DNA of 59,482 bases, from the NCBI GenBank assembly GCA_017554385.1, contig JAFZIL010000055.1, positions 1 through 59,482 of the forward strand, written 5' to 3'. This DNA comes from Prevotella sp. (GTDB taxonomy: Bacteria; Bacteroidota; Bacteroidia; Bacteroidales; Bacteroidaceae). Of the stretch, positions 1-59,482 are shown piece by piece. The stretch's first letter is position 1, and every line of letters begins with the position of its first letter. Under the pieces are notes generated by a model that made no database searches, was not told the DNA's origin, and saw only the letters and a program-made list of their open reading frames with translations. The position numbers and the translations under genes were made by a program.

Positions 1-127
1 CGCCCTCGATGCCTTCCTCATACATGTTGCGCACGGCATTGCAGCCGCCGCCACCCACACCAATCACCTTGATGATATGCTGTGACAGGTCTTCCACTTG
101 TCCGAAATCCAACACTTCGTCTTCCAT
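1..127 (-). CDS. ftsZ: Cell division protein FtsZ, 5' end only (runs off the window)
   Basis: Reading the minus strand from ATG at 127, the 42 visible codons end in IKVIGVGGGGCNAVRNMYEE, the N-terminal nucleotide-binding start of the tubulin-like GTPase FtsZ (IKVIGVGGGGxNAVxxM). A short acidic leader of about 17 residues precedes the GTPase core, as in other Bacteroidales. FtsZ polymerises into the cytokinetic ring. The rest of the gene, including the GGGTGTG tubulin signature, lies left of the window. A promoter sits about 30 bases upstream (156-163). Confidence 0.93.
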   Translation of the reverse strand, partial: MEDEVLDFGQVEDLSQHIIKVIGVGGGGCNAVRNMYEEGIEG

Positions 128-155
128 TGTCCTTCTCTTTTCTGAAATCCGCTTG

Positions 156-163
156 CAAAGATA
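156..163 (-). promoter_or_regulatory. Bacteroidota -7 promoter element for ftsZ
   Basis: The minus strand reads TATCTTTG, matching TAnnTTTG, with a TTTTTTG tract near the -33 position. It implies that ftsZ can be transcribed alone here, separately from the upstream hypothetical genes. Confidence 0.6.
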
Positions 164-236
164 CAAAACATTTACGAGAACAAAAAATCTTCGCAAGGCT
201 TGCGAAGTGAGAATCAGCATTCTGTAGCATTTCCAA

Positions 237-839
237 CTACCAGAACTTATTTTCTGGATGGGCGTTTATAGCTTCCATAATATCCTCCTGAGTAAAGTCG
301 ATAATCCCTCCCATGCTGATGTATTGCACATGATAGCCCGTGACGATTTCCTTTTTCATATCCACATCGCTGTACACCCATGCATTGAACAGACAATCAG
401 GATGTTCATAGAACACGATACGCAAATACAAACCACCACCTAAACACGGTTCACAATCAAAAATAACAAACTTTCCGCCTAACCACTGCCTATAGGGTTC
501 CAGTTCCTTGTTCTCAATCTCTCTGCCGACAAACGCATCAAGATATCTACGTAACGTCCGGATATATTCGTTATCTACCCAGTCCTTCGCCTCATAGTCT
601 TTAAATCTGATGTCATTAAGCGATATTCCTACCATTAAGCTATCTTCAGCCTCTTCTTCAGACCATCCAATCGAGTCGTTTTTTATGGTATCCGTCTGCA
701 CTTCCGTTTCCCCTTCGCCCTGTTTCTCAACAATTTGCTCCGATTGCCGCATCTGTGCCAACACAAACAGGACTCCGATGATTACCACACCAACAGTAAC
801 CATAATTATCAATTTCTGATTGCCACTATTTACTTCCAT
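237..839 (-). CDS. Hypothetical single-pass membrane protein
   Basis: A 200-aa protein with one predicted membrane helix at about residues 10-29 and no lipobox, followed by a polar, acidic stretch and a compact soluble domain (about 65-200) with aromatic and cysteine-containing segments (VIFDCEPCLGGGLYLRIVF). The topology suggests an inner-membrane anchor with an extracytoplasmic domain. I do not recognise the family. It overlaps the upstream gene by 10 bases, so the two are probably translationally coupled and share the promoter at 1305-1336. It is the last gene of the run before ftsZ. Confidence 0.7.
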   Translation of the reverse strand: MEVNSGNQKLIIMVTVGVVIIGVLFVLAQMRQSEQIVEKQGEGETEVQTDTIKNDSIGWSEEEAEDSLMVGISLNDIRFKDYEAKDWVDNEYIRTLRRYLDAFVGREIENKELEPYRQWLGGKFVIFDCEPCLGGGLYLRIVFYEHPDCLFNAWVYSDVDMKKEIVTGYHVQYISMGGIIDFTQEDIMEAINAHPENKFW

Positions 840-1285
840 TTATAGTTGTTTTTGTTCTGCTTACCATTTTGTTCATTACGCACTTGAGTCTTCACCCACT
901 GAATGTCGCTCTTAGTCGAACTATTGAAGGCAATGGCAACTTTGTTGCGGTCGAAATCCTTGTTTGCCTTGTAGCGCTCGCGCATCTCCTTTCTTATCAG
1001 TGCTACGTTCCCACTCTTCTTGTCCTTGAACTCCTCGATGAGTGCATCTGTATCCAAAGACTTGATACGAACCTCCCGTTTCCCTACCTTGTCCGCAAAC
1101 AGCACTTTGAAGGCCGTCTGCTTCAATGGATGCTTCTCGTCCAGCAACCTGCTTCTATAAACACTCACCAGTTCTGCCCTCGTCAAGTTTGGCAATAATG
1201 ACTGGCATTCCTTCAATTCTTTCTCATCCCACACCGTGAAATGATACTTCCGGCATTGCGCCATGATGTACTCGTAATCTGTCAT
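830..1285 (-). CDS. Hypothetical basic cytoplasmic protein
   Basis: A 151-aa protein with no signal peptide or membrane helix. It is helical and charged, with a Lys/Arg/Asn-rich C-terminal third ending in QNKNNYKWK. No domain is recognised. It is first in a two-gene unit with the membrane protein at 237-839 and is preceded by a well-formed promoter (TTTGG, 19 bases, TAACTTTG). The ATG at 1285 lies about 20 bases downstream of the -7 box, which supports this start. Confidence 0.7.
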   Translation of the reverse strand: MTDYEYIMAQCRKYHFTVWDEKELKECQSLLPNLTRAELVSVYRSRLLDEKHPLKQTAFKVLFADKVGKREVRIKSLDTDALIEEFKDKKSGNVALIRKEMRERYKANKDFDRNKVAIAFNSSTKSDIQWVKTQVRNEQNGKQNKNNYKWK

Positions 1286-1304
1286 AATCCTATCTTTTTC
1301 TCTG

Positions 1305-1336
1305 CAAAGTTAGTACTTAACAATAAAACTTCCAAA
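1305..1336 (-). promoter_or_regulatory. Promoter for the 830-1285 / 237-839 unit
   Basis: On the minus strand TTTGG (complement of 1332-1336), a 19-base spacer and TAACTTTG (complement of 1305-1312) match the Bacteroidota -33/-7 consensus. This separates the last two genes of the run from the five upstream genes as an internal transcription start. Confidence 0.7.
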
Positions 1337-1346
1337 CGATTCCCGT

Positions 1347-1919
1347 TCACAAGCCTTGCGGATTTGGCAATTTGCACCTCCAAATCACATTGGCTCGAAC
1401 CAAATCTATCTTCTTTGCTTCTCCACGCTTACCCGATATGGAGTAGTACCTTGCGACGCTCTTAGGAAGCAATCCGGAAAATGCTTTCCTAATCCTGGCA
1501 CACTTCTCGTTGATAGAGTTCAACGTCGGGTTTGTCACATCCTCGATGCTCTGCATCACCCTGTCTGTCATTCCGTATGGCCTTAGCAGCAGATATAATG
1601 AAGTCAACTCCTTCCGATAGCCTGGCAAACACTTCAGTACAATCCCTTCTGGATGTGAGAGGAACAGCAGATACACGGCCTTCACTAACGGTTCCATCTT
1701 TACCTCCGTATCTGCGCCATCAGCCAGGATAACCTTGTAGTCTTCAGTAACCACCAACTGAGGGAACAATTCTTCCTCATTCATCACCGCCACAATCTCA
1801 GCATCGTCCACGCCATACGCCTTCAGCTTGCGTACTTTCTCCTTTACTTCGTCCAAAAGAATGGAGCAATGGAACTGCTCCAATTCTTTTGAAATCTGTT
1901 GTCTAATGGCCTTTTCCAT
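1347..1919 (-). CDS. Hypothetical protein (conserved-looking, Bacteroidales type)
   Basis: A 190-aa soluble protein with no export signal. The N-terminal third is charged and helical. The centre holds a hydrophobic segment with HPEGIVLKCL followed by a short Y/L-rich helix (RKELTSLYLLLRPYG). The C-terminal part is basic (LPKSVARYYSISGKRGEAKK). The central HPEGI pattern reminds me of uncharacterised Bacteroidales proteins encoded beside regulatory or toxin-like genes, but I cannot assign a function. It is 12 bases downstream of the small acidic protein and likely in its operon. Confidence 0.65.
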   Translation of the reverse strand: MEKAIRQQISKELEQFHCSILLDEVKEKVRKLKAYGVDDAEIVAVMNEEELFPQLVVTEDYKVILADGADTEVKMEPLVKAVYLLFLSHPEGIVLKCLPGYRKELTSLYLLLRPYGMTDRVMQSIEDVTNPTLNSINEKCARIRKAFSGLLPKSVARYYSISGKRGEAKKIDLVRANVIWRCKLPNPQGL

Positions 1920-1931
1920 TGATTTTCTCGT

Positions 1932-2129
1932 TTAGAATCCCATAGCATCCATCATTGCATCATACTCCATAGGATTACTTGGCATATCGCCATACATCCC
2001 GTCAGTAAGGGCATCCCAGGAATCTTCTTCAGTCCACTCGTAGCCATCCTCATCGTAGCTATCATACACACAATCTTCAAGATCTTCGTGCTCTTCGAAA
2101 AAGCCATAATCATACTCTTTTTCCATCAT
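1932..2129 (-). CDS. Small acidic hypothetical protein
   Basis: A 65-aa protein in which about a third of residues are Asp or Glu, with many Tyr, Met and Gly, giving a strongly negative charge and probable disorder. No Cys pair or hydrophobic helix suggests metal or membrane binding. It sits 27 bases after the DUF4407 gene and 12 bases before the next gene, within the same-strand run, which supports it being real despite its size. Two adjacent ATG codons (2129, 2126) could start it. Function unknown. Confidence 0.6.
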   Translation of the reverse strand: MMEKEYDYGFFEEHEDLEDCVYDSYDEDGYEWTEEDSWDALTDGMYGDMPSNPMEYDAMMDAMGF

Positions 2130-2156
2130 GTTGTTATTTTTAATTGGTTAATACTG

Positions 2157-3140
2157 CTATTTCCGTACTAAGACACTCTGTGCTGTTTGTTCCATCAGGT
2201 TTTTCTTCAATTTAAGCTGGTTCTCGACAATCAGTTCATAGTCGCACTTGTTCTCTCCCATCTTGATTGTCAACACAAACAACTCAAGAAAAGTCAGGAA
2301 GCAGAATAGAATGATATAGAAAACTAAAGAGACCTTACTCTGTGACACAACCTTTAACGTCGCTTCAAGCTCTTCGATGAAGCCCGGTGCACGTTGGGAC
2401 ACTTCCTTCCTTACAGTTTCTGCAACTTCCTTTTTGTCTTGTCTGAGTTGCTCTAACTGTGCAGAGTATATTTGTATCTGGTCGTTGTTGGCCTTCAGTT
2501 GTTCTGCCAGTGGGTTAGCTAATGTCACGGTGCTTATAGTTTGTGTCTTTACTTTCCTTGGTTTCCCCTCCTCATCCACGCCAATCACCTGCTCTTGGGT
2601 AGATACATTTGTTCCTTTAATGACTGGTCTTTTCTGTAGTTCTTCATTCAGGGCAATAGTAGCTTTGCTTAATGAGTCCATCTCCAGTGTTATCCGATGA
2701 ATGTCACTGTCATAAATGGACAGCCGTTTCGTAACTGTCTCACCTATTACATTTTCTCGATGTTCCTGAATAGCTTGCTGAATATCATTGCTGAATATTA
2801 TCTGGTCGATGATACAAGAACCCAATACCGCCATGCACAGAGCAAGCAACACTCTCATAAAACTCATAAGATAAGCTTTTCCAACGGTCAATATGATGAC
2901 CCGCTCCACGCATAGGACTATGAGCATAAATACCAGCGCGATACAAATCTTCAGAGCACAAGACTCTATGTTGATGTACCTGTCTGCAAAGCAATAGCCT
3001 ATGGTTCCCCAAAGTATCATCATGATACAGATGGCCGACAGCAGTTTTCTGTACTGGCGATAACTCGCCTCGCCGCATTCATTCAAGATATTCTTATTCC
3101 AGCCGATAAGAAAACAGCCAATATTTCTTAAAGTCTTCAT
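2157..3140 (-). CDS. DUF4407 membrane/coiled-coil protein
   Basis: A 327-aa protein with the N-terminal DUF4407 pattern (FLIGWNKNILNECG), three membrane helices at about residues 34-52, 63-86 and 92-115, a long polar coiled-coil insert (about 120-270, with runs such as LEQLRQDKKEVAETV), and a fourth helix near 277-298. DUF4407 proteins are widespread in Bacteroidota and Actinobacteria, with no firm biochemical role. The long insert between helices 3 and 4 could form an extracytoplasmic or cytoplasmic stalk. It is 12 bases from the upstream gene and likely co-transcribed with its neighbours, which include one other membrane protein and one soluble coiled-coil protein. Confidence 0.85.
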   Translation of the reverse strand: MKTLRNIGCFLIGWNKNILNECGEASYRQYRKLLSAICIMMILWGTIGYCFADRYINIESCALKICIALVFMLIVLCVERVIILTVGKAYLMSFMRVLLALCMAVLGSCIIDQIIFSNDIQQAIQEHRENVIGETVTKRLSIYDSDIHRITLEMDSLSKATIALNEELQKRPVIKGTNVSTQEQVIGVDEEGKPRKVKTQTISTVTLANPLAEQLKANNDQIQIYSAQLEQLRQDKKEVAETVRKEVSQRAPGFIEELEATLKVVSQSKVSLVFYIILFCFLTFLELFVLTIKMGENKCDYELIVENQLKLKKNLMEQTAQSVLVRK

Positions 3141-3152
3141 AATGTTCCAGTA

Positions 3153-3716
3153 TTACTTGTTATTGATAAAATTAACTGCATTTGCAGCAATCCCCTTAAG
3201 GAACCCTCTGCGATACGACTCAATCATTGTTGTCATCTTTGGGTCATTAGCCTCTAACTGCGACTGCATTTCCCGAATCTCTGTTAAATGCTCCTCATAA
3301 GTTACACGTAGTGCTTCCATGTCAGCAGCAGCGGCAAGAGCCAAGGCTTTGCGTGCATTCTCTATTTTCACATTTACCACTCTAATATCACTCTTATACT
3401 TCAGAATGATCCTCTTGAATAGCATCTCCAAATCATTGCGAATGATTTTCTCCTTTGCGTCACGATAGGTAATGTCGCAGTCCACCAAAGCATCCTGGAA
3501 TCCTTCTTCCTCAAAGTTTTTGTGGATGAAGTTGAAGATTACGTCTATAGGCATCCCTGTACCCCAAGTAATAGTAATCAAGTGTTTCTCATCCTTTTGC
3601 TCTTCTTCTGAAGAAGGGTTTTCTTCGTTTCCTTCCCCCTTAACGTTCTCTGTTAGTTCAGGAATCATCTCAACATTCTCTTTTGGCTTTGTGCCAAATA
3701 ATCCAAATAGTGCCAT
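3153..3716 (-). CDS. Hypothetical soluble coiled-coil protein
   Basis: A 187-aa cytoplasmic protein. It starts MALFGLFGTKPK, followed by an acidic low-complexity linker (about residues 15-45), a mixed alpha/beta core, and a long helical C-terminal half predicted to form a coiled coil (VTYEEHLTEIREMQSQLEAN). Lying between two membrane-protein genes with gaps of 12 and 23 bases, it may be their cytoplasmic partner. Family not recognised. Confidence 0.65.
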   Translation of the reverse strand: MALFGLFGTKPKENVEMIPELTENVKGEGNEENPSSEEEQKDEKHLITITWGTGMPIDVIFNFIHKNFEEEGFQDALVDCDITYRDAKEKIIRNDLEMLFKRIILKYKSDIRVVNVKIENARKALALAAAADMEALRVTYEEHLTEIREMQSQLEANDPKMTTMIESYRRGFLKGIAANAVNFINNK

Positions 3717-3739
3717 AATCGTATTGTTTTTATTTGTTA

Positions 3740-4279
3740 CTAACTTCTTAATTCATCTATTGACAGGACTACATCCTCAAAAGTCTCTGACTGACGGTTC
3801 CAATAGCGGTATATCATATTTCTGTTGGTTGCTATGATACGCTGCACATTGATGCCTTTCTTGTCAATCTGGGCAATTATGTTACTCTTCACAACATCCA
3901 TGTCAATCTCGCCATATCTGTGCCATCTGTCATTGATCTCATAGTTGCAGATGAAGGAGTCCTTTGTCACTTCCGAACTTGTCCATGTTGTTATCTGGTC
4001 GACCTTCACAGGACATTCGTAAGATTGGTACTTGGCCAGTAGCGTCAGATACTCTTCATCGTCAACATCCTCGTCCGACTGAATCTTCCTCAGTTCCTCC
4101 TCAGTGAAATAATCTGCTGGATCCTTGGCATCAATAGGGTCGCTGAACAATGTCATTGAAAGGACTGTAGCTATAATCAAAACGCCTAATCCTATAATGG
4201 GTGAAATGGCAAATGCGAAGAACAGAAAGAACCAAAACTTTCTAAACAGTCGCTTGATGTGGGAAAAAACTTTTTTCAT
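3740..4279 (-). CDS. Hypothetical single-pass membrane protein, first gene of the unknown operon
   Basis: About 179 aa from ATG 4279; an in-frame GTG at 4306 would add nine residues, but the ATG precedes a typical basic start (MKKVFSHIKRLFRK). One strongly hydrophobic segment (about residues 15-42, rich in Phe/Ile/Leu) anchors it, followed by an acidic linker and an extracytoplasmic domain containing two cysteines and several aromatic residues. No family recognised. It heads the seven-gene run and is divergent from the caspase-like gene across about 120 bases, so the two units may share regulation. Confidence 0.65.
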   Translation of the reverse strand: MKKVFSHIKRLFRKFWFFLFFAFAISPIIGLGVLIIATVLSMTLFSDPIDAKDPADYFTEEELRKIQSDEDVDDEEYLTLLAKYQSYECPVKVDQITTWTSSEVTKDSFICNYEINDRWHRYGEIDMDVVKSNIIAQIDKKGINVQRIIATNRNMIYRYWNRQSETFEDVVLSIDELRS

Positions 4280-4375
4280 TTTTCTTTTTGCTTTAAAATG
4301 TTTCACAATCTTGTTTTCTTTGCCTTTTTATACTCGAAATATGGAAAAGGTAACTACAATATCAAAAAAAAGTTG

Positions 4376-4383
4376 TATTTTTG
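4376..4383 (+). promoter_or_regulatory. -7 promoter element of the caspase/sigma operon
   Basis: TATTTTTG fits TAnnTTTG. The surrounding GTATTTTTGCAGAAAA recurs exactly upstream of the minus-strand CHAT gene (10857-10874). The predicted start site near 4390 rules out an in-frame TTG at 4381 and supports ATG 4402. No clear -33 TTTG is visible. Confidence 0.6.
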
Positions 4384-4401
4384 CAGAAAATTTGTTTATG
4401 T

Positions 4402-5271
4402 ATGAGATTTAGAGTATGCCTGATAATGGTAGCCATGCTACTTGCCTCCGCTGTTAATGCCCAGCGGAAACGGGCTTTCTTGGTTGGAATCTCACATTAT
4501 GACACTGCACTTACTGGCTACCAGTGGAACAACATCAATGGCGTTGAGGATGTCAATCTTCTCACCCCAGCCTTAAAAAAACAAGGCTTCACCACCACGA
4601 CATTGTTAGACGAACAGGCTACCTTTGATAACATTGTCAGCCAAATAGCGCAGTTCACGAACAAGACCAAGAAGGGTGACATTGTCTATCTTCATTTCTC
4701 TACTCATGGCCAGCCAGTAGAAGACCTCAGCGGGGACGAAGAAGACGGGTGGGACGAGTCTATTGTTCCCATTGATGCCTACAAGATATATAAGAAAGGT
4801 GTTTATGAAGGACAAAAGCACTTGACTGACGACTTGCTCAATAAATATATCAAGAAACTCCGTGAGAAGATTGGAGCGACAGGATTCCTCTATGTTGTCA
4901 TTGATGCCTGCCATGCTGGCACATCGTCAAGAGCCAACGATGAAACAGTTCGAGGAACACATGTGGGCTTCACATATAATAATAAGGTATTCAAACCGTC
5001 AACGAGCAAGAAATCGCACTATCGGATAGAGTCATCTACCAAGCAGTCTAACGTTCTGTTCATTGAAGCCTGTCGTCCTGACCAGGTAAATACGGAAATC
5101 AAAGTTGACGGCAAACGCTTTGGTCCTCTCTCGTATAATATTGCGCAGACTATATCTGGTTTTACGCTCACCACTAACGCCAACGACTTTGTCGAGAGTA
5201 TCAAGTGCTCTCTGATGAACACAGGTCGATGGCCAAACAATCAGAATCTCGTTACAGAAACAAGCTATTGA
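4402..5271 (+). CDS. Exported caspase-like cysteine peptidase (C14 family)
   Basis: A 289-aa protein. Residues 1-20 form a signal peptide ending ASAVNA, so the enzyme should act in the periplasm. The caspase fold begins at KRAFLVGISHYD. The catalytic His102 lies in LHFSTHGQ and Cys170 in VVIDACHAG, the His/Cys dyad of bacterial metacaspase-type peptidases; the acidic DLSGDEEDGWDE between them resembles the substrate-pocket/calcium region of metacaspases. Such enzymes usually cut after basic residues; specificity here is unknown. It is one base upstream of the sigma-factor gene, which overlaps the anti-sigma gene, so all three are probably one operon. An inference is that it processes the extracytoplasmic part of the anti-sigma protein. 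Confidence 0.88.
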   Translation: MRFRVCLIMVAMLLASAVNAQRKRAFLVGISHYDTALTGYQWNNINGVEDVNLLTPALKKQGFTTTTLLDEQATFDNIVSQIAQFTNKTKKGDIVYLHFSTHGQPVEDLSGDEEDGWDESIVPIDAYKIYKKGVYEGQKHLTDDLLNKYIKKLREKIGATGFLYVVIDACHAGTSSRANDETVRGTHVGFTYNNKVFKPSTSKKSHYRIESSTKQSNVLFIEACRPDQVNTEIKVDGKRFGPLSYNIAQTISGFTLTTNANDFVESIKCSLMNTGRWPNNQNLVTETSY

Positions 5272-5272
5272 A

Positions 5273-5857
5273 ATGGCAAAGGAGATAACGCTGCAAAACA
5301 CGGAATTGAACCGCTTTATTGCTGAAGAAAGGGATAAGGTACTGGCATATCTGAGAAAGACGTTCTCAGTCTCAGACGATGATTTGAGTGACATTTATCA
5401 GGACTCGTCTGTTGCCCTGTTCACGAATATCCGTGACGGCAAATTGTCTAATCTCACAAGCACGCTCTCCACTTACTTCCTTCGAATCTGCATCAACCAA
5501 ACACTGAAATACATGGGCAAGCAGAAGAAAGTGATTCCCTTGTTTGATGACAGTAGACTTACCAATAAAGACTCTTTCCGTCCTGACAAGATAGATGAGC
5601 TATACCAACTATGTACAGAGGATGAAGAGGCAGAAAAGGTTTCCCGTTCCGAAAAGATAGTCCAGAGCATCATCGAGTCTATGCCAGATACCTGTAAGAA
5701 CGTTTTCCAAGGTTATTATTGGGACAATCTAACGACAACAACCATTGCGGATATGTATGGCTTTTCCAATGCAAACTCCGTCAAGACGCAGAAATACAAG
5801 TGTCTGCAGAAATTTCGCAATAAGTATAACGAACTAATGAACAGAATCTATGGATAA
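5273..5857 (+). CDS. ECF-type sigma-70 family RNA polymerase sigma factor
   Basis: A 194-aa protein. Region 2 covers about residues 20-85, with the conserved DLSDIYQDSSVALF pattern typical of sigma2 (DxxDxxQE-like) and a -10-binding helix ending in the NQTLKYMGKQ segment. Region 4 (about 125-185) carries a helix-turn-helix in TTTTIADMYGFSNANSVKTQ, followed by a basic recognition helix (KYKCLQKFRNKY). No region 1 or 3 is present, as expected for ECF sigma factors. It directs RNA polymerase to an alternative promoter set. It starts one base after the caspase-like gene and overlaps the anti-sigma candidate by 8 bases, the usual sigma/anti-sigma coupling. Confidence 0.87.
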   Translation: MAKEITLQNTELNRFIAEERDKVLAYLRKTFSVSDDDLSDIYQDSSVALFTNIRDGKLSNLTSTLSTYFLRICINQTLKYMGKQKKVIPLFDDSRLTNKDSFRPDKIDELYQLCTEDEEAEKVSRSEKIVQSIIESMPDTCKNVFQGYYWDNLTTTTIADMYGFSNANSVKTQKYKCLQKFRNKYNELMNRIYG

Positions 5858-6518
5858 GAACGACGATATATTGATGGATGGCATCGACGAGCGAATAGAA
5901 TCATTCCTTCGTGGCGAAATGACCGCAGAGGAAGAGACGACCTTCAAACAGGAGATTCGCCAGAATCCCGAATTGCGCAGCCGTGCTATGGCTATGGCCT
6001 CACTTATCAAGGACCTGCACAATCAGAATCTTACAAGAGAAGCAACCATTTTCAAAGAGAATACGGCTAAATCAAGAGTTCGACCTCTTCTTTATTGGGC
6101 TTGCTCCGTTGCCGCTGTATTTGCCATTGTTTTTGGAGTCTACAAAGATCATCGTTACCGTATGCTTGATGCGACAGTCTCTCCATATTATACGGAATAT
6201 GACATGAGTGATGTTTCTCGTGGTGACATAGATTCCGCTACGGTAGCCCATCTATACGGTCTTTTCACTCAGATACAAGAAAATAGAAGTGTATCAGACA
6301 TCATCAAAGAATTGGAACCCATTTACAATTCACTTGACGCAGACTTTACATTTAGTGCGTTTGCCAATGATGTCTCATGGAACCTTGCTCTGGCATACGT
6401 AAAGGATGACCAGATAGACAAAGCCATCACCATCCTGCAAAAGCTGAAAACAGATAACCCTGATTCACCTATATATAATAGGGCAGAAGAGCTGATAAAG
6501 AAACTGCAAGACCTATAA
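5850..6518 (+). CDS. Membrane anti-sigma-factor-like protein
   Basis: A 222-aa protein. The N-terminal 50 residues (IDERIESFLRGEMTAEEE, then NPELR) match the small helical sigma-binding segment common in Bacteroidota anti-sigma and regulator proteins. A single membrane helix follows at about residues 76-95 (WACSVAAVFAIVFGVY), then an extracytoplasmic domain whose C-terminus resembles one TPR-like hairpin (LALAYVKDDQIDKAITILQK). Translation overlaps the sigma gene by 8 bases. The layout, cytoplasmic sigma-binding part and periplasmic sensor part, suits signal-induced proteolysis; the periplasmic caspase encoded two genes upstream is an obvious candidate protease. Direct sigma binding is inferred, not shown. 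Confidence 0.75.
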   Translation: MDKNDDILMDGIDERIESFLRGEMTAEEETTFKQEIRQNPELRSRAMAMASLIKDLHNQNLTREATIFKENTAKSRVRPLLYWACSVAAVFAIVFGVYKDHRYRMLDATVSPYYTEYDMSDVSRGDIDSATVAHLYGLFTQIQENRSVSDIIKELEPIYNSLDADFTFSAFANDVSWNLALAYVKDDQIDKAITILQKLKTDNPDSPIYNRAEELIKKLQDL

Positions 6519-6526
6519 AGAGAAAT

Positions 6527-6560
6527 AGGAGGGCAATCACAAGGTTGTCCTCTTTCTTTT
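6527..6560 (+). terminator. Terminator of the caspase-sigma-anti-sigma operon
   Basis: GAGGGCAA (6529-6536) pairs with TTGTCCTC (6545-6552) across an 8-base loop, with one G-U pair, and is followed by TTTCTTTT. It lies 10 bases after the anti-sigma stop codon. Confidence 0.7.
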
Positions 6561-6579
6561 CCGATTACCTTTCCCCAGC

Positions 6580-6753
6580 ATGATGTATCAAGGGAAAAAC
6601 CGATACGACATGATGGAATATATTGATCAAATAGAGAAGTTCCTTAGGGGACAGATGAGCCAAAAGGAAGAGGACGCGTTCAAGACAATATTGACAGCAA
6701 ATGCCTGCTTGCGTTCATATGCTTTTATCATAGCGACCATGCTGAAAAAATAA
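6580..6753 (+). CDS. 57-aa truncated paralogue of the anti-sigma N-terminus
   Basis: A short frame just after the operon terminator. From residue 12 it reads MEYIDQIEKFLRGQMSQKEE, then DAFKTIL and CLRSYAFIIATMLKK, and stops. This aligns with the first 45 residues of the anti-sigma protein at 5850 (IDERIESFLRGEMTAEEE, then NPELRSRAMAMASLIK), but lacks the membrane helix and periplasmic domain. It could be a remnant of a duplicated anti-sigma gene or a functional soluble sigma-binding mini-protein. No promoter is evident between the terminator and its start, so expression is uncertain. ATG codons at 6580, 6583, 6610 and 6613 are possible starts; homology begins at the last two. Confidence 0.5.
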   Translation: MMYQGKNRYDMMEYIDQIEKFLRGQMSQKEEDAFKTILTANACLRSYAFIIATMLKK

Positions 6754-6768
6754 AAACTAGGGTAAAGA

Positions 6769-6800
6769 TTTGGCACTTCCAACTTTTATTAATACCTTTG
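6769..6800 (+). promoter_or_regulatory. Promoter of the small zinc-ribbon gene, with a 118-base leader
   Basis: TTTGG (6769-6773), 19 bases, TACCTTTG (6793-6800) is an almost ideal Bacteroidota promoter. The start codon at 6919 leaves a leader of over 100 bases (6801-6918), long for such a small gene; it includes pyrimidine-rich CTCCTTCTCCTT and no open frame I trust. Confidence 0.72.
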
Positions 6801-6918
6801 CAACCGAGAAGAACCTCCTTCTCCTTTTATTTTTGATTCTAACCGAGCCTTTGAGCCAATCGAAATAACTGCAAAGTTTAACGGTGGCTTGAGGTATGCC
6901 CCACTAAAAATATATAGT

Positions 6919-7062
6919 ATGACAGAAAAATTTTGCCCACAGTGTGGGATGCCAATGGCAAAAAGTTCTTCTTATGTTGGGTCTGAGGGAGAGTACATTG
7001 AGGTGTATAATTGTTCAAATCCAGAATGTGGTAATGTTTGGCACCATAAGCCAAATGTTTGA
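6919..7062 (+). CDS. Small zinc-ribbon protein (47 aa)
   Basis: The frame reads MTEKFCPQCGMPMAK at the start and CSNPECGNVWHH near the end. Two Cys pairs, CPQC and CSNPEC, form a classic four-Cys zinc-ribbon knuckle arrangement as in small nucleic-acid-binding or transcription-factor-like ribbons. It has its own promoter at 6769-6800 and ends just before a strong hairpin at 7071-7099. It is oriented towards the CHAT gene. The role is unknown; the ribbon suggests DNA, RNA or protein binding. Confidence 0.72.
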   Translation: MTEKFCPQCGMPMAKSSSYVGSEGEYIEVYNCSNPECGNVWHHKPNV

Positions 7063-7064
7063 TG

Positions 7065-7099
7065 AAAAAACAGCCAGCACTTTCCAAAGGTGCTGGCTG
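7065..7099 (-). terminator. Strong hairpin; T-run lies on the minus strand (end of the CHAT transcript)
   Basis: CAGCCAGCAC (7071-7080) and GTGCTGGCTG (7090-7099) form a perfect 10-bp stem with a 9-base loop. The run of six A at 7065-7070 becomes TTTTTT on the minus strand, directly after the hairpin, so the terminator works best for transcription coming from the CHAT gene. On the plus strand it closes the zinc-ribbon gene but lacks a T-run. Confidence 0.75.
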
Positions 7100-7327
7100 A
7101 ATTGCCTTAGGCAAATGTGTCCCATAATCCTTTCGCAATCTACAATAGTTTGCGTGTCACGCTTATGTCGTATGACACATCCTTTCTACTTTCCGTAGAT
7201 TGGGCCAGCAATTTTTGCAAAGACCCAATCTACCAGACTAACAGCATTAATTTAATTGCTATCATATCTTTTAAGATTAAAGTCCCGGTCATATCTTTAA
7301 CGTCCTAGACCGTTTTTGGACGGGGGT
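7100..7327. other. Gene-free, hairpin-rich spacer / probable 3' UTR of the CHAT gene
   Basis: No gene seen. It contains three inverted repeats: TTGCCT/AGGCAA (about 7102-7114), GTGTCA/TGACAC (7154-7159, 7173-7178) and a perfect 10-bp GTAGATTGGG/CCCAATCTAC (7195-7204, 7224-7233). The 8-mer CAATCTAC occurs again at 7136-7143, so GTAGATTG could pair with either copy. The first likely terminator for the CHAT gene lies beyond it, so this would be about 230 bases of structured 3' UTR. Confidence 0.5.
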
Positions 7328-10300
7328 TTAGTTTAATCCATCCAACATGATAAATGATGCCCAGTACCTTGGGTCATCATATTTCCCATTTTCAACTTTG
7401 CGTAGGCGTTGCTGCGCATCTTGAAGTGACTGTCGTTTTGTTTTGCCGTTCATCAAATTCCGATAGAACTCAACCATCAGTATTCTCGTTGCTTCATCGT
7501 CTACTTTGTCCAAGCTCATAACGATGGTATTGGCACCGCTTTTTTTGAATCCGCGTTGAAGGCCGTAGACACCTCCATTATTAATGTCACCTAAAGCGGA
7601 TTCGCAAGCAGAAAGAACGACGAGATCAAGCCTTCTTAAGTCGAGCTGAGAGATTTCCTTAGACGTAAGGATTCCATCATTATTTTTATCTGAAACAGAA
7701 ATCCTTGAAATCACTCTATTCCCTCCTGCCATCACCAAAAAAGAATGTGTTAGAGTGATATCTTCATTTACAGGGTCATTTAGACTGGAAAGTGATTCCA
7801 GAAAGTCAAAATTGTTTTCATTTTTCTTGGTATCAACATCATCAGGATTGATATACATACCATGAGTGGCCAAATGAATTATACTGTGACTTTGTCCTGA
7901 TAGGTTACGGAAACTTTCTTCTGTTCCGAATTCTCCGCTATAAAGTGTCGTTGATATATTCTTACCTGCCAACAAATCTTTTATTTTCTGGGTTTCTAAT
8001 GCTGTATTAAATAGCGGGTCGAAGCCGCCACGTTCAGCAATTCCTCTCCATACACTGGGGATCTCTCTTGAATTTGCTACAGAGCTATTTTCGTCAAGCA
8101 TGTTATAATCAAGTCCACCATATAACACCGCACTATTGGGATGGCTATTCCCCTTCTCCCGTACAAGCTCTTTTGTGGATGAAAGCCTATACATGTGATA
8201 TTGCTCAAACATGCTACTCATGCCATCTGCACTATAGTACTCAATAGGAAGCATGTGCAAAATACCATCAGGTGAGAAATAGATGTCTTTAACTGTAGGG
8301 TATTGAACTAAGATAGGTTTCCAAATCAGTTCGCCAACAATATCACGGATATTGCGTGTCTCGGTTTTCTTTATTTCTTCCAGCATAGATTCACTATACA
8401 AAGTTATCATCTTTGGACATGGATTTTTTTTGTCAACGACCAATGCATGATAGGTGTTATGGCCTCCTTCCTCTTCTATTGTATATATGAACTCTATCGC
8501 TATAGCGTCGTTAGAGAGATGCTGCTGGACATCTTTCCATTTAATGTTTAGACGAGAAGCTTTGTTGGCATTTCGCTTAATCTCTGTATCAAGCAAAAGG
8601 CTCTTTGAAAATAGAATATAATCATATAACTTGGACAAAAGAGTCGCATTCCTATCGGACTTCTCTATAACACACCGATACATAAGGAAATGATGCTCAT
8701 AATTATTCCAAAGTCGTTGCTTCTGTTCTGTTGTCATTCCTTCAAATTCATTACATATGTAGTTCTTTAATAAAAACAACTCATCCGATAAAAACTGCTC
8801 TGCTTTATCAAAAACATGATTCTTCCAATAAAAATAGGATAACATATATTGTGCCCAAAGCTTACTTTCAATGTTACCCTCTTTTTCTGCAGCAGAAACA
8901 GATTCCTCTGCAAAACGGATAGCCTTTATGGTGTCACCAGTTTGAAAGCTGATAAATGCTAATAGTAACTTAGGTAATACAACACTTATTTTATTATCAT
9001 TTAGTAGCTGAATGCTTTGTTCGGAGCATGCAATGGCTTCTTGTAGTTGACCATTTCTTAAATAGTACTCTGATAGAGGTAAAAGATGCGTAGCATACAT
9101 TTGGGTATCGCCCATTTTTATAAGAATCTTTCCATTATCCAGTTCTGAATTTATAGCATCCGCATAATTCCCCTGCTTCTGATAGATTCGAGCTAGTGTT
9201 TGAAGAAAGTTTGATTTATCTGTATCAATCCTTTGTTTGATGGATGCTAAGGCAAAGGGATTGTTCATCATACTATTCCCTGTCTGCTCTACTGCATCAA
9301 TGATGTATTGTTCTGCGTTGTCGTGTTCGTTAAGAACATCTATAGCCTTCTTTATGTATTGCTCTGCATTGTCAAGTCTTTCTGCACTTTGATAGTAATG
9401 ACTGATGCTATTATAAACTTCAGCTAATGATATCCAGTCTTTCGCATTTTGATATATTTCTGCAGCTGTAGATTGTAATTGAACAGATTTCTCGTAATTA
9501 AGAGCCAAGCCATAAGCCCAAGCCAGATCTCCAAGAAGTTCAGCATAATTCAGTGATTTGATTCCTAATGATTCATAGAGTCGTTTTGCGGCTTCACCTG
9601 AAGCAATCGCGTCATCTTTTAGTCCACTTCTTTGTTGGTATTTGCATTTCAGTCCCAGTAATTCAGCATAGTTTTCGTCACTATTGTTTCCTGTGCTATT
9701 CATTATTGAGATTGCTTTGTCGCAATACTCAATTGCATTGGTGTTATCGTCCATGAGCGAATACATAGAAGCGATCTGTTTATATATTCCTGCAATGGGT
9801 AAAGAGTTGGCCTCAATGAAGCCAGGTAAAGTATTCAATTCATTTTTAACGATTTGTACCCTGTTGAGAATTGCTTGATCATGCCCTTCAAGCAACACAT
9901 TGTAAAGTTCAGTAATATAGCCTTCTGCTTCTCCAATCTGCCGTCTAGCTTCCAAAGTTTTCTTTTGGTAGAATAACGCATTATCACTATCGCCAATTTC
10001 ATAATAGTCTCCAGCTAAAAAATATAGAGCTAAAGCATACGCATTGTCAACTATTTTTAGAGACTCATATAATTGTATTGACTCTTTGTAAGATAATATT
10101 GCGTTGTTATATTCTTTTGCGTGTGAATAAAACTGTCCAAGAGTTCTAAGGTAAAGAGCATAGTTCCAGTCTGACGTTCCCCATAATTCTGCATGAATTT
10201 CTCCTTCTTGTTTAGCAATGTCAATTGCTTGTTCACAAAACCCATATTTATCATACATGATACTAGCGTTAAGGAGAGAAACAATCAGGGACTCTGATTT

Positions 10301-10849
10301 AACTCCAAACACATACTTTGTAGCCTCTATTTCTTTGGCTTTAAACTGTAAAGCCTTGATTGTATCACCTACTGAGTCATAAAACGATGCCATATTGGAA
10401 TAACGGGCCACCTCTGATTCTTGATATGAAGTTTCGTATGTATTAGAGATGTCAATACCATATATATTAAAAGCTTTATCACCTGCATTCTCTATTATAT
10501 CAAACTTCGAGATATTTCGTATTGGTGGAAAACAAAGTAAGACGTTACATCGTTCTTCATACATAAAAGATTTCTTCTGTGGGCTAAAAGGTAAACCTTC
10601 GCATCTGAGTAGTGGATATTTCTTATTAGCTTTCCTAACGTACAAATATGCATCCTTGGAAATATTGGCCCAACTTCCAGCTTCTGCTGAATATGAACAA
10701 TAAACATAGGTTGTGTCCTTCCTAATCTCTATTTTTTGTACTCGGAATGCGGAAACATCAGTCCTATCGAAAACAGGGTTTTCAACAACTTGTGCATGGG
10801 TATATCCAATGAACAATAGCAATAAGCCAAACAATACTAACCTTCTCAT
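7328..10849 (-). CDS. Exported TPR-CHAT protein (caspase-fold peptidase domain)
   Basis: 1173 aa from ATG 10849 (MRRLVLFG); an in-frame start at 10876 falls inside the promoter and is rejected. Signal peptide about 1-20 (ending YTHA), then a beta-rich segment, then about twelve TPR-like helical hairpins (about residues 150-700), then a C-terminal CHAT domain (about 800-1173). The CHAT dyad is visible: His996 in IIHLATHG and Cys1082 in VVLSACES. An EF-hand-like loop (DKNNDGILTSKE) lies between them. CHAT proteins are caspase/separase relatives; TPR-CHAT proteases act in type III-E CRISPR and gasdermin-type systems, although this one is predicted to be exported. Its promoter matches that of the caspase-like gene at 4402. 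It lies convergent with the sigma operon side and divergent from the two exported genes at 11037-12036. Confidence 0.88.
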   Translation of the reverse strand: MRRLVLFGLLLLFIGYTHAQVVENPVFDRTDVSAFRVQKIEIRKDTTYVYCSYSAEAGSWANISKDAYLYVRKANKKYPLLRCEGLPFSPQKKSFMYEERCNVLLCFPPIRNISKFDIIENAGDKAFNIYGIDISNTYETSYQESEVARYSNMASFYDSVGDTIKALQFKAKEIEATKYVFGVKSESLIVSLLNASIMYDKYGFCEQAIDIAKQEGEIHAELWGTSDWNYALYLRTLGQFYSHAKEYNNAILSYKESIQLYESLKIVDNAYALALYFLAGDYYEIGDSDNALFYQKKTLEARRQIGEAEGYITELYNVLLEGHDQAILNRVQIVKNELNTLPGFIEANSLPIAGIYKQIASMYSLMDDNTNAIEYCDKAISIMNSTGNNSDENYAELLGLKCKYQQRSGLKDDAIASGEAAKRLYESLGIKSLNYAELLGDLAWAYGLALNYEKSVQLQSTAAEIYQNAKDWISLAEVYNSISHYYQSAERLDNAEQYIKKAIDVLNEHDNAEQYIIDAVEQTGNSMMNNPFALASIKQRIDTDKSNFLQTLARIYQKQGNYADAINSELDNGKILIKMGDTQMYATHLLPLSEYYLRNGQLQEAIACSEQSIQLLNDNKISVVLPKLLLAFISFQTGDTIKAIRFAEESVSAAEKEGNIESKLWAQYMLSYFYWKNHVFDKAEQFLSDELFLLKNYICNEFEGMTTEQKQRLWNNYEHHFLMYRCVIEKSDRNATLLSKLYDYILFSKSLLLDTEIKRNANKASRLNIKWKDVQQHLSNDAIAIEFIYTIEEEGGHNTYHALVVDKKNPCPKMITLYSESMLEEIKKTETRNIRDIVGELIWKPILVQYPTVKDIYFSPDGILHMLPIEYYSADGMSSMFEQYHMYRLSSTKELVREKGNSHPNSAVLYGGLDYNMLDENSSVANSREIPSVWRGIAERGGFDPLFNTALETQKIKDLLAGKNISTTLYSGEFGTEESFRNLSGQSHSIIHLATHGMYINPDDVDTKKNENNFDFLESLSSLNDPVNEDITLTHSFLVMAGGNRVISRISVSDKNNDGILTSKEISQLDLRRLDLVVLSACESALGDINNGGVYGLQRGFKKSGANTIVMSLDKVDDEATRILMVEFYRNLMNGKTKRQSLQDAQQRLRKVENGKYDDPRYWASFIMLDGLN

Positions 10850-10865
10850 AATAGATATTTTTCTG

Positions 10866-10873
10866 CAAAAATA
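10866..10873 (-). promoter_or_regulatory. -7 promoter element of the TPR-CHAT gene with a duplicated TTTTGCAGAAAA
   Basis: The minus strand reads TATTTTTG here. The 12-mer TTTTGCAGAAAA occurs twice, 19 bases apart (10878-10889 and 10859-10870), and GTATTTTTGCAGAAAA is identical to the caspase-operon promoter at 4375-4390. The start site lies about 15 bases before ATG 10849. Confidence 0.6.
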
Positions 10874-10976
10874 CAAATTTTCTGCAAAAGTCGGTTACCT
10901 TTTCAGTCTTTTTGGTATAAAAGGACGAAGAAAGCCCGAAAAAGAATCAAAAACAAGGTTGTGAAAGTGATTCTGC

Positions 10977-11007
10977 TTGGGCATGTGAACAAGAAAAAGT
11001 ACTTTTG
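10977..11007 (+). promoter_or_regulatory. Promoter of the exported TPR-like gene
   Basis: TTGG (10977-10980), about 20 bases, TACTTTTG (11000-11007). The expected start site near 11014 places ATG 11016 at or in the +1 region, so 11037 or 11040 is the likelier start codon. Confidence 0.62.
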
Positions 11008-11036
11008 CAAACAAAATGGATCAAAAAAGAAAAACA

Positions 11037-11474
11037 ATGATGAAAAAGGGAATTATGACAATAGCACTGATGTGCTTGGGAGCAATGAATATCAATGCAC
11101 AGGTCTATGCCGGCGACTCATGGATACAATTACCGACGACAGATCTTTATGACACAGGAGTTATGAACATGCATCTGCGGGCTTTGGCAGAGACGGCAGC
11201 AAGAAGAGAGGCGGAGTTTGAACGATATAGTAATCTGGCCTATGAGGCATTTCGCAAAAAGCAATGGTCGGCAGTTATCAGTAACGTGAACTGGGCCCTG
11301 TCAACCAAGTATTACAATAGTGAGATATTCTATATGCGTGGCTATGCCTATGAGTCTCTTGGGGATTATAGAAGGGCTAAGAAGGACTATAAAAAGGCAA
11401 AGAAAGAAGGTAGCTATACAGCCGAACAGGCATTGATAGCACTAAAGAACAAAATGAAACAAGGACGAAGATAA
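11037..11474 (+). CDS. Exported small TPR-like protein
   Basis: About 145 aa. Signal peptide about 1-22 (MMKKGIMTIALMCLG, ending INAQ), then an acidic/aromatic segment and, from about residue 60, a pair of TPR-type helices (YSNLAYEAFRKKQWSAVI, then YMRGYAYESLGDYRRAKKDY) with the A/Y/G pattern of TPR packing. It is probably a periplasmic protein-interaction module. Its gene is divergent from the TPR-CHAT gene and 25 bases upstream of the repeat protein, with which it probably forms an operon. It may be a partner of the exported caspase-fold proteins; that is inference from position. Confidence 0.72.
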   Translation: MMKKGIMTIALMCLGAMNINAQVYAGDSWIQLPTTDLYDTGVMNMHLRALAETAARREAEFERYSNLAYEAFRKKQWSAVISNVNWALSTKYYNSEIFYMRGYAYESLGDYRRAKKDYKKAKKEGSYTAEQALIALKNKMKQGRR

Positions 11475-11499
11475 TAACCAATTAAAACACAAAGCGATT

Positions 11500-12036
11500 A
11501 TGAAAAAGTTAATGACAACACTGATGGCTGTTGTATTCGCCATCACTGCAAATGCACAGAGTTTCAACGTTGGTACATCGACGACGAACAAAGACTGTTT
11601 TGGCAATCAGACTACGACTCATCGTAACCAGTATGGTCAGACGACGGGTACTTCAACCTCGTCAACCGACTGTTTCGGCAATACGACGACCACACACCGC
11701 GACCGCTACGGTAGCACCATCGGTACTTCTACCACATCGACTGACTATTTTGGCAATACGACCACAACGCATCGTGACAGCTATGGCAACACAACAGGCA
11801 CAACACGCTCCAATACTGACTATTTCGGCAACACTAATACTACTTATTCCAACCCTTATGGTAAGTCTACGGGTACATCTACAACCTCAACGGACTACTT
11901 TGGCAATACAACGACAACGTATCGGAACCAATATGGACTCACGGAAGGTACCTCCACTTCATCAACTGACTATTTTGGTAATCGTAACACCGAACAGCGC
12001 AGCAACAACTCCAATACGACTATATGGTCGTGGTAG
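11500..12036 (+). CDS. Exported Thr/Gly-rich protein with 25-residue tandem repeats
   Basis: 178 aa. Signal peptide 1-19 (ending TANAQ). The rest is six tandem copies of a 25-residue unit, consensus YFGNTTTTHRDxYG then xTTGTSTTSTD. Each unit splits into two 12-13-residue halves that both begin aromatic-Gly-x-Thr and end in Asp or Asn, which suggests two beta strands per unit and a beta-solenoid or amyloid-like fold. The first two copies carry DCFGN, later ones DYFGN. It ends in NTTIWSW. Repeats are conserved in protein but varied in third codon positions, so selection seems to act on the protein. Function unknown; a surface or matrix structural protein is possible. Likely in an operon with 11037-11474. 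Confidence 0.75.
   Translation: MKKLMTTLMAVVFAITANAQSFNVGTSTTNKDCFGNQTTTHRNQYGQTTGTSTSSTDCFGNTTTTHRDRYGSTIGTSTTSTDYFGNTTTTHRDSYGNTTGTTRSNTDYFGNTNTTYSNPYGKSTGTSTTSTDYFGNTTTTYRNQYGLTEGTSTSSTDYFGNRNTEQRSNNSNTTIWSW
11575..12010 (+). repeat. 75-bp coding tandem repeat, about 6 copies
   Basis: The DNA encoding the FGN-TTT-YG-GTST units repeats every 75 bases, with divergence mostly synonymous. It underlies the repeat protein at 11500-12036 and is a likely site of copy-number change. Confidence 0.8.
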
Positions 12037-12066
12037 AAGAAGCCGCAAAGATTGGGAAGCTTAGCC

Positions 12067-12136
12067 TACCACCCCTCGCAAAGCCTCTTCCCTCTTTCAT
12101 TTTAGTCCCCAAGGGAGGGGCAGAGGTGGGGTGGTA
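12067..12136. repeat. Imperfect palindrome ACCACCCC...GGGGTGGT
   Basis: TACCACCCC, CCTCTTCCCTC on the left and GAGGGGCAGAGG, TGGGGTGGTA on the right form an interrupted stem of about 25 bp just after the repeat-protein gene. Similar C/G-rich arms occur in the BlaR1-like gene at 49307-49328 and in the 55208-55452 palindrome. It could end transcription, but it looks like a dispersed intergenic element. Confidence 0.6.
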
Positions 12137-12430
12137 ATATTTTCTTGGTACATCATATTGAATAGTGTCTTATTTAATAAGACATAGTCCCTACATTCAG
12201 CCGTTTTTGGGGACATCATATTGAACATCCCGAGGGGCATTTTTTATATGCCGCTCTTACGATATTATCGCACTAATTGATACAAAAAAAATTATTTTTT
12301 TGCTATTTTTACCTACACTGCTTACACCGTAGCTACAACATTCTGTTATTCAGTAATTTACGAGATGTAAGTAACGGTGTAGTTAAGGTGTAGGTAAAAA
12401 TTCTTGCTACACCAATCGGTACAAAGGCGA

Positions 12431-12496
12431 TTTGTCCCACCCATTGGACCACTTTGTCCCACCCATTGGGACAATTTGTCCCAGCCGTTGGGACGC
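12431..12496. repeat. Three 22-bp tandem repeats, each a small hairpin
   Basis: TTTGTCCCACCCATTGGGAC-like units begin at 12431, 12453 and 12475. Within a unit, TTGTCCCA pairs with TGGGACAA around a 4-5 base loop. They lie in the core of the 12288-12755 element. Confidence 0.8.
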
Positions 12497-12503
12497 TTTG
12501 CAT

Positions 12504-12591
12504 GCAGGCTCCTTTTGCTATCGTTGCAGGCTCCTTTCACTATCATTGCAGGTTCCTTTTGCTATCATTGCAGGCTCCTTTTGCTATCGTT
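12504..12591. repeat. Four 22-bp tandem repeats (GCAGGCTCCTTTTGCTATCG)
   Basis: Units begin at 12504, 12526, 12548 and 12570 with exact 22-base period and a few substitutions. They have the same period as the neighbouring TTTGTCCC set but unrelated sequence. No spacers, so not a CRISPR array. Confidence 0.82.
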
Positions 12592-12894
12592 TCGCCATTC
12601 TTTCCGATTGATTGCCATTCCTTCCTGCTGGTGTAGTTAGAACTTTTACATACACCTACATACACCTTTACTTACACCCTGCAAGTTGCTGAACAATAGG
12701 ATGTTGCAACGATAATGTAAGCAGTGTAAGTAAAAATAGCAAAAAAAATAATTTTCATCTACATCAATACTCTCCTGGAGGCATGCCAGTCTCTCGCTTG
12801 ATAATAAAATCATCGAATTATCGCTCGTTTTGCACAATAATCGTACAAAAAGAACAATAATTCTTGGCATAGCCAACCGATGGACACTCAGTAA

Positions 12895-12935
12895 AACTAA
12901 AAAGAGAGACTGACCGAAAGAATCGGCCGGTCTCT
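12895..12935 (-). terminator. Terminator of the Crp/Fnr-type regulator gene
   Basis: On the minus strand AGAGAC (complement of 12930-12935) pairs with GTCTCT (complement of 12905-12910), with a second CCGA/TCGG stem inside, then TCTTTTTAG. It lies about 36 bases after the regulator stop codon. Confidence 0.6.
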
Positions 12936-12970
12936 TTGCATATAGATAGCGAAGGGTGAACGAGGGTTTA

Positions 12971-13567
12971 TCAGTCAATCAATGCAGCAGTGCGGACACG
13001 GCTAAGGGTCTCTGGCGTCATCTGCAGATAGCTGGCGATATAGACCAGAGGGGCACGGAGCACAAGCTGCGGACTGTTCTTGACGAGCTTGCGATAGCGG
13101 TCGAGAGCCGACTCGAAGCGGAGCATGTCGGCGTGGCGCTGACTGATGATAAGCGACTCCTCGAGTATCTTACGGTAGAGCATCTGGATGTTGACGCACT
13201 TGATAGCTACTGCCTCAAGCTCTTTCTTAGGTATGGCGTAGATGATAGTGGGCTCGAGGGCGTGGATGACCTGCTTCGAGGGCTCTTCACGGAAGAGGCT
13301 CTCGATGCTCATGAAGATGGTGTTCTCGGTGGCCATATACTCGGTCAGCTCCTTGCCATTCTTATAGTAGTACTGGCGCACAAGCCCCTTCACCACCCAG
13401 TAGATATGCTCGCACACATCACCTTCGTTCAGGATTTTCTCTCCCTTGGCAAATTTCATGGGTACGAGGATGCTCTCGAGGATGTCGAGCTCATCGTGGG
13501 TCATTGTACTATATCGGCGGGCCAGTTCGCGGGCCACGTCTCTCGGAGTTAAACTTAGGGTTGCCAT
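12971..13567 (-). CDS. Crp/Fnr-family transcriptional regulator
   Basis: 198 aa. Residues about 30-130 form the cyclic-nucleotide-binding-like beta barrel (KGEKILNEGDVCEHIYWVVK, then ENTIFMSIESLF). The C-terminal helix-turn-helix is IASYLQMTPETLSRVR, the Crp recognition-helix pattern. There is no Fnr-type Cys cluster, so it is not an iron-sulfur oxygen sensor; the effector is unknown. Bacteroidota have many such regulators without cAMP binding. It is 43 bases downstream of lepA, on the same strand, so read-through is possible. Confidence 0.88.
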   Translation of the reverse strand: MATLSLTPRDVARELARRYSTMTHDELDILESILVPMKFAKGEKILNEGDVCEHIYWVVKGLVRQYYYKNGKELTEYMATENTIFMSIESLFREEPSKQVIHALEPTIIYAIPKKELEAVAIKCVNIQMLYRKILEESLIISQRHADMLRFESALDRYRKLVKNSPQLVLRAPLVYIASYLQMTPETLSRVRTAALID

Positions 13568-13610
13568 TAGGTGTAGAAGTTGTATTAAGTATTAAGTAGA
13601 TTGATCGTTG

Positions 13611-15392
13611 TCAGTCGAGCTTCAGCACAGCGAGGAAAGCTTTTTGCGGCACCTCGACGTTGCCTATCTGCTTCATGCGCTTCTTACCACGCTTTTGTTT
13701 TTCAAGTAGCTTGCGCTTACGGGTGACGTCGCCGCCATAGCACTTAGCCAGCACGTCCTTGCGCACCTGCTTCACCGTCTCGCGGGCAATAATCTTGGCA
13801 CCGATGGCAGCCTGGATGGCGATGTCGAACTGCTGTCGGGGAATGAGCTCCTTGAGCTTCTCGCACATACGGCGCCCAAAGGCCACGGCATTGTCCTGAT
13901 GGGTGAGCGTTGAGAGGGCGTCGACGGGCTCACCGTTAAGAAGGATGTCGAGCTTGATAAGCTTTGATGGACGGAACGAGTCGATATGGTAGTCGAACGA
14001 TGCATAGCCCTTGGAAATGCTCTTCAGCTTGTCGTAGAAGTCAATGACAATCTCACCGAGCGGCAGCATGAAATGGAGCTCGACACGGTTGCCCGAGACA
14101 TATTGCTGGTCGATGAGCTCACCACGCTTATCAAGGCAGAGCGTCATGATGGGGCCGATGTAGTCGGCAGCGGTGATGATGGAGGCACGGATATAGGGTT
14201 CCTCGATACGTTCAATCATCATCTGGTCGGGCAATCCCGAGGGGTTGTGCACCTCTTTCACCTCTCCCTGCTTGGTGTAGCACATGTAGGTAACGTTGGG
14301 CACGGTGGTAATGACGTCCATGTTGAACTCACGGTCGAGTCGTTCCTGTACAATCTCCATGTGGAGCAGACCGAGGAAGCCGCAACGGAATCCGAAGCCC
14401 AGGGCAACGGATGTTTCGGGCATGAAGGTCAGAGCGGCATCGTTGAGCTGCAGTTTCTCTAACGAGGCACGCAGGTTTTCATATTCAGTAGGGTCTATGG
14501 GATAGACACCAGCGAAGACCATCGGCTTCACCTCTTGGAAACCCTCGATGGCAACGTCGCAGGGATTAGCCACAGAAGTGATGGTGTCGCCCACCTTCAC
14601 CTCCTTGGAGTCCTTGATACCGCTGATGATATAGCCCACATCGCCAGTACGCAGCTCTGGACGGGGTATCATGTCCATCTTCAGCACGCCTACCTCATCA
14701 GCATCGTACTCCATGCCGGTGTTGAAGAATTTCACCTTCTCGCCCTTGCGGATAATGCCGTTCACAATCTTGAAGTAGGCAATGATGCCGCGGAACGAGT
14801 TGAACACCGAGTCGAAGATGAGCGCCTGCAGCGGTGCCTGCTCGTCGCCCACAGGACATGGTATACGGTCGACGACAGCATCGAGTATCTCGTCGACACC
14901 CTCGCCGGTCTTGCCACTGGCCCGAATAATCTCTGAAGGGTCGCAGCCGATGAGGTCGACAATCTCGTCCTCTACCTCGTCGGGCATGGCGCTGGGCATG
15001 TCGATCTTATTGATGACGGGGATGATCTCGAGGTTGTTGTCGATGGCCATGTACAGATTCGAAATGGTCTGTGCCTGAACGCCCTGGGTAGCATCGACCA
15101 CGAGCAGCGCACCTTCGCAAGCTGCTATGGAGCGGCTCACCTCGTAGCTGAAATCGACATGGCCCGGAGTGTCAATCAGGTTCAGCACATACTTCTGTCC
15201 ATCCTTCACATACTCCATCTGGATGGCATGGCTCTTAATGGTAATGCCGCGTTCACGCTCCAAATCCATGTCGTCAAGCATCTGTCCCTCAGTTACTTGA
15301 ATGGTCTTTGTGCGCTCAAGGAGTCGATCGGCAAGCGTCGACTTGCCGTGGTCAATATGTGCGATGATACAGAAATTACGAATATGTTTCAT
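13611..15392 (-). CDS. lepA: Elongation factor 4 (LepA), ribosome back-translocation GTPase
   Basis: 593 aa from ATG 15392 ([19 protein letters not shown]), the family's normal length; an upstream in-frame start at 15419 overlaps the promoter. GTPase motifs: G1 [10 protein letters not shown]3 DTPGHVDF, G4 NKIDMP. Domains II, III and V follow, with the LepA-specific C-terminal domain ending in [19 protein letters not shown] and [11 protein letters not shown]. LepA acts on stalled or mistranslocated ribosomes and in 30S assembly. Promoter at 15417-15424, back to back with that of the lipoprotein gene. Confidence 0.97.
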
Positions 15393-15416
15393 AGAATATG
15401 TGCGTACTTTAAGATG

Positions 15417-15424
15417 CAAAGTTA
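15417..15424 (-). promoter_or_regulatory. -7 element for lepA
   Basis: The minus strand reads TAACTTTG; start site about 18 bases before ATG 15392. It is divergent from the plus-strand promoter at 15468-15475 across a short ATGAATGATGAATTATG simple-repeat spacer. Confidence 0.62.
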
Positions 15425-15467
15425 CAAAATAATTATGAATAATGAATGATGAATTATGATTTTTTTG

Positions 15468-15475
15468 TAACTTTG
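15468..15475 (+). promoter_or_regulatory. -7 element for the lipoprotein gene
   Basis: TAACTTTG, 17 bases before the ATG at 15492, preceded by a T-rich tract. Confidence 0.6.
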
Positions 15476-15491
15476 CGGAAAATTTCGCGAA

Positions 15492-15881
15492 ATGAAGAAG
15501 TACGTTTTATTTTTTGTAACCCTGCTGGCCATGACAGCCTGTCAGGAAGGTTTAGAGGAGAAGGCTGCCAAGGAGGCCAGCACCTACACACGTAAGAACT
15601 GTCCCGTCGCGCTGAGCAGCACGATAGTGCTGGACAGCATGACCTTCGACAAGGGCACCCACACCTTCGGCTACCACTATACGATGAGGGGGGAGATGGA
15701 CACCGAATCGGCCATAGAGCCCGATCGCATGCGTCAGCAGCTGCTCGACGGTGTGAAAAACATGACCGCTGCCAAGGCCTACATGGACAAAGGCTACGGT
15801 TTCCGTTACGTCTACCACTCGGAGAAAGAGCCTGCAAAGGTGCTCTTTGAGACGCTTTTTACTGAGGAGGATTATAAGTAA
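15492..15881 (+). CDS. Hypothetical lipoprotein
   Basis: 129 aa. Signal peptide with lipobox LLAMTAC (Cys17), then a soluble domain with alternating Thr/Tyr/His strands ([16 protein letters not shown]) and amphipathic helices ([12 protein letters not shown]). It should be anchored in the outer or inner membrane. Domain not recognised. Short leader, own promoter, and hairpin terminator at 15885 shared with the convergent TSCPD gene. Confidence 0.75.
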
Positions 15882-15884
15882 AGA

Positions 15885-15920
15885 GTTGAATAGTTGGGAT
15901 TCCAACTACTCAACCCTTTT
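15885..15920. terminator. Bidirectional hairpin between lipoprotein and TSCPD genes
   Basis: GTTGAATAGTTGG (15885-15897) and CCAACTACTCAAC (15902-15914) form a 13-bp stem with one mismatch and a 4-base loop, followed on the plus strand by CCTTTT and GTTTTT. The right arm includes the stop region of the minus-strand TSCPD gene. Confidence 0.65.
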
Positions 15921-16175
15921 GTTTTTCAGCTCCTCCAATGCGCGACAAAGCTGGTCGGGACATGAGGTACGCTTCGTGCCGCAACGTATTCCGTCGAGTT
16001 TACGGATAACGTCATCGATATGCTGTCCACGCACTAACTGACTGATGCCCTGAAGGTTGCCGTTACAGCCGCCCAGGAAGAACACCTGCTGAATAATATT
16101 GTTCTCATCGGCTGTCACGTCGATAAGCTGTGAGCAGGTGCCCTGCGTCTGATACTGAATGTGTTTTGTTGCCAT
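15906..16175 (-). CDS. TSCPD-domain protein (TIGR03905-like)
   Basis: 89 aa with the TSCPD pattern: GTCSQLIDV, a central GGCNGN loop and the closing GTKRTSCPDQLCRAL, the motif that names the family. Related domains occur at the C-terminus of some class II ribonucleotide reductases, where Cys residues bind metal; the stand-alone protein has no defined role. It starts about 13 bases after the glycosyltransferase stop and is last in that unit. Confidence 0.85.
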   Translation of the reverse strand: MATKHIQYQTQGTCSQLIDVTADENNIIQQVFFLGGCNGNLQGISQLVRGQHIDDVIRKLDGIRCGTKRTSCPDQLCRALEELKNKRVE

Positions 16176-16188
16176 ATCCTGTATTTTG

Positions 16189-17244
16189 TTAGTTGATATT
16201 ATCTAAATCGGAGTAATACTTACGTCCCTTGGCATAGTACTGCCATAACAGCGAGAAGCGTCGTTGTACGGGAATGTCAGTCGCCTTGCGGCTGGCTTGT
16301 ATCTGTCGACGATCGTCTTCGAAATCCTTGCGCCAACGCTTGAAGGCACGACGCGCTCGGCAAACGGCCTTGAAGTCGCCCAAGTTGCGCTTTAGGATGA
16401 GCATCTCCCAAGCCGCTAAGTAATCCAGGAACCAGCGCACACGCATGACGTGACGCAACTCACTATCTGGTAGGCACTTGTAGAGCATCGTCAGGTTATT
16501 CCGGAAGTTGAGGAAGGTCTTCATGGGGTTCGACTTCGGCAGCGTGCCTCCTCCTACATGATAGACCACGCTGTCGGGGATGCAATAAACCTGATAGCCG
16601 AGGATGCACAATCGCCAACAAAGGTCTATCTCCTCGTTATGGGCAAAGAAGCGTGCATCAAGGCCTCCCACCTCATTATATATACGTGCGCGCACGAAAA
16701 GGGCGGCACCCGTAGCCCATAGTACCGGTATAGGGTTATCGTACTGTCCGTTGTCACGCTCCACGGTCTCAAAGATGCGCCCCCTACAGAAAGGATAGCC
16801 GTAGCGGTCGAGAAAACCGCCACTGGCACCCGCATATTCGAACTTGTCATGGTCGAAGACAGAGAGTAGCTTAGGCTGACAGGCAGCCACCTCAGGATGG
16901 GCGTCCATGAACTCAACGATGGGTGTCAGCCAATGGTGGGTCACCTCGATATCGCTGTTCAACAACACGAAATACTCAGCATCGATCTCGGCCAGCGCAC
17001 GGTTATAGCCCTCGGCAAAGCCCCAGTTCTTATCAAAGAGTATAAGCTTCACTTCGGGAAAATGTTCGTGCAGCAACTGCAGGCTGTCGTCGGTCGAGGC
17101 GTTATCGGCCACGTAGACGGTGGCCTCATCGCGCGAGTATTGGAGCACCGACGGCAGATACTGACGGAGCATTGCGGCTCCATTCCAGTTGAGTATGACT
17201 ATTGCAACTTTACAATCTTTCATTTCCTTACTTTCATTTCTCAT
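16189..17244 (-). CDS. Family 2 glycosyltransferase
   Basis: 351 aa. GT-A fold motifs: VAIVILNWNG at the start, YVADNASTDDSL, WGFAEGYNRA and LLNSDIEV (the DxD-like metal/nucleotide-sugar site), then the acceptor segment FAHNEEIDLCWR containing the catalytic-base region. The C-terminal 90 residues are basic, with no strong membrane helix, so it is a cytoplasmic or peripheral enzyme, similar to rhamnosyltransferase-type GT2 enzymes of cell-surface glycan synthesis. It overlaps the mtaB stop by 11 bases; an internal ATG at 17223 is an alternative start. Confidence 0.88.
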   Translation of the reverse strand: MRNESKEMKDCKVAIVILNWNGAAMLRQYLPSVLQYSRDEATVYVADNASTDDSLQLLHEHFPEVKLILFDKNWGFAEGYNRALAEIDAEYFVLLNSDIEVTHHWLTPIVEFMDAHPEVAACQPKLLSVFDHDKFEYAGASGGFLDRYGYPFCRGRIFETVERDNGQYDNPIPVLWATGAALFVRARIYNEVGGLDARFFAHNEEIDLCWRLCILGYQVYCIPDSVVYHVGGGTLPKSNPMKTFLNFRNNLTMLYKCLPDSELRHVMRVRWFLDYLAAWEMLILKRNLGDFKAVCRARRAFKRWRKDFEDDRRQIQASRKATDIPVQRRFSLLWQYYAKGRKYYSDLDNIN

Positions 17245-18586
17245 TTAGCAATGCCTTCAGTGCGCTCTTGTCATGGTTGAAACTACCAAGCCGGACGCGC
17301 ATCAGCTGATTGTCGTACTCGGGGCGGGCGTCGGCAGCCGACAGCTCCACCCGGATATAGTTGCGGGTGAACCCGTGCATGGCTCGTCCACGCGTGGAAC
17401 GCTCAAAGAGCACCTCGGCTTCCTGACCGATATGGGCGGCATAGAAAGCCTCCGTCTTCTGGTCGGAGAGTTCGAGCAGGCGTTTGCTCCGAATCTTCTT
17501 CTCTTTCTCAGGCACGACAAGGGGAATGCTGAGAGCCGACGTGCCTGGACGCTCGGAATAGGGGAATACATGGAGCTGACTGACAGGCAACGACTGAAGC
17601 AGTTCGAAGGTTTCCTCGAAATATTCGGACGTCTCACCCCGACAGCCCACCATCACGTCGACTCCGATAAAGGCATCGGGCATGAACTCCTTGATAAGCA
17701 AGATTTTATCGGCAAACAACTGACGGTCGTAATGGCGATGCATGAGCTTGAGGACACTGTCGCTACCGCTCTGCAGAGGGATATGGAAGTGGGGCATGAA
17801 GGCACGGCTTTCAGCACAATAGGCAATCAACTCATCGCTACAGAGGTCGGGTTCCAAGCTGCTGATGCGATAGCGGCTGATACCCCCTACCCCATCAAGG
17901 GCTTTCACCAGATCAAGGAACTGCTCACCTGTAGTCTTGCCGAAGTCACCTATGTTCACGCCGGTAAGCACGATTTCCTTTCCACCCTCAGAGGCAGCTT
18001 CCTCAGCCTGCTTCACCAACGAGGCGATCGTAGGGTTGCGGCTGAAGCCCCGAGCATAGGGTATAGTACAATAGGTACAGAAATAATCGCAGCCGTCCTG
18101 AACCTTTAGGAAATAGCGAGTGCGGTTGCCACGTGAACACGAAGGGGCAAAGCTCTTGATATCCTTGGTCTTCGTCGTATAGCGGGGTGTGAGGCGCGTT
18201 GACTCTTCAACGGAGGACGCGCTCCACTCTTCCGACAGAAACTGCAGCAGCCTTGCCTTCTCATCCGAGCCCAACACCAGGCATACGCCATCGATAGCAG
18301 CCACCTCATCGGCCTCTAACTGGGCGTAACAGCCCGTAACGACAACAAAAGCACCCGGATGCTGGCGCACCAGACGGTGGATGGCCTGACGGCACTTGCG
18401 GTCGGCCACCTCAGTCACCGAGCAGGTGTTGACCAAGACCAAATCTGCCTTCTCGCCTTTCTGGGCAGTACGAACGCCCATCTCCTGCAACATCCGACCA
18501 AAGGTCGACGTTTCAGAGAAGTTCAGCTTACAACCTAAAGTGTAGTAAGCTGCGGTCTTTCCTTGGAAGACTGACGAATCTATCAT
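17234..18586 (-). CDS. mtaB: tRNA t6A37 methylthiotransferase MtaB
   Basis: 450 aa radical-SAM enzyme that converts t6A to ms2t6A at position 37 of ANN-decoding tRNAs. The N-terminal MTTase domain carries the three Cys of the auxiliary 4Fe-4S cluster (LGCKLNFSE, VNTCSVTEVADRKC, VTGCYAQ). The radical-SAM motif is CDYFCTYCTIPYARG at about residues 163-177. A TRAM-like domain ends the protein (GRAMHGFTRNYIRVEL). The NTCSVTxxADRKCRQ pattern marks MtaB rather than MiaB or RimO. Promoter at 18620-18627. Confidence 0.95.
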   Translation of the reverse strand: MIDSSVFQGKTAAYYTLGCKLNFSETSTFGRMLQEMGVRTAQKGEKADLVLVNTCSVTEVADRKCRQAIHRLVRQHPGAFVVVTGCYAQLEADEVAAIDGVCLVLGSDEKARLLQFLSEEWSASSVEESTRLTPRYTTKTKDIKSFAPSCSRGNRTRYFLKVQDGCDYFCTYCTIPYARGFSRNPTIASLVKQAEEAASEGGKEIVLTGVNIGDFGKTTGEQFLDLVKALDGVGGISRYRISSLEPDLCSDELIAYCAESRAFMPHFHIPLQSGSDSVLKLMHRHYDRQLFADKILLIKEFMPDAFIGVDVMVGCRGETSEYFEETFELLQSLPVSQLHVFPYSERPGTSALSIPLVVPEKEKKIRSKRLLELSDQKTEAFYAAHIGQEAEVLFERSTRGRAMHGFTRNYIRVELSAADARPEYDNQLMRVRLGSFNHDKSALKALLNEK

Positions 18587-18619
18587 AACCGATAAATATA
18601 GACTGAATAATTGATGCTA

Positions 18620-18627
18620 CAAAGGTA
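18620..18627 (-). promoter_or_regulatory. -7 element for the mtaB-glycosyltransferase-TSCPD unit
   Basis: Minus strand TACCTTTG, 34 bases before the ATG at 18586. Confidence 0.62.
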
Positions 18628-18796
18628 ACACTTTTTTTGCAAATAAGTGTCATTTTTACCGATAATCATTAACGTGTATTTTTTATACCAATTTTTAACA
18701 TTTCGGAAATCATTGATTGTCAGGCATTTACAAAAAAGTTACAAAAACATCACAAAAAAAATCGAAAAAAATGTATCATCGTATTGAAAAAATGCC

Positions 18797-18804
18797 TAAC
18801 TTTG
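18797..18804 (+). promoter_or_regulatory. -7 element for the small lipoprotein gene
   Basis: TAACTTTG followed by about 50 bases of A/T-rich leader with AAAGAAATG at the start codon. The 170 bases upstream (18628-18796) are A-tract-rich and carry no gene. Confidence 0.62.
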
Positions 18805-18856
18805 CACCGGTTTTAATAAACAAATGATTGTTTTACAGATTTAAAAAAGCAAAGAA

Positions 18857-19042
18857 ATGAAAAAGTTAGTATTTATGTTCGTAGCTGTTGCAGCTATCTC
18901 GTTCGCATCTTGTGGTAACAAGGCTCAGGCTCCCGCCGTTGAGGAGGACACCGTAGCTGTTGCTGAGGTTGTTGAGGATTCTCTCGCTGCTGATAGCGTT
19001 GTTGCTGACAGCGCCGCTGTTGAAGCTCCCGTTGCTGAGTAA
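18857..19042 (+). CDS. Small acidic Ala/Val-rich lipoprotein
   Basis: 61 aa. Signal peptide with lipobox SFASC (Cys19). The mature part is about 40 residues of Ala, Val, Glu and Asp in a quasi-repeat (VAEVVEDSLAADSVVADSAA). It is low in complexity and probably disordered, a form seen in abundant small Bacteroidota lipoproteins. Function unknown. A dedicated promoter and a strong terminator right after it suggest a stand-alone, possibly highly expressed, short mRNA. Confidence 0.75.
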   Translation: MKKLVFMFVAVAAISFASCGNKAQAPAVEEDTVAVAEVVEDSLAADSVVADSAAVEAPVAE

Positions 19043-19072
19043 TTAGTTGCACAACGAACTAATGCAAGAATT

Positions 19073-19104
19073 AACCGCTGGGCGTGAGTCCAGCGGTTTT
19101 TCTT
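19073..19104 (+). terminator. Intrinsic terminator of the small lipoprotein gene
   Basis: AACCGCTGG (19073-19081) and CCAGCGGTT (19090-19098) form a perfect 9-bp stem with an 8-base loop, then TTTTTCTTTG. Confidence 0.88.
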
Positions 19105-19148
19105 TGTATATACCCTATCATCAAGCGATTGGCTAAGAAGAAGAAGAA

Positions 19149-20027
19149 CTATATGCCAAAGGGATTCAATGCCGAATAGGCACGACGCACCTGCTGCTCG
19201 ATACCCTCTGCTGTATAGTCGCCATTGACTCCATTCATCTCCTCAGGACAGAGTTCGAACACTTTCTCCATATCTTCCTTGGCTCCCTGCTTGTCGCCCG
19301 TCTCGAAGCGAAGCTGTCCGCGCTCACGATAAGCCTCAGCATGGAAAGGATTCAGGTCGATGACCTGTGTATAGACTGTCAAAGCCTCGTCGTTGTTGCC
19401 TTTAGCTCGGGCTATACGGGCTACTAACATCAATATATCCTCATTGTGCTCGGCATGTTCCATAAGCCATTTGGCATCGGCTTCGGCACCTGCCACATCA
19501 CCCATCTGCAACAGCGTCTGGCCACGCAACAGATAGGCATCACCAAAGTGCTCATTGAGTGCTAAACAGCGAGAAAGCCTTGCGATAGTTCCTACCATAT
19601 CGTTCTTACCAAGACAGGCACGTGCATAAAGGAAGTGGGCAGTAGCATTTTCCGGGTCGATAGCCATCGACTGTTCACAATACTGCTGCATACGGTCGTA
19701 GTCATCCATCAGGTTAGCCACATGGGCTGCCTGCATGGGCAGTCCCTTGTTGTCGGGCTGTGCGTCCATCAGGAATTGAAGTTGTTCAAGAGCCTGCTCA
19801 TGCTCGCCTTGAGCAACGAGAACCCGTGAAAGATAATCGCGCACCTCGAGGTCCTCGTTCATGCGAAGTGCCTCCTGAAAGCATTTCACAGCATAGTCAG
19901 GACGTCCCATCTTCATGGCTTTCACGCCATCATATTTCAACAAATCGAAGCGACGAGCATCGTCATTCTGCTTCTCCTCTTCGGGTGACTGGTCACCGCT
20001 ACCAAACAAGACTTTGAAGAAATTCAT
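19149..20027 (-). CDS. Cytoplasmic TPR-repeat protein
   Basis: 292 aa, no signal peptide (MNFFKVLFGSGDQSPEEE). About six TPR units are visible with the W/L/G-Y-A/G-F-A-P pattern, for example ATAHFLYARACLGKNDMVGT, FGDAYLLRGQTLLQMGDVAG and FHAEAYRERGQLRFETGDKQ. It likely scaffolds protein interactions; partner unknown. It is 35 bases downstream of the metallo-hydrolase gene on the same strand, so probably co-transcribed. Confidence 0.85.
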   Translation of the reverse strand: MNFFKVLFGSGDQSPEEEKQNDDARRFDLLKYDGVKAMKMGRPDYAVKCFQEALRMNEDLEVRDYLSRVLVAQGEHEQALEQLQFLMDAQPDNKGLPMQAAHVANLMDDYDRMQQYCEQSMAIDPENATAHFLYARACLGKNDMVGTIARLSRCLALNEHFGDAYLLRGQTLLQMGDVAGAEADAKWLMEHAEHNEDILMLVARIARAKGNNDEALTVYTQVIDLNPFHAEAYRERGQLRFETGDKQGAKEDMEKVFELCPEEMNGVNGDYTAEGIEQQVRRAYSALNPFGI

Positions 20028-20062
20028 ATTCAGGTAATCTACTGGGTAGTTAGCAATGGCAA

Positions 20063-20863
20063 CTAAAGTTCAAAGATACCCGTAGGCATCGTACGTTTCA
20101 GTACCTCAACTTGCAAATCCTTACCTGCCACAATACCATAGCTACGTAACACGGTTTCTACAGTCTTGCGAGCCAGTTCAGGATGATTATTCTCTTCTGA
20201 TAGGTGACAAAGCCACACCTGACGCAGGTGCTCCTGCATGTTCTGAGCAATGGCCTCACCACATGAAGCGTTGTCTAAATGACCCGTTTCACTTTGGATG
20301 CGCACTTTCAGATGCTGAGGATAAGGTCCCTGCATCAGCATCTCCACGTCGTGGTTGGCCTCAATGACCAGATACTGGGCCTTACCTATGTACTCTTTCA
20401 TCTCATCGGTAACACTCCCGATGTCGGTCATCAGGCAAAACGTCACCCCACAGGCCTCAATCATGTAACCCACATTATCACTGGCATCATGGGGCACAGA
20501 GAAAGCGGTCACCTTGAAATCGCCCAATAACATCGTTGTACCAACTTCTACATAGTGACGCAGGTCATAAGCCACCTTTCGCTGCACGCAGTAGTTGCGA
20601 TCAATGCCTTTATGCACAGCCTTCGTGGCATAGACCGGAAGATGGTATTCGTGACTTAGGCTTCCCACTGACTTGATATGGTCGGCATGATCGTGAGTGA
20701 TAAGAAGATGTTTGACTTGTGCAAGCGAGAGACCATAGTCGCGAAAATGCTTCTTCAGGGTACGAATGCCCACGCCTACGTCAATGAGCAGGCCATCGTT
20801 TTCGGTATATAGAAAGTAGCAATTACCACTACTCCCACTTCCAAAAGATATGAATTTGAGCAT
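20063..20863 (-). CDS. Metallo-beta-lactamase-fold hydrolase (YycJ/WalJ-like)
   Basis: 266 aa. The zinc-binding motif THDHADHI (about residues 58-65) follows the N-terminal FISFGSGSSGNCYFL, which is typical of the YycJ/WalJ branch of MBL hydrolases. Further metal ligands are in VPHDASDN, MTDIG and the late CHLSEENN segment. Family members in Firmicutes are tied to WalRK cell-wall signalling and may be nucleases; the function in Bacteroidota is not settled. Promoter at 20887-20894. Confidence 0.88.
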   Translation of the reverse strand: MLKFISFGSGSSGNCYFLYTENDGLLIDVGVGIRTLKKHFRDYGLSLAQVKHLLITHDHADHIKSVGSLSHEYHLPVYATKAVHKGIDRNYCVQRKVAYDLRHYVEVGTTMLLGDFKVTAFSVPHDASDNVGYMIEACGVTFCLMTDIGSVTDEMKEYIGKAQYLVIEANHDVEMLMQGPYPQHLKVRIQSETGHLDNASCGEAIAQNMQEHLRQVWLCHLSEENNHPELARKTVETVLRSYGIVAGKDLQVEVLKRTMPTGIFEL

Positions 20864-20886
20864 TATTACTATTCTTTTTTCTGCTG

Positions 20887-20894
20887 CAAAGGTA
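20887..20894 (-). promoter_or_regulatory. -7 element for the MBL hydrolase-TPR unit
   Basis: Minus strand TACCTTTG, about 25 bases before ATG 20863. Confidence 0.65.
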
Positions 20895-20952
20895 AGAAAA
20901 AATAGCGAGAAAAGGAAATATAATGCAAGATATTACTAAAAAATAACAGATG

Positions 20953-21600
20953 TTACTCGGTTGAGATAATCTTCATGTATTCATCGTAGTCGATGAAACG
21001 CCCGCCCATGGAACGCAAATGGGGCGTCTCAAACTGGCAGTCGATAAGCAGGCCCCCATGTTCGTGCATCAGGCGAGCCAGGGCTATGAGAGCAAACTTC
21101 GAACCAGAAGGAACGAGCGAGAACATGCTCTCACCGAAGAACGCTGGTCCTATGGCCACTCCATAGAGACCTCCGACAAGTGTTCCGTCGGCATCGCGCG
21201 TCTCCACGCTGACGGCAAATCCCTGCCGGTAGAGTTCGGTATATGCCTCGACCATGTCTTTTCCAAGCCAAGCATATTCCTCTTCTTCACGCAGACTGCT
21301 ACAATGACCTATCACCTCCTCAAAACTTTCGTTGAAGGTGACATGGTAGATACCCTTATTCATCAGCGTACGCATAGAATGGCTGACATGAATCTCTCCC
21401 GGGAAAATGACAAAACGCTGGCTGGGACAGCACCAGATGGGTTCCTCAGAATGACGGAAGGCATACCAGGGGAAGATGCCATTGCTATACGCCAGCAACA
21501 ATCGGTCTATGCTAAGATCGCCACCGACAGCAAGTGTTCCGTCTTCATCGGCAAGACGAGGATCGGGAAACCATAGTTCCTTATCTAATCGAAAGACCAT
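20953..21600 (-). CDS. aat: Leucyl/phenylalanyl-tRNA-protein transferase
   Basis: 215 aa from ATG 21600 (MVFRLDKELWFPDPRLADED); an in-frame ATG at 21609 would add three residues. Family motifs: GLLAVGGDLS-like GTLAVGGDLS, SNGIFPWY, and the core GGLYGVAIGPAFFGESMFS. Aat moves Leu or Phe from charged tRNA to N-terminal Lys or Arg, creating N-degrons. It overlaps the end of clpA by about 20 bases, so it is translationally coupled to the protease unfoldase that removes its products. Confidence 0.96.
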   Translation of the reverse strand: MVFRLDKELWFPDPRLADEDGTLAVGGDLSIDRLLLAYSNGIFPWYAFRHSEEPIWCCPSQRFVIFPGEIHVSHSMRTLMNKGIYHVTFNESFEEVIGHCSSLREEEEYAWLGKDMVEAYTELYRQGFAVSVETRDADGTLVGGLYGVAIGPAFFGESMFSLVPSGSKFALIALARLMHEHGGLLIDCQFETPHLRSMGGRFIDYDEYMKIISTE

Positions 21601-23848
21601 CGTTTCCACATTCTATAGTGACACTACCACCCCTCTTCAAGCGTCCAAAGAGTATCTCACGCATCAGGAGCGGCTTCAGCTGCTGAGCAATCACGCGATC
21701 CATCTCACGCGCACCATACTCACGAGTGAAGCCTTGAGCAAGCAGATGGTCGAAGGCCTCGTCGGCAAGCGTCATCGTCACCTTACGCACTTGCAACTTC
21801 GCCTGTAGTTCACCCAGTTTCTTCTTTAAGATAAGTGTGGCCATCTCTCGGTCCATATCACGGAAGACCACCGTTCCCGACAGTCGGTTGAGGAATTCGG
21901 GCTTGAACGTTTTCTTCACCTGCCGCATCATGGCCTCGCCGCGCGACACGCCTCCAGAGAAACCTACTGAGGCCTGACCTGCATATTGTGCCCCCGCATT
22001 GCTCGTCATAATGAGCACAACGCCACGGAAATCGGCCTTGCGGCCCTTATTGTCAGTGAGACGGGCGTAGTCCATGACCTGCAACAGGATATTGTAGATG
22101 TCGGAGTGAGCCTTCTCTATCTCGTCCATAAGCAAAACACAGTTGGGGGTCTTGCGAATAGCGTCAGTCAGAAGGCCACCATCCTCATAACCTACATAGC
22201 CAGCAGGTGAACCAATGAGCTTGGCAACGGTATGTTTCTCCGTATACTCACTCATGTCGAAGCGCACCAGTTCGATGCCCAACTGACGGGCTAACTGTCG
22301 CGCTACCTCGGTCTTTCCGACACCTGTCGGTCCCACAAACAGCAACGAGGCGATGGGCTTGTCGTCGTCGGTCAGTCCTGCCTTCGACATCTGCACTGCC
22401 GTGACCACCTGACGGATAGCCTCGTCCTGACCATAGATTTGCGACATTAGCTGCTTGTCGAGCGACTCCAACCGGTCGTTGTCGTCTTCCTTCAATGCAA
22501 GGGCATCGACCTTACAAGTCTTTGCCAAGATATCGGCAATGAACAGTTTATTGACGACCTTTACCTCAGCATCGCTGATTTCCAACGCAGCTCCAGCCTC
22601 GTCAATCAAATCAAGTGCCTTATCGGGCAGGAAACGGTCATTGACAAACTTGGCACTGGCCTCAACGGCAAACCTTAATGCTTCGTCTTCATAGACCACC
22701 CCATGGAACTCCTCATATTTCGGACGCAGCTGGTTCAGGATGTTGATGGTCTCGTCGATACTGGGTTCCAATATATCAATCTGCTGAAAGCGTCGTACCA
22801 GCCCTTTCGAACGGGAGAAGTGCCGGTTATACTCCTCATAGGTCGTAGAACCGATGAACTTGATGCGACCGCTCTCCAAATAAGGTTTCAGCAGATTAGC
22901 ACCATCCAGCGAACTGTCGCCACTTGCACCTGCTCCCACCACATTGTGGATCTCGTCGATATATACAATATTGTTGGGGCCGTCCTGGATTACGCCCTCC
23001 ATCACGAGTTTGATACGATTCTCAAAGTCGCCGCGATACTGCGACCCCGCAATCAGCGTACCCATGTCGAGCATGAAGACGTGACTGCCAAGCAGGCGTT
23101 CAGGCACCTGTTGCTTCTCTATACGGCTTACCAATCCCCATACCAGTGCCGTCTTGCCCACGCCGGGCTCTCCGACATGCAGCGGATTGTTCTTTTCGCG
23201 TCGGCAGAGCACCTGAATGGTGCGCTCCAACTCCTGCTCACGGCCAACCAGTTCGTTACGTTGCTCAACTTGTTCGTTCATCAACGTCACCAGCTTACGC
23301 CAAGAAGCAGGTTTACGCTGTCTGTCATCCTCATTGCTCAAAAAACTCAGGTCGTCATCGTCGTAGTCATCATAATTGCCTGTATCGGAATCGACCAGAT
23401 AATCTAATCCATGATAGGTAATGAAGTCACTCATAAACTGCTCCTGCATCCCTCCGATATTCTTTTTCAGCAGATAGCAGGCCCATGACTCTTCCATACG
23501 TAGCAACCCCATGAGCAGGTGGGGCACATCGAGAGCATCTGCCTCGCTCAACACCACCTGATCGCAGGCATTGGTTATCAGGAGTTTCATCTGTTCCGAA
23601 AATACCGGAATCCGAGACATATCCTCTCTGTTGGGCACAGTCTCCAACGATCTGAGATAGCGTTCCAACTCCTCCGTAAGTGTCTCGACAGATCCGTACT
23701 CGCTTATTACAAAGGTGAAAGTAGAGTCGTCAAGCAAGCAATAGAGCAGATGTTCAGGCATAACAAACTCATGGCCGAAGCTGAGTGCCTGGCCATGAGC
23801 ATCACTAAGCAGTTTCTCTGCACTTGACGTATTTTTGATTTCTGGCAT
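21581..23848 (-). CDS. clpA: ATP-dependent Clp protease ATP-binding subunit ClpA
   Basis: 755 aa. Double Clp-N repeat (about 1-145), acidic linker, then two AAA+ modules: Walker A GEPGVGKTALVWG with Walker B VYIDEIHNVVG, and Walker A GPTGVGKTEVARQL with LLMDEIEKAHSD; D2-small domain at the end. It lacks the ClpB middle coiled coil, so it is ClpA rather than ClpB. It threads substrates into ClpP (not encoded here). With clpS 56 bases upstream and aat overlapping downstream, it forms an N-degron pathway cluster. Confidence 0.95.
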   Translation of the reverse strand: MPEIKNTSSAEKLLSDAHGQALSFGHEFVMPEHLLYCLLDDSTFTFVISEYGSVETLTEELERYLRSLETVPNREDMSRIPVFSEQMKLLITNACDQVVLSEADALDVPHLLMGLLRMEESWACYLLKKNIGGMQEQFMSDFITYHGLDYLVDSDTGNYDDYDDDDLSFLSNEDDRQRKPASWRKLVTLMNEQVEQRNELVGREQELERTIQVLCRREKNNPLHVGEPGVGKTALVWGLVSRIEKQQVPERLLGSHVFMLDMGTLIAGSQYRGDFENRIKLVMEGVIQDGPNNIVYIDEIHNVVGAGASGDSSLDGANLLKPYLESGRIKFIGSTTYEEYNRHFSRSKGLVRRFQQIDILEPSIDETINILNQLRPKYEEFHGVVYEDEALRFAVEASAKFVNDRFLPDKALDLIDEAGAALEISDAEVKVVNKLFIADILAKTCKVDALALKEDDNDRLESLDKQLMSQIYGQDEAIRQVVTAVQMSKAGLTDDDKPIASLLFVGPTGVGKTEVARQLARQLGIELVRFDMSEYTEKHTVAKLIGSPAGYVGYEDGGLLTDAIRKTPNCVLLMDEIEKAHSDIYNILLQVMDYARLTDNKGRKADFRGVVLIMTSNAGAQYAGQASVGFSGGVSRGEAMMRQVKKTFKPEFLNRLSGTVVFRDMDREMATLILKKKLGELQAKLQVRKVTMTLADEAFDHLLAQGFTREYGAREMDRVIAQQLKPLLMREILFGRLKRGGSVTIECGNDGLSIR

Positions 23849-23904
23849 AATATTCTTTTTCAGATTCCCTTGTCATCAAGACATAACAGGTGAACCATTC
23901 TTCA

Positions 23905-24207
23905 TTATTCTGGCTCGCAGGTCAGACGCAACGGGAAACCCTCGTTGCGTGCCATAGCGACTGCCTTCTGTACTTTTGAAAGGGCAATGTCGTAACTATA
24001 GATGCCCACCACTGCCTTGCCCGACTTATGGACGTCCATCATCAATGTTACGGCCTCGTCGTGCGCTTTGAAGAACACCTCAACGAGCACTTTCACCACG
24101 AAATCCATCTCGGTGAAGTCGTCGTTATAGATGGTTACCTTATAGCGACGCGGTTCTCTGAGATCTGTGTGCTGTCGCTCACGTATTTTCGACTGTTCCT
24201 TTGGCAT
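23905..24207 (-). CDS. clpS: N-recognin adaptor ClpS
   Basis: 100 aa with a disordered basic N-terminal tail (about 1-22), then the core YNDDFTEMDFVVKVL and MMDVHKSGKAVVG. NDD and the His of VHK correspond to the pocket residues that hold the N-terminal Leu, Phe, Tyr or Trp of substrates. It delivers N-degron proteins to ClpA. It is followed by clpA and aat and lies 26 bases after the glutamine synthetase gene. Confidence 0.96.
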   Translation of the reverse strand: MPKEQSKIRERQHTDLREPRRYKVTIYNDDFTEMDFVVKVLVEVFFKAHDEAVTLMMDVHKSGKAVVGIYSYDIALSKVQKAVAMARNEGFPLRLTCEPE

Positions 24208-24233
24208 CGTTCTGTGTTCACTCTAAAGATTGT

Positions 24234-25772
24234 TTAACCACAATGGAAATAGCGCTCCACCATTTGCTGTAGAAGTTCAGGCTCATTGGCTACCCTACTG
24301 CGTAAGTCCGCATCGTCAAAAGCCTTCAGTTCGCTAATAATGCCATCGATCATAGCCGGTGTGAACACTCCGTATTGCTCGAAAATATAACGCTGTCTTT
24401 CCAGACAGTCGGCAGAAGCGGCACACGAGTCTGGCAATTGCTTCAGCCCTTTCAGCCTATCGACATTCTGCGCATCGTGGATATTGACATCGACATAAGT
24501 ACGTTGGGCCAACTCAAGTGCGTCTACCATCTCGAATCCATGACGACAAGCCACACATAGACCAGCCAACAGCTGATAGAGGTCAGCAGAGCCGTCGGGC
24601 GAACGCAACTCAACAGTCTGTTTATCACTCAAATCCCGTTGCGACGGTTGTTCCTTAGGATTGGCCATTGCCATCATGTCGCTGCCTGATGTCCACCCTA
24701 ATGGAACACGTACCAGCACCGAACGGTTTCTATCGCCCCAGCAGACATTGGTGGGTGCTTCTTGATGCGGAACAAGGCGGAAATAACTCATGGGATTCTT
24801 GTTACCAAAAGCAGTGAGAGCCTGTGCCAGTTCCATCATTCCTGCAATCATACATCCAGCATCGGCAGTGAGCTGCCCGTCAGCGAGCATCTGATTGCGT
24901 CCATTACGGGTCATTCGCATGTGAATATGCAGTCCGCTACCCGCCTTTCCTGTAGTAATCTTCGGAGCAAAGGTCACCTCATAACCTTCTTGATAAGCCA
25001 AATTGCGTATAACCCACTTGGCAAGCATCAGCTGGTCAGCTGCCTGCTCTACTGGAACAGGAAGAAACTCAATCTCGTTCTGCTCGTAGTTCAAACCGTC
25101 AAGGGAAAAATTACCCACTTCAGAGTGACCGTACTTTATTTGTCCGCCCGTTTGGGCAATATATTTCATGCAGAGTGTACGGAACTCACCAGCCTTGGCA
25201 AAAGGAGCCGACTCATGATATCCATGTTGGTCGACAGCAGGAAAAGCCGATTCCTTTTCACTCACCACATAATACTCCAGTTCGCCCATAGCCTCGAACT
25301 GCATGCCCGTGACACGAGTAAAAGCCTCAGCTGCCTTATGCAGTGTCTGTTCTGGTGCACTGGCTAACGGCCTTCCGTCCTTGTCGAAAAACGAACAGAG
25401 CATGGTCACCGTTGGCAGCGGGGCAAAGGGGTCGACAAACGCTGTACGGAAACGCGGCAAAACATAGAGATCACTTGAAGATGCCTGGATAAACGGGAAG
25501 AGGCTTGAGCCGTCAACCCGCTCGCCACAGGTCAGTATGGTTTCAAGGTATTCTCTACTACTGACCACGAAATTCAGCGTCTTTAGTCTTCCATCGCCGC
25601 CAGGATACATGAAGTTGATCATCTCCACATCGTTTTCGACGACATACCTCACTATGTCGTCCTTGGAGAAATCCGCGGCAGGTTTTCCAAGATAGCCCAC
25701 CAATTGATTCTTTGCCAACGAGAACGAATTCTCTGCTGGTATTGCAGCACGTGTCTGCCTGTTATTATCCAT
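24234..25772 (-). CDS. Type I glutamine synthetase family protein
   Basis: 512 aa. N-terminal beta-grasp domain (about 40-130), then the catalytic domain with ELEYYVV (164-170, metal ligands), GSGLHIH (278-284) and the NRSVLVRVP segment of the ATP/glutamate site, and ELRSPDGSADLYQLLAG near residue 390. Members make glutamine from glutamate and ammonia, or gamma-glutamylate other amines. It is longer than classical GlnA (about 440-470) and I see no clear adenylylation-loop Tyr, so a GlnA role is likely but not certain. It sits directly upstream of clpS on the same strand. Confidence 0.88.
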   Translation of the reverse strand: MDNNRQTRAAIPAENSFSLAKNQLVGYLGKPAADFSKDDIVRYVVENDVEMINFMYPGGDGRLKTLNFVVSSREYLETILTCGERVDGSSLFPFIQASSSDLYVLPRFRTAFVDPFAPLPTVTMLCSFFDKDGRPLASAPEQTLHKAAEAFTRVTGMQFEAMGELEYYVVSEKESAFPAVDQHGYHESAPFAKAGEFRTLCMKYIAQTGGQIKYGHSEVGNFSLDGLNYEQNEIEFLPVPVEQAADQLMLAKWVIRNLAYQEGYEVTFAPKITTGKAGSGLHIHMRMTRNGRNQMLADGQLTADAGCMIAGMMELAQALTAFGNKNPMSYFRLVPHQEAPTNVCWGDRNRSVLVRVPLGWTSGSDMMAMANPKEQPSQRDLSDKQTVELRSPDGSADLYQLLAGLCVACRHGFEMVDALELAQRTYVDVNIHDAQNVDRLKGLKQLPDSCAASADCLERQRYIFEQYGVFTPAMIDGIISELKAFDDADLRSRVANEPELLQQMVERYFHCG

Positions 25773-25812
25773 AGTGTTTTGATTTTGGGGTTAAGCTTTT
25801 CTAATGGCTACA

Positions 25813-28119
25813 TCACTCTATTTTCACAGTGAGCGGCTGGCGCATTGAGCGCAACGTCCAATCGATGCGCTGCTGCCACTCGGCTTGCGTACGAACATCG
25901 TAGCGACTCCAAGCAGAACCATAATAATAGGAATATGGCTCGCCCTTATAGTCACTCACAATGCCAAGAGCATGACCTTCATTGCCACCCTTAGGCTGGT
26001 CAAAGAGTACTTTCTTGGTGGTTACATTACCATTGGGGAAGAGAGCGGCCACATAGAGGTAACAGTTGTTGTAGCCCACATTGTCGGTTGGATCGGCATA
26101 CTGCACGTAGTCCTTTCCCAGGACAACGTTCTCTTTCTCTTCAGAGTGAATGACCACACCCGATGCCAGCTGCGTGGGTTCGGATAGTCCTTCGTACCAG
26201 ACAGTGACACGGTTGAAGTTCGAACCTTTGTCAAGTGTGATGATGCGGTGCTCAGTAATCGAGTCGCTGCCGAAGGCTGTCTTATGGTAGACGAGTTCGA
26301 CGGTGGTGCGCAACGGGCCGTTGTCGAGAACTTTGTAGTCTTTGAAGCAATAGGGATACTGCAACTGACCGTCTTTCATCAGCGCAGGCGTACCACAACC
26401 TAAGGTGGCACCGACCTTGTAGAGGTCCATGCCGCGTCCATGGTCGTGGTGATACGAGTTCAGTCGATAGAGCGAGTCACCGCGCTGGCGGTTCTCCTTG
26501 CGCAGCTTGTCTACGGCGGGCATCATCACCACGTCCTCGATCCAGTAGCGCTGCTCCACCACCAGTTCGGGTGTGTTCTTCGACCATACGTCGGTACCAT
26601 ACGACCGTTCGCCCGTCTTCTGCAAAGCGGGACCATAGACGCGATAAGCGCCACGGTCGTTCTCCCAAGCATAGTCATCCTTTCGTTCGGGATAGATACG
26701 GCCGTAGCAAGTAGTGGCGTAGGTCTTGGGCGTACCGCGACGAATGGTGAAACGGGCAGAGGTATGCGGGCGCGCGTCGGCCTCGATGAGCACCTTACCG
26801 TCGTAGCTAAGCTGATAAGGCAGTTCGAGTCCGGCATTGTCAAAGACGATGAACTGACGGCCACCCTGTATGCCAAGCTTCTGGAAAACCTCCTTGGCAT
26901 CAATCTCCACAACCTGATGACGGTACTCGTCGCTGTTGTTCGTCACGGTAAGGGTGACGGCAGAACCAGCACCGCTTTCCGAAGAAGCAGTCTCATAGCG
27001 CAGGTGTTCACAGGCAGCAAGCAGGAAAGCGCCCACACCAAAGTTGGTCTCAGAACGCGCATTGATGGTCTTCGTCGGGTCGGGTTTCTCACCGATAGGC
27101 TGAACGAATCCTACACAACCATCAGCCTGCAGGGCAACGGTAGTCAGGTAGTTCCATGCCTTCTCAATGACGGGTACATACGTGGCGCGATCAAGTAATC
27201 CGTGGTTCACGCCCCACAGCAAGCCGTAGGTAAAGAAGGCTGTGCCCGAGGTCTCAGGTCCCGGTGCATCCTCTTCGCAGAGCATTGAACGGCTCCAGTA
27301 GCCACCGGGACGCTGCACGCGGGCTACGCCCTCGGCCAGTTCACGGAAGCGCTGAAGGAAGAACGGACGGTTCTTATAGTCAGCGGGCATGTCGGCCAGC
27401 ACCTTTGCCAGTCCGGCCAGCACCCATCCGTCGCCGCGCGCCCAGAAGCTCTTTCCCTCGTTACAGGCAGTCTTCACCTTCGGATAGATGTATTTCGCAT
27501 CGCGGTAGTAGAGTTGCTCGTCCTTGTCGTACATCAGCTCGTCGCTCCACTTGAAGTTCTCATATAGCTTATCCAAATATTTCACGTCGCCCGTCACCTT
27601 GTAGAGCTTGGTCATCACGGGCATGACCATGTAGAGTGCGTCAGCCCACCACCAGAAGTCGTTCTCCGGCTGGCGCACCTCATAGTCCATCACCTCTATA
27701 GCACGCTTGATCTTATAAGGATCGGGGTTCAGTTCGTACATGTCGATGTACGTTTGGAAGCATATCTGCCAGTCACCGAAGAGCACGAAGTCATGGCCCT
27801 CGCCGTAGGTCTTGTAGCGCCACTTCGACGGGTCTTTCTCGCGTGCGCCCTGCCACAGGTTATGATTGGCCCATCGCGAGCTGTAGTCCAACCAGCGGGC
27901 AGTACCTAAAAGCCGGTAAGCCTCCATGTTTCCTGTATGGTAGGCGGCCTCGTCCCAGAACGAACGCACGAGCGGTGAGTGGTGCTGCTGCCAGAAATCA
28001 TTGACTTTGGTAATCATCTCAACGGTGGGGAGCGGCTTCGCTTCCACACGCTTTTTCTTCTTTGCGTCGGCAGTGAAACATACGGCCAAAGCAATCAAAA
28101 GTAAGGTTAGTTTTCTCAT
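25813..28119 (-). CDS. Exported GH105 unsaturated glycuronyl hydrolase with C-terminal DUF4861
   Basis: 768 aa. Signal peptide 1-19 (ending FTADA). Residues about 30-375 form the alpha6/alpha6 barrel of GH88/GH105 enzymes, with WWWADALYMVMP (Asp160) as the catalytic motif and SFWARGDGWVLAGL as the second conserved site. These enzymes remove unsaturated uronic acids left by pectin lyases (rhamnogalacturonan side). From about residue 390 a beta-rich DUF4861 domain follows (VVEIDAKEVFQKL, then AWENDRGAYRVYGPAL). The two-domain order is common in Bacteroidales pectin-utilisation genes, but no SusC/D pair is next to it here. Confidence 0.9.
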   Translation of the reverse strand: MRKLTLLLIALAVCFTADAKKKKRVEAKPLPTVEMITKVNDFWQQHHSPLVRSFWDEAAYHTGNMEAYRLLGTARWLDYSSRWANHNLWQGAREKDPSKWRYKTYGEGHDFVLFGDWQICFQTYIDMYELNPDPYKIKRAIEVMDYEVRQPENDFWWWADALYMVMPVMTKLYKVTGDVKYLDKLYENFKWSDELMYDKDEQLYYRDAKYIYPKVKTACNEGKSFWARGDGWVLAGLAKVLADMPADYKNRPFFLQRFRELAEGVARVQRPGGYWSRSMLCEEDAPGPETSGTAFFTYGLLWGVNHGLLDRATYVPVIEKAWNYLTTVALQADGCVGFVQPIGEKPDPTKTINARSETNFGVGAFLLAACEHLRYETASSESGAGSAVTLTVTNNSDEYRHQVVEIDAKEVFQKLGIQGGRQFIVFDNAGLELPYQLSYDGKVLIEADARPHTSARFTIRRGTPKTYATTCYGRIYPERKDDYAWENDRGAYRVYGPALQKTGERSYGTDVWSKNTPELVVEQRYWIEDVVMMPAVDKLRKENRQRGDSLYRLNSYHHDHGRGMDLYKVGATLGCGTPALMKDGQLQYPYCFKDYKVLDNGPLRTTVELVYHKTAFGSDSITEHRIITLDKGSNFNRVTVWYEGLSEPTQLASGVVIHSEEKENVVLGKDYVQYADPTDNVGYNNCYLYVAALFPNGNVTTKKVLFDQPKGGNEGHALGIVSDYKGEPYSYYYGSAWSRYDVRTQAEWQQRIDWTLRSMRQPLTVKIE

Positions 28120-28159
28120 ATTAATTAGTAGTGTTTATTTTTCTTGTCAGATAATTCTG

Positions 28160-28167
28160 CAAATTTA
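28160..28167 (-). promoter_or_regulatory. -7 element for the GH105 gene
   Basis: Minus strand TAAATTTG, 40 bases before ATG 28119 and just downstream of the S9 peptidase terminator. Confidence 0.55.
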
Positions 28168-28169
28168 AA

Positions 28170-28200
28170 CAAAAAAGCCGAAAGCGCAAAACTTTCGGCT
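28170..28200 (-). terminator. Terminator of the S9 peptidase gene
   Basis: AGCCGAAAG (28176-28184) and CTTTCGGCT (28192-28200) are a perfect 9-bp stem with a 7-base loop; the A-run at 28171-28176 gives TTTTTT on the minus strand. Confidence 0.88.
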
Positions 28201-28220
28201 AAATATTTATCTCATAGAAC

Positions 28221-30473
28221 TTATTTCAGGTGCTCATTGAAGAAGTTGAAGCACTGGCGGAACAGGTGGTTGCGGGTGTTACCACCATAGATGCTGTGAT
28301 TGCGGTTGGTATAGACCAGTTGGCGGAAATCCTTGTCGGCCTGCACGAGGGCCTCGACGTATTCGGCCGTGTTCTGGTAGTGCACATTGTCGTCGGCCAA
28401 GCCGTGACAGAGCAGAAGGGCTCCGCTAAGCTGAGAGGCACGGGCGATAGGTGTCACCTCGTTGTAGCCCTTGCCATTCTCTTTGGGTGTACGCATGAAG
28501 CGCTCGGTGTAGACAGTGTCGTAATAGCGCCAGCAAGTAGGCGGAGCAATGGCCACGCCGCAACGGAACACGGGACGACCCTCGGACATCGACATCAGCG
28601 TGTTCCAACCGCCATAGGACCATCCCCAGATGGCGATGCGGTCTTTGTCGACGTAGGACTGCCGCCCTAGCCACAGTGCGGCCTCGACCTGATCCTTGGC
28701 CTCCAGCTCACCGAGTCGCAGGTAGGTGCACTTCTCGAACTCGGCACCACGGCCACCCGTGCCGCGGTTGTCCACACAAACAACGATGTAGCCTTGCTGA
28801 GCCAGGTACTGCTCGAGAATGGCTCCCTGTCCGTTCATGCCGATGTTCCAGGTATTCTTCACCTGCTGGTTGCCGGGGCCACCGTATTGGTACATCACCA
28901 CGGGATAGCGCTTCGATGGATCGAAGCCGACGGGCTTCACCATCCAGCCACAAAGTTTAGTATCAGGAGTGGTGAAGATGAAAAGCTCCTTCGTGCCCAT
29001 ATCGTAAGAGTTGTACTTATCGGCAAGGGCTTTATTGTCGATGAGGGTAGCCGTTGTTCGGACGGAAGAACCGCCCAACACACTATTAAGAGTGATTTGG
29101 GGCGGGGTATTCAGGTCGCTCCACGTGCAGAGAAAGTTCTTGAAGTCACTTGAGAAGACAGCGCTGCTCCAGCCTTTCTTCGGTGTGAGACAGTCGGTCT
29201 TACCATTCTTGTGATTCACAAAGACTTGTTGATCGGTAGGCCCGTCGTTGAGAGCAGCAAAGAAGATGTCACCCGTCGTCTCATTGTAGCCATAGACATC
29301 GGTGACGATAGTATGAGCAGACTCACCGAGACGAAGTACTGATGGCTCCAGATCGCCCACCGAACGCAGCAACTGACCATTGAGATTGTATAGATAGATG
29401 TGGTTGTAGCCGTCGCGCTCGCTGGTGAGCACGATGTTGTGGTCGGTAATCTTCACATGGGCGAAGACGTTCTCGTTGATATATTTGTCCACATTATCCT
29501 CGATGACCAACTGACATACAGTGCTGAGCGGGTTGGCCATATAGACCTTAAGACAGTCCTGATGGCGGTTCAGCGTGAAAACGGCTACCTTCGACGGGTC
29601 GGCAGTTGCGATGATGCGGGGAATATATCCGTCGGCATCAAGAGGCAGCTGGAGGGTGCGCGTCTGATGGCTCTTGATATCATAGCTCAGGAGCGACAGG
29701 CGGGCATTCTGCTCACCGGCCTTCGGATATTTATAGGTATAGAAGCCGGGATAGGCGGCATACTCCTCGCGCTCGGGGTTCATACCCTTGAAGAGCATCA
29801 TAGAGTATTCCTTCACCTCGCTTTCATCATACCGCACCCAGACAATCTGCTTAGAATCGGCCGAGAAGACCATGGCGCGGTTGTGAGAAAATTCCTCCTC
29901 GCACACCCAGTCGGGCAGTCCATTGATGACCTTGTTGCGCTCGCCATCCTTCGTCACCTGACTCTCGGCATTGTCGTAGAGTAGTTTCACGAGGAAGATG
30001 TTGTTATCACGCACGAAGGCTATCTGGTTGCCGTCGGGCGAGAAGAGCGGTGTCTGTTGGGGGCCACCTTCGCTCAACGGCTCCAAGCGGTTGTTGGCAA
30101 TATTATATATATAATAGGTGGCGGTGAACGAGTGGCGATAAATGCTCTTTGTCTGCGTCTGGATGAGCATGCGCGTACCGTCGGGACTCATGATATAGCC
30201 ATCGACCCTCGACACCTGAGCACCGCGAGCAGTAGCGACATCGAACAACACCCCGACCTGCTTTCCCGTTCGGAACGAATACTTCACGATCTGCTTTCCG
30301 TCACGTGAAATCTGGGTGTAAGTCTCGCCGTCGCTCATTGGCTCCACGGCTGCCATCGTCTCCGGACGGAATACGCCCTGCGTAATGCTCTTCAAATCAA
30401 GTTTCTGTCCTGCCAATGCAGGTAATGCAACTGATGACAACAGAATCATCAGAACAAAGGAAATACGTCTCAT
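28221..30473 (-). CDS. Exported S9 prolyl oligopeptidase family (DPP-IV-like)
   Basis: 750 aa. Signal peptide 1-21 (ending LPALAG). Residues about 30-480 form a DPP-IV-type beta propeller with TQTPLFSPDGNQIAFV-like blades and the EEEFSHNRA segment (the Glu pair that holds the substrate N-terminus). The alpha/beta hydrolase domain carries Ser619 in GWSYGGW, Asp694 in HGLADDN and His726 in NRNHSIYG. It should release X-Pro or X-Ala dipeptides in the periplasm. The nearby POT transporter (31671) could import the products. Promoter at 30501-30508. Confidence 0.93.
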   Translation of the reverse strand: MRRISFVLMILLSSVALPALAGQKLDLKSITQGVFRPETMAAVEPMSDGETYTQISRDGKQIVKYSFRTGKQVGVLFDVATARGAQVSRVDGYIMSPDGTRMLIQTQTKSIYRHSFTATYYIYNIANNRLEPLSEGGPQQTPLFSPDGNQIAFVRDNNIFLVKLLYDNAESQVTKDGERNKVINGLPDWVCEEEFSHNRAMVFSADSKQIVWVRYDESEVKEYSMMLFKGMNPEREEYAAYPGFYTYKYPKAGEQNARLSLLSYDIKSHQTRTLQLPLDADGYIPRIIATADPSKVAVFTLNRHQDCLKVYMANPLSTVCQLVIEDNVDKYINENVFAHVKITDHNIVLTSERDGYNHIYLYNLNGQLLRSVGDLEPSVLRLGESAHTIVTDVYGYNETTGDIFFAALNDGPTDQQVFVNHKNGKTDCLTPKKGWSSAVFSSDFKNFLCTWSDLNTPPQITLNSVLGGSSVRTTATLIDNKALADKYNSYDMGTKELFIFTTPDTKLCGWMVKPVGFDPSKRYPVVMYQYGGPGNQQVKNTWNIGMNGQGAILEQYLAQQGYIVVCVDNRGTGGRGAEFEKCTYLRLGELEAKDQVEAALWLGRQSYVDKDRIAIWGWSYGGWNTLMSMSEGRPVFRCGVAIAPPTCWRYYDTVYTERFMRTPKENGKGYNEVTPIARASQLSGALLLCHGLADDNVHYQNTAEYVEALVQADKDFRQLVYTNRNHSIYGGNTRNHLFRQCFNFFNEHLK

Positions 30474-30500
30474 TTGTGCTTATCGTTTTGATTTATCTTG

Positions 30501-30508
30501 CAAAGATA
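30501..30508 (-). promoter_or_regulatory. -7 element for the S9 peptidase gene
   Basis: Minus strand TATCTTTG, about 28 bases before ATG 30473. Confidence 0.62.
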
Positions 30509-30565
30509 ATCAATTAAACTGACATGGCACATAGTTTTTGGGAAGATTAACACCTGCTTGATGAT

Positions 30566-31636
30566 TCAGCGATAGTATACATTGGCAAACGAGAAGCGTA
30601 CGACGACAGGCAAATGGTCACTGAATCCGGGTTGATACTGGTAGCCGTTATAGGTACGGAAGGGCTTCACTCCGCCATATTTGGTGTCTTCCTCGAGCAG
30701 GAAGGGAGCATCGTTGACATAGGCCTCGACTTTGTGCTGAAGCAGAGAGGGTGACACAAGCACATGGTCTATCTGTTCCCAAAGGCCATGATATCGATAG
30801 TTGGCACGCGCACCATGGGTTCCCTCGACGTTGGGAGCAGCACTGACGAGTCCCTGTTCCAGAAGAAAACGTATGGACTTGTCCTTGAGAGTGGCATTGA
30901 AATCGCCTGCCACAAGGACAAGGGCATCGGGCGACCAACGGTGCAAATAATCGATGGCAGCAGTAACATGACGTGCTACCTGCATGCGATAGGGACGTGT
31001 CTCGCGCTCACCACCATATCGGCTGGGGGCATGAACAACGAAAACGTGAAGGGTGTCGCCAGTGATTATCTCACCTTTCACATAGAGAATGTCGCGTGTA
31101 GGGCGCATGCCCTTGACGAGGGGTACGGTAATGGTTTCGTAACAAACAGGACGAAACGAAGATGGCTGATAGAGGAGAGCCACATCAACGCCTCGCTCGT
31201 CGGGCGACTCGGTCATCAGATAGTCGTAGCCGGCATTGCGCAGGAGCGAACGACGGGTGAGGTCATGGAGCACAGTATCATTCTCCACCTCAACAAGGGC
31301 CACGAAGTCAGGCAGTTCCTGACTACACGAGAGGATGGTCTGTCCAGTATGGTTCAATTTCCGCCAGTAGCGCGAGCGGGTCCAATGGCGCAAGCTTTCA
31401 GGCAGATACTCGTCATCCTGTTTCAGCGAATCGTGGCGACAGTCGAAAAGATTCTCACAGTTCAGTTCGACGAAGATCAGCTGCTGCGCTGAAGCTTCGA
31501 AAGGAAAAATGAAGCATGAGAAATGGAAAAAGAGAAAGAGAAATGAGAAATGAGGAATGAGAAATAAAGAATGGAAATGAAAAATTGATAAATAAACTGC
31601 GCTTTCATTGTGTGCAATGTCATTTCTCATTTCCAT
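30566..31636 (-). CDS. Exported endonuclease/exonuclease/phosphatase-fold protein with repeat-derived signal peptide
   Basis: 356 aa. The catalytic fold starts near residue 53 (FVELNCENLFDCRHD) and shows the EEP pattern: VEVENDTVL, DERGVDVALLY, VHAPSRYGG, VAGDFNAT, and the final GFSDHLPVVVRF (catalytic His). It could be a DNase, RNase or phosphatase. The first 50 residues are odd: a Phe/His/Ser/Leu-rich run (IPHFSFLFLFFHFS) that looks like an improvised signal peptide ending ASAQ. That DNA belongs to an inverted simple repeat (31545-31588 / 31620-31662), which also contains the start codon. ATG 31630 is a second possible start. Confidence 0.82.
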   Translation of the reverse strand: MEMRNDIAHNESAVYLSIFHFHSLFLIPHFSFLFLFFHFSCFIFPFEASAQQLIFVELNCENLFDCRHDSLKQDDEYLPESLRHWTRSRYWRKLNHTGQTILSCSQELPDFVALVEVENDTVLHDLTRRSLLRNAGYDYLMTESPDERGVDVALLYQPSSFRPVCYETITVPLVKGMRPTRDILYVKGEIITGDTLHVFVVHAPSRYGGERETRPYRMQVARHVTAAIDYLHRWSPDALVLVAGDFNATLKDKSIRFLLEQGLVSAAPNVEGTHGARANYRYHGLWEQIDHVLVSPSLLQHKVEAYVNDAPFLLEEDTKYGGVKPFRTYNGYQYQPGFSDHLPVVVRFSFANVYYR

Positions 31637-31662
31637 TCATCATTACTCATTCCTCATTATTC
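31545..31662. repeat. Inverted simple repeat containing the start and signal peptide of the EEP gene
   Basis: GAGGAATGAGAAAT and related words at 31545-31588 are mirrored by CATTTCTCATTTCCATTC words at 31620-31662, giving about 40 bp of imperfect stem around a 31-base loop. The ATG codons of the EEP gene lie in the second arm; the other arm is translated into the hydrophobic signal-peptide core. Confidence 0.72.
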
Positions 31663-31670
31663 ACTTACAT

Positions 31671-33209
31671 TCAGCAGACGGCTTCCAGTCGCTTCATCAT
31701 GACAAACATGAAGACGGCAGCGACAAGACAGATGGCCATGAACACGCTCCAGCACACCCAAAGAGGCACGGCACCCCAGAGCAGGCCACCTACGACAACC
31801 AACTGGTTACCAATGGCAGTAGCCACGAACCAGCCACCCATCATCATACCCTTATACTTGGGAGGAGCCACTTTCGAGACGAAAGAGATACCCATGGGCG
31901 ACAATAACAACTCGCCAAACGTCAGGATCAGGTAGACACCGATGAGCAGGTTTGGTGTTACGTCGGCCACATGGACGGCCACAGGATTGCCGTCGGCACC
32001 CATCTCGGTCTGCGGCATGGGCAGTCCCATCGAGAAGAGCATCATCACGGCATAGGCAGCAGCAGCCACAATCATACCGTAGGCAATCTTACGCGGTGCC
32101 GAAGGCTCCTTGCCCTTTGCGGCTAACGATCCGAAGATAGCCATCGACACGGGTGTCAGAGCTACTACATAGAAGGGATTGAACTGCTGGAAGATAGGAG
32201 CAGTGAACGAAATCTCGCCCGTCTGTGCATAGTATTTCCATATCAGCAGACCTACTGCAGCAACGATAACCAATGCCGAGATACCCCGTGCCTTCGAGGT
32301 CTTGCTCTGGAAGAGTGAGAAGCCGGCATAGACGATAAAGATAACAAGCACCAGGTTCCACACATCGAATGCCATGCCCTGCACGCCCGAAGAGGTGTGG
32401 GCCGTGAACTCGTCGGCAAAGTAGGTCAGCGAAAGTCCGTTCTGATGGAAGGCCATCCAGAAGAAAATCACCACAGCGAACACCAGACACAGGGCCACGA
32501 TGCGCTGCTTGGTCTCTTCCTTCGACAGCTCTTCACCAGCGGCAGAACCGCTGGCCACAGTCTCTTCCTTCTTCTTACCACCCTCGGTATGACGGAAAGT
32601 GCTGCGGAACAGGTAGTAGATAGCAATCGAGAGGATGAGCGAGGCACAGGCCACTGCAAACGAGAAGTGATAGGCATCGTTGCTCGAATAGCCTAAGCTC
32701 ACCTCGGCATACTCCTTAATCTTGATGGCAGCCGTCGGAGCAAAGAGGGCACCGATGTTAATGGCCATGTAGAAGATGGAGAAGCCAGAGTCACGCTTGT
32801 CCTTGTACTGCGGATCATTGTACAGGTCGCCTACCATCACCTGGAGGTTACCCTTGAACAGGCCAGTACCGAAGCCTATGAGCAGCAATGCGCCCAGCAT
32901 CACCACCAGTGCCACACTGTCGCCACCCAGGGGAACTGAGAGCAGCAGGTAGCCCAGGAACATGATAATGATACCCGAGGTGACCATCTTGCCGAAGCCG
33001 AACTTGTCGGCCATCATGCCTCCGATGAGCGGGAAGAAATAGACCAGCATGAGGAACGCACTATAGATGGTTCCTGCCACAGCTGGCGAAAGGCCATAGT
33101 TGGCCCTCAGAAAAAGTGCGAAGACAGCGAGCATCGTGTAGTAGCCGAAACGCTCGCCAGTGTTGGCCAGTGCCAACGCGAAAAGTCCTTTAGGTTGGTT
33201 TTCGAACAT
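31671..33209 (-). CDS. Proton-dependent oligopeptide (POT/PTR) transporter
   Basis: 512 aa, about 12-14 membrane helices. POT signatures: GERFGYYTMLAVF in helix 1 (ExxER-like start), GGMMADKFGFGK in the helix 2-3 loop, and FSIFYMAINIGALFAP in helix 5. It imports di- and tripeptides with protons. It lies three bases after the beta-barrel protein gene and 34 bases before the EEP gene, and two genes from the S9 dipeptidyl peptidase, which suggests peptide scavenging. Confidence 0.94.
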   Translation of the reverse strand: MFENQPKGLFALALANTGERFGYYTMLAVFALFLRANYGLSPAVAGTIYSAFLMLVYFFPLIGGMMADKFGFGKMVTSGIIIMFLGYLLLSVPLGGDSVALVVMLGALLLIGFGTGLFKGNLQVMVGDLYNDPQYKDKRDSGFSIFYMAINIGALFAPTAAIKIKEYAEVSLGYSSNDAYHFSFAVACASLILSIAIYYLFRSTFRHTEGGKKKEETVASGSAAGEELSKEETKQRIVALCLVFAVVIFFWMAFHQNGLSLTYFADEFTAHTSSGVQGMAFDVWNLVLVIFIVYAGFSLFQSKTSKARGISALVIVAAVGLLIWKYYAQTGEISFTAPIFQQFNPFYVVALTPVSMAIFGSLAAKGKEPSAPRKIAYGMIVAAAAYAVMMLFSMGLPMPQTEMGADGNPVAVHVADVTPNLLIGVYLILTFGELLLSPMGISFVSKVAPPKYKGMMMGGWFVATAIGNQLVVVGGLLWGAVPLWVCWSVFMAICLVAAVFMFVMMKRLEAVC

Positions 33210-33211
33210 AG

Positions 33212-33961
33212 TTATTTAATTTTAGGGTTATTAGTCTTGGAAAGGTCGAAGAGATAACTGAACTTGATGACGATCTGTGCGAAGTTGGAACGGGCGAAGT
33301 AGTCGCGCTTCGTAGCACCATAAATATTGCCCAGACCGTAATAGTAGCGGCCTTCGAGCAGGAAATGGCCCAAGCGGGGATGGGAGAACTCCAGTCCGAG
33401 GCCTGCGGTGATACCATAGTCTACACGGTGTTCCACTGCCATCGTATCCTGGGCAACGATATAAGACGTACGATTTGCCAAGTTCGCATTATTCAAGGTG
33501 AAATTGCTTTTGGTCGACTCGTTCAGGAAATAGCCAAACTGCGGACCTGCCTGGAAGAACACCTGAAAGCCCTTGCGCTCACGTCCCCACCCTAAGCGCG
33601 CCATAAGGGGTACCTGTAAGTAGAACTGGTCGCGCTGATAGGCCTCGGCCTCGCCTGTCACGCTGTTGATGACAGGTTGGTCGTCAGGGTCGAGAATATC
33701 CTCCTTCCATCCCACCTTGGCATAGTTGACCTCGCCTACGATAGCACAGACACTGTTAAAATAACGCTCAGACGTATAGCGCATGGTAAGACCACCGATG
33801 TAACCAGGATGCTGCAACTGCGGCACTTCGGGCACAAAATCAAGAGAGCTCATCACATAGCCGCCACCAAAGCCAATGGCAAACTCGCTACGGTAATCGC
33901 CTATCTGGGCATTGGCCATGCCACATGACAACAGGAATACAACTAAGAGTTTAAGGCGCAT
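33212..33961 (-). CDS. Exported outer-membrane beta-barrel protein (PorT-like)
   Basis: 249 aa. Signal peptide 1-18 (ending GMANA), then a series of amphipathic beta strands (EFAIGFGGGYVMSSL, YIGGLTMRY, FQVFFQAGPQFGYFL, ITAGLGLEF), as in the small OMP_b-brl_2/PorT-type barrels. PorT is an accessory protein of the type IX secretion system; I cannot tell whether this is PorT itself or a general porin-family member. It lies 6 bases after the LysM gene and 3 before the POT gene. Confidence 0.8.
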   Translation of the reverse strand: MRLKLLVVFLLSCGMANAQIGDYRSEFAIGFGGGYVMSSLDFVPEVPQLQHPGYIGGLTMRYTSERYFNSVCAIVGEVNYAKVGWKEDILDPDDQPVINSVTGEAEAYQRDQFYLQVPLMARLGWGRERKGFQVFFQAGPQFGYFLNESTKSNFTLNNANLANRTSYIVAQDTMAVEHRVDYGITAGLGLEFSHPRLGHFLLEGRYYYGLGNIYGATKRDYFARSNFAQIVIKFSYLFDLSKTNNPKIK

Positions 33962-33967
33962 GGGATG

Positions 33968-35314
33968 TTAATAGTTAATCATTTCCACTTGACGGTCGTT
34001 CTTGAAGTGAACGAACATATAACCACGGTTCAGGTGACCGCCATTGCCCTGACGCTGGAACTTCAGCGGTGTCTGTACAGGATCTCCTGCAAGACGGCCA
34101 CCGGCTCCATCAAAAGCCTTTCCATATTTGTTCAGGCCACGGAGGAAGAAGTAAGCATGGTCGAAGCCTGTCAATGCGAAGTTAGGCTGCACGGGCAGCA
34201 TGTCCTGATGGAAATTCCAACGATACTTCTGCTGCAGTCGAAGAGTGGCCGGAGCCTTCGGATTGGCATAATAGACCGAGGGTATATAGACATCGAAGGT
34301 ATGGAAGTAGTCGCCATGCTTGGGTACCTGCAAAAGCCAGTCGTTATAACCCAGCATCGAGATGGCGGCCTCGGGCTTCATGCTCGCAACAACCCCCAGT
34401 TTACCCAAGGCTGCCTCCAGACAGGATGTACGCGAAGAATTGAGAATGACCACATTACGCTTCTTCGTGTCAAAAGCATTAAGGAACTGATTAGTAGCCG
34501 ACGTCAGACTGGTTAGGCTATACTGAACGCCACGCTGTTCGAAGCCCTTGCGCAGGCTGGCCGTAAAGTTTCCCTTGGTGCTCTGGGCATCGCCACAGTC
34601 AATGATGATGGGATGATAGTCCTTGAACCAGCTACATGCGCGGCGCACGGTAGCCTCATCTATCTGATCCTGACTCTGATATATTTGGAAGATATAGGGA
34701 TTGCTCTGCAACTGAGGTGCATTAATAGAGAAAGGTATAACGAGGGGAATACCATGACGGGAGACAAAGTCGCTAATGGCCGGCATCTGCTTCGAGTAGA
34801 GCGGACCGATAATCATGTCGAGCTTGGCAGCGGCAGGATCTTCAAGTGTCCTGGCAATGTCGGCATCCTCTGGTACGTTCCATGCACGCACATCGACCGA
34901 AAGCCCAATCTTCTTCAGACTGTCGCATGCCATCAGCACACCACGATAATACTCCACCATACGCCGACCGTCGCCATTCACATCGTGCAGAGGTAGCATG
35001 ACACCCAGACGAATAGGACGCGAAGCTATGCCTACTGTCTCCTGCGGCCCTGTGGCCAACGGCTTTGCAGCATACGGGATAAAGAGCTTTTCGCCTTTCT
35101 TTAGCTGATAACCCGGCTGCAGCAACTGCGGATTGGCAACCCTGAGCTGCTCCATAGTGATACCATAATTTTGGGCGATGCCAAAAACGGTTTCCTTCTT
35201 CTTTACCTCATGGATGGCCTGCCAGCTCGTGGTCTGTGCCATCATCATGCCGGATGACCACAACAGCATGACACCCACCAGCAAATATCTGAAAAGTCGA
35301 TACATATTTCTCAA
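33968..35314 (-). CDS. Exported LysM protein with periplasmic-binding-protein-like domain
   Basis: 448 aa. Signal peptide about 1-27 (ending MMMAQ). LysM motif at about 33-78 (HEVKKKETVFGIAQNYGITM, then LKKGEKLFIPY), which binds peptidoglycan. From about 95 it has the Rossmann-like periplasmic binding fold (IRLGVMLPLHDVNGDGRR, then DMIIGPLYSKQMPAISDFVS), the pattern of type I ligand-binding proteins, although it is not next to an ABC transporter. It may be a wall-bound sensor or an envelope-biogenesis factor. It leads a tight unit with the beta-barrel and POT genes. Confidence 0.85.
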   Translation of the reverse strand: MRNMYRLFRYLLVGVMLLWSSGMMMAQTTSWQAIHEVKKKETVFGIAQNYGITMEQLRVANPQLLQPGYQLKKGEKLFIPYAAKPLATGPQETVGIASRPIRLGVMLPLHDVNGDGRRMVEYYRGVLMACDSLKKIGLSVDVRAWNVPEDADIARTLEDPAAAKLDMIIGPLYSKQMPAISDFVSRHGIPLVIPFSINAPQLQSNPYIFQIYQSQDQIDEATVRRACSWFKDYHPIIIDCGDAQSTKGNFTASLRKGFEQRGVQYSLTSLTSATNQFLNAFDTKKRNVVILNSSRTSCLEAALGKLGVVASMKPEAAISMLGYNDWLLQVPKHGDYFHTFDVYIPSVYYANPKAPATLRLQQKYRWNFHQDMLPVQPNFALTGFDHAYFFLRGLNKYGKAFDGAGGRLAGDPVQTPLKFQRQGNGGHLNRGYMFVHFKNDRQVEMINY

Positions 35315-35333
35315 TAATTCTTGTTTTGCGCTA

Positions 35334-35341
35334 CAAAAGTA
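35334..35341 (-). promoter_or_regulatory. -7 element for the LysM-barrel-POT unit
   Basis: Minus strand TACTTTTG, 20 bases before ATG 35314; divergent from the promoter at 35407-35414. Confidence 0.6.
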
Positions 35342-35406
35342 CGAAATAAATATGAATTATGAAACGAAAGTTCCATGAAATCGACCTCGAATTAAGAAAT
35401 TATTTG

Positions 35407-35414
35407 TACCTTTG
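35407..35414 (+). promoter_or_regulatory. -7 element for the T9SS-cargo gene
   Basis: TACCTTTG. The implied start site near 35421 excludes an in-frame TTG at 35412 and selects ATG 35436. Confidence 0.65.
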
Positions 35415-35435
35415 CACTTTAAACACCTAAAAAAG

Positions 35436-36170
35436 ATGAAAAGAATACTGATAGGCCTGTTTCTCATAGCAGTTTTCATGCCACTGACTACACTGGCACA
35501 GCAAGTAGACCCCAAAGCCTACTACACCAACAGCGAAGGCGAGTTGTGCGACACGATAAGCATTGAAGACGGTGAGGCACCACTGGACGTGGAGTTTCGT
35601 GCCAATCCAACGAACATGGATGACTGGACACCCTCGTACGAATGGCATTTCAAAAGGACCAATGCCGATACGGGCGAAGAAGAACTGCTCGTGCGCTACG
35701 AAGAAAACACGCAATACACGTTTACCGAGTCGGGAACCTACAACATTGTTCTAATGACGACACTGTCGCGCGGTGATGACACGGCCGAACTCGATCCGAA
35801 AAGCATCATCGTAGTCATCTCCACCAGTAAACTTGAGTTCCCCAACGCCTTCTCACCCAACGACGACGGCATCAACGACATCTATGGAGCGAAAGGTGTG
35901 GCCGATCCCAACAGCACCGAACATTACAAGAGCATCGTCGAGTTCCACGCCTATATCTTCAACAGGTGGGGACAGAAACTATTCGAGTGGACCGACGTGA
36001 GCAAAGGTTGGGACGGGACATACAACGGCCATCCCGTGAAGGACGGTGTCTACTTTGTCCTGGTGAAGGCCAAGGGTGCCGACGGTCGCGAGTACAACAT
36101 CCGACGTGATGTCAACCTTCTTCGCGGCTATAACCAAAACGAAAGCGGCTCAACAACTTCCACCGAGTAG
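35436..36170 (+). CDS. Secreted protein with PKD-like domain and type-B T9SS sorting domain
   Basis: 244 aa. Signal peptide about 1-21 (ending TTLAQ). A PKD/Ig-like domain covers about 25-130 (WTPSYEWHFKRTNADTGEE, then YTFTESGTYNIVLM). The C-terminal about 90 residues are the gliding-motility/CHU_C type-B sorting domain (FPNAFSPNDDGINDIYG, YIFNRWGQKLFEW, WDGTYNGHPVKDGVYFVLV, ending VNLLRG). Such cargo crosses the outer membrane by the type IX system. The small size, with almost nothing but a PKD and a sorting domain, suggests a structural or adhesin subunit. Confidence 0.9.
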   Translation: MKRILIGLFLIAVFMPLTTLAQQVDPKAYYTNSEGELCDTISIEDGEAPLDVEFRANPTNMDDWTPSYEWHFKRTNADTGEEELLVRYEENTQYTFTESGTYNIVLMTTLSRGDDTAELDPKSIIVVISTSKLEFPNAFSPNDDGINDIYGAKGVADPNSTEHYKSIVEFHAYIFNRWGQKLFEWTDVSKGWDGTYNGHPVKDGVYFVLVKAKGADGREYNIRRDVNLLRGYNQNESGSTTSTE

Positions 36171-36218
36171 CCCCCATTAGTCCCATTGGTCCATTAAGTC
36201 TCACAAACCCCATTACCC

Positions 36219-39131
36219 ATGTCCGACAACATCTGCGTCTATGGCGCTCGCGTACACAACCTGAAGAATATTGACGTGGTGATTCCGCGCCATTCGCTTA
36301 CCGTCATCACCGGACTCAGCGGCAGCGGTAAGTCGTCACTGGCCTTCGACACCATCTTCGCTGAAGGTCAGCGCCGCTACATCGAGACGTTCTCGGCATA
36401 CGCCCGCAACTTCCTCGGTGGGCTGGAGCGTCCTGACGTAGACAAAATCACAGGACTCTCGCCCGTTATCAGCATTGAGCAGAAGACCACCAACAAGAAC
36501 CCTCGCTCCACCGTAGGCACCACCACCGAGATCTATGACTACATGCGCCTGCTCTTTGCCCGCGCCGGTCGAGCCTACAGCTATGTGACGGGCGAACCAA
36601 TGGTGAAGTACACAGAGGAGAAAATCATCGACATGATTCTGCACGACTATATCGGCAAGAAGATTTTCATCCTTGCCCCATTAGTGCGCAGCCGCAAGGG
36701 ACATTATCGCGAGCTGTTCGAAGCCATGCGCCGCAAAGGCTATCTCACCATGCGCGTCGATGGCGAGATTGTCGAGGTCACACAAGGCATGAAGGTCGAC
36801 CGCTATAAGAACCACGACATCGAGGTGGTGATTGACAAACTAAGCCTTTCTGAGGGAGGAGCCGGAAACACTGAGCGACTGAAGAAGTCAGTCGAGTTGG
36901 CCATGAAACAGGGGGAAGGGCTGATCATGATTATGGACAAGGACACCGGTGCCGTAAAACATTTCTCCAAGCGGCTGATGTGTCCTACCACGGGCATGAG
37001 CTATAGCGACCCTGCTCCCAACAACTTCTCGTTCAACTCGCCACAAGGGGCCTGTCCGCGCTGCAAGGGACTGGGCTCGGTCAACATGATCGACCTCTCG
37101 AAGGTCATCCCCAACCGACAGCTGAGCATCCACGATGGTGGCATCGTGCCCTTGGGCAAATACAAGAACCAACTGATATTCTGGCAGATAGAGGCCATCC
37201 TGAAGAAATACGACCTCGACCTGAAGACCCGCATCGACGACATTCCCGAGGAGGCAATGACCGAGATACTATATGGTTCGTTGGAGAACGTACGCATAGA
37301 CAAAGAGCTGGTTCACACGTCGAGCGACTACTTTGTGGCCTTCGATGGCATCATCAAGTACCTGCGCGACGTGATGGAACGCGACGACTCAACGGCTGGC
37401 CAGAAGTGGGCCGACCAGTTCATGGAGGAGTGCCAATGTCCTGAGTGCAAGGGCCAGCGCCTGAACCGCGAGGCTCTCAGCTACCGCATCTGGGACAAGA
37501 ACATTGCCGAACTGGCAGCAATGGACATCAGCGAGCTGAGAGAATGGCTGGACGAGCTTGAAGGGACGGCAGCAGCAAACTCTACACGCTACACGCTAAA
37601 CGCTAAACTAGACACCCAGCAGCGCCAGATAGCTACCGAGATCCTGAAGGAGATACGCACCCGACTGGACTTCCTGCTCGAAGTGGGACTTGACTACCTG
37701 TCACTTAACCGCCCGTCGGCATCCCTGTCGGGTGGTGAGAGCCAGCGCATACGCCTTGCCACGCAGATCGGCTCGCAACTGGTCAACGTGCTCTATATTC
37801 TTGACGAGCCTTCCATAGGCCTACACCAGCGTGACAACGAGCGGCTCATCCACTCGCTGAAGCAGCTACGCGACCTGGGCAACACCGTCATCGTAGTAGA
37901 GCATGACCGCGACATGATGCTTGCAGCCGACTACATCGTCGACATAGGTCCCCTCGCCGGGCGTAAAGGTGGCGAAGTGGTGTTCCAGGGCACTCCTGCC
38001 GACCTGCTGAAATCCGATACGCTGACAGCACAGTATCTCAGGGAAGACACCGTTCTTTCCGGAAATTTCGGAAACACCGCACAATCCGGAAACACCGCAC
38101 AATCCGGAAACTCCGCACGATCCGGAAATTCCGGAGATTCTGGAAATTCCGGAAACGTGCTCTCCCTCCACGGCTGCTCCGGCAACAACCTCAAGCACAT
38201 CGACGTCGAGTTCCCCTTGGGCAAGCTCATCGTGGTCACTGGCGTATCAGGCTCTGGCAAGTCGACGCTCATCAACGAGACGCTGCAACCCATCCTCTCC
38301 CAGCATTTCTACCGCTCATTGAAGCGCCCCATGCCCTACGACAGCATCGAGGGAATGGAACTGATAGACAAGGTGGTCAACGTGGATCAGTCGCCCTTGG
38401 GACGTACGCCCCGCTCGAACCCCGCCACCTATACCGGCGTGTTCAGCGACATACGCTCACTCTTCGTCGGTCTGCCCGAGGCAAAGATCCGCGGCTATAA
38501 GCCCGGGCGCTTCTCGTTCAACGTGAAGGGTGGTCGTTGCGAGGCCTGCGGCGGCAATGGCTACAAGACTATCGAGATGAACTTCCTGCCTGACATACAG
38601 GTGCCCTGCGAGGAGTGTCACGGCAAGCGCTACAACCGCGAGACCTTAGAGGTGCGCTACAAGGGAAAGTCGATTGCCGACGTACTAGACATGACCATCA
38701 ACCAGGCCGTCGAATTTTTCGAGAACGTGCCCGACATCCTGCGCAAGATCAAGACCATACAGGAGGTGGGCCTCGGCTATATCAAGCTCGGACAGCCCTC
38801 CACCACCCTATCCGGCGGCGAGAGCCAACGCGTAAAACTGGCTGCCGAGTTGTCGAAGAAGGACACGGGCAAGACGCTCTACATCCTCGACGAGCCCACC
38901 ACAGGCCTTCATTTCGAGGACATCCGTATACTAATGACGGTGCTGCGACGGCTCGTAGACCGTGGCAACACCGTGATTATCATCGAACACAACCTCGACG
39001 TCATCCGTCAGGCCGACTGGCTCATAGACATGGGACCGGAAGGCGGACGCCGTGGCGGCACTATCCTCTCTACCGGTACGCCCGAGGAAGTGGCCAAGAG
39101 CGACAAGGGCTACACTCCGAAATACCTATAA
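36219..39131 (+). CDS. uvrA: UvrABC excinuclease subunit A, with two in-frame repeat insertions
   Basis: 970 aa. Nucleotide-excision-repair damage sensor. Walker [10 protein letters not shown] (about 32) and GVSGSGKST (about 674), ABC signatures [12 protein letters not shown] and [12 protein letters not shown], and zinc-binding Cys clusters ([32 protein letters not shown]). Two segments look foreign. Residues 449-465 are coded by a CTAAACG-type simple repeat. Residues about 614-646, in the linker before the second ATPase, are an Asn/Ser/Gly tract coded by 18-bp and 9-bp repeats ([14 protein letters not shown]). Both are in frame, in variable loops, and all core motifs are intact. It ends overlapping xth by 6 bases (convergent). 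Confidence 0.96.
37571..37613 (+). repeat. In-frame CTAAACG/CTACACG simple repeat inside uvrA
   Basis: TCTACACGCTACACGCTAAA followed by CGCTAAACTA is a 7-9-base repeat of a type found between genes in this group. It encodes [10 protein letters not shown] in a variable region ahead of the helix [14 protein letters not shown]-like segment. Confidence 0.65.
38058..38157 (+). repeat. In-frame 18/9-bp tandem repeat inside uvrA
   Basis: GGAAACACCGCACAATCC starts at 38070, 38088 and (as GGAAACTCCGCACGATCC) 38106; then 9-bp GGAAATTCC-type units run to 38157. TTCCGGAA junction palindromes recur. It encodes the Gly/Asn/Ser-rich linker at residues 614-646. Confidence 0.88.
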
Positions 39132-39878
39132 CTTCAGGTCAAGTTCTACAGGGCAATGGTCTGAGCCGAAGATGTCGGTATGGATGCGTGCATCAGCTAC
39201 GTGGTCCATCAGACGGTTGCTCACGACAAAATAGTCGATGCGCCAGCCTGCGTTCTTCTGTCTTGCCTGGAAGCGGTAGGACCACCATGAGTAGGTGACC
39301 TGCTCAGGATAGAGTGCGCGGAATGTATCGGTGAAGCCCTTCGACAGCAATGCCGAGAACTGCTCGCGCTCTTCGTCGGTGAAGCCTGCATTGTGGCGGT
39401 TGGTCTTCGGGTTCTTGATGTCTATCTCCTCATGGGCCACGTTCAAGTCGCCACAGAGCACTACGGGTTTCACGGCGTCGAGCCGTTGCAGGTAAGCCTG
39501 GAAGTCACGTTCCCACTGCATGCGATAGTCGAGCCGCTTCAGGCCGTCCTGCGAATTGGGGGTGTAGCAGCACACAAGGAAAAAGTCGTTCATCTCGAGT
39601 GTCACGACGCGGCCCTCATGGTCGTGCTCTTCGATGCCGATGCCGTAGCTGACGTTCAGCGGCTGATGACGGGTGAAGACAGCCGTGCCCGAATAGCCCT
39701 TTTTCTCGGCCGAGTTCCAATAGCTCTCATAGCCTTCGAAGGCAATGTCGAGCTGTCCATGTTGCATCTTCGTCTCCTGCAGACAGAAGAAATCGGCATC
39801 AAGCTGACGGAAGATGTCGCTGAAGCCCTTTCCCTCACAGGCACGAAGGCCGTTGACGTTCCAACTGATCAGTTTCAT
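39126..39878 (-). CDS. xth: Exodeoxyribonuclease III
   Basis: 250 aa, family length. EEP fold: [13 protein letters not shown] at the start, LQETKMQ (metal-binding Glu), [16 protein letters not shown] (catalytic Asp/Asn), WRIDYFVVS and the closing GSDHCPVEL (catalytic His). It is an AP endonuclease and 3'-5' exonuclease of base-excision repair. Convergent with uvrA, overlapping by 6 bases; the two repair genes therefore share their 3' end. Confidence 0.95.
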
Positions 39879-39893
39879 AGTCTTAGGTATTGG

Positions 39894-39940
39894 TAAAAGA
39901 AAAGGAGTTGCCCCTGCATGCTATATACAGGGGCAACTCC
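39894..39940 (-). terminator. Intrinsic terminator of glyA
   Basis: GGAGTTGCCCCTG (39904-39916) and CAGGGGCAACTCC (39928-39940) are a perfect 13-bp stem with an 11-base loop; on the minus strand it is followed by TTTTCTTTT. Confidence 0.9.
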
Positions 39941-39951
39941 ACCTTATTATA

Positions 39952-41232
39952 TTAATAGGCGAAGAGCGGATACTCTTTCATCTTCTCGTTGACGCGCTGG
40001 CGTACTGAGGCGATGACCTGCTCGTCGGTAGGACTGTTGAGCACCTCCTCGATCCATGCTGCAATCTGCACCATCAGGTCTTCCTTTGCACCGCGTGTGG
40101 TGATGGCAGGCGTGCCCAGACGTAGGCCGCTGGTCTGGAAGGCCGAGCGTGAGTCGAAGGGCACCATGTTCTTGTTGGCCGTGATGTCGGCAGCCACGAG
40201 TGCGTTCTCGGCCACCTTACCCGTAAGGTCAGGATATTTGGTGCGCAGGTCGACGAGCATCGAGTGGTTGTCGGTACCACCGCTGACAATCTTGAATCCA
40301 CGCTTGATGAGCTCTTCGGCCAGCACGGCGGCATTCTTCTTCACCTGCTGTGCCCACTGCTTGAATTCAGGCTGCAAAGCCTCGCCGAAGGCAACAGCCT
40401 TGGCAGCGATGACATGCTCCAGAGGACCTCCCTGCTGACCAGGGAACACGGCCGAGTTGAGCAGGGCCGACATCATCTTCACCTCGCCCTTCGGCGTCTT
40501 CAGGCCCCAAGGGTTCTCAAAATCCTTACCCATCAGGATGATACCACCACGCGGACCGCGCAGGGTCTTGTGGGTGGTCGAGGTCACGATATGGGCATAC
40601 TTCACGGGGTTGTCCAGCAGTCCGGCAGCAATCAGTCCGGCAGGATGAGCCATGTCAATCATCAGCAGGGCACCCACCTTGTCGGCAATCTCGCGCATGC
40701 GCTTATAGTCCCACTCACGGCTGTAGGCCGAGCCACCACCGATGATGAGCTTGGGCTTGTGCTCTAAAGCCAGCTTCTCCATCTCGTCGTAGTCAACGCG
40801 ACCGGTCTCCTCGTTGAGGTTATAGCCGATGGGGTTATACAGAATACCGCTCGTGTTGACGTGAGAACCATGCGACAGGTGGCCACCATGATCCAGGTTC
40901 ATACCCATGAACGTGTCGCCGGGCTTCAGTACGGCCAGCAGCACGGCAGCGTTGGCCTGTGCGCCAGAGTGGGGCTGCACGTTGGCATACTCGGCATCGA
41001 ACAGTTTGCAGACACGCTCAATGGCCAGCCGCTCCACCTCGTCGACCACCTGACAGCCGCCATAATAGCGCTTGCCGGGATAGCCCTCGGCATACTTGTT
41101 GGTGAGATAGGAGCCCATAGCCTCCATCACCTGGTCACTTACGAAGTTCTCACTGGCTATCAGCTCTATGCCTTTCAGCTGGCGCTGATGCTCTTTCTCA
41201 ATCAACTCGAAAACGGTGTTGTCTCTTTGCAT
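39952..41232 (-). CDS. glyA: Serine hydroxymethyltransferase
   Basis: 426 aa, family length. PLP-binding Lys lies in [12 protein letters not shown]; other marks are [38 protein letters not shown] and GANAAV-like [10 protein letters not shown]. It converts serine and tetrahydrofolate to glycine and methylene-THF. Single-gene unit with promoter at 41297-41304 and strong terminator. Confidence 0.97.
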
Positions 41233-41296
41233 TGTGTTGTTGTTTTATGATTGGAATTATTAGCTTTCTCTCTATCCCTTAATAAATAAGCGGTTG

Positions 41297-41304
41297 CAAA
41301 GGTA
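41297..41304 (-). promoter_or_regulatory. -7 element for glyA
   Basis: Minus strand TACCTTTG, about 65 bases before ATG 41232. Confidence 0.62.
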
Positions 41305-41378
41305 CAAATTATTCGTGAAACTTTTGCCGAATTAACATAATTTCGTGATAAATGGTACGGTAATTCCCAAAAAATGAT

Positions 41379-41386
41379 TATATTTG
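41379..41386 (+). promoter_or_regulatory. -7 element giving a nearly leaderless sensor mRNA
   Basis: TATATTTG at 41379-41386 places the start site at about 41391-41395, the same place as the ATG at 41395. The upstream ATG at 41374 lies before the promoter element and is rejected. Confidence 0.5.
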
Positions 41387-41394
41387 TGGCCAAA

Positions 41395-42906
41395 ATGTTA
41401 CGTCTGCCTAAATTTATCAACAATACCTTATCAGTACGACTTAGTCTGATGGTGGTATCGGCTATGGCCATCCTGCTCATGGCCTCGTTGATTGTTATAC
41501 TCCACTTTTCCAGAAAGGCAGTGAAAGAAGAGGCGCTACAGAAAGCCTCGCAGACATTAGAGGGCACAACGCAGCGCATCGACAACATCCTCTTGAGTGT
41601 GGAGCAGGCCACAGGCAATATTTACTTTAGCATGCAACCGTATCTCGACCAGCCCGAGAAGATGTACATCTACAGCCGACGACTGGTGGAGTCTAACCCT
41701 TATATAGACGGTTGTGCCATTGCCTTTAAACCTTACTATTATAAAGACCGTGAGCTGTTTATGGCTTACTCTCACCGCAACACCGACAGTCATAATGCCG
41801 ATGGATTTGCTACGGTGCAAAGCGAGACGTTTGGCGACAGGCCCTATACGGAACAGGTGTGGTATACCGAGCCTATGGCCACGGGCAAGCCCGACTGGCT
41901 GAACCCACTGAAGGGAATGAAGGTGAACATGGCACCCATCTTCACGTTCAGTCTGCCCATACCTGGCAAAGACGGAAAGCCGGTAGGCGTCATCGGTGTC
42001 GACGTGTCGCTCAACATGCTGTCGAAGATTGTGCTGGCAGCAAAGCCGTCGCCCAACTCCTACTGCACACTGCTGGCCGAAGACGGCTCGTTCATCGTTC
42101 ATCCTGACAGCAACAAGCTGCAAAATCAGACAGTCTTCACTGAGAGCAGGCAAACCATTGACCCTGCCATCAAAGAGGCGGCCAAGGCAATGCTGGCAGG
42201 TGCTACCGACTACAGGACATTTAAGATGAACGGTACCAGATATTGCGTGTTCTTCAAACCCTTCAAGCGTACCGTCGTGAGAGGGCGCTCATTGGAAGAC
42301 CTCGGATGGAGTGCTGGCATCATCTATCCCGAAGAGGATATCTTCGGCGACTACAACCGACTGCTGAACTATGTCCTTGCCATAGCCGTCATCGGCTTGC
42401 TGCTGATCTTCATACTCAGCAGGACGATTATTCATCGACAGCTGCTGCCACTCAGAATGCTCACTACCTCGGCGCAGCACATTGCCAAAGGCCACTACAC
42501 AGAAATGATACCTGACAGCCGACATCAAGACGAGATTGGACGACTGCAGAACCACTTCCAGCAGATGCAGCTCTCGCTTGCCAACAACATTGGCGAACTG
42601 GAACAACTGACAGCCACGCTGAAGAAACGGGGCGAGGAACTGCGGACTACCTACGAGCAGGTCAGCAAGGCCAACAGACTGAAGACAGTGTTCCTACACA
42701 ACATGACCGACCAGATGCTCGCCCCTGCCAATACCATCAACAACGATGTTGACATGCTGTGCCGCTCCGACTACGACATACAGAAAGAAGAGGCAGGCAC
42801 CATTGCCGACGACATCCTGAAACAGGGCAAAACCATTACCGACCTACTGTACGACCTGCTGCAGGACTCGGAAAAAGAAACAGGAAAGGAGGCCGCCCAT
42901 GAGTAA
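41395..42906 (+). CDS. dCache-HAMP membrane sensor with degenerate, truncated histidine-kinase part
   Basis: 503 aa. Membrane helix about 15-37, extracytoplasmic dCache-type sensor (about 38-315; IFTFSLPIPGKDGKPVGVIGVD is the second-Cache signature region, split here), second helix about 325-345 (LAIAVIGLLLIFILS), HAMP (about 347-400), coiled coil, then a remnant dimerisation helix FLHNMTDQMLAPANTINNDV. At the place of the phospho-accepting His it has Asp439, and there is no HATPase domain. It therefore cannot be an active kinase. Its 3' end overlaps the intact paralogue by 8 bases (ATGAGTAA). Confidence 0.85.
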   Translation: MLRLPKFINNTLSVRLSLMVVSAMAILLMASLIVILHFSRKAVKEEALQKASQTLEGTTQRIDNILLSVEQATGNIYFSMQPYLDQPEKMYIYSRRLVESNPYIDGCAIAFKPYYYKDRELFMAYSHRNTDSHNADGFATVQSETFGDRPYTEQVWYTEPMATGKPDWLNPLKGMKVNMAPIFTFSLPIPGKDGKPVGVIGVDVSLNMLSKIVLAAKPSPNSYCTLLAEDGSFIVHPDSNKLQNQTVFTESRQTIDPAIKEAAKAMLAGATDYRTFKMNGTRYCVFFKPFKRTVVRGRSLEDLGWSAGIIYPEEDIFGDYNRLLNYVLAIAVIGLLLIFILSRTIIHRQLLPLRMLTTSAQHIAKGHYTEMIPDSRHQDEIGRLQNHFQQMQLSLANNIGELEQLTATLKKRGEELRTTYEQVSKANRLKTVFLHNMTDQMLAPANTINNDVDMLCRSDYDIQKEEAGTIADDILKQGKTITDLLYDLLQDSEKETGKEAAHE

Positions 42907-44860
42907 CCTCACCAGTCGTCACAGCCTCAAAAAAACGCTCGCGTCACGCAGTCTCTCATCGAAGCTCAGCCTGGGCATCGTACTGCTGGCTATCCCTATC
43001 TTCGTACTGGCGCTGGGCATCCTGTTCGTGCAGTCGAGAAACAACATCAAGAAAGAGGCTACCGAGCATGCACAGAGCGTGCTCAACACTACCATGCAAC
43101 GCGTCAACCGATACCTCATGGCCGTAGAGACTGCCACCAACATCAACGCATGGGAGGCCATCGACACCCCAACTCCAGACTCACTGCTCGCACTCACACA
43201 CCGCGTCGTGAAGCTCAACCCACACGTCAGCGGATGCTCTATCAGCACCGAACCCTATTTCTTCGAAAACATGGGCCGATATTTCTCAGCCTATTCCATC
43301 AGAAAGGATAAGGCTTCGCCCCACTCCACCCTGCAATCGCCCGACAGCATCCTCACCGTTGTCGAAGAAGAGTATGAATACTTCGAGAAGATCTGGTACA
43401 AGACCCCGCTCACCCTGAATAAACCATGCTGGGTAAACTACTACGACGAGGCCGACTCTTTAGAGCTCACCCTCGATGGGATGATAGCTTCCTACGGAAA
43501 ACCACTATACGACAGTCGGAAGCGCCTCATCGGCATCATCTCGACCGACATCTCGCTAATCCACCTTTCGCATGTCATCACCTCTGAAAAGCCCTATCCT
43601 AACTCATACTTCATGATGTTAGGACCCGACGGACACTATATCATCCACCCTGACACCACACAGCTTTTCACCCACGCCATCTTCGACACGCCGGCACTCA
43701 ACGCCCTTGGAAGGGAAATGGCATCAGGCGAACAGGGCACCATCTCGCTCAACATCGATGGCAAGCCCAGCCTCGTATGTTTCCAGCCTGTACAAGGAAC
43801 ACCATGGAGCCTCGCACTCGTATGCCCCGAGAGCGACATACTGCGCAGCTATCACCGTCTCGTCATCATCATCATACCACTGCTCTTCGCGGGCCTCCTC
43901 GTCATACTCGTCTTCGCCAAGCAAGCCGTGGCCCACGCCCTGGCCCCGCTCAACCAACTGCTCACCAAGACCCAAAGCATCGCTGCCGGCAACTACGAAG
44001 TCTACATTCCGCGCAGCGACCGACCTGATGCCGTAGGACAGCTGCAGAACAACTTCGCCACCATGCTCCAGTCGCTCAACTTCCACATGGGCAGCATACG
44101 TTATACTGCCGGACAGGCCGAACAGCGCAATGCAGAACTGGCACAAGCTACAAAACTGGCTAAAGAGGCGGTGCAGCAGAAAACGGTCTTCATCCAGAAC
44201 GTCACTCACCAGATACGTACCCCTCTTAACATCGTCATGGGATTCACACAGGTGCTCCGCGACTACACTGCCGACGCCATGCAGCCCTCGCTGAGCGACG
44301 AAGAGACCAAGAACATCACGCAAACCATGAAACACAACGCACAGACGCTCAACCGGCTTGTTCAGATGCTATACGACAGCTCGGCCTTGGGCATCAACGA
44401 CGAGTTGAACAGCCATCAGATTGACAATGTTTCATGCAACGATGTGGCCAAGGAAGCCATGAGCTACGTCAAGCTCCACTACCCCGAACTCAACGTCAGC
44501 TTCAACTCCAGTGTACCGTCAGACCTCTGCATCAAGACCAACCAGCTATATCTCATGCGCAGTCTGAGAGAACTGCTCTACAACGCAGCCAAGTATTCCG
44601 ACGGTCAGCGCGTAGCCATCAGCGTGAGTGCTACCGAAAACGCTGTCACCTTCACCGTCGAAGACACCGGAAAAGGCATCTCAGAAGCCGACCACGACCT
44701 GATATTCGAACCTTTCACCAAGGTCGACGACCTCACCGAAGGACTCGGCCTCGGCCTTCCCCTTGCCAAACGTCATATCAACAACTTAGGCGGAAACATC
44801 AGCCTCGACACCGAATACCACGACGGTTGCCGCTTCATCGTCACCTTGCCACGATCTTAG
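42899..44860 (+). CDS. dCache-HAMP sensor histidine kinase
   Basis: 653 aa. Same layout as the preceding gene: helix 1 (about 25-45), dCache sensor (about 50-310), helix 2 (about 320-342), HAMP, coiled coil, HisKA with His437 in NVTHQIRTPLN, and a complete HATPase_c (RELLYNAAKYSD N-box, VEDTGKGISEAD G1, GLGLGLPLAKRH G2). Ends in RFIVTLPRS with no receiver domain. No response regulator is adjacent, so its partner is elsewhere. It overlaps the dead paralogue upstream, suggesting stoichiometric co-expression and perhaps heterodimers. Confidence 0.92.
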   Translation: MSNLTSRHSLKKTLASRSLSSKLSLGIVLLAIPIFVLALGILFVQSRNNIKKEATEHAQSVLNTTMQRVNRYLMAVETATNINAWEAIDTPTPDSLLALTHRVVKLNPHVSGCSISTEPYFFENMGRYFSAYSIRKDKASPHSTLQSPDSILTVVEEEYEYFEKIWYKTPLTLNKPCWVNYYDEADSLELTLDGMIASYGKPLYDSRKRLIGIISTDISLIHLSHVITSEKPYPNSYFMMLGPDGHYIIHPDTTQLFTHAIFDTPALNALGREMASGEQGTISLNIDGKPSLVCFQPVQGTPWSLALVCPESDILRSYHRLVIIIIPLLFAGLLVILVFAKQAVAHALAPLNQLLTKTQSIAAGNYEVYIPRSDRPDAVGQLQNNFATMLQSLNFHMGSIRYTAGQAEQRNAELAQATKLAKEAVQQKTVFIQNVTHQIRTPLNIVMGFTQVLRDYTADAMQPSLSDEETKNITQTMKHNAQTLNRLVQMLYDSSALGINDELNSHQIDNVSCNDVAKEAMSYVKLHYPELNVSFNSSVPSDLCIKTNQLYLMRSLRELLYNAAKYSDGQRVAISVSATENAVTFTVEDTGKGISEADHDLIFEPFTKVDDLTEGLGLGLPLAKRHINNLGGNISLDTEYHDGCRFIVTLPRS

Positions 44861-44896
44861 TTATGGCGTTATAAAGCTATTACGTTACCACGCATT

Positions 44897-45547
44897 CTAT
44901 GTGCCGCTCTTGCGATAGACCCAGGAAGACCCGTGCTTCTGGCGGTAGTACTGTGGGGAAGGCTCGCTGATGAGGTCGTTGAGCAGCTGGTCGGCCTTGT
45001 AGCGCGACACGCCGAAGAGGGTCTGGAAGTTGCGGCGGGAGAAGGAACCGTGCTGGGCACAGTAGTCGTCGAGGGTGGCGAGCAGCTTGGCGCGAGGTAT
45101 GTCGAGCTTGTAGGAACCTTTGTCACAAACGAAGTGGTGCTCATCGGTCTTCAGCCGGTCCAGCATCTCCTTGTCGGGAACGAAGGTGACGCCCTCGACG
45201 ACCAGCTCGCGGGCCGTCAGCTGCGATGGTTTGGTATAGACTTTCGCACGCCATTTGCCCTGCTCGTCCTTTTCCTTTACCGTGCCTATCTGCAGGCTGA
45301 AGCGCCCTATGCCGTCGAGATGGACGCCTTTGCCATCTAGCAACTGCTCGGCAATCTCCTTCTGCAACACGTCCATCACCATCTCGAAGATGCCCTCGCT
45401 CACGAGGCTGTTGGCCGCAATATGGCTACGCAGCTCGCGTGAGTGCATGACGTAGTACTGGTCCTGGCGTACATGGTAGGTCTGAACGGTGTCGCTCGGC
45501 TTCATGGGTGTCGGATGCACGCTGTAGTGAATGGTTTTTCCTTTCAT
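44897..45547 (-). CDS. HU-like DNA-binding protein with C-terminal extension
   Basis: 216 aa. The first about 125 residues follow the Bacteroidota HU-related family (HSRELRSHIAANSLVSEGIF, then LLDGKGVHLDGIGRFSLQIG). The C-terminal part (about 160-216) contains a helix-turn-helix-like RRNFQTLFGVSRYKADQLLN and a basic tail (YYRQKHGSSWVYRKSGT), so it may bind DNA at two places. Such proteins are nucleoid-associated. Single-gene unit with promoter 45595-45602. Confidence 0.85.
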   Translation of the reverse strand: MKGKTIHYSVHPTPMKPSDTVQTYHVRQDQYYVMHSRELRSHIAANSLVSEGIFEMVMDVLQKEIAEQLLDGKGVHLDGIGRFSLQIGTVKEKDEQGKWRAKVYTKPSQLTARELVVEGVTFVPDKEMLDRLKTDEHHFVCDKGSYKLDIPRAKLLATLDDYCAQHGSFSRRNFQTLFGVSRYKADQLLNDLISEPSPQYYRQKHGSSWVYRKSGT

Positions 45548-45594
45548 TGTATTCGTTTTTCCTATGGATTATCAGATGCTTGTTTCTTGTATTG

Positions 45595-45602
45595 CAAAGG
45601 TA
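45595..45602 (-). promoter_or_regulatory. -7 element for the HU-like gene
   Basis: Minus strand TACCTTTG, about 48 bases before ATG 45547. Confidence 0.62.
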
Positions 45603-45630
45603 CTATTTTTTTCTGGAACATGCAAGTTTC

Positions 45631-45722
45631 TCGTCGAAAAAATGCTTCTTTCATATTGCTGACATTCGTCAGCAGTGTTGCCGACGAACTTCAGCAGACT
45701 TGCTGACGAAGGTCAGCAAACG
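45631..45722. repeat. REP-like palindromic intergenic element, copy 1
   Basis: Begins TCGTCGAAAAAATGCTTCTT, then TTGCTGACATTCGTCAGCA (palindrome) and a second imperfect palindrome TTGCTGACGAAGGTCAGCAA (45700-45719). Positions 45631-45674 align without gaps, about 80 percent identical, with 56678-56721. It lies in a 375-base gene-free stretch (45548-45922) in front of the membrane regulator and the RAYT-like gene. Confidence 0.75.
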
Positions 45723-45848
45723 CTAAAAAGTGTTCTTTGATGAACGAAAGAGCCTGTTTACAACAAGAATGGAGCATACGTCGAGGCACTGAAGAACTTT
45801 CTCTCGCCACCAAAAGGCTGAGAAGAAAGTCTAAAAGTTATTAATTGT

Positions 45849-45885
45849 CGTACAGAAAACCATGTTTTTACTCGTTTTCTGTACG
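45849..45885. promoter_or_regulatory. 12-bp inverted repeat, candidate operator overlapping -33
   Basis: CGTACAGAAAAC (45849-45860) and GTTTTCTGTACG (45874-45885) are perfect inverted copies, centres 25 bases apart. The right arm covers the -33 region of the promoter whose -7 box is at 45893-45900, as expected for a dimeric repressor or activator site. Confidence 0.65.
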
Positions 45886-45892
45886 ATTTTTA

Positions 45893-45900
45893 TAACTTTG
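45893..45900 (+). promoter_or_regulatory. -7 element for the membrane winged-helix regulator
   Basis: TAACTTTG, 22 bases before the ATG at 45923. Confidence 0.62.
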
Positions 45901-45922
45901 CACCATCAAAAAGAATGCGTTT

Positions 45923-46627
45923 ATGAAACAGCAATATGCCGTCGTCGTGCTTTTCGCACTCATCCTGGCTTCTTCCCTTACCAGTTTTGGCTGTTATAGT
46001 GCTACGAGCCAACGCGTCAGTGAGGACATGGACAGAGCGTTGGCGCTCGCGTTGCAGGAGCAGCAGAGCGACGTAATCAGCCAAGACACCATCCGTAAGT
46101 TCAACAACTACCTGCAGATGGCAGAACTCCGGGGCAAGGCCACGCTGGCCGTTGATGCCCGAGGAAGCCAGTTCAAAGCCTACGCCCACTGCTCTGAGGC
46201 CACCGTCTTCAGACTGTCCGACCAGCGTCCAGCCATGCTGCTATGGGTGTTGACGGGCTTCTGGGTGATGTTCGTCTGGTACCGTCGGAAGCAGGTTGCC
46301 CCTCATGTCGTCCCGCTCACAACTAACGGTTCAGGAAACAGCTATGGCGGACTGACCTACTCTGCTGCCGACGGGCGGTTCTTTGCAGCCAACGGAGAGG
46401 CCGTAGGGCTTACGCCCATGCAGCACCAGCTGATGGAACTGTTCTTCCTTTCGCCCACCCACTCGTTGACGAAGGCTGAGATTTGTGATGCGCTTTGGCC
46501 TAAGAAGCCCGATGCCACCGACACGCTCTATACGCTCATCAGAAGGCTGAAGCCCGTCATCGAGCAACATTCTGACCTGAAGATTGAAGCTGACAGGGGA
46601 AGGGCGTATGAACTGAGAGTGAAGTGA
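45923..46627 (+). CDS. Membrane-bound winged-helix regulator (ToxR/CadC-like in layout)
   Basis: 234 aa. N-terminal helix about 5-25, an extracytoplasmic segment of about 75 residues with one Cys, a second helix about 103-120 (AMLLWVLTGFWVMFVWY), then a cytoplasmic OmpR-type wHTH (about 150-234: GLTPMQHQLMELFFLSPTHS, TKAEICDALWPKKPDATDTL, LIRRLKPVIEQHSDLKIEAD, ending YELRV). This reverses the ToxR order (DNA-binding domain at the C-terminus). It could sense envelope signals and regulate directly. The palindrome at 45849-45885 may be its own operator. Next to the RAYT-like gene (25-base gap). Confidence 0.82.
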   Translation: MKQQYAVVVLFALILASSLTSFGCYSATSQRVSEDMDRALALALQEQQSDVISQDTIRKFNNYLQMAELRGKATLAVDARGSQFKAYAHCSEATVFRLSDQRPAMLLWVLTGFWVMFVWYRRKQVAPHVVPLTTNGSGNSYGGLTYSAADGRFFAANGEAVGLTPMQHQLMELFFLSPTHSLTKAEICDALWPKKPDATDTLYTLIRRLKPVIEQHSDLKIEADRGRAYELRVK

Positions 46628-46652
46628 GCAATAGAAACGGAAGAGGCAGCAG

Positions 46653-47864
46653 ATGGAAGAGCAGGAGAAATGGCAGTGGCAAGAGCCTGGCACGACGTGG
46701 AAAGGCGTTGCCCTGTATCATATCACGCTGACGATTACCGACCGGCAGCCTTTGTTGGGCATGCTCGATACCCCGGACCATAATCCAATGATGGCCAGAG
46801 TGAGGCGAACGGCGTTAGGGAACGCGCTGGTGGACTGCCTGCTGAGCATTCCACGATATCACCCTGAGGTACAGGTGTTGCATTTCTGCCTCATGCCCGA
46901 CCACCTGCATGCTGTGCTGTATGTGAAGCGGAGGATGGCTACAGGCATAGGGACAGTGGTGCGGGGGTTCTGGCAGGCCGCTAAGAAGCTGGGAAGGGCA
47001 AACTCGGCTTCTGCTTCTTTTAGCCCTTCTTCCTTTGCCCCGAATGATATTCGGGGGAACCACCAAGAAGGGAGGGGGAACTACCAAGAAGGGAGGGGGA
47101 ACTACCAAGAAGGGAGGGGGAACTACCAAGAAGGGAGGGGGAACCACCAAGAAGAGAGAGGGAAATGGCAAGAAGGGAAGGATACCCTTCAAGAAGCAAC
47201 CGACCGATTGGAGGCATTTTCTGCCGCACTGCGCGAAGAGATGGGCGACGAAGCCTATTATCGCCTGGCACCCGTCTTCACGGAGATGCCGTTCATCCGC
47301 CCGATGGGACACAACACACAACTGCCCAACACCATCCGCTACATAGACATGAATCCGCAACGCTTAGCCACTAAACGAATGAAGCCGGGCCTTTTCCGAG
47401 TGCAACGGGGAATAACAATCGGTGGGCGCAGCTACGATGGCGTGGGCAATGCGATGCTGCTCATGGCCGACCGTTTTGAGCCAGTACATGTACGCAGCAC
47501 GATGGTTAAAGCGGCAGAACACGGCGACACTGAGACACTACGCAATTACATGAACTCCCGTGTGCTGCTGGCACGTCAAGGCGTGGTCATGGTATCGCCT
47601 TTCATCTCTCATCAGGAGAAACAGGTCATGGAAGTGCTGTTACACGAGCAGCATCCGTTCGTCTGTCTTGCAGACAATGGTTTCCGTGAATACTACAAAC
47701 CCATCGACAGCCTTTTCGACGCTTGTGCATCAGGGCGGGTACTGATACTCAGCCCCTGGCCTTACGATGCTAGCAAACGCCATATCAGCCGTGCGGATTG
47801 CGTGGCACTCAACGCTATGGCAGAAGAGATTTGCTATCAGATAAGCGACAAGGCTTTTGGTTAA
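46653..47864 (+). CDS. Y1/RAYT-like HUH transposase-family protein with in-frame repeats
   Basis: 403 aa. The HUH metal motif is in FCLMPDHLHAVLYV (about residues 85-98) after a strand YHITLTITDRQP, as in IS200/REP-associated tyrosine transposases; TIRYIDMNPQRLATKR matches the conserved Y-x-x-N-P segment of that family. A repeat-coded insert (about 133-185; seven-residue units RGNYQEG) separates the two parts. The C-terminal 120 residues (MVSPFISHQEKQVM, then LILSPWPYD, RADCVALNAMAEEI) are an extra domain I cannot name. No terminal inverted repeats flank the gene, so it may be domesticated. It could act on the palindromic repeats around it; that is inference. Confidence 0.72.
   Translation: MEEQEKWQWQEPGTTWKGVALYHITLTITDRQPLLGMLDTPDHNPMMARVRRTALGNALVDCLLSIPRYHPEVQVLHFCLMPDHLHAVLYVKRRMATGIGTVVRGFWQAAKKLGRANSASASFSPSSFAPNDIRGNHQEGRGNYQEGRGNYQEGRGNYQEGRGNHQEERGKWQEGKDTLQEATDRLEAFSAALREEMGDEAYYRLAPVFTEMPFIRPMGHNTQLPNTIRYIDMNPQRLATKRMKPGLFRVQRGITIGGRSYDGVGNAMLLMADRFEPVHVRSTMVKAAEHGDTETLRNYMNSRVLLARQGVVMVSPFISHQEKQVMEVLLHEQHPFVCLADNGFREYYKPIDSLFDACASGRVLILSPWPYDASKRHISRADCVALNAMAEEICYQISDKAFG
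47053..47199 (+). repeat. 21-bp tandem repeats inside the RAYT-like gene
   Basis: GGGGGAACTACCAAGAAGGG-type units start at 47053, 47074, 47095, 47116 and 47137, with degenerate copies at 47158 and 47179. 21 bases keep the frame and give seven-residue units RGNYQEG. The insert lies between HUH and NP-motif parts of the protein. Confidence 0.9.
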
Positions 47865-47943
47865 AAACTAAAAATGGGAAGAGCGTTGACTAAACATAAA
47901 CGTTAAAAAACAGGGAAGGAAAAGGAAAAAGGACAGGGAATGG

Positions 47944-47975
47944 TTTGACGATATAGCGGTTTCAGGCTAACTTTG
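47944..47975 (+). promoter_or_regulatory. Promoter of the BlaI/BlaR1-like operon
   Basis: TTTG (47944-47947), 20 bases, TAACTTTG (47968-47975). The ATG at 48001 follows after about 25 bases. No clear BlaI-type dyad was recognised. Confidence 0.7.
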
Positions 47976-48000
47976 CACTGAAAACAAAATCACCGACGCT

Positions 48001-48399
48001 ATGACAGAGAATCATTCCATGAGACCGTTGACGCGCGCTGAGTCAGAACTGATGAACCTGCTGTGGGATCAGTCGCAGGGCGTGACCATCAACCAATTGG
48101 TTGAACTTCATACCGAGCCGCAGCCCGCCCGCACCACCGTAGCCACGCTGCTGAAGATATTAGAGGCAAAAGGCTATGTGGAGCACCGCCGAGTGGACGG
48201 CACGGGCCGCACGTTTGTCTTTTCGCCGCTGCTTACCCGCGAGCGTTACGTCACCTGTGTGCTGCGCGACGTGAAGGACACCATGTTTGGCAGTTCGGTG
48301 AAAAAAATGCTATCGTTCTTCGTGCAGAATGAGGACATCAGCGACGAGGAACTGCAAGAGATTCTTGAACTAATCAACGAAAACGACCACTCGCTATGA
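48001..48399 (+). CDS. BlaI/MecI-family transcriptional repressor
   Basis: 132 aa. N-terminal winged helix (LTRAESELMNLLWDQSQGVT, then PQPARTTVATLLKILEAKGY with HRRVDGTGRTFVFSPL wing) and a C-terminal dimerisation helix pair, as in BlaI/MecI. Known members repress beta-lactamase or other operons until cleaved on a signal from BlaR1. Its stop overlaps the start of the M56 peptidase gene by 4 bases (ATGA). Confidence 0.92.
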   Translation: MTENHSMRPLTRAESELMNLLWDQSQGVTINQLVELHTEPQPARTTVATLLKILEAKGYVEHRRVDGTGRTFVFSPLLTRERYVTCVLRDVKDTMFGSSVKKMLSFFVQNEDISDEELQEILELINENDHSL

Positions 48400-50198
48400 T
48401 ATACTATGCCTTGAAGTCTGCCTTGGTGCTGACGTTACTATATGGTGGCTTTTCAGCTCTGCTCAGTCGCGAGACATTCCACCGCTTCAACCGCATGATG
48501 CTGCTCAGCATCGTAGTGTTGTCGATGGTGTTGCCTGCCGTGCACATCACGACAACCAGTCCTGCGCCGATAGTACTGGAGCAGTATTGGGTTGAGAGTC
48601 CTATGCCTGAGGAAGAAATCCCTGCAGTTGATGAGAAGACGGCGGAGGTAGAAGTAACGAAGGTCGAGCCACAGGTGTCAGTAGGCAATCTTTTCAAGGA
48701 AGAAAACTTCTGGGAGATCCTATATATAATAGGTATAATCGTCGCTCTCGTGTGCTTCGTCCGTCGCGGCGTCCTGCTAATCCGCGGTTTGCGGGGCGGA
48801 CTGCGCTTACGCGATGAACTGGGCAACACCATCGTCGTGAAGGGTGGAGCATTCCCGCCGTTCAGTTTCATGCACTGGATTGTCATGAGTGTCGGTGATT
48901 ATGAACAACATCGCCGTAGCATCCTCACCCACGAGCAGGTCCATGCCCGACTGGGGCATTCGTGGGATGTGCTGCTACTCGAGATGGTGCAGATGGTACA
49001 ATGGTTCAATCCATTCGCGTGGCTCTTGGGCCGCGAACTGAAAGCTATCCATGAATATGAGGCCGACGAGGCCGTCATCTGTCAAGGCATCGATGCAAAG
49101 CAATATCAACAACTTCTCGTGATCAAGGCTGTCGGCAATCGTCTGCAGCTGTTAGCCAACACCCTGAATCGCGGCTCACTTAAAAAACGAATCAACATGA
49201 TGCAACAACGAAAATCCAACCGATGGCGCATGCTGCGTGCAACGTTCGCCATCCCCGTAGCCGCGCTGGCAGTCATGGCGTTTGCTACACCAAGCCTCAC
49301 CCCCACCCCCTCTCCGACTGGAGAGGGGAGTAATTACCTTCAAGACGAAAAGACGGATGGTACGGTGCTTGTGGAGTACAAGCCCCACCAGAAGTGGGGT
49401 AAGGGCTACCGCGACTACTACCGCGTCCACTTGCCACAAGGTGTGTGGATAGAAAGCAATGGCACCTCGCACATCGAGGAACAGTTTTTCACCTACGCTT
49501 TCGACAACACCCAGGATGGGAAGGTAAATAACATCGTCGTGATGATGCTCAACGGCGTACCCTTCGACCAAGACCACCTGCCCAAACTGACCAGCAATGA
49601 TCTTAAGAAGATGGAAATCAAAACGGAAGGGAAAGGGAACGCTGCCCTTGAGTATGACGCCAATGGAAAGTCTCTCTCTGTCAAGGGACAGCATACCACG
49701 GTGAACCTCATCACCACGCCCGTCACTATCCCCGCAGGCATTGAGGGTAACGTGCCCCGTGTGCAGACCCTGTTGCTGCCGGGCAGGGGCGAACTCTACA
49801 TCCATAACGGCAAGGCCACGCCTGGCGACTGGATGCATTGCTCCATCACCGACTGGGAACCGACATCCTATGGTTACAGCGTACGCAACGAGTTCGAGCG
49901 CAGCAAGAAGAAGCCCGGCTTCAAATGCTGGATCTATGCCAGCGTGGAGACTGCCAAGAAAGACATCGACCGTGCCGAGGCCTTAATGCGCGAACTGGGC
50001 ATCACAAACTATGAGGTGGTGCGCAACCTGCCCAAGCGTCATTTCTCTGACACCGAGCTACGCAAGTGGGCACAGGCCGAGAAGGCAAAGGGAACGCCAT
50101 ACAACAAACTCTTCGACACGATGGCTCCCAACCACATGGATTGTGCTGACGTGCACCGCCAATGGCACATCGTCAAGGCCGTATACGGCCGTAAATAA
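48396..50198 (+). CDS. BlaR1/MecR1-like M56 membrane metallopeptidase, without penicillin-binding domain
   Basis: 600 aa. Membrane helices near 3-20, 33-52, 108-125 and 284-302; M56 zinc motif HEQVH in ILTHEQVHARLGHSWDV (about residue 180) with HEYEADEAVI as the third-ligand segment. After the last helix comes an in-frame palindromic insert (residues 300-311, SLTPTPSPTGEG), then about 290 extracytoplasmic residues that do not look like a beta-lactam sensor. The C-terminal KPGFKCWIYASVETAKKDID segment is of unknown family. It probably signals to the BlaI-like repressor, with an unknown ligand. Confidence 0.87.
   Translation: MIYYALKSALVLTLLYGGFSALLSRETFHRFNRMMLLSIVVLSMVLPAVHITTTSPAPIVLEQYWVESPMPEEEIPAVDEKTAEVEVTKVEPQVSVGNLFKEENFWEILYIIGIIVALVCFVRRGVLLIRGLRGGLRLRDELGNTIVVKGGAFPPFSFMHWIVMSVGDYEQHRRSILTHEQVHARLGHSWDVLLLEMVQMVQWFNPFAWLLGRELKAIHEYEADEAVICQGIDAKQYQQLLVIKAVGNRLQLLANTLNRGSLKKRINMMQQRKSNRWRMLRATFAIPVAALAVMAFATPSLTPTPSPTGEGSNYLQDEKTDGTVLVEYKPHQKWGKGYRDYYRVHLPQGVWIESNGTSHIEEQFFTYAFDNTQDGKVNNIVVMMLNGVPFDQDHLPKLTSNDLKKMEIKTEGKGNAALEYDANGKSLSVKGQHTTVNLITTPVTIPAGIEGNVPRVQTLLLPGRGELYIHNGKATPGDWMHCSITDWEPTSYGYSVRNEFERSKKKPGFKCWIYASVETAKKDIDRAEALMRELGITNYEVVRNLPKRHFSDTELRKWAQAEKAKGTPYNKLFDTMAPNHMDCADVHRQWHIVKAVYGRK
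49295..49330. repeat. In-frame G/C-rich palindrome inside the BlaR1-like gene
   Basis: CCCCTCTCC (49307-49315) and GGAGAGGGG (49320-49328) form a 9-bp perfect stem with loop GACT, preceded by CCTCACCCCCA. This is the look of an intergenic element (compare 12067-12136), here coding for SLTPTPSPTGEG just after the membrane helix. Confidence 0.72.
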
Positions 50199-50224
50199 AG
50201 TTAGTAAATAGTAGTACCCGGGAG

Positions 50225-50260
50225 ATTCTGGAGGCCGCAGTGATGCATCCTCCAGAATTT
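50225..50260 (+). terminator. Hairpin after the BlaR1-like gene
   Basis: ATTCTGGAGG (50225-50234) and CCTCCAGAAT (50249-50258) form a perfect 10-bp stem with a 14-base loop; only three T follow, so it may be a weak terminator or an RNA-end stabiliser. Confidence 0.6.
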
Positions 50261-50284
50261 GCCCGTCAGGCATAAAAACCTAAT

Positions 50285-50313
50285 TGTCAGGTAAATGTCA
50301 GGCAAATGTCAGG
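50285..50313 (+). promoter_or_regulatory. Three TGTCAGG heptads on an exact 11-bp period
   Basis: TGTCAGG at 50285, 50296 and 50307, directly upstream of the -33 box; a CGTCAGG at 50264 may be a fourth, about two turns upstream. Same-face direct repeats of this kind are typical of activator or response-regulator sites. Confidence 0.6.
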
Positions 50314-50320
50314 CATTATT

Positions 50321-50352
50321 TTTGTCAGCAACCAATAGTCTTCATACCTTTG
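50321..50352 (+). promoter_or_regulatory. Promoter of the DUF2723-DUF3098 operon
   Basis: TTTG (50321-50324), 20 bases, TACCTTTG (50345-50352). The expected start near 50359 excludes in-frame starts at 50284 and 50295 and selects ATG 50371. Confidence 0.72.
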
Positions 50353-50370
50353 CCGCAAAAAAGCAAACGT

Positions 50371-53300
50371 ATGATGCAACAACAAACCTTTTCGAGAATC
50401 AACACCTGCATGGCATGGCTCATGTTTGCCATTGCCGCTGTGGTGTATGGGCTGACCGTAGAGCCGACGGCCAGCCTGTGGGACTGTCCTGAATTCATCG
50501 CGTGCGGCTACAAATTAGAGATAGGACACCCGCCAGGCGCACCAGTCTTTATGCTGGTGGCCAACCTGTTCTCTCAGTTTGCCAGCAATCCGTCGCAGGT
50601 AGCACTGATGGTCAACCTGCTGTCGGCACTCCTGAGTGCGGGCTGCATCTTCTTCCTGTTCTTGACTATTACGCATTTAAGTGAAAAGGTAATAGTGAAC
50701 AGTGAAAGACTTGCTACTGCCAATGATTCTGCTCAAAAGGGGAGGGCGGCAGCAAATTTTTCACTTTTCACTATTCACTATTCCCTTCAGAATGTTATTA
50801 CCATCGAGGCATGCGGCGTGGTAGGAGCATTGGCCTACACTTTCAGCGACACGTTCTGGTTCTCGGCTGTCGAAGCCGAGGTCTACGCCTTCTCCTCGTT
50901 CCTCACGGCACTGATGTTCTGGCTGATACTGAAATGGGAGAACGAGGCCGATAGTCCACGTAGTGAACGCTGGATAATCCTGATAGCCTATATCACAGGC
51001 CTGTCCATCGGTGTCCACCTGCTTTGTCTGCTCTGCCTGCCCGCCATGTCGTTCGTGGTGTATTTCCGTAAGTCGAAGCGTATCACACCAATGGGTATTG
51101 TAAAGACACTGATGGCAGGCTTCGCTCTTGTGGGCGTGATTCTCTACGGACTGATTCCCGGTGTGGTGAAGATGGGCGACTGGGCAGAGCTGTTGTTCAC
51201 CAACGTGCTGGGTTGCCCATACAATAAGGGCCTCATCTGCTACATCGTTCTGATGACGGGAGCACTCGTCTTTGCCTACTACAAGGCGCGGCGCAGCATG
51301 CTCAGGCTGTCGTTGGCCTGCGTGCTGATGATGCTGGCAGGCTATAGCAGTTACGGTGTCATCTGCATCCGGGCCAATGCCTGCACGCCAATGTGCGAAA
51401 ATGCGCCTGACAACATCTTCTCGCTTGGCAGCTACCTAAACCGCGAGCAGTATGGATATACGCCACTGTTCTACGGCCCCGCCTATTGCAGCGAGGTAGA
51501 CCGCCAGGCAGAAGGCAACTATCTGGTGCCGAAGCAAGAAGAGGGCAGGGCTATCTACCGGCCAGCAGCCGACCCGTCGAAGCAGGAATACGAGGTGACG
51601 CGACACGAAATTAAATATATGTATAAGAACAACATGTATTTTCCTCGTATGCACTCTGCCCGACACGCCAAGGCCTACGAAGACTGGATGGGCGGTGTCA
51701 AGAAAAAAGACGGCGTGCCTACTGCCGGGGAGAACCTGCGCTTCTTCCTAACCTACCAAGTAAACTTCATGTACTGGCGCTACTTCCTATGGAACTTCGT
51801 AGGGCGACAGAACAACATACAGGGACACGGCGAGGTGGAACACGGCAACTGGATTACGGGCTTCCGATGGATAGACGACTGGCTGTTGGGGTGCGACACG
51901 TCGAAACTACCATCGGACCTGAAAGAGAACAAAGGGCACAACGTCTTTTATGGTTTGCCATTACTGCTTGGACTGTTGGGCATCGTCGGACAATGGCGAA
52001 GAGGCAGTAAGGGTCGTCAGCAACTATTGGTTGTCTCGCTGCTGTTCGTAATGACGGGACTTGCCATCGTGGTATATCTCAACCAGACACCGCTACAACC
52101 GCGTGAACGCGACTATGCCTACGCCGGTTCGTTCTATGCCTTTGCCATCTGGATAGGGTTGGGAGTGGGAATAATCAGGGAAAAAGGAAAAGTGAAAAGT
52201 GAAAAAGGAAAAATGAAAAGGGAAAAAGTAAAAGTGAAAAGGGAAAAATTTGCTACCGCTACCACCTCCCTTCTATGTCTCTTATGTATCCTTGTTCCCC
52301 TCCAGATGGCCACGCAGACGTGGGACGACCACGACCGTTCGGGCCGCTTTGCCTGTCGCGACTTCGGACATAATTACCTGATGACGATGCAGGACAGGGG
52401 CAACCCCATCATCTTCACCAATGGCGACAACGACACGTTTCCACTCTGGTATAACCACGAGGTGGAGGGCGTACGAAGGGACACTCGCGACTGCAACCTG
52501 GAATATCTACAGACCGACTGGTACATCGATCAGATGAAACGGCCCGCCTACGACTCCCCTGCCCTACCCGTCAGCTGGCATCACGAAGACTATCAGGAAG
52601 GCCGCAGGGAGTATATCCCCATTCGACTGGAGCTAAAAGGCGAGGTGATGGAATACTTTTCACAGCATCCTAAAGAGGCACGGGAGTTGCTGGGCGACGA
52701 ACCGTTCGAACTAAGGAACATCATCAGCTACTGGGTACTCAGCGACCAGCCAGAGATGCAATGCATACCAACCGACAGCGTCACCATTACGTCGTCCGAA
52801 AACAAGATGACTATCTCACTGAAAGGGAAACAGGGACTTGGCAAAAACGAGCTGATGGTGTTAGAGATGCTGTCGCATGCCGACTGGAACCGTCCTGTCT
52901 ATGCTTCCATAGGTTTAGGGTCCGACAACCTGTCGTTCCTCCGCGACCATCTGGTACTCGAAGGGCTCGCCTATCGCATCTCTCCAAACGCCACCAATAG
53001 GCAGGTAGACGTGGAAAGGCTCTACGACAACGTGATGCACCGCTTCCGCTATGGCGGTCTCAGTACGAAGGACATCTATGTGGACGAAGATGTGAAACAC
53101 TTGGCCAACACCCATCAGCTGGTCATGGGCATACTCATCGACTCGCTGCTCCAGCAGGGCGATACCGAACGGGCACTGGCAGTATGCCGGAAGTGGCAAC
53201 AGGAACTGCCACAGGAGAACGTACCCTATACCGATGCAGCCCTTTCGATGGCCCGCTGCTTCTATCTGAACCGTCTGACTAAACAAGGCGATGCGGTGGT

Positions 53301-53490
53301 CGACAACCTGCTGCACCGTTCTGCTGAGTGGCTCTCTTGGATAGAGACCATCACTCCCTCGCGCCGCGCTGGCTCAGACTATTCTCGCTACACGTGGATA
53401 CAGACGATGGAAGAGGCACTCACCGTAGCCGCACAATTTGAAAGAAACGATATTTACCAAAAATACATCCATCAATATGAACAACTCTAA
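50371..53490 (+). CDS. DUF2723 multi-pass membrane protein (GT-C-like), with two in-frame repeat insertions
   Basis: 1039 aa from ATG 50371. N-terminal DUF2723 pattern: ASLWDCPEFIACGYKLEIGHPPGAPVF-type start (WDCPEFI and GHPPGAP), then about 10-12 membrane helices to about residue 660, then a large soluble domain with TPR-like repeats near the end. The family resembles GT-C glycosyltransferases that use lipid-linked sugars; a role in surface glycans or gliding-type lipoproteins has been proposed for relatives, not for this one. Residues about 104-140 and 603-631 are coded by simple repeats related to each other and absent from the family's usual layout; both are in loops between helices. Overlaps the next gene by 14 bases. 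Confidence 0.88.
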   Translation: MMQQQTFSRINTCMAWLMFAIAAVVYGLTVEPTASLWDCPEFIACGYKLEIGHPPGAPVFMLVANLFSQFASNPSQVALMVNLLSALLSAGCIFFLFLTITHLSEKVIVNSERLATANDSAQKGRAAANFSLFTIHYSLQNVITIEACGVVGALAYTFSDTFWFSAVEAEVYAFSSFLTALMFWLILKWENEADSPRSERWIILIAYITGLSIGVHLLCLLCLPAMSFVVYFRKSKRITPMGIVKTLMAGFALVGVILYGLIPGVVKMGDWAELLFTNVLGCPYNKGLICYIVLMTGALVFAYYKARRSMLRLSLACVLMMLAGYSSYGVICIRANACTPMCENAPDNIFSLGSYLNREQYGYTPLFYGPAYCSEVDRQAEGNYLVPKQEEGRAIYRPAADPSKQEYEVTRHEIKYMYKNNMYFPRMHSARHAKAYEDWMGGVKKKDGVPTAGENLRFFLTYQVNFMYWRYFLWNFVGRQNNIQGHGEVEHGNWITGFRWIDDWLLGCDTSKLPSDLKENKGHNVFYGLPLLLGLLGIVGQWRRGSKGRQQLLVVSLLFVMTGLAIVVYLNQTPLQPRERDYAYAGSFYAFAIWIGLGVGIIREKGKVKSEKGKMKREKVKVKREKFATATTSLLCLLCILVPLQMATQTWDDHDRSGRFACRDFGHNYLMTMQDRGNPIIFTNGDNDTFPLWYNHEVEGVRRDTRDCNLEYLQTDWYIDQMKRPAYDSPALPVSWHHEDYQEGRREYIPIRLELKGEVMEYFSQHPKEARELLGDEPFELRNIISYWVLSDQPEMQCIPTDSVTITSSENKMTISLKGKQGLGKNELMVLEMLSHADWNRPVYASIGLGSDNLSFLRDHLVLEGLAYRISPNATNRQVDVERLYDNVMHRFRYGGLSTKDIYVDEDVKHLANTHQLVMGILIDSLLQQGDTERALAVCRKWQQELPQENVPYTDAALSMARCFYLNRLTKQGDAVVDNLLHRSAEWLSWIETITPSRRAGSDYSRYTWIQTMEEALTVAAQFERNDIYQKYIHQYEQL
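50680..50790. repeat. In-frame inverted simple repeat in the DUF2723 gene, copy 1
   Basis: AGTGAAAAGGTAATAGTGAA on the left is mirrored by TTCACTATTCACTATTCCC on the right; an inner pair CTTGCTACTGCC / GGGCGGCAGCAAA also mirrors. About 111 bases with no stop in frame, encoding a Lys/Ser/Asn-rich loop. Confidence 0.78.
52177..52262. repeat. In-frame GTGAAAA-type repeat in the DUF2723 gene, copy 2
   Basis: GGGAAAAAGG, AAAAGTGAAAAGTG and similar words encode KEKGKVKSEKGKMKREKVKV; it ends GAAAAATTTGCTACCGC, which matches the reverse complement of 50744-50762 (GAAAAATTTGCTGCCGC). The two inserts are therefore the same repeat family. Confidence 0.78.
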
Positions 53491-53701
53491 CCACTCTTCC
53501 CGTCGCGTCCTGACCAGTCGCAGCATCTTGATTGTGGCCTGTATGCTGATAGCAGCTGGCTACATCTTGATGTCCGGCCCAGGCAGCACGGCGCAATCGT
53601 TCAATCCCGACATCTTCACTACCCGCAGAATCGTCATTGCCCCCATGCTCTGCCTCACTGGCTATCTGCTGATTGTCGTCGGCATCCTACGGAAAGGATA
53701 G
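53477..53701 (+). CDS. DUF3098 small membrane protein
   Basis: 74 aa from ATG 53477, overlapping the DUF2723 gene by 14 bases (the in-frame ATG at 53438 would need a longer overlap). Two membrane helices at about 16-34 and 51-70, with SFNPDIFTTRRIVIAPMLCL between them, the DUF3098 pattern of Bacteroidota (usually near ftsX or lipid genes). Function unknown; co-expression with DUF2723 suggests an envelope role. Confidence 0.82.
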   Translation: MNNSNHSSRRVLTSRSILIVACMLIAAGYILMSGPGSTAQSFNPDIFTTRRIVIAPMLCLTGYLLIVVGILRKG

Positions 53702-53744
53702 GCCTACGCTCTCACCTTGACCCATAGACACTGCCTCACGATTT

Positions 53745-53830
53745 TTGGTGTAGGATAATTGCGGATAATTTACGGATAATTGCATCGCAACTAATTGATA
53801 ATCAGCACTTGGTGTAGGATAATCAGATAA
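53745..53830. repeat. GGTGTAGGATAAT direct repeats
   Basis: TTGGTGTAGGATAAT occurs at 53745-53759 and 53809-53823; between them GGATAAT recurs at 53753, 53763 and 53774, about one helical turn apart. It lies between two convergent genes (DUF3098, RhuM). No ORF. Confidence 0.7.
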
Positions 53831-53891
53831 TTCCACTTTTTTACTTGGTTACGCCACACCACACATGTCACCTTTATTTTGTATCAATGTC

Positions 53892-54911
53892 TCATTTATT
53901 ATCTTCTTCTGCATCGCTTTCCAAGTTTTTCAATCTCTTCACAGCCTTGTCGAAGTCGCTCTCCAAGAGTCGCATTTCACGCTCACGATAGATTTCAAAC
54001 TCTCGTTCAGCCTTCTCTATGGCCTCTTGATGTGAAACACTTCCGCTGCCTTCAAGGATGCTCTTACGAAGGCGCAGTATCTGGTCATCCAAGGCGGCAA
54101 TCCAAGCGGCCATCGTCATAGGATTCTGCTCCAAAGCCTGAAACTCTGCGTAATCCAGAAACTGCGAAGTCAACAGGTTCAGTCGTTGTAATTCCAGCTC
54201 CGTCAGGTAGTTCTTTGCTATCTTAACGTCATCGCACGTCACATAATTACCCTTGAAGTTCGTCATTCCCACGAAAGGCTTTTCATTATCTACACGTTCG
54301 TAAATCAACTCCGCAGCTGTATGCTCATGAACGGCATAGTGCATCTTATTCTGTACAGTAGCAAAGAACAGCTTAGTCATTTTCGCTCGTGGATCATAGT
54401 CAGTGGATGTTGCATAGATATCCGTCACCTGCTGATAGAAGTTCCGCTCACTGCTCCGTATGTCACGGATACGTTGCAACAGTTCACGGAAATACCTGTT
54501 TCCACCTTGTTTCAGCCGTTCATCATCCATCGTGAAGCCCTTCTGAATGTACTCATGCAGCCGCTGTGTGGCCCAGCGACGAAAGCGAACGGCAATAGAT
54601 GACTGTACACGATAGCCAAGAGCGATTATCACGTCGAGGTTGTAGTGCAGCACTTCGTGAGTCTGAATTTTACCCTCAATAGCTCCATGCTGAGTGGTAG
54701 TTCGGAATTTCCGAACTACCACTTCTTCGTCCAGTTCTTTATCCTCAAAGATATGCTTGATATGTTCGCTGATGTTCGATTTACTCGATTGATAAATCTC
54801 CACCAACTGTGCCTGTGTCAGCCACACATCCTCATCTGCAAAGCGAGTGTTCACACTCAACCTTCCATCCTCATCCTTATACAGTATCAGTTTGTTTTCC
54901 TTCTTGTCCAT
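53892..54911 (-). CDS. RhuM-family protein
   Basis: 339 aa. N-terminal helix-turn-helix-like domain (VWLTQAQLVEIYQSSKSNIS, then EDKELDEEVVVRKF), the central LHYNLDVIIALGYRVQSSIA typical of RhuM, then a helical domain (about 150-340) with AMTKLFFATVQNKMHYAVHE, which resembles part of the death-on-curing/Fic-like helical region but lacks a clear HxFxDGNGR. RhuM is a virulence-associated family of unknown activity, found in accessory islands. Promoter at 55026-55033. Confidence 0.85.
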   Translation of the reverse strand: MDKKENKLILYKDEDGRLSVNTRFADEDVWLTQAQLVEIYQSSKSNISEHIKHIFEDKELDEEVVVRKFRTTTQHGAIEGKIQTHEVLHYNLDVIIALGYRVQSSIAVRFRRWATQRLHEYIQKGFTMDDERLKQGGNRYFRELLQRIRDIRSSERNFYQQVTDIYATSTDYDPRAKMTKLFFATVQNKMHYAVHEHTAAELIYERVDNEKPFVGMTNFKGNYVTCDDVKIAKNYLTELELQRLNLLTSQFLDYAEFQALEQNPMTMAAWIAALDDQILRLRKSILEGSGSVSHQEAIEKAEREFEIYREREMRLLESDFDKAVKRLKNLESDAEEDNK

Positions 54912-55025
54912 TATACTTTCACTTGATTATTTAATCCATTTCATGGTCATCGTTCACGCCGAAACACATCACCGCTCCTTGTGCATTTGCAAATCCGAAA
55001 TTTCACTTCAGCATCTTTATTCTTA

Positions 55026-55033
55026 CAAAAGTA
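55026..55033 (-). promoter_or_regulatory. -7 element for the RhuM gene
   Basis: Minus strand TACTTTTG, about 115 bases before ATG 54911, giving a long leader. Confidence 0.5.
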
Positions 55034-55207
55034 CAAATATTCCACGACAATCGGGAGCGACTATCGGGGATTTTAGGTTTATTTTGCAATTGTTCAATAA
55101 GATGTAACGACTCAGTTCACCACGCTGGTCTTCAGCGAGCGAAACAGGGAATAACAGTTTTGTTATATAGGAGTCTTCGGAAGTGTGACCTCTTTCATTG
55201 AAAATAT

Positions 55208-55452
55208 GACCTCCCCTCGCTCGGCTTTGCCGCTTTGCTTTGCAAAGAACCCCTCCTGTAGGAGGGGGATTCGGTTTCTCCTGTAGGAGGGGGATTAGGT
55301 TTCTCCTATAGGAGGGGTTAGGTTTCTCCTACAGGAGGGGGATTCGGTTTCTCCTGTAGGAGGGACAGTCCTGTTGTAGAGTCAAACTTGTCCCCCTCCT
55401 ACAGGAGGGGTTCTTTGCAAAGCAAAGCGGCAAAGCCGAGCGAGGGGAGGTC
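55208..55452. mobile_element. 62-bp perfect inverted repeat enclosing 25-bp palindromic tandem repeats
   Basis: 55208-55269 and 55391-55452 are exact inverted copies over 62 bases (outer end GACCTCCCCTCGCTCGGC). The 121-base middle continues a 25-base tandem repeat whose core CTCCTGTAGGAG (or CTCCTACAGGAG) is itself a palindrome, at 55253, 55278, 55303, 55326 and 55351. TCGGAAGTGTGACCTC at 55172-55187 mirrors the right flank (GAGGTCTCACTTCCGA), showing an outer arm as well. No ORF. It resembles a non-autonomous palindromic element; 54912-55512 holds no gene. Confidence 0.75.
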
Positions 55453-55512
55453 TCACTTCCGATGAGTTATTACAATAAGATAACAAACTGTCAAATTAAT
55501 AGACCACTTCCG

Positions 55513-55803
55513 CTATTCAAACTTCAGTCTTGGCAGTTTGTTGACAATATCCACCGTCTGAACAGAGACGTTGATGACGGAAAGCAGGAGGTCGAGGATG
55601 TAGCGGGGCTTGTGGTGCTCACGCGCCCAGTCGTTGGGGTCGTTGGTGATGCCGCTCTTGGGGTCATGGTCAACGGCATAGCGTTCCAGGAGGGTCTGGG
55701 AGAGGCGAAACATGCCGAAAAGGACGAAAATATCGTCCCCGATGCGACTTTTAACACTTACAAGCTTGGATAATTCGCTGAAATTACCTAATTTTGCAAT
55801 CAT
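55513..55803 (-). CDS. Hypothetical 96-aa helical protein
   Basis: 96 aa, no signal peptide. Two to three amphipathic helices (FSELSKLVSVKSRIGDDIFV, then YILDLLLSVINVSVQTVDIV) around a polar NDPNDWAREHHKPR loop. A promoter on the same strand (55846-55853) and protein-like composition favour this frame over overlapping ones at 55462-55773 (plus) and 55524-55757 (minus). Function unknown; it sits between the large palindrome and the HepT/MntA pair. Confidence 0.55.
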   Translation of the reverse strand: MIAKLGNFSELSKLVSVKSRIGDDIFVLFGMFRLSQTLLERYAVDHDPKSGITNDPNDWAREHHKPRYILDLLLSVINVSVQTVDIVNKLPRLKFE

Positions 55804-55845
55804 AACACTTTTTCAATTCGTTGTTTCTATGTACTTTAGCGAATA

Positions 55846-55853
55846 CAAAGATA
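55846..55853 (-). promoter_or_regulatory. -7 element for the 96-aa protein gene
   Basis: Minus strand TATCTTTG, 43 bases before ATG 55803. Confidence 0.6.
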
Positions 55854-55913
55854 CAACAAAATTTTGGAAAAGTGTTATTTTATGGGCTTTTTACAAAAGG
55901 TGGGAAACTTTAG

Positions 55914-56270
55914 TTACACATTATTATTCAATTCTTTTATGAACTTAGTAATTTCATTCTTCAGTACAGGCAAATCATTGGTGCAGGTATCCCAAACCAA
56001 TGAGGCATTTGTGGTGATATAACCATGTACCAGCGCATTTCGCATATCCACAATGTCGCGCCAAGGCACAGCTGGATGCCTATCGCGAAATTCTTTTGTC
56101 AACAGATTGGCTGCTTCACCGATAATCATGATATTATAAACCACAGCATGAAAGCACATGACATCAGCCTTCATGTCTTCGAACGACTTTCCCATAAGGA
56201 AGTCATTGATGTGTTCTATGCACTCATCAATATGTCGAAGGCGGTCTATGTCTCTAATTGCCTCTCTCAT
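55914..56270 (-). CDS. hepT: HepT-like toxin (HEPN ribonuclease), type VII TA system
   Basis: 118 aa, all-helical HEPN fold. The catalytic Rx4HxY motif is complete in MRNALVHGY (about residues 77-85); the conserved IIGEAANLL helix is present. Known HepT cleaves RNA and is neutralised when MntA adds AMP to the motif Tyr. Start codon at 56270 overlaps the end of the nucleotidyltransferase gene by 17 bases. Confidence 0.9.
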   Translation of the reverse strand: MREAIRDIDRLRHIDECIEHINDFLMGKSFEDMKADVMCFHAVVYNIMIIGEAANLLTKEFRDRHPAVPWRDIVDMRNALVHGYITTNASLVWDTCTNDLPVLKNEITKFIKELNNNV

Positions 56271-56553
56271 AAATTACCTTTAAATCACGATTTGCAGTCT
56301 TTTGTACAGCCGGACGAAGAGTTCCTTCTTCTACAAGATCAACCTTACGGCCTAGTTTTTCCTCCAACTCACGATGCATACGAACATAAGCGAACAAGCC
56401 AATCGGAATACTACGGTCAAATTTAACAAGTACATCCACATCGCTGTCCTCACGTTCCTCACCACGGGCAAAGGATCCAAAGATCCATGCTTTCAAGACG
56501 GGCTGCGTCTTGAAATATTCAGCTATCTGTTGTGTCATTGCCTGTGTACTCAT
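56254..56553 (-). CDS. mntA: MntA-like nucleotidyltransferase antitoxin
   Basis: 99 aa from ATG 56553 (MSTQAMTQQIAEYF); an in-frame start at 56658 passes through the promoter and an AT-rich leader and is rejected. The minimal nucleotidyltransferase motif GSX10DXD is intact (GSFARGEEREDSDVDVLV), with a third carboxylate in KVDLVEE. It AMPylates and blocks HepT in the type VII system. Promoter 56579-56586. Confidence 0.9.
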   Translation of the reverse strand: MSTQAMTQQIAEYFKTQPVLKAWIFGSFARGEEREDSDVDVLVKFDRSIPIGLFAYVRMHRELEEKLGRKVDLVEEGTLRPAVQKTANRDLKVIYERGN

Positions 56554-56578
56554 TGTCTGACTATTGACATTTACGTTG

Positions 56579-56586
56579 CAAATATA
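56579..56586 (-). promoter_or_regulatory. -7 element for the mntA-hepT operon
   Basis: Minus strand TATATTTG, 26 bases before ATG 56553. Confidence 0.6.
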
Positions 56587-56677
56587 CAAAAATAATTCTA
56601 ATGGTGGATGAAAAAGACAAAAAAATAAAAGAAGATGGAGAAAAAAGTGCCTTTGCACTTGCGGATCGAATGCCTTT

Positions 56678-56740
56678 TCGTCGAAAGAAAGCTTCTTCTG
56701 CTTTGCTGACCTCCGTCAGCAACCTCGAAAGAGCATAAAA
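56678..56740. repeat. REP-like palindromic element, copy 2
   Basis: TCGTCGAAAGAAAGCTTCTT, then TTTGCTGACCTCCGTCAGCAA (56703-56722 region) repeats the element at 45631-45674 with about 80 percent identity over 44 gap-free positions, in the same orientation. It lies between the TA operon and nuoN terminator. Confidence 0.72.
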
Positions 56741-56775
56741 AGAATCCCGATGCTTATTGGGGGCATCGGGATTCT
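56737..56775 (-). terminator. Terminator of the nuo operon end (nuoN)
   Basis: AGAATCCCGATGC (56741-56753) and GCATCGGGATTCT (56763-56775) form a perfect 13-bp stem with a 9-base loop; the minus strand continues with TTTTT. Confidence 0.9.
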
Positions 56776-56797
56776 CTATTTGATGGTAAAACGATTC

Positions 56798-58234
56798 TTA
56801 CAACGCAGCAGCGGAAATCCACTCGTAGATGCAGCTGACGATGCCGAAGAAGCAGATGCCAGCAGTGCAGAGGACGAGGGAAATCTTCGTGGCGCTATCG
56901 GTAGCAAAGGCAGGCAGCGGGTTAGCCTCCTGCTTGATGTACATAGCCTTGACGATAAGCAGGTAGTAGTACAAGCTGACCACCGTGTTGACCAAGGCAA
57001 CGAGCACGACGAAATAAGGCCAGAAAGGATCGGCGTTCTGACCGTTCACTGCGGCGAGGAACACGAAGAACTTCGAGAACATACCTGCGAACGGAGGAAT
57101 GCCTGCCAGCGAGAAGAGGGCCAAGGTCATGAGCAGGGCCAGCTTCGGGTTGGTCTGGTACAGTCCGTTATAAGCAGACATCTGGGTATTGCCACCGTTG
57201 TTCTCTACAGCACTAATCACGGTGAAGACGGCCATGTTAGCCACCACGTAGACGAGTACATAGAAAGTCAGGGCGGTAGCACCAGCCTGTGCATTGGCTC
57301 CGATCACGGCCAACATGATGTAGCCGGCCTGCGAGATGGACGAGAAGGCCATGAAGCGCTTCAGCTCCTTCTGACGGATGGCGAAGAGGTTGGCGATGGT
57401 GATAGAGAGCATGATGACAATCCACAGCATCGGGTTCCAGTAGTCGACCATCGAACCAAACACCTTTGTCAGGATGATGCAGAGGGTCAGGGCGGCGGCT
57501 CCCTTCGAGATGACGCTCAGATAGCCCGTCACCGGCGTGGGCGCACCTTGATAAGTGTCAGCCGTCCAGAAGTGGAAGGGCACGAGCGAGAGCTTGAAGC
57601 CCAAGCCACTGAAGAAGAACACCAGGCCCATGATGGTGAGCGGTGTAGACGTCAGTGCCCCGGCCACATTGTCATAGTAGAGCGAGCCTGTGGCGGCATA
57701 GATGAACGAGATGCCGAAGAGCATCACGCCACTGGAGAAAGTTGCCACAAGGATGTACTTGGCAGCAGCCTCGGCACTGTCTTTCTTCATCTTGTCGAAG
57801 GCGACCATACATGCCAGGGGCACGGAAGCCATCTCGAGGCCAAGGAAGAACATGAGGAACGAGCCGGAGGACATCATCATGTACATGCCTAGGAGTGTGC
57901 TCAGTATCAACATAAAGAATTCACCTGTGTACTTCTGGTTCGTCTCCAACCATGTGCGCGACATGATGACGACGATGAGCGTACCGGCGGTGAGGATAAT
58001 CTTCATCACGTTGACCATCGGCGTAGTGACATAGATGCCACCGAAGGCCTCAGCGGGTTCCTGAAGACCGAACAGCAGACAGGTCTGAAGCAGCAAGGCG
58101 CCAACGGTCACCGTCCAGAGTTTGGACAGCTTGTTCTCGTCCTTGTGCAATGCAAAGTCGGTACAGAAAACTATCAGCAGAATAGCTACCAGCGTAGCCT
58201 CTGGAATCATATTTAAGAATTGTTCGTAATTCAT
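56798..58234 (-). CDS. nuoN: NADH-quinone oxidoreductase subunit N
   Basis: 478 aa, about 14 membrane helices, the length and layout of NuoN-type antiporter-like subunits. Marks: the FFLGLEMASVPLACMVAF segment (conserved Glu-Met-type helix), GFKLSLVPFHFWTADTYQGAPTPVTGYLS (helix 7 Lys/His region, split here: FKLSLVPFHFW and DTYQGAPTPVTGYLS) and AFSSISQAGYIMLAV with LAGIPPFAGMFSKFFVF. It pumps protons in complex I. Last gene of the nuo operon, 18 bases after nuoM, followed by a strong terminator. Confidence 0.96.
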   Translation of the reverse strand: MNYEQFLNMIPEATLVAILLIVFCTDFALHKDENKLSKLWTVTVGALLLQTCLLFGLQEPAEAFGGIYVTTPMVNVMKIILTAGTLIVVIMSRTWLETNQKYTGEFFMLILSTLLGMYMMMSSGSFLMFFLGLEMASVPLACMVAFDKMKKDSAEAAAKYILVATFSSGVMLFGISFIYAATGSLYYDNVAGALTSTPLTIMGLVFFFSGLGFKLSLVPFHFWTADTYQGAPTPVTGYLSVISKGAAALTLCIILTKVFGSMVDYWNPMLWIVIMLSITIANLFAIRQKELKRFMAFSSISQAGYIMLAVIGANAQAGATALTFYVLVYVVANMAVFTVISAVENNGGNTQMSAYNGLYQTNPKLALLMTLALFSLAGIPPFAGMFSKFFVFLAAVNGQNADPFWPYFVVLVALVNTVVSLYYYLLIVKAMYIKQEANPLPAFATDSATKISLVLCTAGICFFGIVSCIYEWISAAAL

Positions 58235-58252
58235 ATCTTTTCCTCCTTTACT

Positions 58253-59482
58253 TTACATTACACCAATTGACTGAAGTATCGATCCTGCGCTCGGCGAAAT
58301 CATGTCACTGAAGAAGAACGGAGCACATCCGAGGCCTGCCACACAGAATATGAGGCAAATGACGGCGACGCGCTCGTCCCAAGTGGCGTCGGTCAGCTCG
58401 AGGAAGTGCTTGTTCTCGACCTCGCCATAGAGAATCTTGCCGACAACACGCAGGATGTAGACTGCGGTGACGACAATCGACGTACAGGCGATGATGGTGG
58501 CCACCATGCGGAACGACGTGTTCGGGTCGCCCACCAACGGGTCGGCACCGAAGGCACCCACGAAGATGGTCATCTCGGCAATGAAGCCCGAGAAGCCTGG
58601 CAGACCGAGGTTGGCCAAACCAGCAATGACATAGCCCACGGCGAGGAACGGCATGATCTTCATCAGACCGGCCAGCTCGCGGATATCACGGGTGTGGGTA
58701 CGACCGTAGATCATACCGATGAGGGCAAAGAACAGGGCCGTCATCAATCCGTGGGAGAGCATCTGCAGGATGGCACCCGTCACAGCCGTCTGACTCATCA
58801 TCAGCAGGGCGAAGAGCACGAGGCCGCAGTGCGACACCGACGAGTAGGCGTTGATGTACTTCAGGTCGGTCTGCACGCAAGCGGAGAAGGCTCCGTAGAC
58901 CACGCTGATGGTGGTGAGGATGATAAAGATCCACGACAGCTGCTGAGCAGCGTCAGGGAGCAGATACATGGCTACGCGGAAGCAGCCATAGCCTCCGAGC
59001 TTCATCAGCACACCGGCATGGAGCATCGACACGGCGGTAGGCGCTGAGGCGTGACCGTCGGGGCTCCATGTGTGGAACGGGAACAGGGCGCCCAGCACAC
59101 CGAAACCGATGAAGATGAAGGGGAAGAAGGCATTCTGTATGCCCACGGGAATGGCGTGCGACGTGGCGGCAATCTCGTTGACGTTCATTGTGAACGTGCC
59201 GCTGTAGACACCGTTGAAGTAGTAGATGCCCAGGATGCCGAGGATGAGCAGGGCCGAGCCGCCCATCAGCATCAGCGTGAGCTTCATGGCCGAATACTCC
59301 TTATGGTCTGAGCCCCATACGCCGATGAGCAGGTACATGGGGATGAGGGCCACCTCGTAGAACATGAACATGGTGAACATGTCGGTGCAGATGAAGAAGC
59401 CGAACACACCCGTCGACAGCAGGGTGAACCAAAGGAAGTACTCCTTGGTGAGGGGCTTCAGCTTCCACGAGGCGAAGGTGCC
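58253..59482 (-). CDS. nuoM: NADH-quinone oxidoreductase subunit M, 5' end cut by the window
   Basis: At least 409 codons are open to the window edge; the frame continues without a stop through the GTG at 59407 (GTFASWKLKPLTKEYFLWF upstream), so the true start lies outside. NuoM features: FMFYEVALIPMYLLIGVWG (conserved Glu helix), FHTWSPDGHASAPTAVSMLHAG (split: FHTWSPDGHASAPTA), AYSSVSHCGLVLFALL and GLPGFSGFIAEMTIF. It is a proton-translocating, antiporter-like subunit. nuoN follows 18 bases later. Confidence 0.96.
   Translation of the reverse strand, partial: GTFASWKLKPLTKEYFLWFTLLSTGVFGFFICTDMFTMFMFYEVALIPMYLLIGVWGSDHKEYSAMKLTLMLMGGSALLILGILGIYYFNGVYSGTFTMNVNEIAATSHAIPVGIQNAFFPFIFIGFGVLGALFPFHTWSPDGHASAPTAVSMLHAGVLMKLGGYGCFRVAMYLLPDAAQQLSWIFIILTTISVVYGAFSACVQTDLKYINAYSSVSHCGLVLFALLMMSQTAVTGAILQMLSHGLMTALFFALIGMIYGRTHTRDIRELAGLMKIMPFLAVGYVIAGLANLGLPGFSGFIAEMTIFVGAFGADPLVGDPNTSFRMVATIIACTSIVVTAVYILRVVGKILYGEVENKHFLELTDATWDERVAVICLIFCVAGLGCAPFFFSDMISPSAGSILQSIGVM

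Follow-up and report, generated by a model that had tools for sequence, protein, structure and literature searches.

The locus and its conservation

The window analysed here, a 59,482-nucleotide stretch of Prevotella sp. DNA, carries a gene for an exported caspase-like peptidase followed on the same strand by genes for an ECF sigma factor and a candidate anti-sigma factor. A gene for an exported TPR-CHAT protein and two smaller genes lie beyond them (Table 1). All six genes were found at the positions named in the original prediction, with the sigma gene starting one base past the caspase stop codon and overlapped by the anti-sigma gene by 8 bases. Two Arg-Gly bonds, a promoter-like element in two copies and a 47-aa ORF are new beyond that prediction.

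Table 1. Positions of the genes, candidate cleavage bonds and promoter-like elements in the window
Feature	Position	Strand	Remarks
Promoter-like element TTTATAC-N13-AAGGTAAC, before the caspase-sigma-anti-sigma operon	4327-4354	+	
Caspase	4402-5271	+	289 aa; Pfam Peptidase_C14, E 1e-18
R184-G185 codons, caspase linker past the catalytic Cys	4951-4956	+	candidate activation site
ECF sigma factor	5273-5857	+	NCBIfam sigma70-ECF
Anti-sigma candidate	5850-6518	+	one strong hydrophobic stretch, weak C-terminal TPR
R124-G125 codons, predicted site-1 cleavage bond	6219-6224	+	Arg in 79/84 representatives
47-aa ORF, free-standing anti-sigma N-domain without TM	6610-6753	+	
TPR-CHAT protease candidate	7328-10849	-	1173 aa; Pfam CHAT, E 6e-49
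Second element copy, before the CHAT gene	10894-10921	-	
Exported TPR-like protein	11037-11474	+	
Repeat protein	11500-12036	+	

A caspase match was obtained in 6 of the 60 relatives, in 52 of 393 genomes across the order and, at E 1e-20, in 54 of 395 genomes of the phylum; each count includes the window's own genome. Of the 80 named relatives, which are the best 80 among 350 loci found, 66 have the caspase, ECF sigma and single-pass anti-sigma genes as a contiguous same-strand trio; clustered at 60% identity the relatives form 24 groups, and the trio occurs in 22 of them. The ECF gene adjoins the caspase gene on the same strand, with the caspase directly 5′ of it, at 68 of the 80 loci. The eight genomes scanned hold 9–28 ECF-type matches in 2.3–4.3 Mb, and by our estimate an adjacent same-strand ECF gene would be met by chance at well under 1% of genes, so the observed adjacency exceeds chance. 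An exported TPR-CHAT gene lies in the flanking DNA examined at 68 of 80 relatives, and all four genes occur together at 42 of 50 loci with at least 7 kb examined on both sides. The predicted order of the trio and the nearby CHAT gene thus recur in other Bacteroidales, as the original prediction required of the trio; in the order-wide sample, where the trio order is also kept, several gene orders retain the same members.

Exceptions were also found. No sigma or anti-sigma gene was present at L119, L120, L131, L147 and L158, where at least 9 kb downstream of the caspase was examined, or within 2.1 kb at L114, and L064 has the trio, yet no CHAT gene in the flanking DNA examined. A spread of the system beyond the order was rejected, as all 29 outside loci were without a sigma or anti-sigma gene beside the caspase in up to 1.5 kb on each side. 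Viral contigs searched for relatives yielded none. The gene set is conserved in gut and rumen Bacteroidales.

The exported peptidases

By sequence, the caspase is a metacaspase-like C14 peptidase composed of p20 and p10 parts (metacaspase-1 profile, E 2e-24). The dyad of its p20 fold, His102/Cys170, is as predicted, and both residues are kept in 40 of 40 representatives. The p20-p10 linker is the usual processing region of caspases, and an Arg-Gly pair was found in it in 92 of 101 caspases scanned, a count in which four rows (L108, L154, L156 and L157) were read by the script at the wrong motif and L074 and L155 were left unparsed. According to the available part of PMC5756287, cleavage by the non-metazoan C14 peptidases that have been characterised to date takes place on the carboxyl side of Arg or Lys, and the acidic S1 pocket that accepts these residues in TbMCA2 is formed by Cys92, Asp95, Ser156 and Asp211 (PMC4357240, excerpt). 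Caspase residues D50, S100 and D168, each present in 38 of 40 representatives, match metacaspase S1-pocket residues by motif alignment; the equivalent of TbMCA2 Cys92 is not a Cys in the window's caspase (P0001). The NCBIfam EACC1-caspase model scored 20.4 on this protein (cut-off 140), and the PADLOC matches at the locus were limited to a generic caspase model and a TPR model, the latter weak.

The TPR-CHAT protein, announced as 1173 aa long with an intact dyad, is indeed so, and is encoded on the minus strand, a detail that had been omitted. It combines a TPR array with a CHAT domain (Pfam). Its dyad is His996/Cys1082, and 101 of the 103 CHATs aligned in the first set keep both residues. The export proposed for both peptidases is supported by signal-peptide-like N-termini, assigned together with transmembrane segments by simple hydrophobicity rules, in 81 of 81 caspases and 68 of 73 CHATs, vs 2 of 74 sigma factors.

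The sigma factor, the anti-sigma candidate and its juxtamembrane Arg

The sigma factor scores 53.3 bits with NCBIfam sigma70-ECF (cut-off 42.9); its Pfam sigma70 r2 and r4 matches fall below their own cut-offs. The neighbouring protein has the layout of a transmembrane anti-sigma factor: an N-domain, one TM at about residues 80–98 and, beyond it, a C-terminal TPR-like domain whose Pfam match (E 5e-5) does not reach the curated cut-off. Its matches to anti-sigma library models are weak, all below cut-off. We infer that it holds its sigma factor and that its orientation in the membrane places R124, about 25 residues beyond the helix, on the periplasmic side. Short ORFs matching the anti-sigma profile occur in 14 other loci besides the one at 6610-6753; in an alignment of 13 of them, including the latter, differences at the three codon positions number 1303, 1018 and 1824, most being at the third.

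The Arg column is the second most informative of the 222 anti-sigma alignment columns, and it sits in a variable, gap-rich linker with weakly conserved flanks. Among the anti-sigmas of caspase loci, 63 of the 72 near ones and 10 of the 17 from the order-wide sample have Arg-Gly 20–32 residues beyond the TM, as against none of 33 control anti-sigma candidates; at a wider 15–40 residues 3 of the 33 controls have it, and some Arg at 20–32 residues occurs in 12. These controls derive from 60 control ECF loci, in which the sigma factor was placed by its offset from the match rather than by a sigma model; loci were retained if an ORF having a single hydrophobic stretch followed downstream, and a few of the controls resemble spurious ORFs. 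The residue directly after the Arg is constrained differently in loci with and without a caspase, being Gly in 36 of 41 representatives of the former vs 12 of 38 of the latter (Fisher p 3e-7, phylogeny ignored). Gly is likewise the residue that follows Arg in the linker of the caspase itself.

The Arg is replaced by His in L047, where caspase and CHAT are intact, by Met in L381 and L073, by Lys in L066 and by Ser in L072, and in L064 it precedes Ala, a site aligned in the 84-representative alignment, not in an earlier one. Two of these lineages show covariation between the anti-sigma site and the caspase linker: L066 has Lys in both, and L072 has lost the Arg from both together with the S1 residues, having N, C and E at the positions of D50, S100 and D168. 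When further L072-like loci were sought only L015 (genome G051) came close, with 55% identity and the same S1 changes; its anti-sigma gene is cut by the contig end.

A sister system without caspase

The order also holds a sister system composed of a sigma factor, an anti-sigma factor with the same Arg (in place in 44 of 45) and often an exported, membrane-anchored CHAT. Among 40 such loci, 20 from the anti-sigma profile search and 20 picked among the matches listed, none has a caspase and 27 have the anchored CHAT linked. At the other 13 (12 genomes) no CHAT was found in the flanking DNA examined; 11 of these genomes, G397 being left out, were CHAT-searched and all 11 have a match elsewhere. 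A CHAT match was present in 115 of 128 genomes with the anti-sigma (absent in 13) vs 61 of 206 without, in a cross-table of 334 genomes that ignores phylogeny, takes G000 and G036–G368 as the CHAT-searched set and includes match-less genomes that are partly unlisted. A C-terminal TM is found in 0 of 91 CHATs from caspase loci vs 24 of 25 CHATs without caspase.

Because the caspase-less loci keep the Arg and often an anchored CHAT, CHAT is the commoner partner, and the Arg alone does not point to the caspase. The original prediction cast the caspase as the cutter of the anti-sigma factor and CHAT as a sensor, amplifier or second protease. The trio, the export and the conserved Arg on the presumed periplasmic side speak for part of this, but the caspase is not the general partner, and we dropped it as the sole, general cutter; CHAT looks like a core protease rather than an accessory. 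The CHAT tree, unrooted and made by a quick method with 40 of 87 inner branches below 80% support, parts the two types, with L074 (caspase-locus) and L073 (long-caspase) on the sister side. As it only separates them, we do not claim that the caspase is a late addition.

A shared promoter-like element

The element is matched exactly at two sites in the genome (3.06 Mb, 81% complete), before the operon and before the CHAT gene, and nowhere else; the reversed-pattern control gave 0. In the 80 relatives it was found 22 times before the caspase, 17 times on the CHAT side and once elsewhere (reversed control, 2), copies being present in 30 of 80 loci, in the window's own lineage; with looser spacing there were 47 matches vs 14 for the reversed control. 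The element may be a promoter recognised by the sigma factor of the locus.

Comparison with known systems

The type III-B SAVED-CHAT/PCaspase gene set likewise unites a CHAT with a C14 caspase, but it has a cOA-sensing SAVED domain and is cytosolic, whereas here TPR parts and export are found. In the RseA/DegS/RseP pathway the site-1 protease is a PDZ serine protease, in contrast to the clan-CD Cys peptidase candidates of this locus. That pathway otherwise resembles the one proposed here in that its anti-sigma factor is cut by an envelope protease (PMC10028731, excerpt); here the anti-sigma is single-pass and an M50 enzyme is available, M50 genes being present in 7 of 7 genomes examined. In type III-E Craspase/CASP (Csx29, Csx30, CASP-sigma) the TPR-CHAT protease Csx29 cuts an inhibitor of an ECF-like sigma factor (PMC10028731, excerpt), but that system is RNA-activated and part of a CRISPR effector, whereas here the proteins are exported and the anti-sigma is transmembrane. 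Identity with it was rejected: a Pfam scan of 16 proteins encoded in the first 18.6 kb found no Cas family, and the first 20 kb showed neither a CRISPR-like array nor a match to Rfam.

In the available part of PMC11417357, which names SAVED-CHAT, CalpL/CalpT/CalpS also frees an ECF sigma by cutting an anti-sigma, but with a cA4-activated Lon protease rather than a clan-CD Cys peptidase. The EACC1/EACC2 modules of Kaur and colleagues share the caspase, ECF sigma and TPR neighbours (PMC8195603), although in the available text of that paper the term 'anti-sigma' does not occur and no CHAT domain is mentioned. The Bacteroidales dual-membrane anti-sigma factor (Dma, EcfO type) belongs to envelope ECF/anti-sigma pairs of the same order, but it is a beta-barrel protein whose predicted span extends to the outer membrane, and the accessible portion of PMC9308784 mentions no linked caspase or CHAT. 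No description of the system was found among the literature matches listed, from coverage without bioRxiv preprints and with few subscription papers. Protease-released ECF sigma factors are already known as a kind; the exported clan-CD variant is what we propose as new.

Proposed mechanism and alternatives

We consider it slightly more probable than the contrary (about 0.55) that the locus encodes an envelope switch in which regulated proteolysis frees the ECF sigma factor and the site-1 cut is made by clan-CD (CHAT/caspase-fold) peptidases; this figure and our estimates for the alternatives are not mutually exclusive. The anti-sigma factor would tether the sigma factor at the inner membrane until CHAT is activated by a periplasmic signal, for which the TPR parts of both CHAT and the anti-sigma are possible sensors. 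Where the caspase is absent, as in the sister type, the membrane-anchored CHAT would cut the anti-sigma after the juxtamembrane Arg. In the window's type, with its unanchored CHAT, the exported metacaspase-like caspase would be activated by a cut at R184-G185, made by CHAT or by itself, and would then cut the R124-G125 bond of the anti-sigma. A site-2 (M50) protease would next take over the stub, freeing the sigma factor, and the loop may amplify itself because the operon and the CHAT gene share a dedicated promoter-like element.

An unlikely but serious alternative makes CHAT the sole site-1 protease in both types, cutting R124-G125 as well as R184-G185, with the caspase as a downstream effector. 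CHAT activates a caspase in the SAVED-CHAT/PCaspase system. Cleavage after Arg is known for separases, which form a related clan-CD family (PMC4357240, excerpt). The Arg kept in caspase-less loci and the linkage of CHAT to them agree with this reading, but the window-type CHAT has no membrane anchor, the anti-sigma Arg of L072 is lost together with the S1 residues of its caspase, and it is the caspase, not CHAT, that lies directly 5′ of the sigma gene. Less probable still, the sigma and anti-sigma factors answer envelope stress by way of another protease that frees the sigma factor, and caspase and CHAT are effector products of the sigma regulon. ECF genes often adjoin their targets, and the shared element fits co-regulated outputs; left unexplained are the near-invariant Arg next to the membrane, the stronger preference for a following Gly in caspase loci, the paired Lys and paired losses, and the swap of the CHAT anchor.

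We regard as rather improbable that the Arg serves binding or folding, or is the site of a housekeeping periplasmic protease, without cleavage by CHAT or caspase: it does occur at loci with no CHAT in the flanking DNA examined, but its gap-rich linker, weakly conserved flanks and differently constrained following residue argue against this. That the genes are chance neighbours or were co-transferred on a mobile island is highly implausible in spite of the sporadic presence of the caspase, given the trio's recurrence across clusters and the same members retained in several gene orders.

Conclusions

At a little less than even odds, these loci may represent a widespread Bacteroidales class of envelope sigma-release systems whose site-1 protease is a caspase-fold peptidase: either an anchored CHAT alone or, in the other type, a periplasmic CHAT-to-caspase cascade that cuts matching Arg-Gly bonds in caspase and anti-sigma and has a self-amplifying promoter. 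The two types would show a cascade built from, or reduced to, a single-protease switch, a direction that the unrooted tree does not give. The proposal provides a testable function, with one named bond, for the CHAT and C14 proteins that Bacteroidales export. Bacterial caspase-fold proteases are mostly known from cytosolic immunity and cell-death modules; if the proposal is true, they additionally relay signals from the envelope to the genes of gut and rumen bacteria.

Gene Content of the Cassette

All six genes of the original prediction were found where it had placed them. The caspase is a C14 peptidase by Pfam, and its family profile matches metacaspase-1 (E 2e-24); the sigma factor scores above the NCBIfam cut-off for ECF factors, and the anti-sigma candidate combines a single membrane stretch with weak TPR similarity. 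Signal-peptide-like N-termini, called by a hydrophobicity rule, were recorded for 81 of 81 caspases, 68 of 73 TPR-CHAT proteins (CHATs), 2 of 74 sigma factors and 5 of 72 anti-sigmas. Both caspase-fold proteins are thus predicted to be exported nearly throughout, in line with the periplasmic location proposed for them.

Features of the window and of two related loci
Feature	Coordinates	Strand	Remarks
Divergent genes	2157-4306	-	DUF4407 protein; two small proteins without Pfam match
Caspase	4402-5271	+	R184-G185
ECF sigma factor	5273-5857	+	
Anti-sigma candidate	5850-6518	+	R124-G125
47-aa ORF	6610-6753	+	anti-sigma N-domain without TM
Short ORF	6919-7062	+	zinc-ribbon-like CPQCG...CSNPEC (by eye), between anti-sigma and CHAT
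CHAT	7328-10849	-	His996/Cys1082
Exported repeat protein	11500-12036	+	75-nt repeats
Two short tandem arrays	12430-12612		intergenic, 22-nt spacing
Membrane protein, locus L054	13223-13693	-	SRG site, no cytosolic anti-sigma domain
Membrane protein, locus L055	6346-6831	+	SRG site, no cytosolic anti-sigma domain

Short ORFs like the 47-aa ORF occur at 14 other loci, mostly between anti-sigma and CHAT; the product is possibly a soluble second inhibitor, spared when the membrane anti-sigma is proteolysed. Among the best 80 of 350 caspase loci, the repeat-protein family is found in 18 (17 on the caspase's strand, median 7.4 kb past the caspase start), and the three divergent genes reappear ahead of the caspase in 27, 27 and 19 loci.

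Distribution and Conservation

The caspase is present in 6 of the 60 genomes searched and, at E 1e-3, in 52 of 393 genomes of the order Bacteroidales, the genome of the window being counted in both. For the best 80 of 350 caspase loci, record titles indicate mostly rumen or gut Prevotella-like MAGs, with Prevotella sp. P6B1 and Prevotella sp. MA2016, Palleniella intestinalis and Prevotellamassilia timonensis among the isolates. In the neighbourhoods of these matches, the genes run caspase-sigma-anti-sigma at the window's own locus and likewise at L011, L045, L048, L049, L050 and L064. L012 has the arrangement sigma-anti-sigma-CHAT-caspase, and L072 has sigma-anti-sigma-caspase. Longer C14 proteins without the gene set make up many of the remaining matches.

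Conservation of the trio and of a nearby CHAT, both raised as checks in the original prediction, is borne out in the named caspase loci, which are the best 80 of 350: the trio is contiguous in 66 and a CHAT lies in the neighbouring DNA covered in 68. All four genes occur in 42 of the 50 loci from this set with at least 7 kb covered on each side. No sigma or anti-sigma was found within the at least 9 kb covered downstream of the caspase in L119, L120, L131, L147 and L158, or within the 2.1 kb covered in L114. In L054 and L055, SRG membrane proteins adjoin CHAT and caspase, and a scan of the 20 kb covered with the sigma model gave no sigma factor.

A Sister System without Caspase

With the anti-sigma profile, matches were obtained in 153 of the 393 Bacteroidales genomes (E 1e-6), roughly three times the number found with the caspase at its own threshold. 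When 40 caspase-less loci of this sister kind were examined with wider surrounding DNA, a caspase was found in none (0/40), a sigma factor in 37 and a CHAT in 27. The 13 sister loci lacking a CHAT in the neighbouring DNA covered are spread over 12 genomes, and all 11 of these that were searched have a CHAT match elsewhere. Genome-wide, a CHAT match accompanies 115 of 128 genomes with the anti-sigma and 61 of 206 without it, counts uncorrected for phylogeny. Arg precedes one of GSADTENQ 12-40 residues beyond the helix in 44 of 45 sister anti-sigmas, and in an alignment of 84 anti-sigma representatives of both types it is retained in 79, its column ranking second in information content among 222. 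Of the two proteases, CHAT is therefore the more common partner of the anti-sigma.

The first 15 sister CHATs all carry the Cys motif, and a script located the His motif in 14; in the remaining one (L357) it is visible in the alignment as FIHFSAH. An N-terminal hydrophobic stretch is present in 21 of 22 sister CHATs longer than 900 aa. A C-terminal membrane helix was found in 24 of 25 sister CHATs versus 0 of 91 CHATs of caspase loci, the one sister exception having masked letters at its end. An unrooted CHAT tree splits the two kinds, with one long-branched caspase-locus row (L074) on the sister side. The residue following the Arg is Gly in 36 of 41 representatives with a caspase; among 38 without, it is Ser in 19, Gly in 12 and Ala in 4. 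The presence of the caspase is accompanied by Gly after Arg and by a CHAT without the anchor.

A Candidate Cleavage Bond

In the first alignments, a common Arg-Gly was seen beyond the membrane helix of the anti-sigmas and after the catalytic Cys of the caspases. Arg-Gly lies 20-32 residues beyond the membrane window in 63 of 72 near relatives, 10 of 17 order-wide anti-sigmas and 0 of 33 control anti-sigma candidates, which were taken at 60 further ECF loci of 8 genomes; widening the range to 15-40 residues gives 66/72, 10/17 and 3/33. Among 46 representatives, R124 is conserved in 41/45 and G125 in 40/45, and the flanking linker differs in length and letters. The caspase linker contains Arg-Gly in 92 of 101 rows, 4 rows being misread. 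According to an excerpt of PMC5756287, the non-metazoan C14 enzymes characterised to date cleave after Arg or Lys, and autocatalytic cleavage of caspases falls in the p20-p10 linker. D50, S100 and D168 of the caspase correspond by motif to three of the S1 residues of TbMCA2, listed as Cys92, Asp95, Ser156 and Asp211 in an excerpt of PMC4357240. Outside the order, Arg-Gly also follows the Cys in some of the longer C14 proteins; the linker site may therefore predate this module.

In L066, Lys-Gly replaces Arg-Gly both in the anti-sigma and in the caspase linker. In L072, Arg is gone from both sites, and the three S1 positions of the caspase are N, C and E; the L015 caspase has the same S1 changes, its anti-sigma being truncated by the contig end. 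Judged from sequence, such paired substitution and paired loss, in two lineages only, would be as expected of a caspase and its substrate. L047, with His in the anti-sigma and an ordinary caspase, counts against this covariation.

A Shared Promoter-Like Element

TTTATAC-N13-AAGGTAAC precedes both the caspase operon and the CHAT gene, and a search of the 3.06-Mb, 81%-complete genome for TTTATAC-N12-24-AAGGTAAC gave no further copy. In the best 80 of 350 caspase loci, TATAC-N14-16-GGTAAC has 22 copies ahead of the caspase, 17 on the opposite strand towards CHAT and 1 elsewhere, compared with 2 occurrences of the reversed control. Copies on both sides are carried by 9 of these 80 loci, and several CHAT-side copies stand before another ORF or before none assignable. 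Looser spacing gave 47 matches versus 14 in the control; such a match lies upstream of just 2 of 1005 other ORFs longer than 150 aa. A TAnnTTTG box, the Bacteroidetes -7 element, is present in 57 of the 79 regions preceding the caspase, against a mean of 6.9 after shuffling.

Mechanism and Relation to Known Systems

The regulated-proteolysis logic described for Csx29/Csx30/CASP-sigma (PMC10028731) and CalpL/T/S (PMC11417357) would be the same as that proposed here. Despite this like working, the cassette was not assigned to either system because the proteins bear export signals, no Cas family was detected among the 16 proteins scanned with Pfam in the first 18.6 kb of the window, and no CRISPR-like array in its first 20 kb.

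The simplest model, offered as a proposal, is regulated proteolysis of the membrane anti-sigma, in which CHAT or the caspase would act as the site-1 protease and an M50 enzyme, found in 7 of 7 genomes, as the site-2 protease. Two or three CHAT genes are present per cassette in L044, L094, L100, L124, L129, L154, L157 and some other loci, which suggests that the sensor part may diversify.
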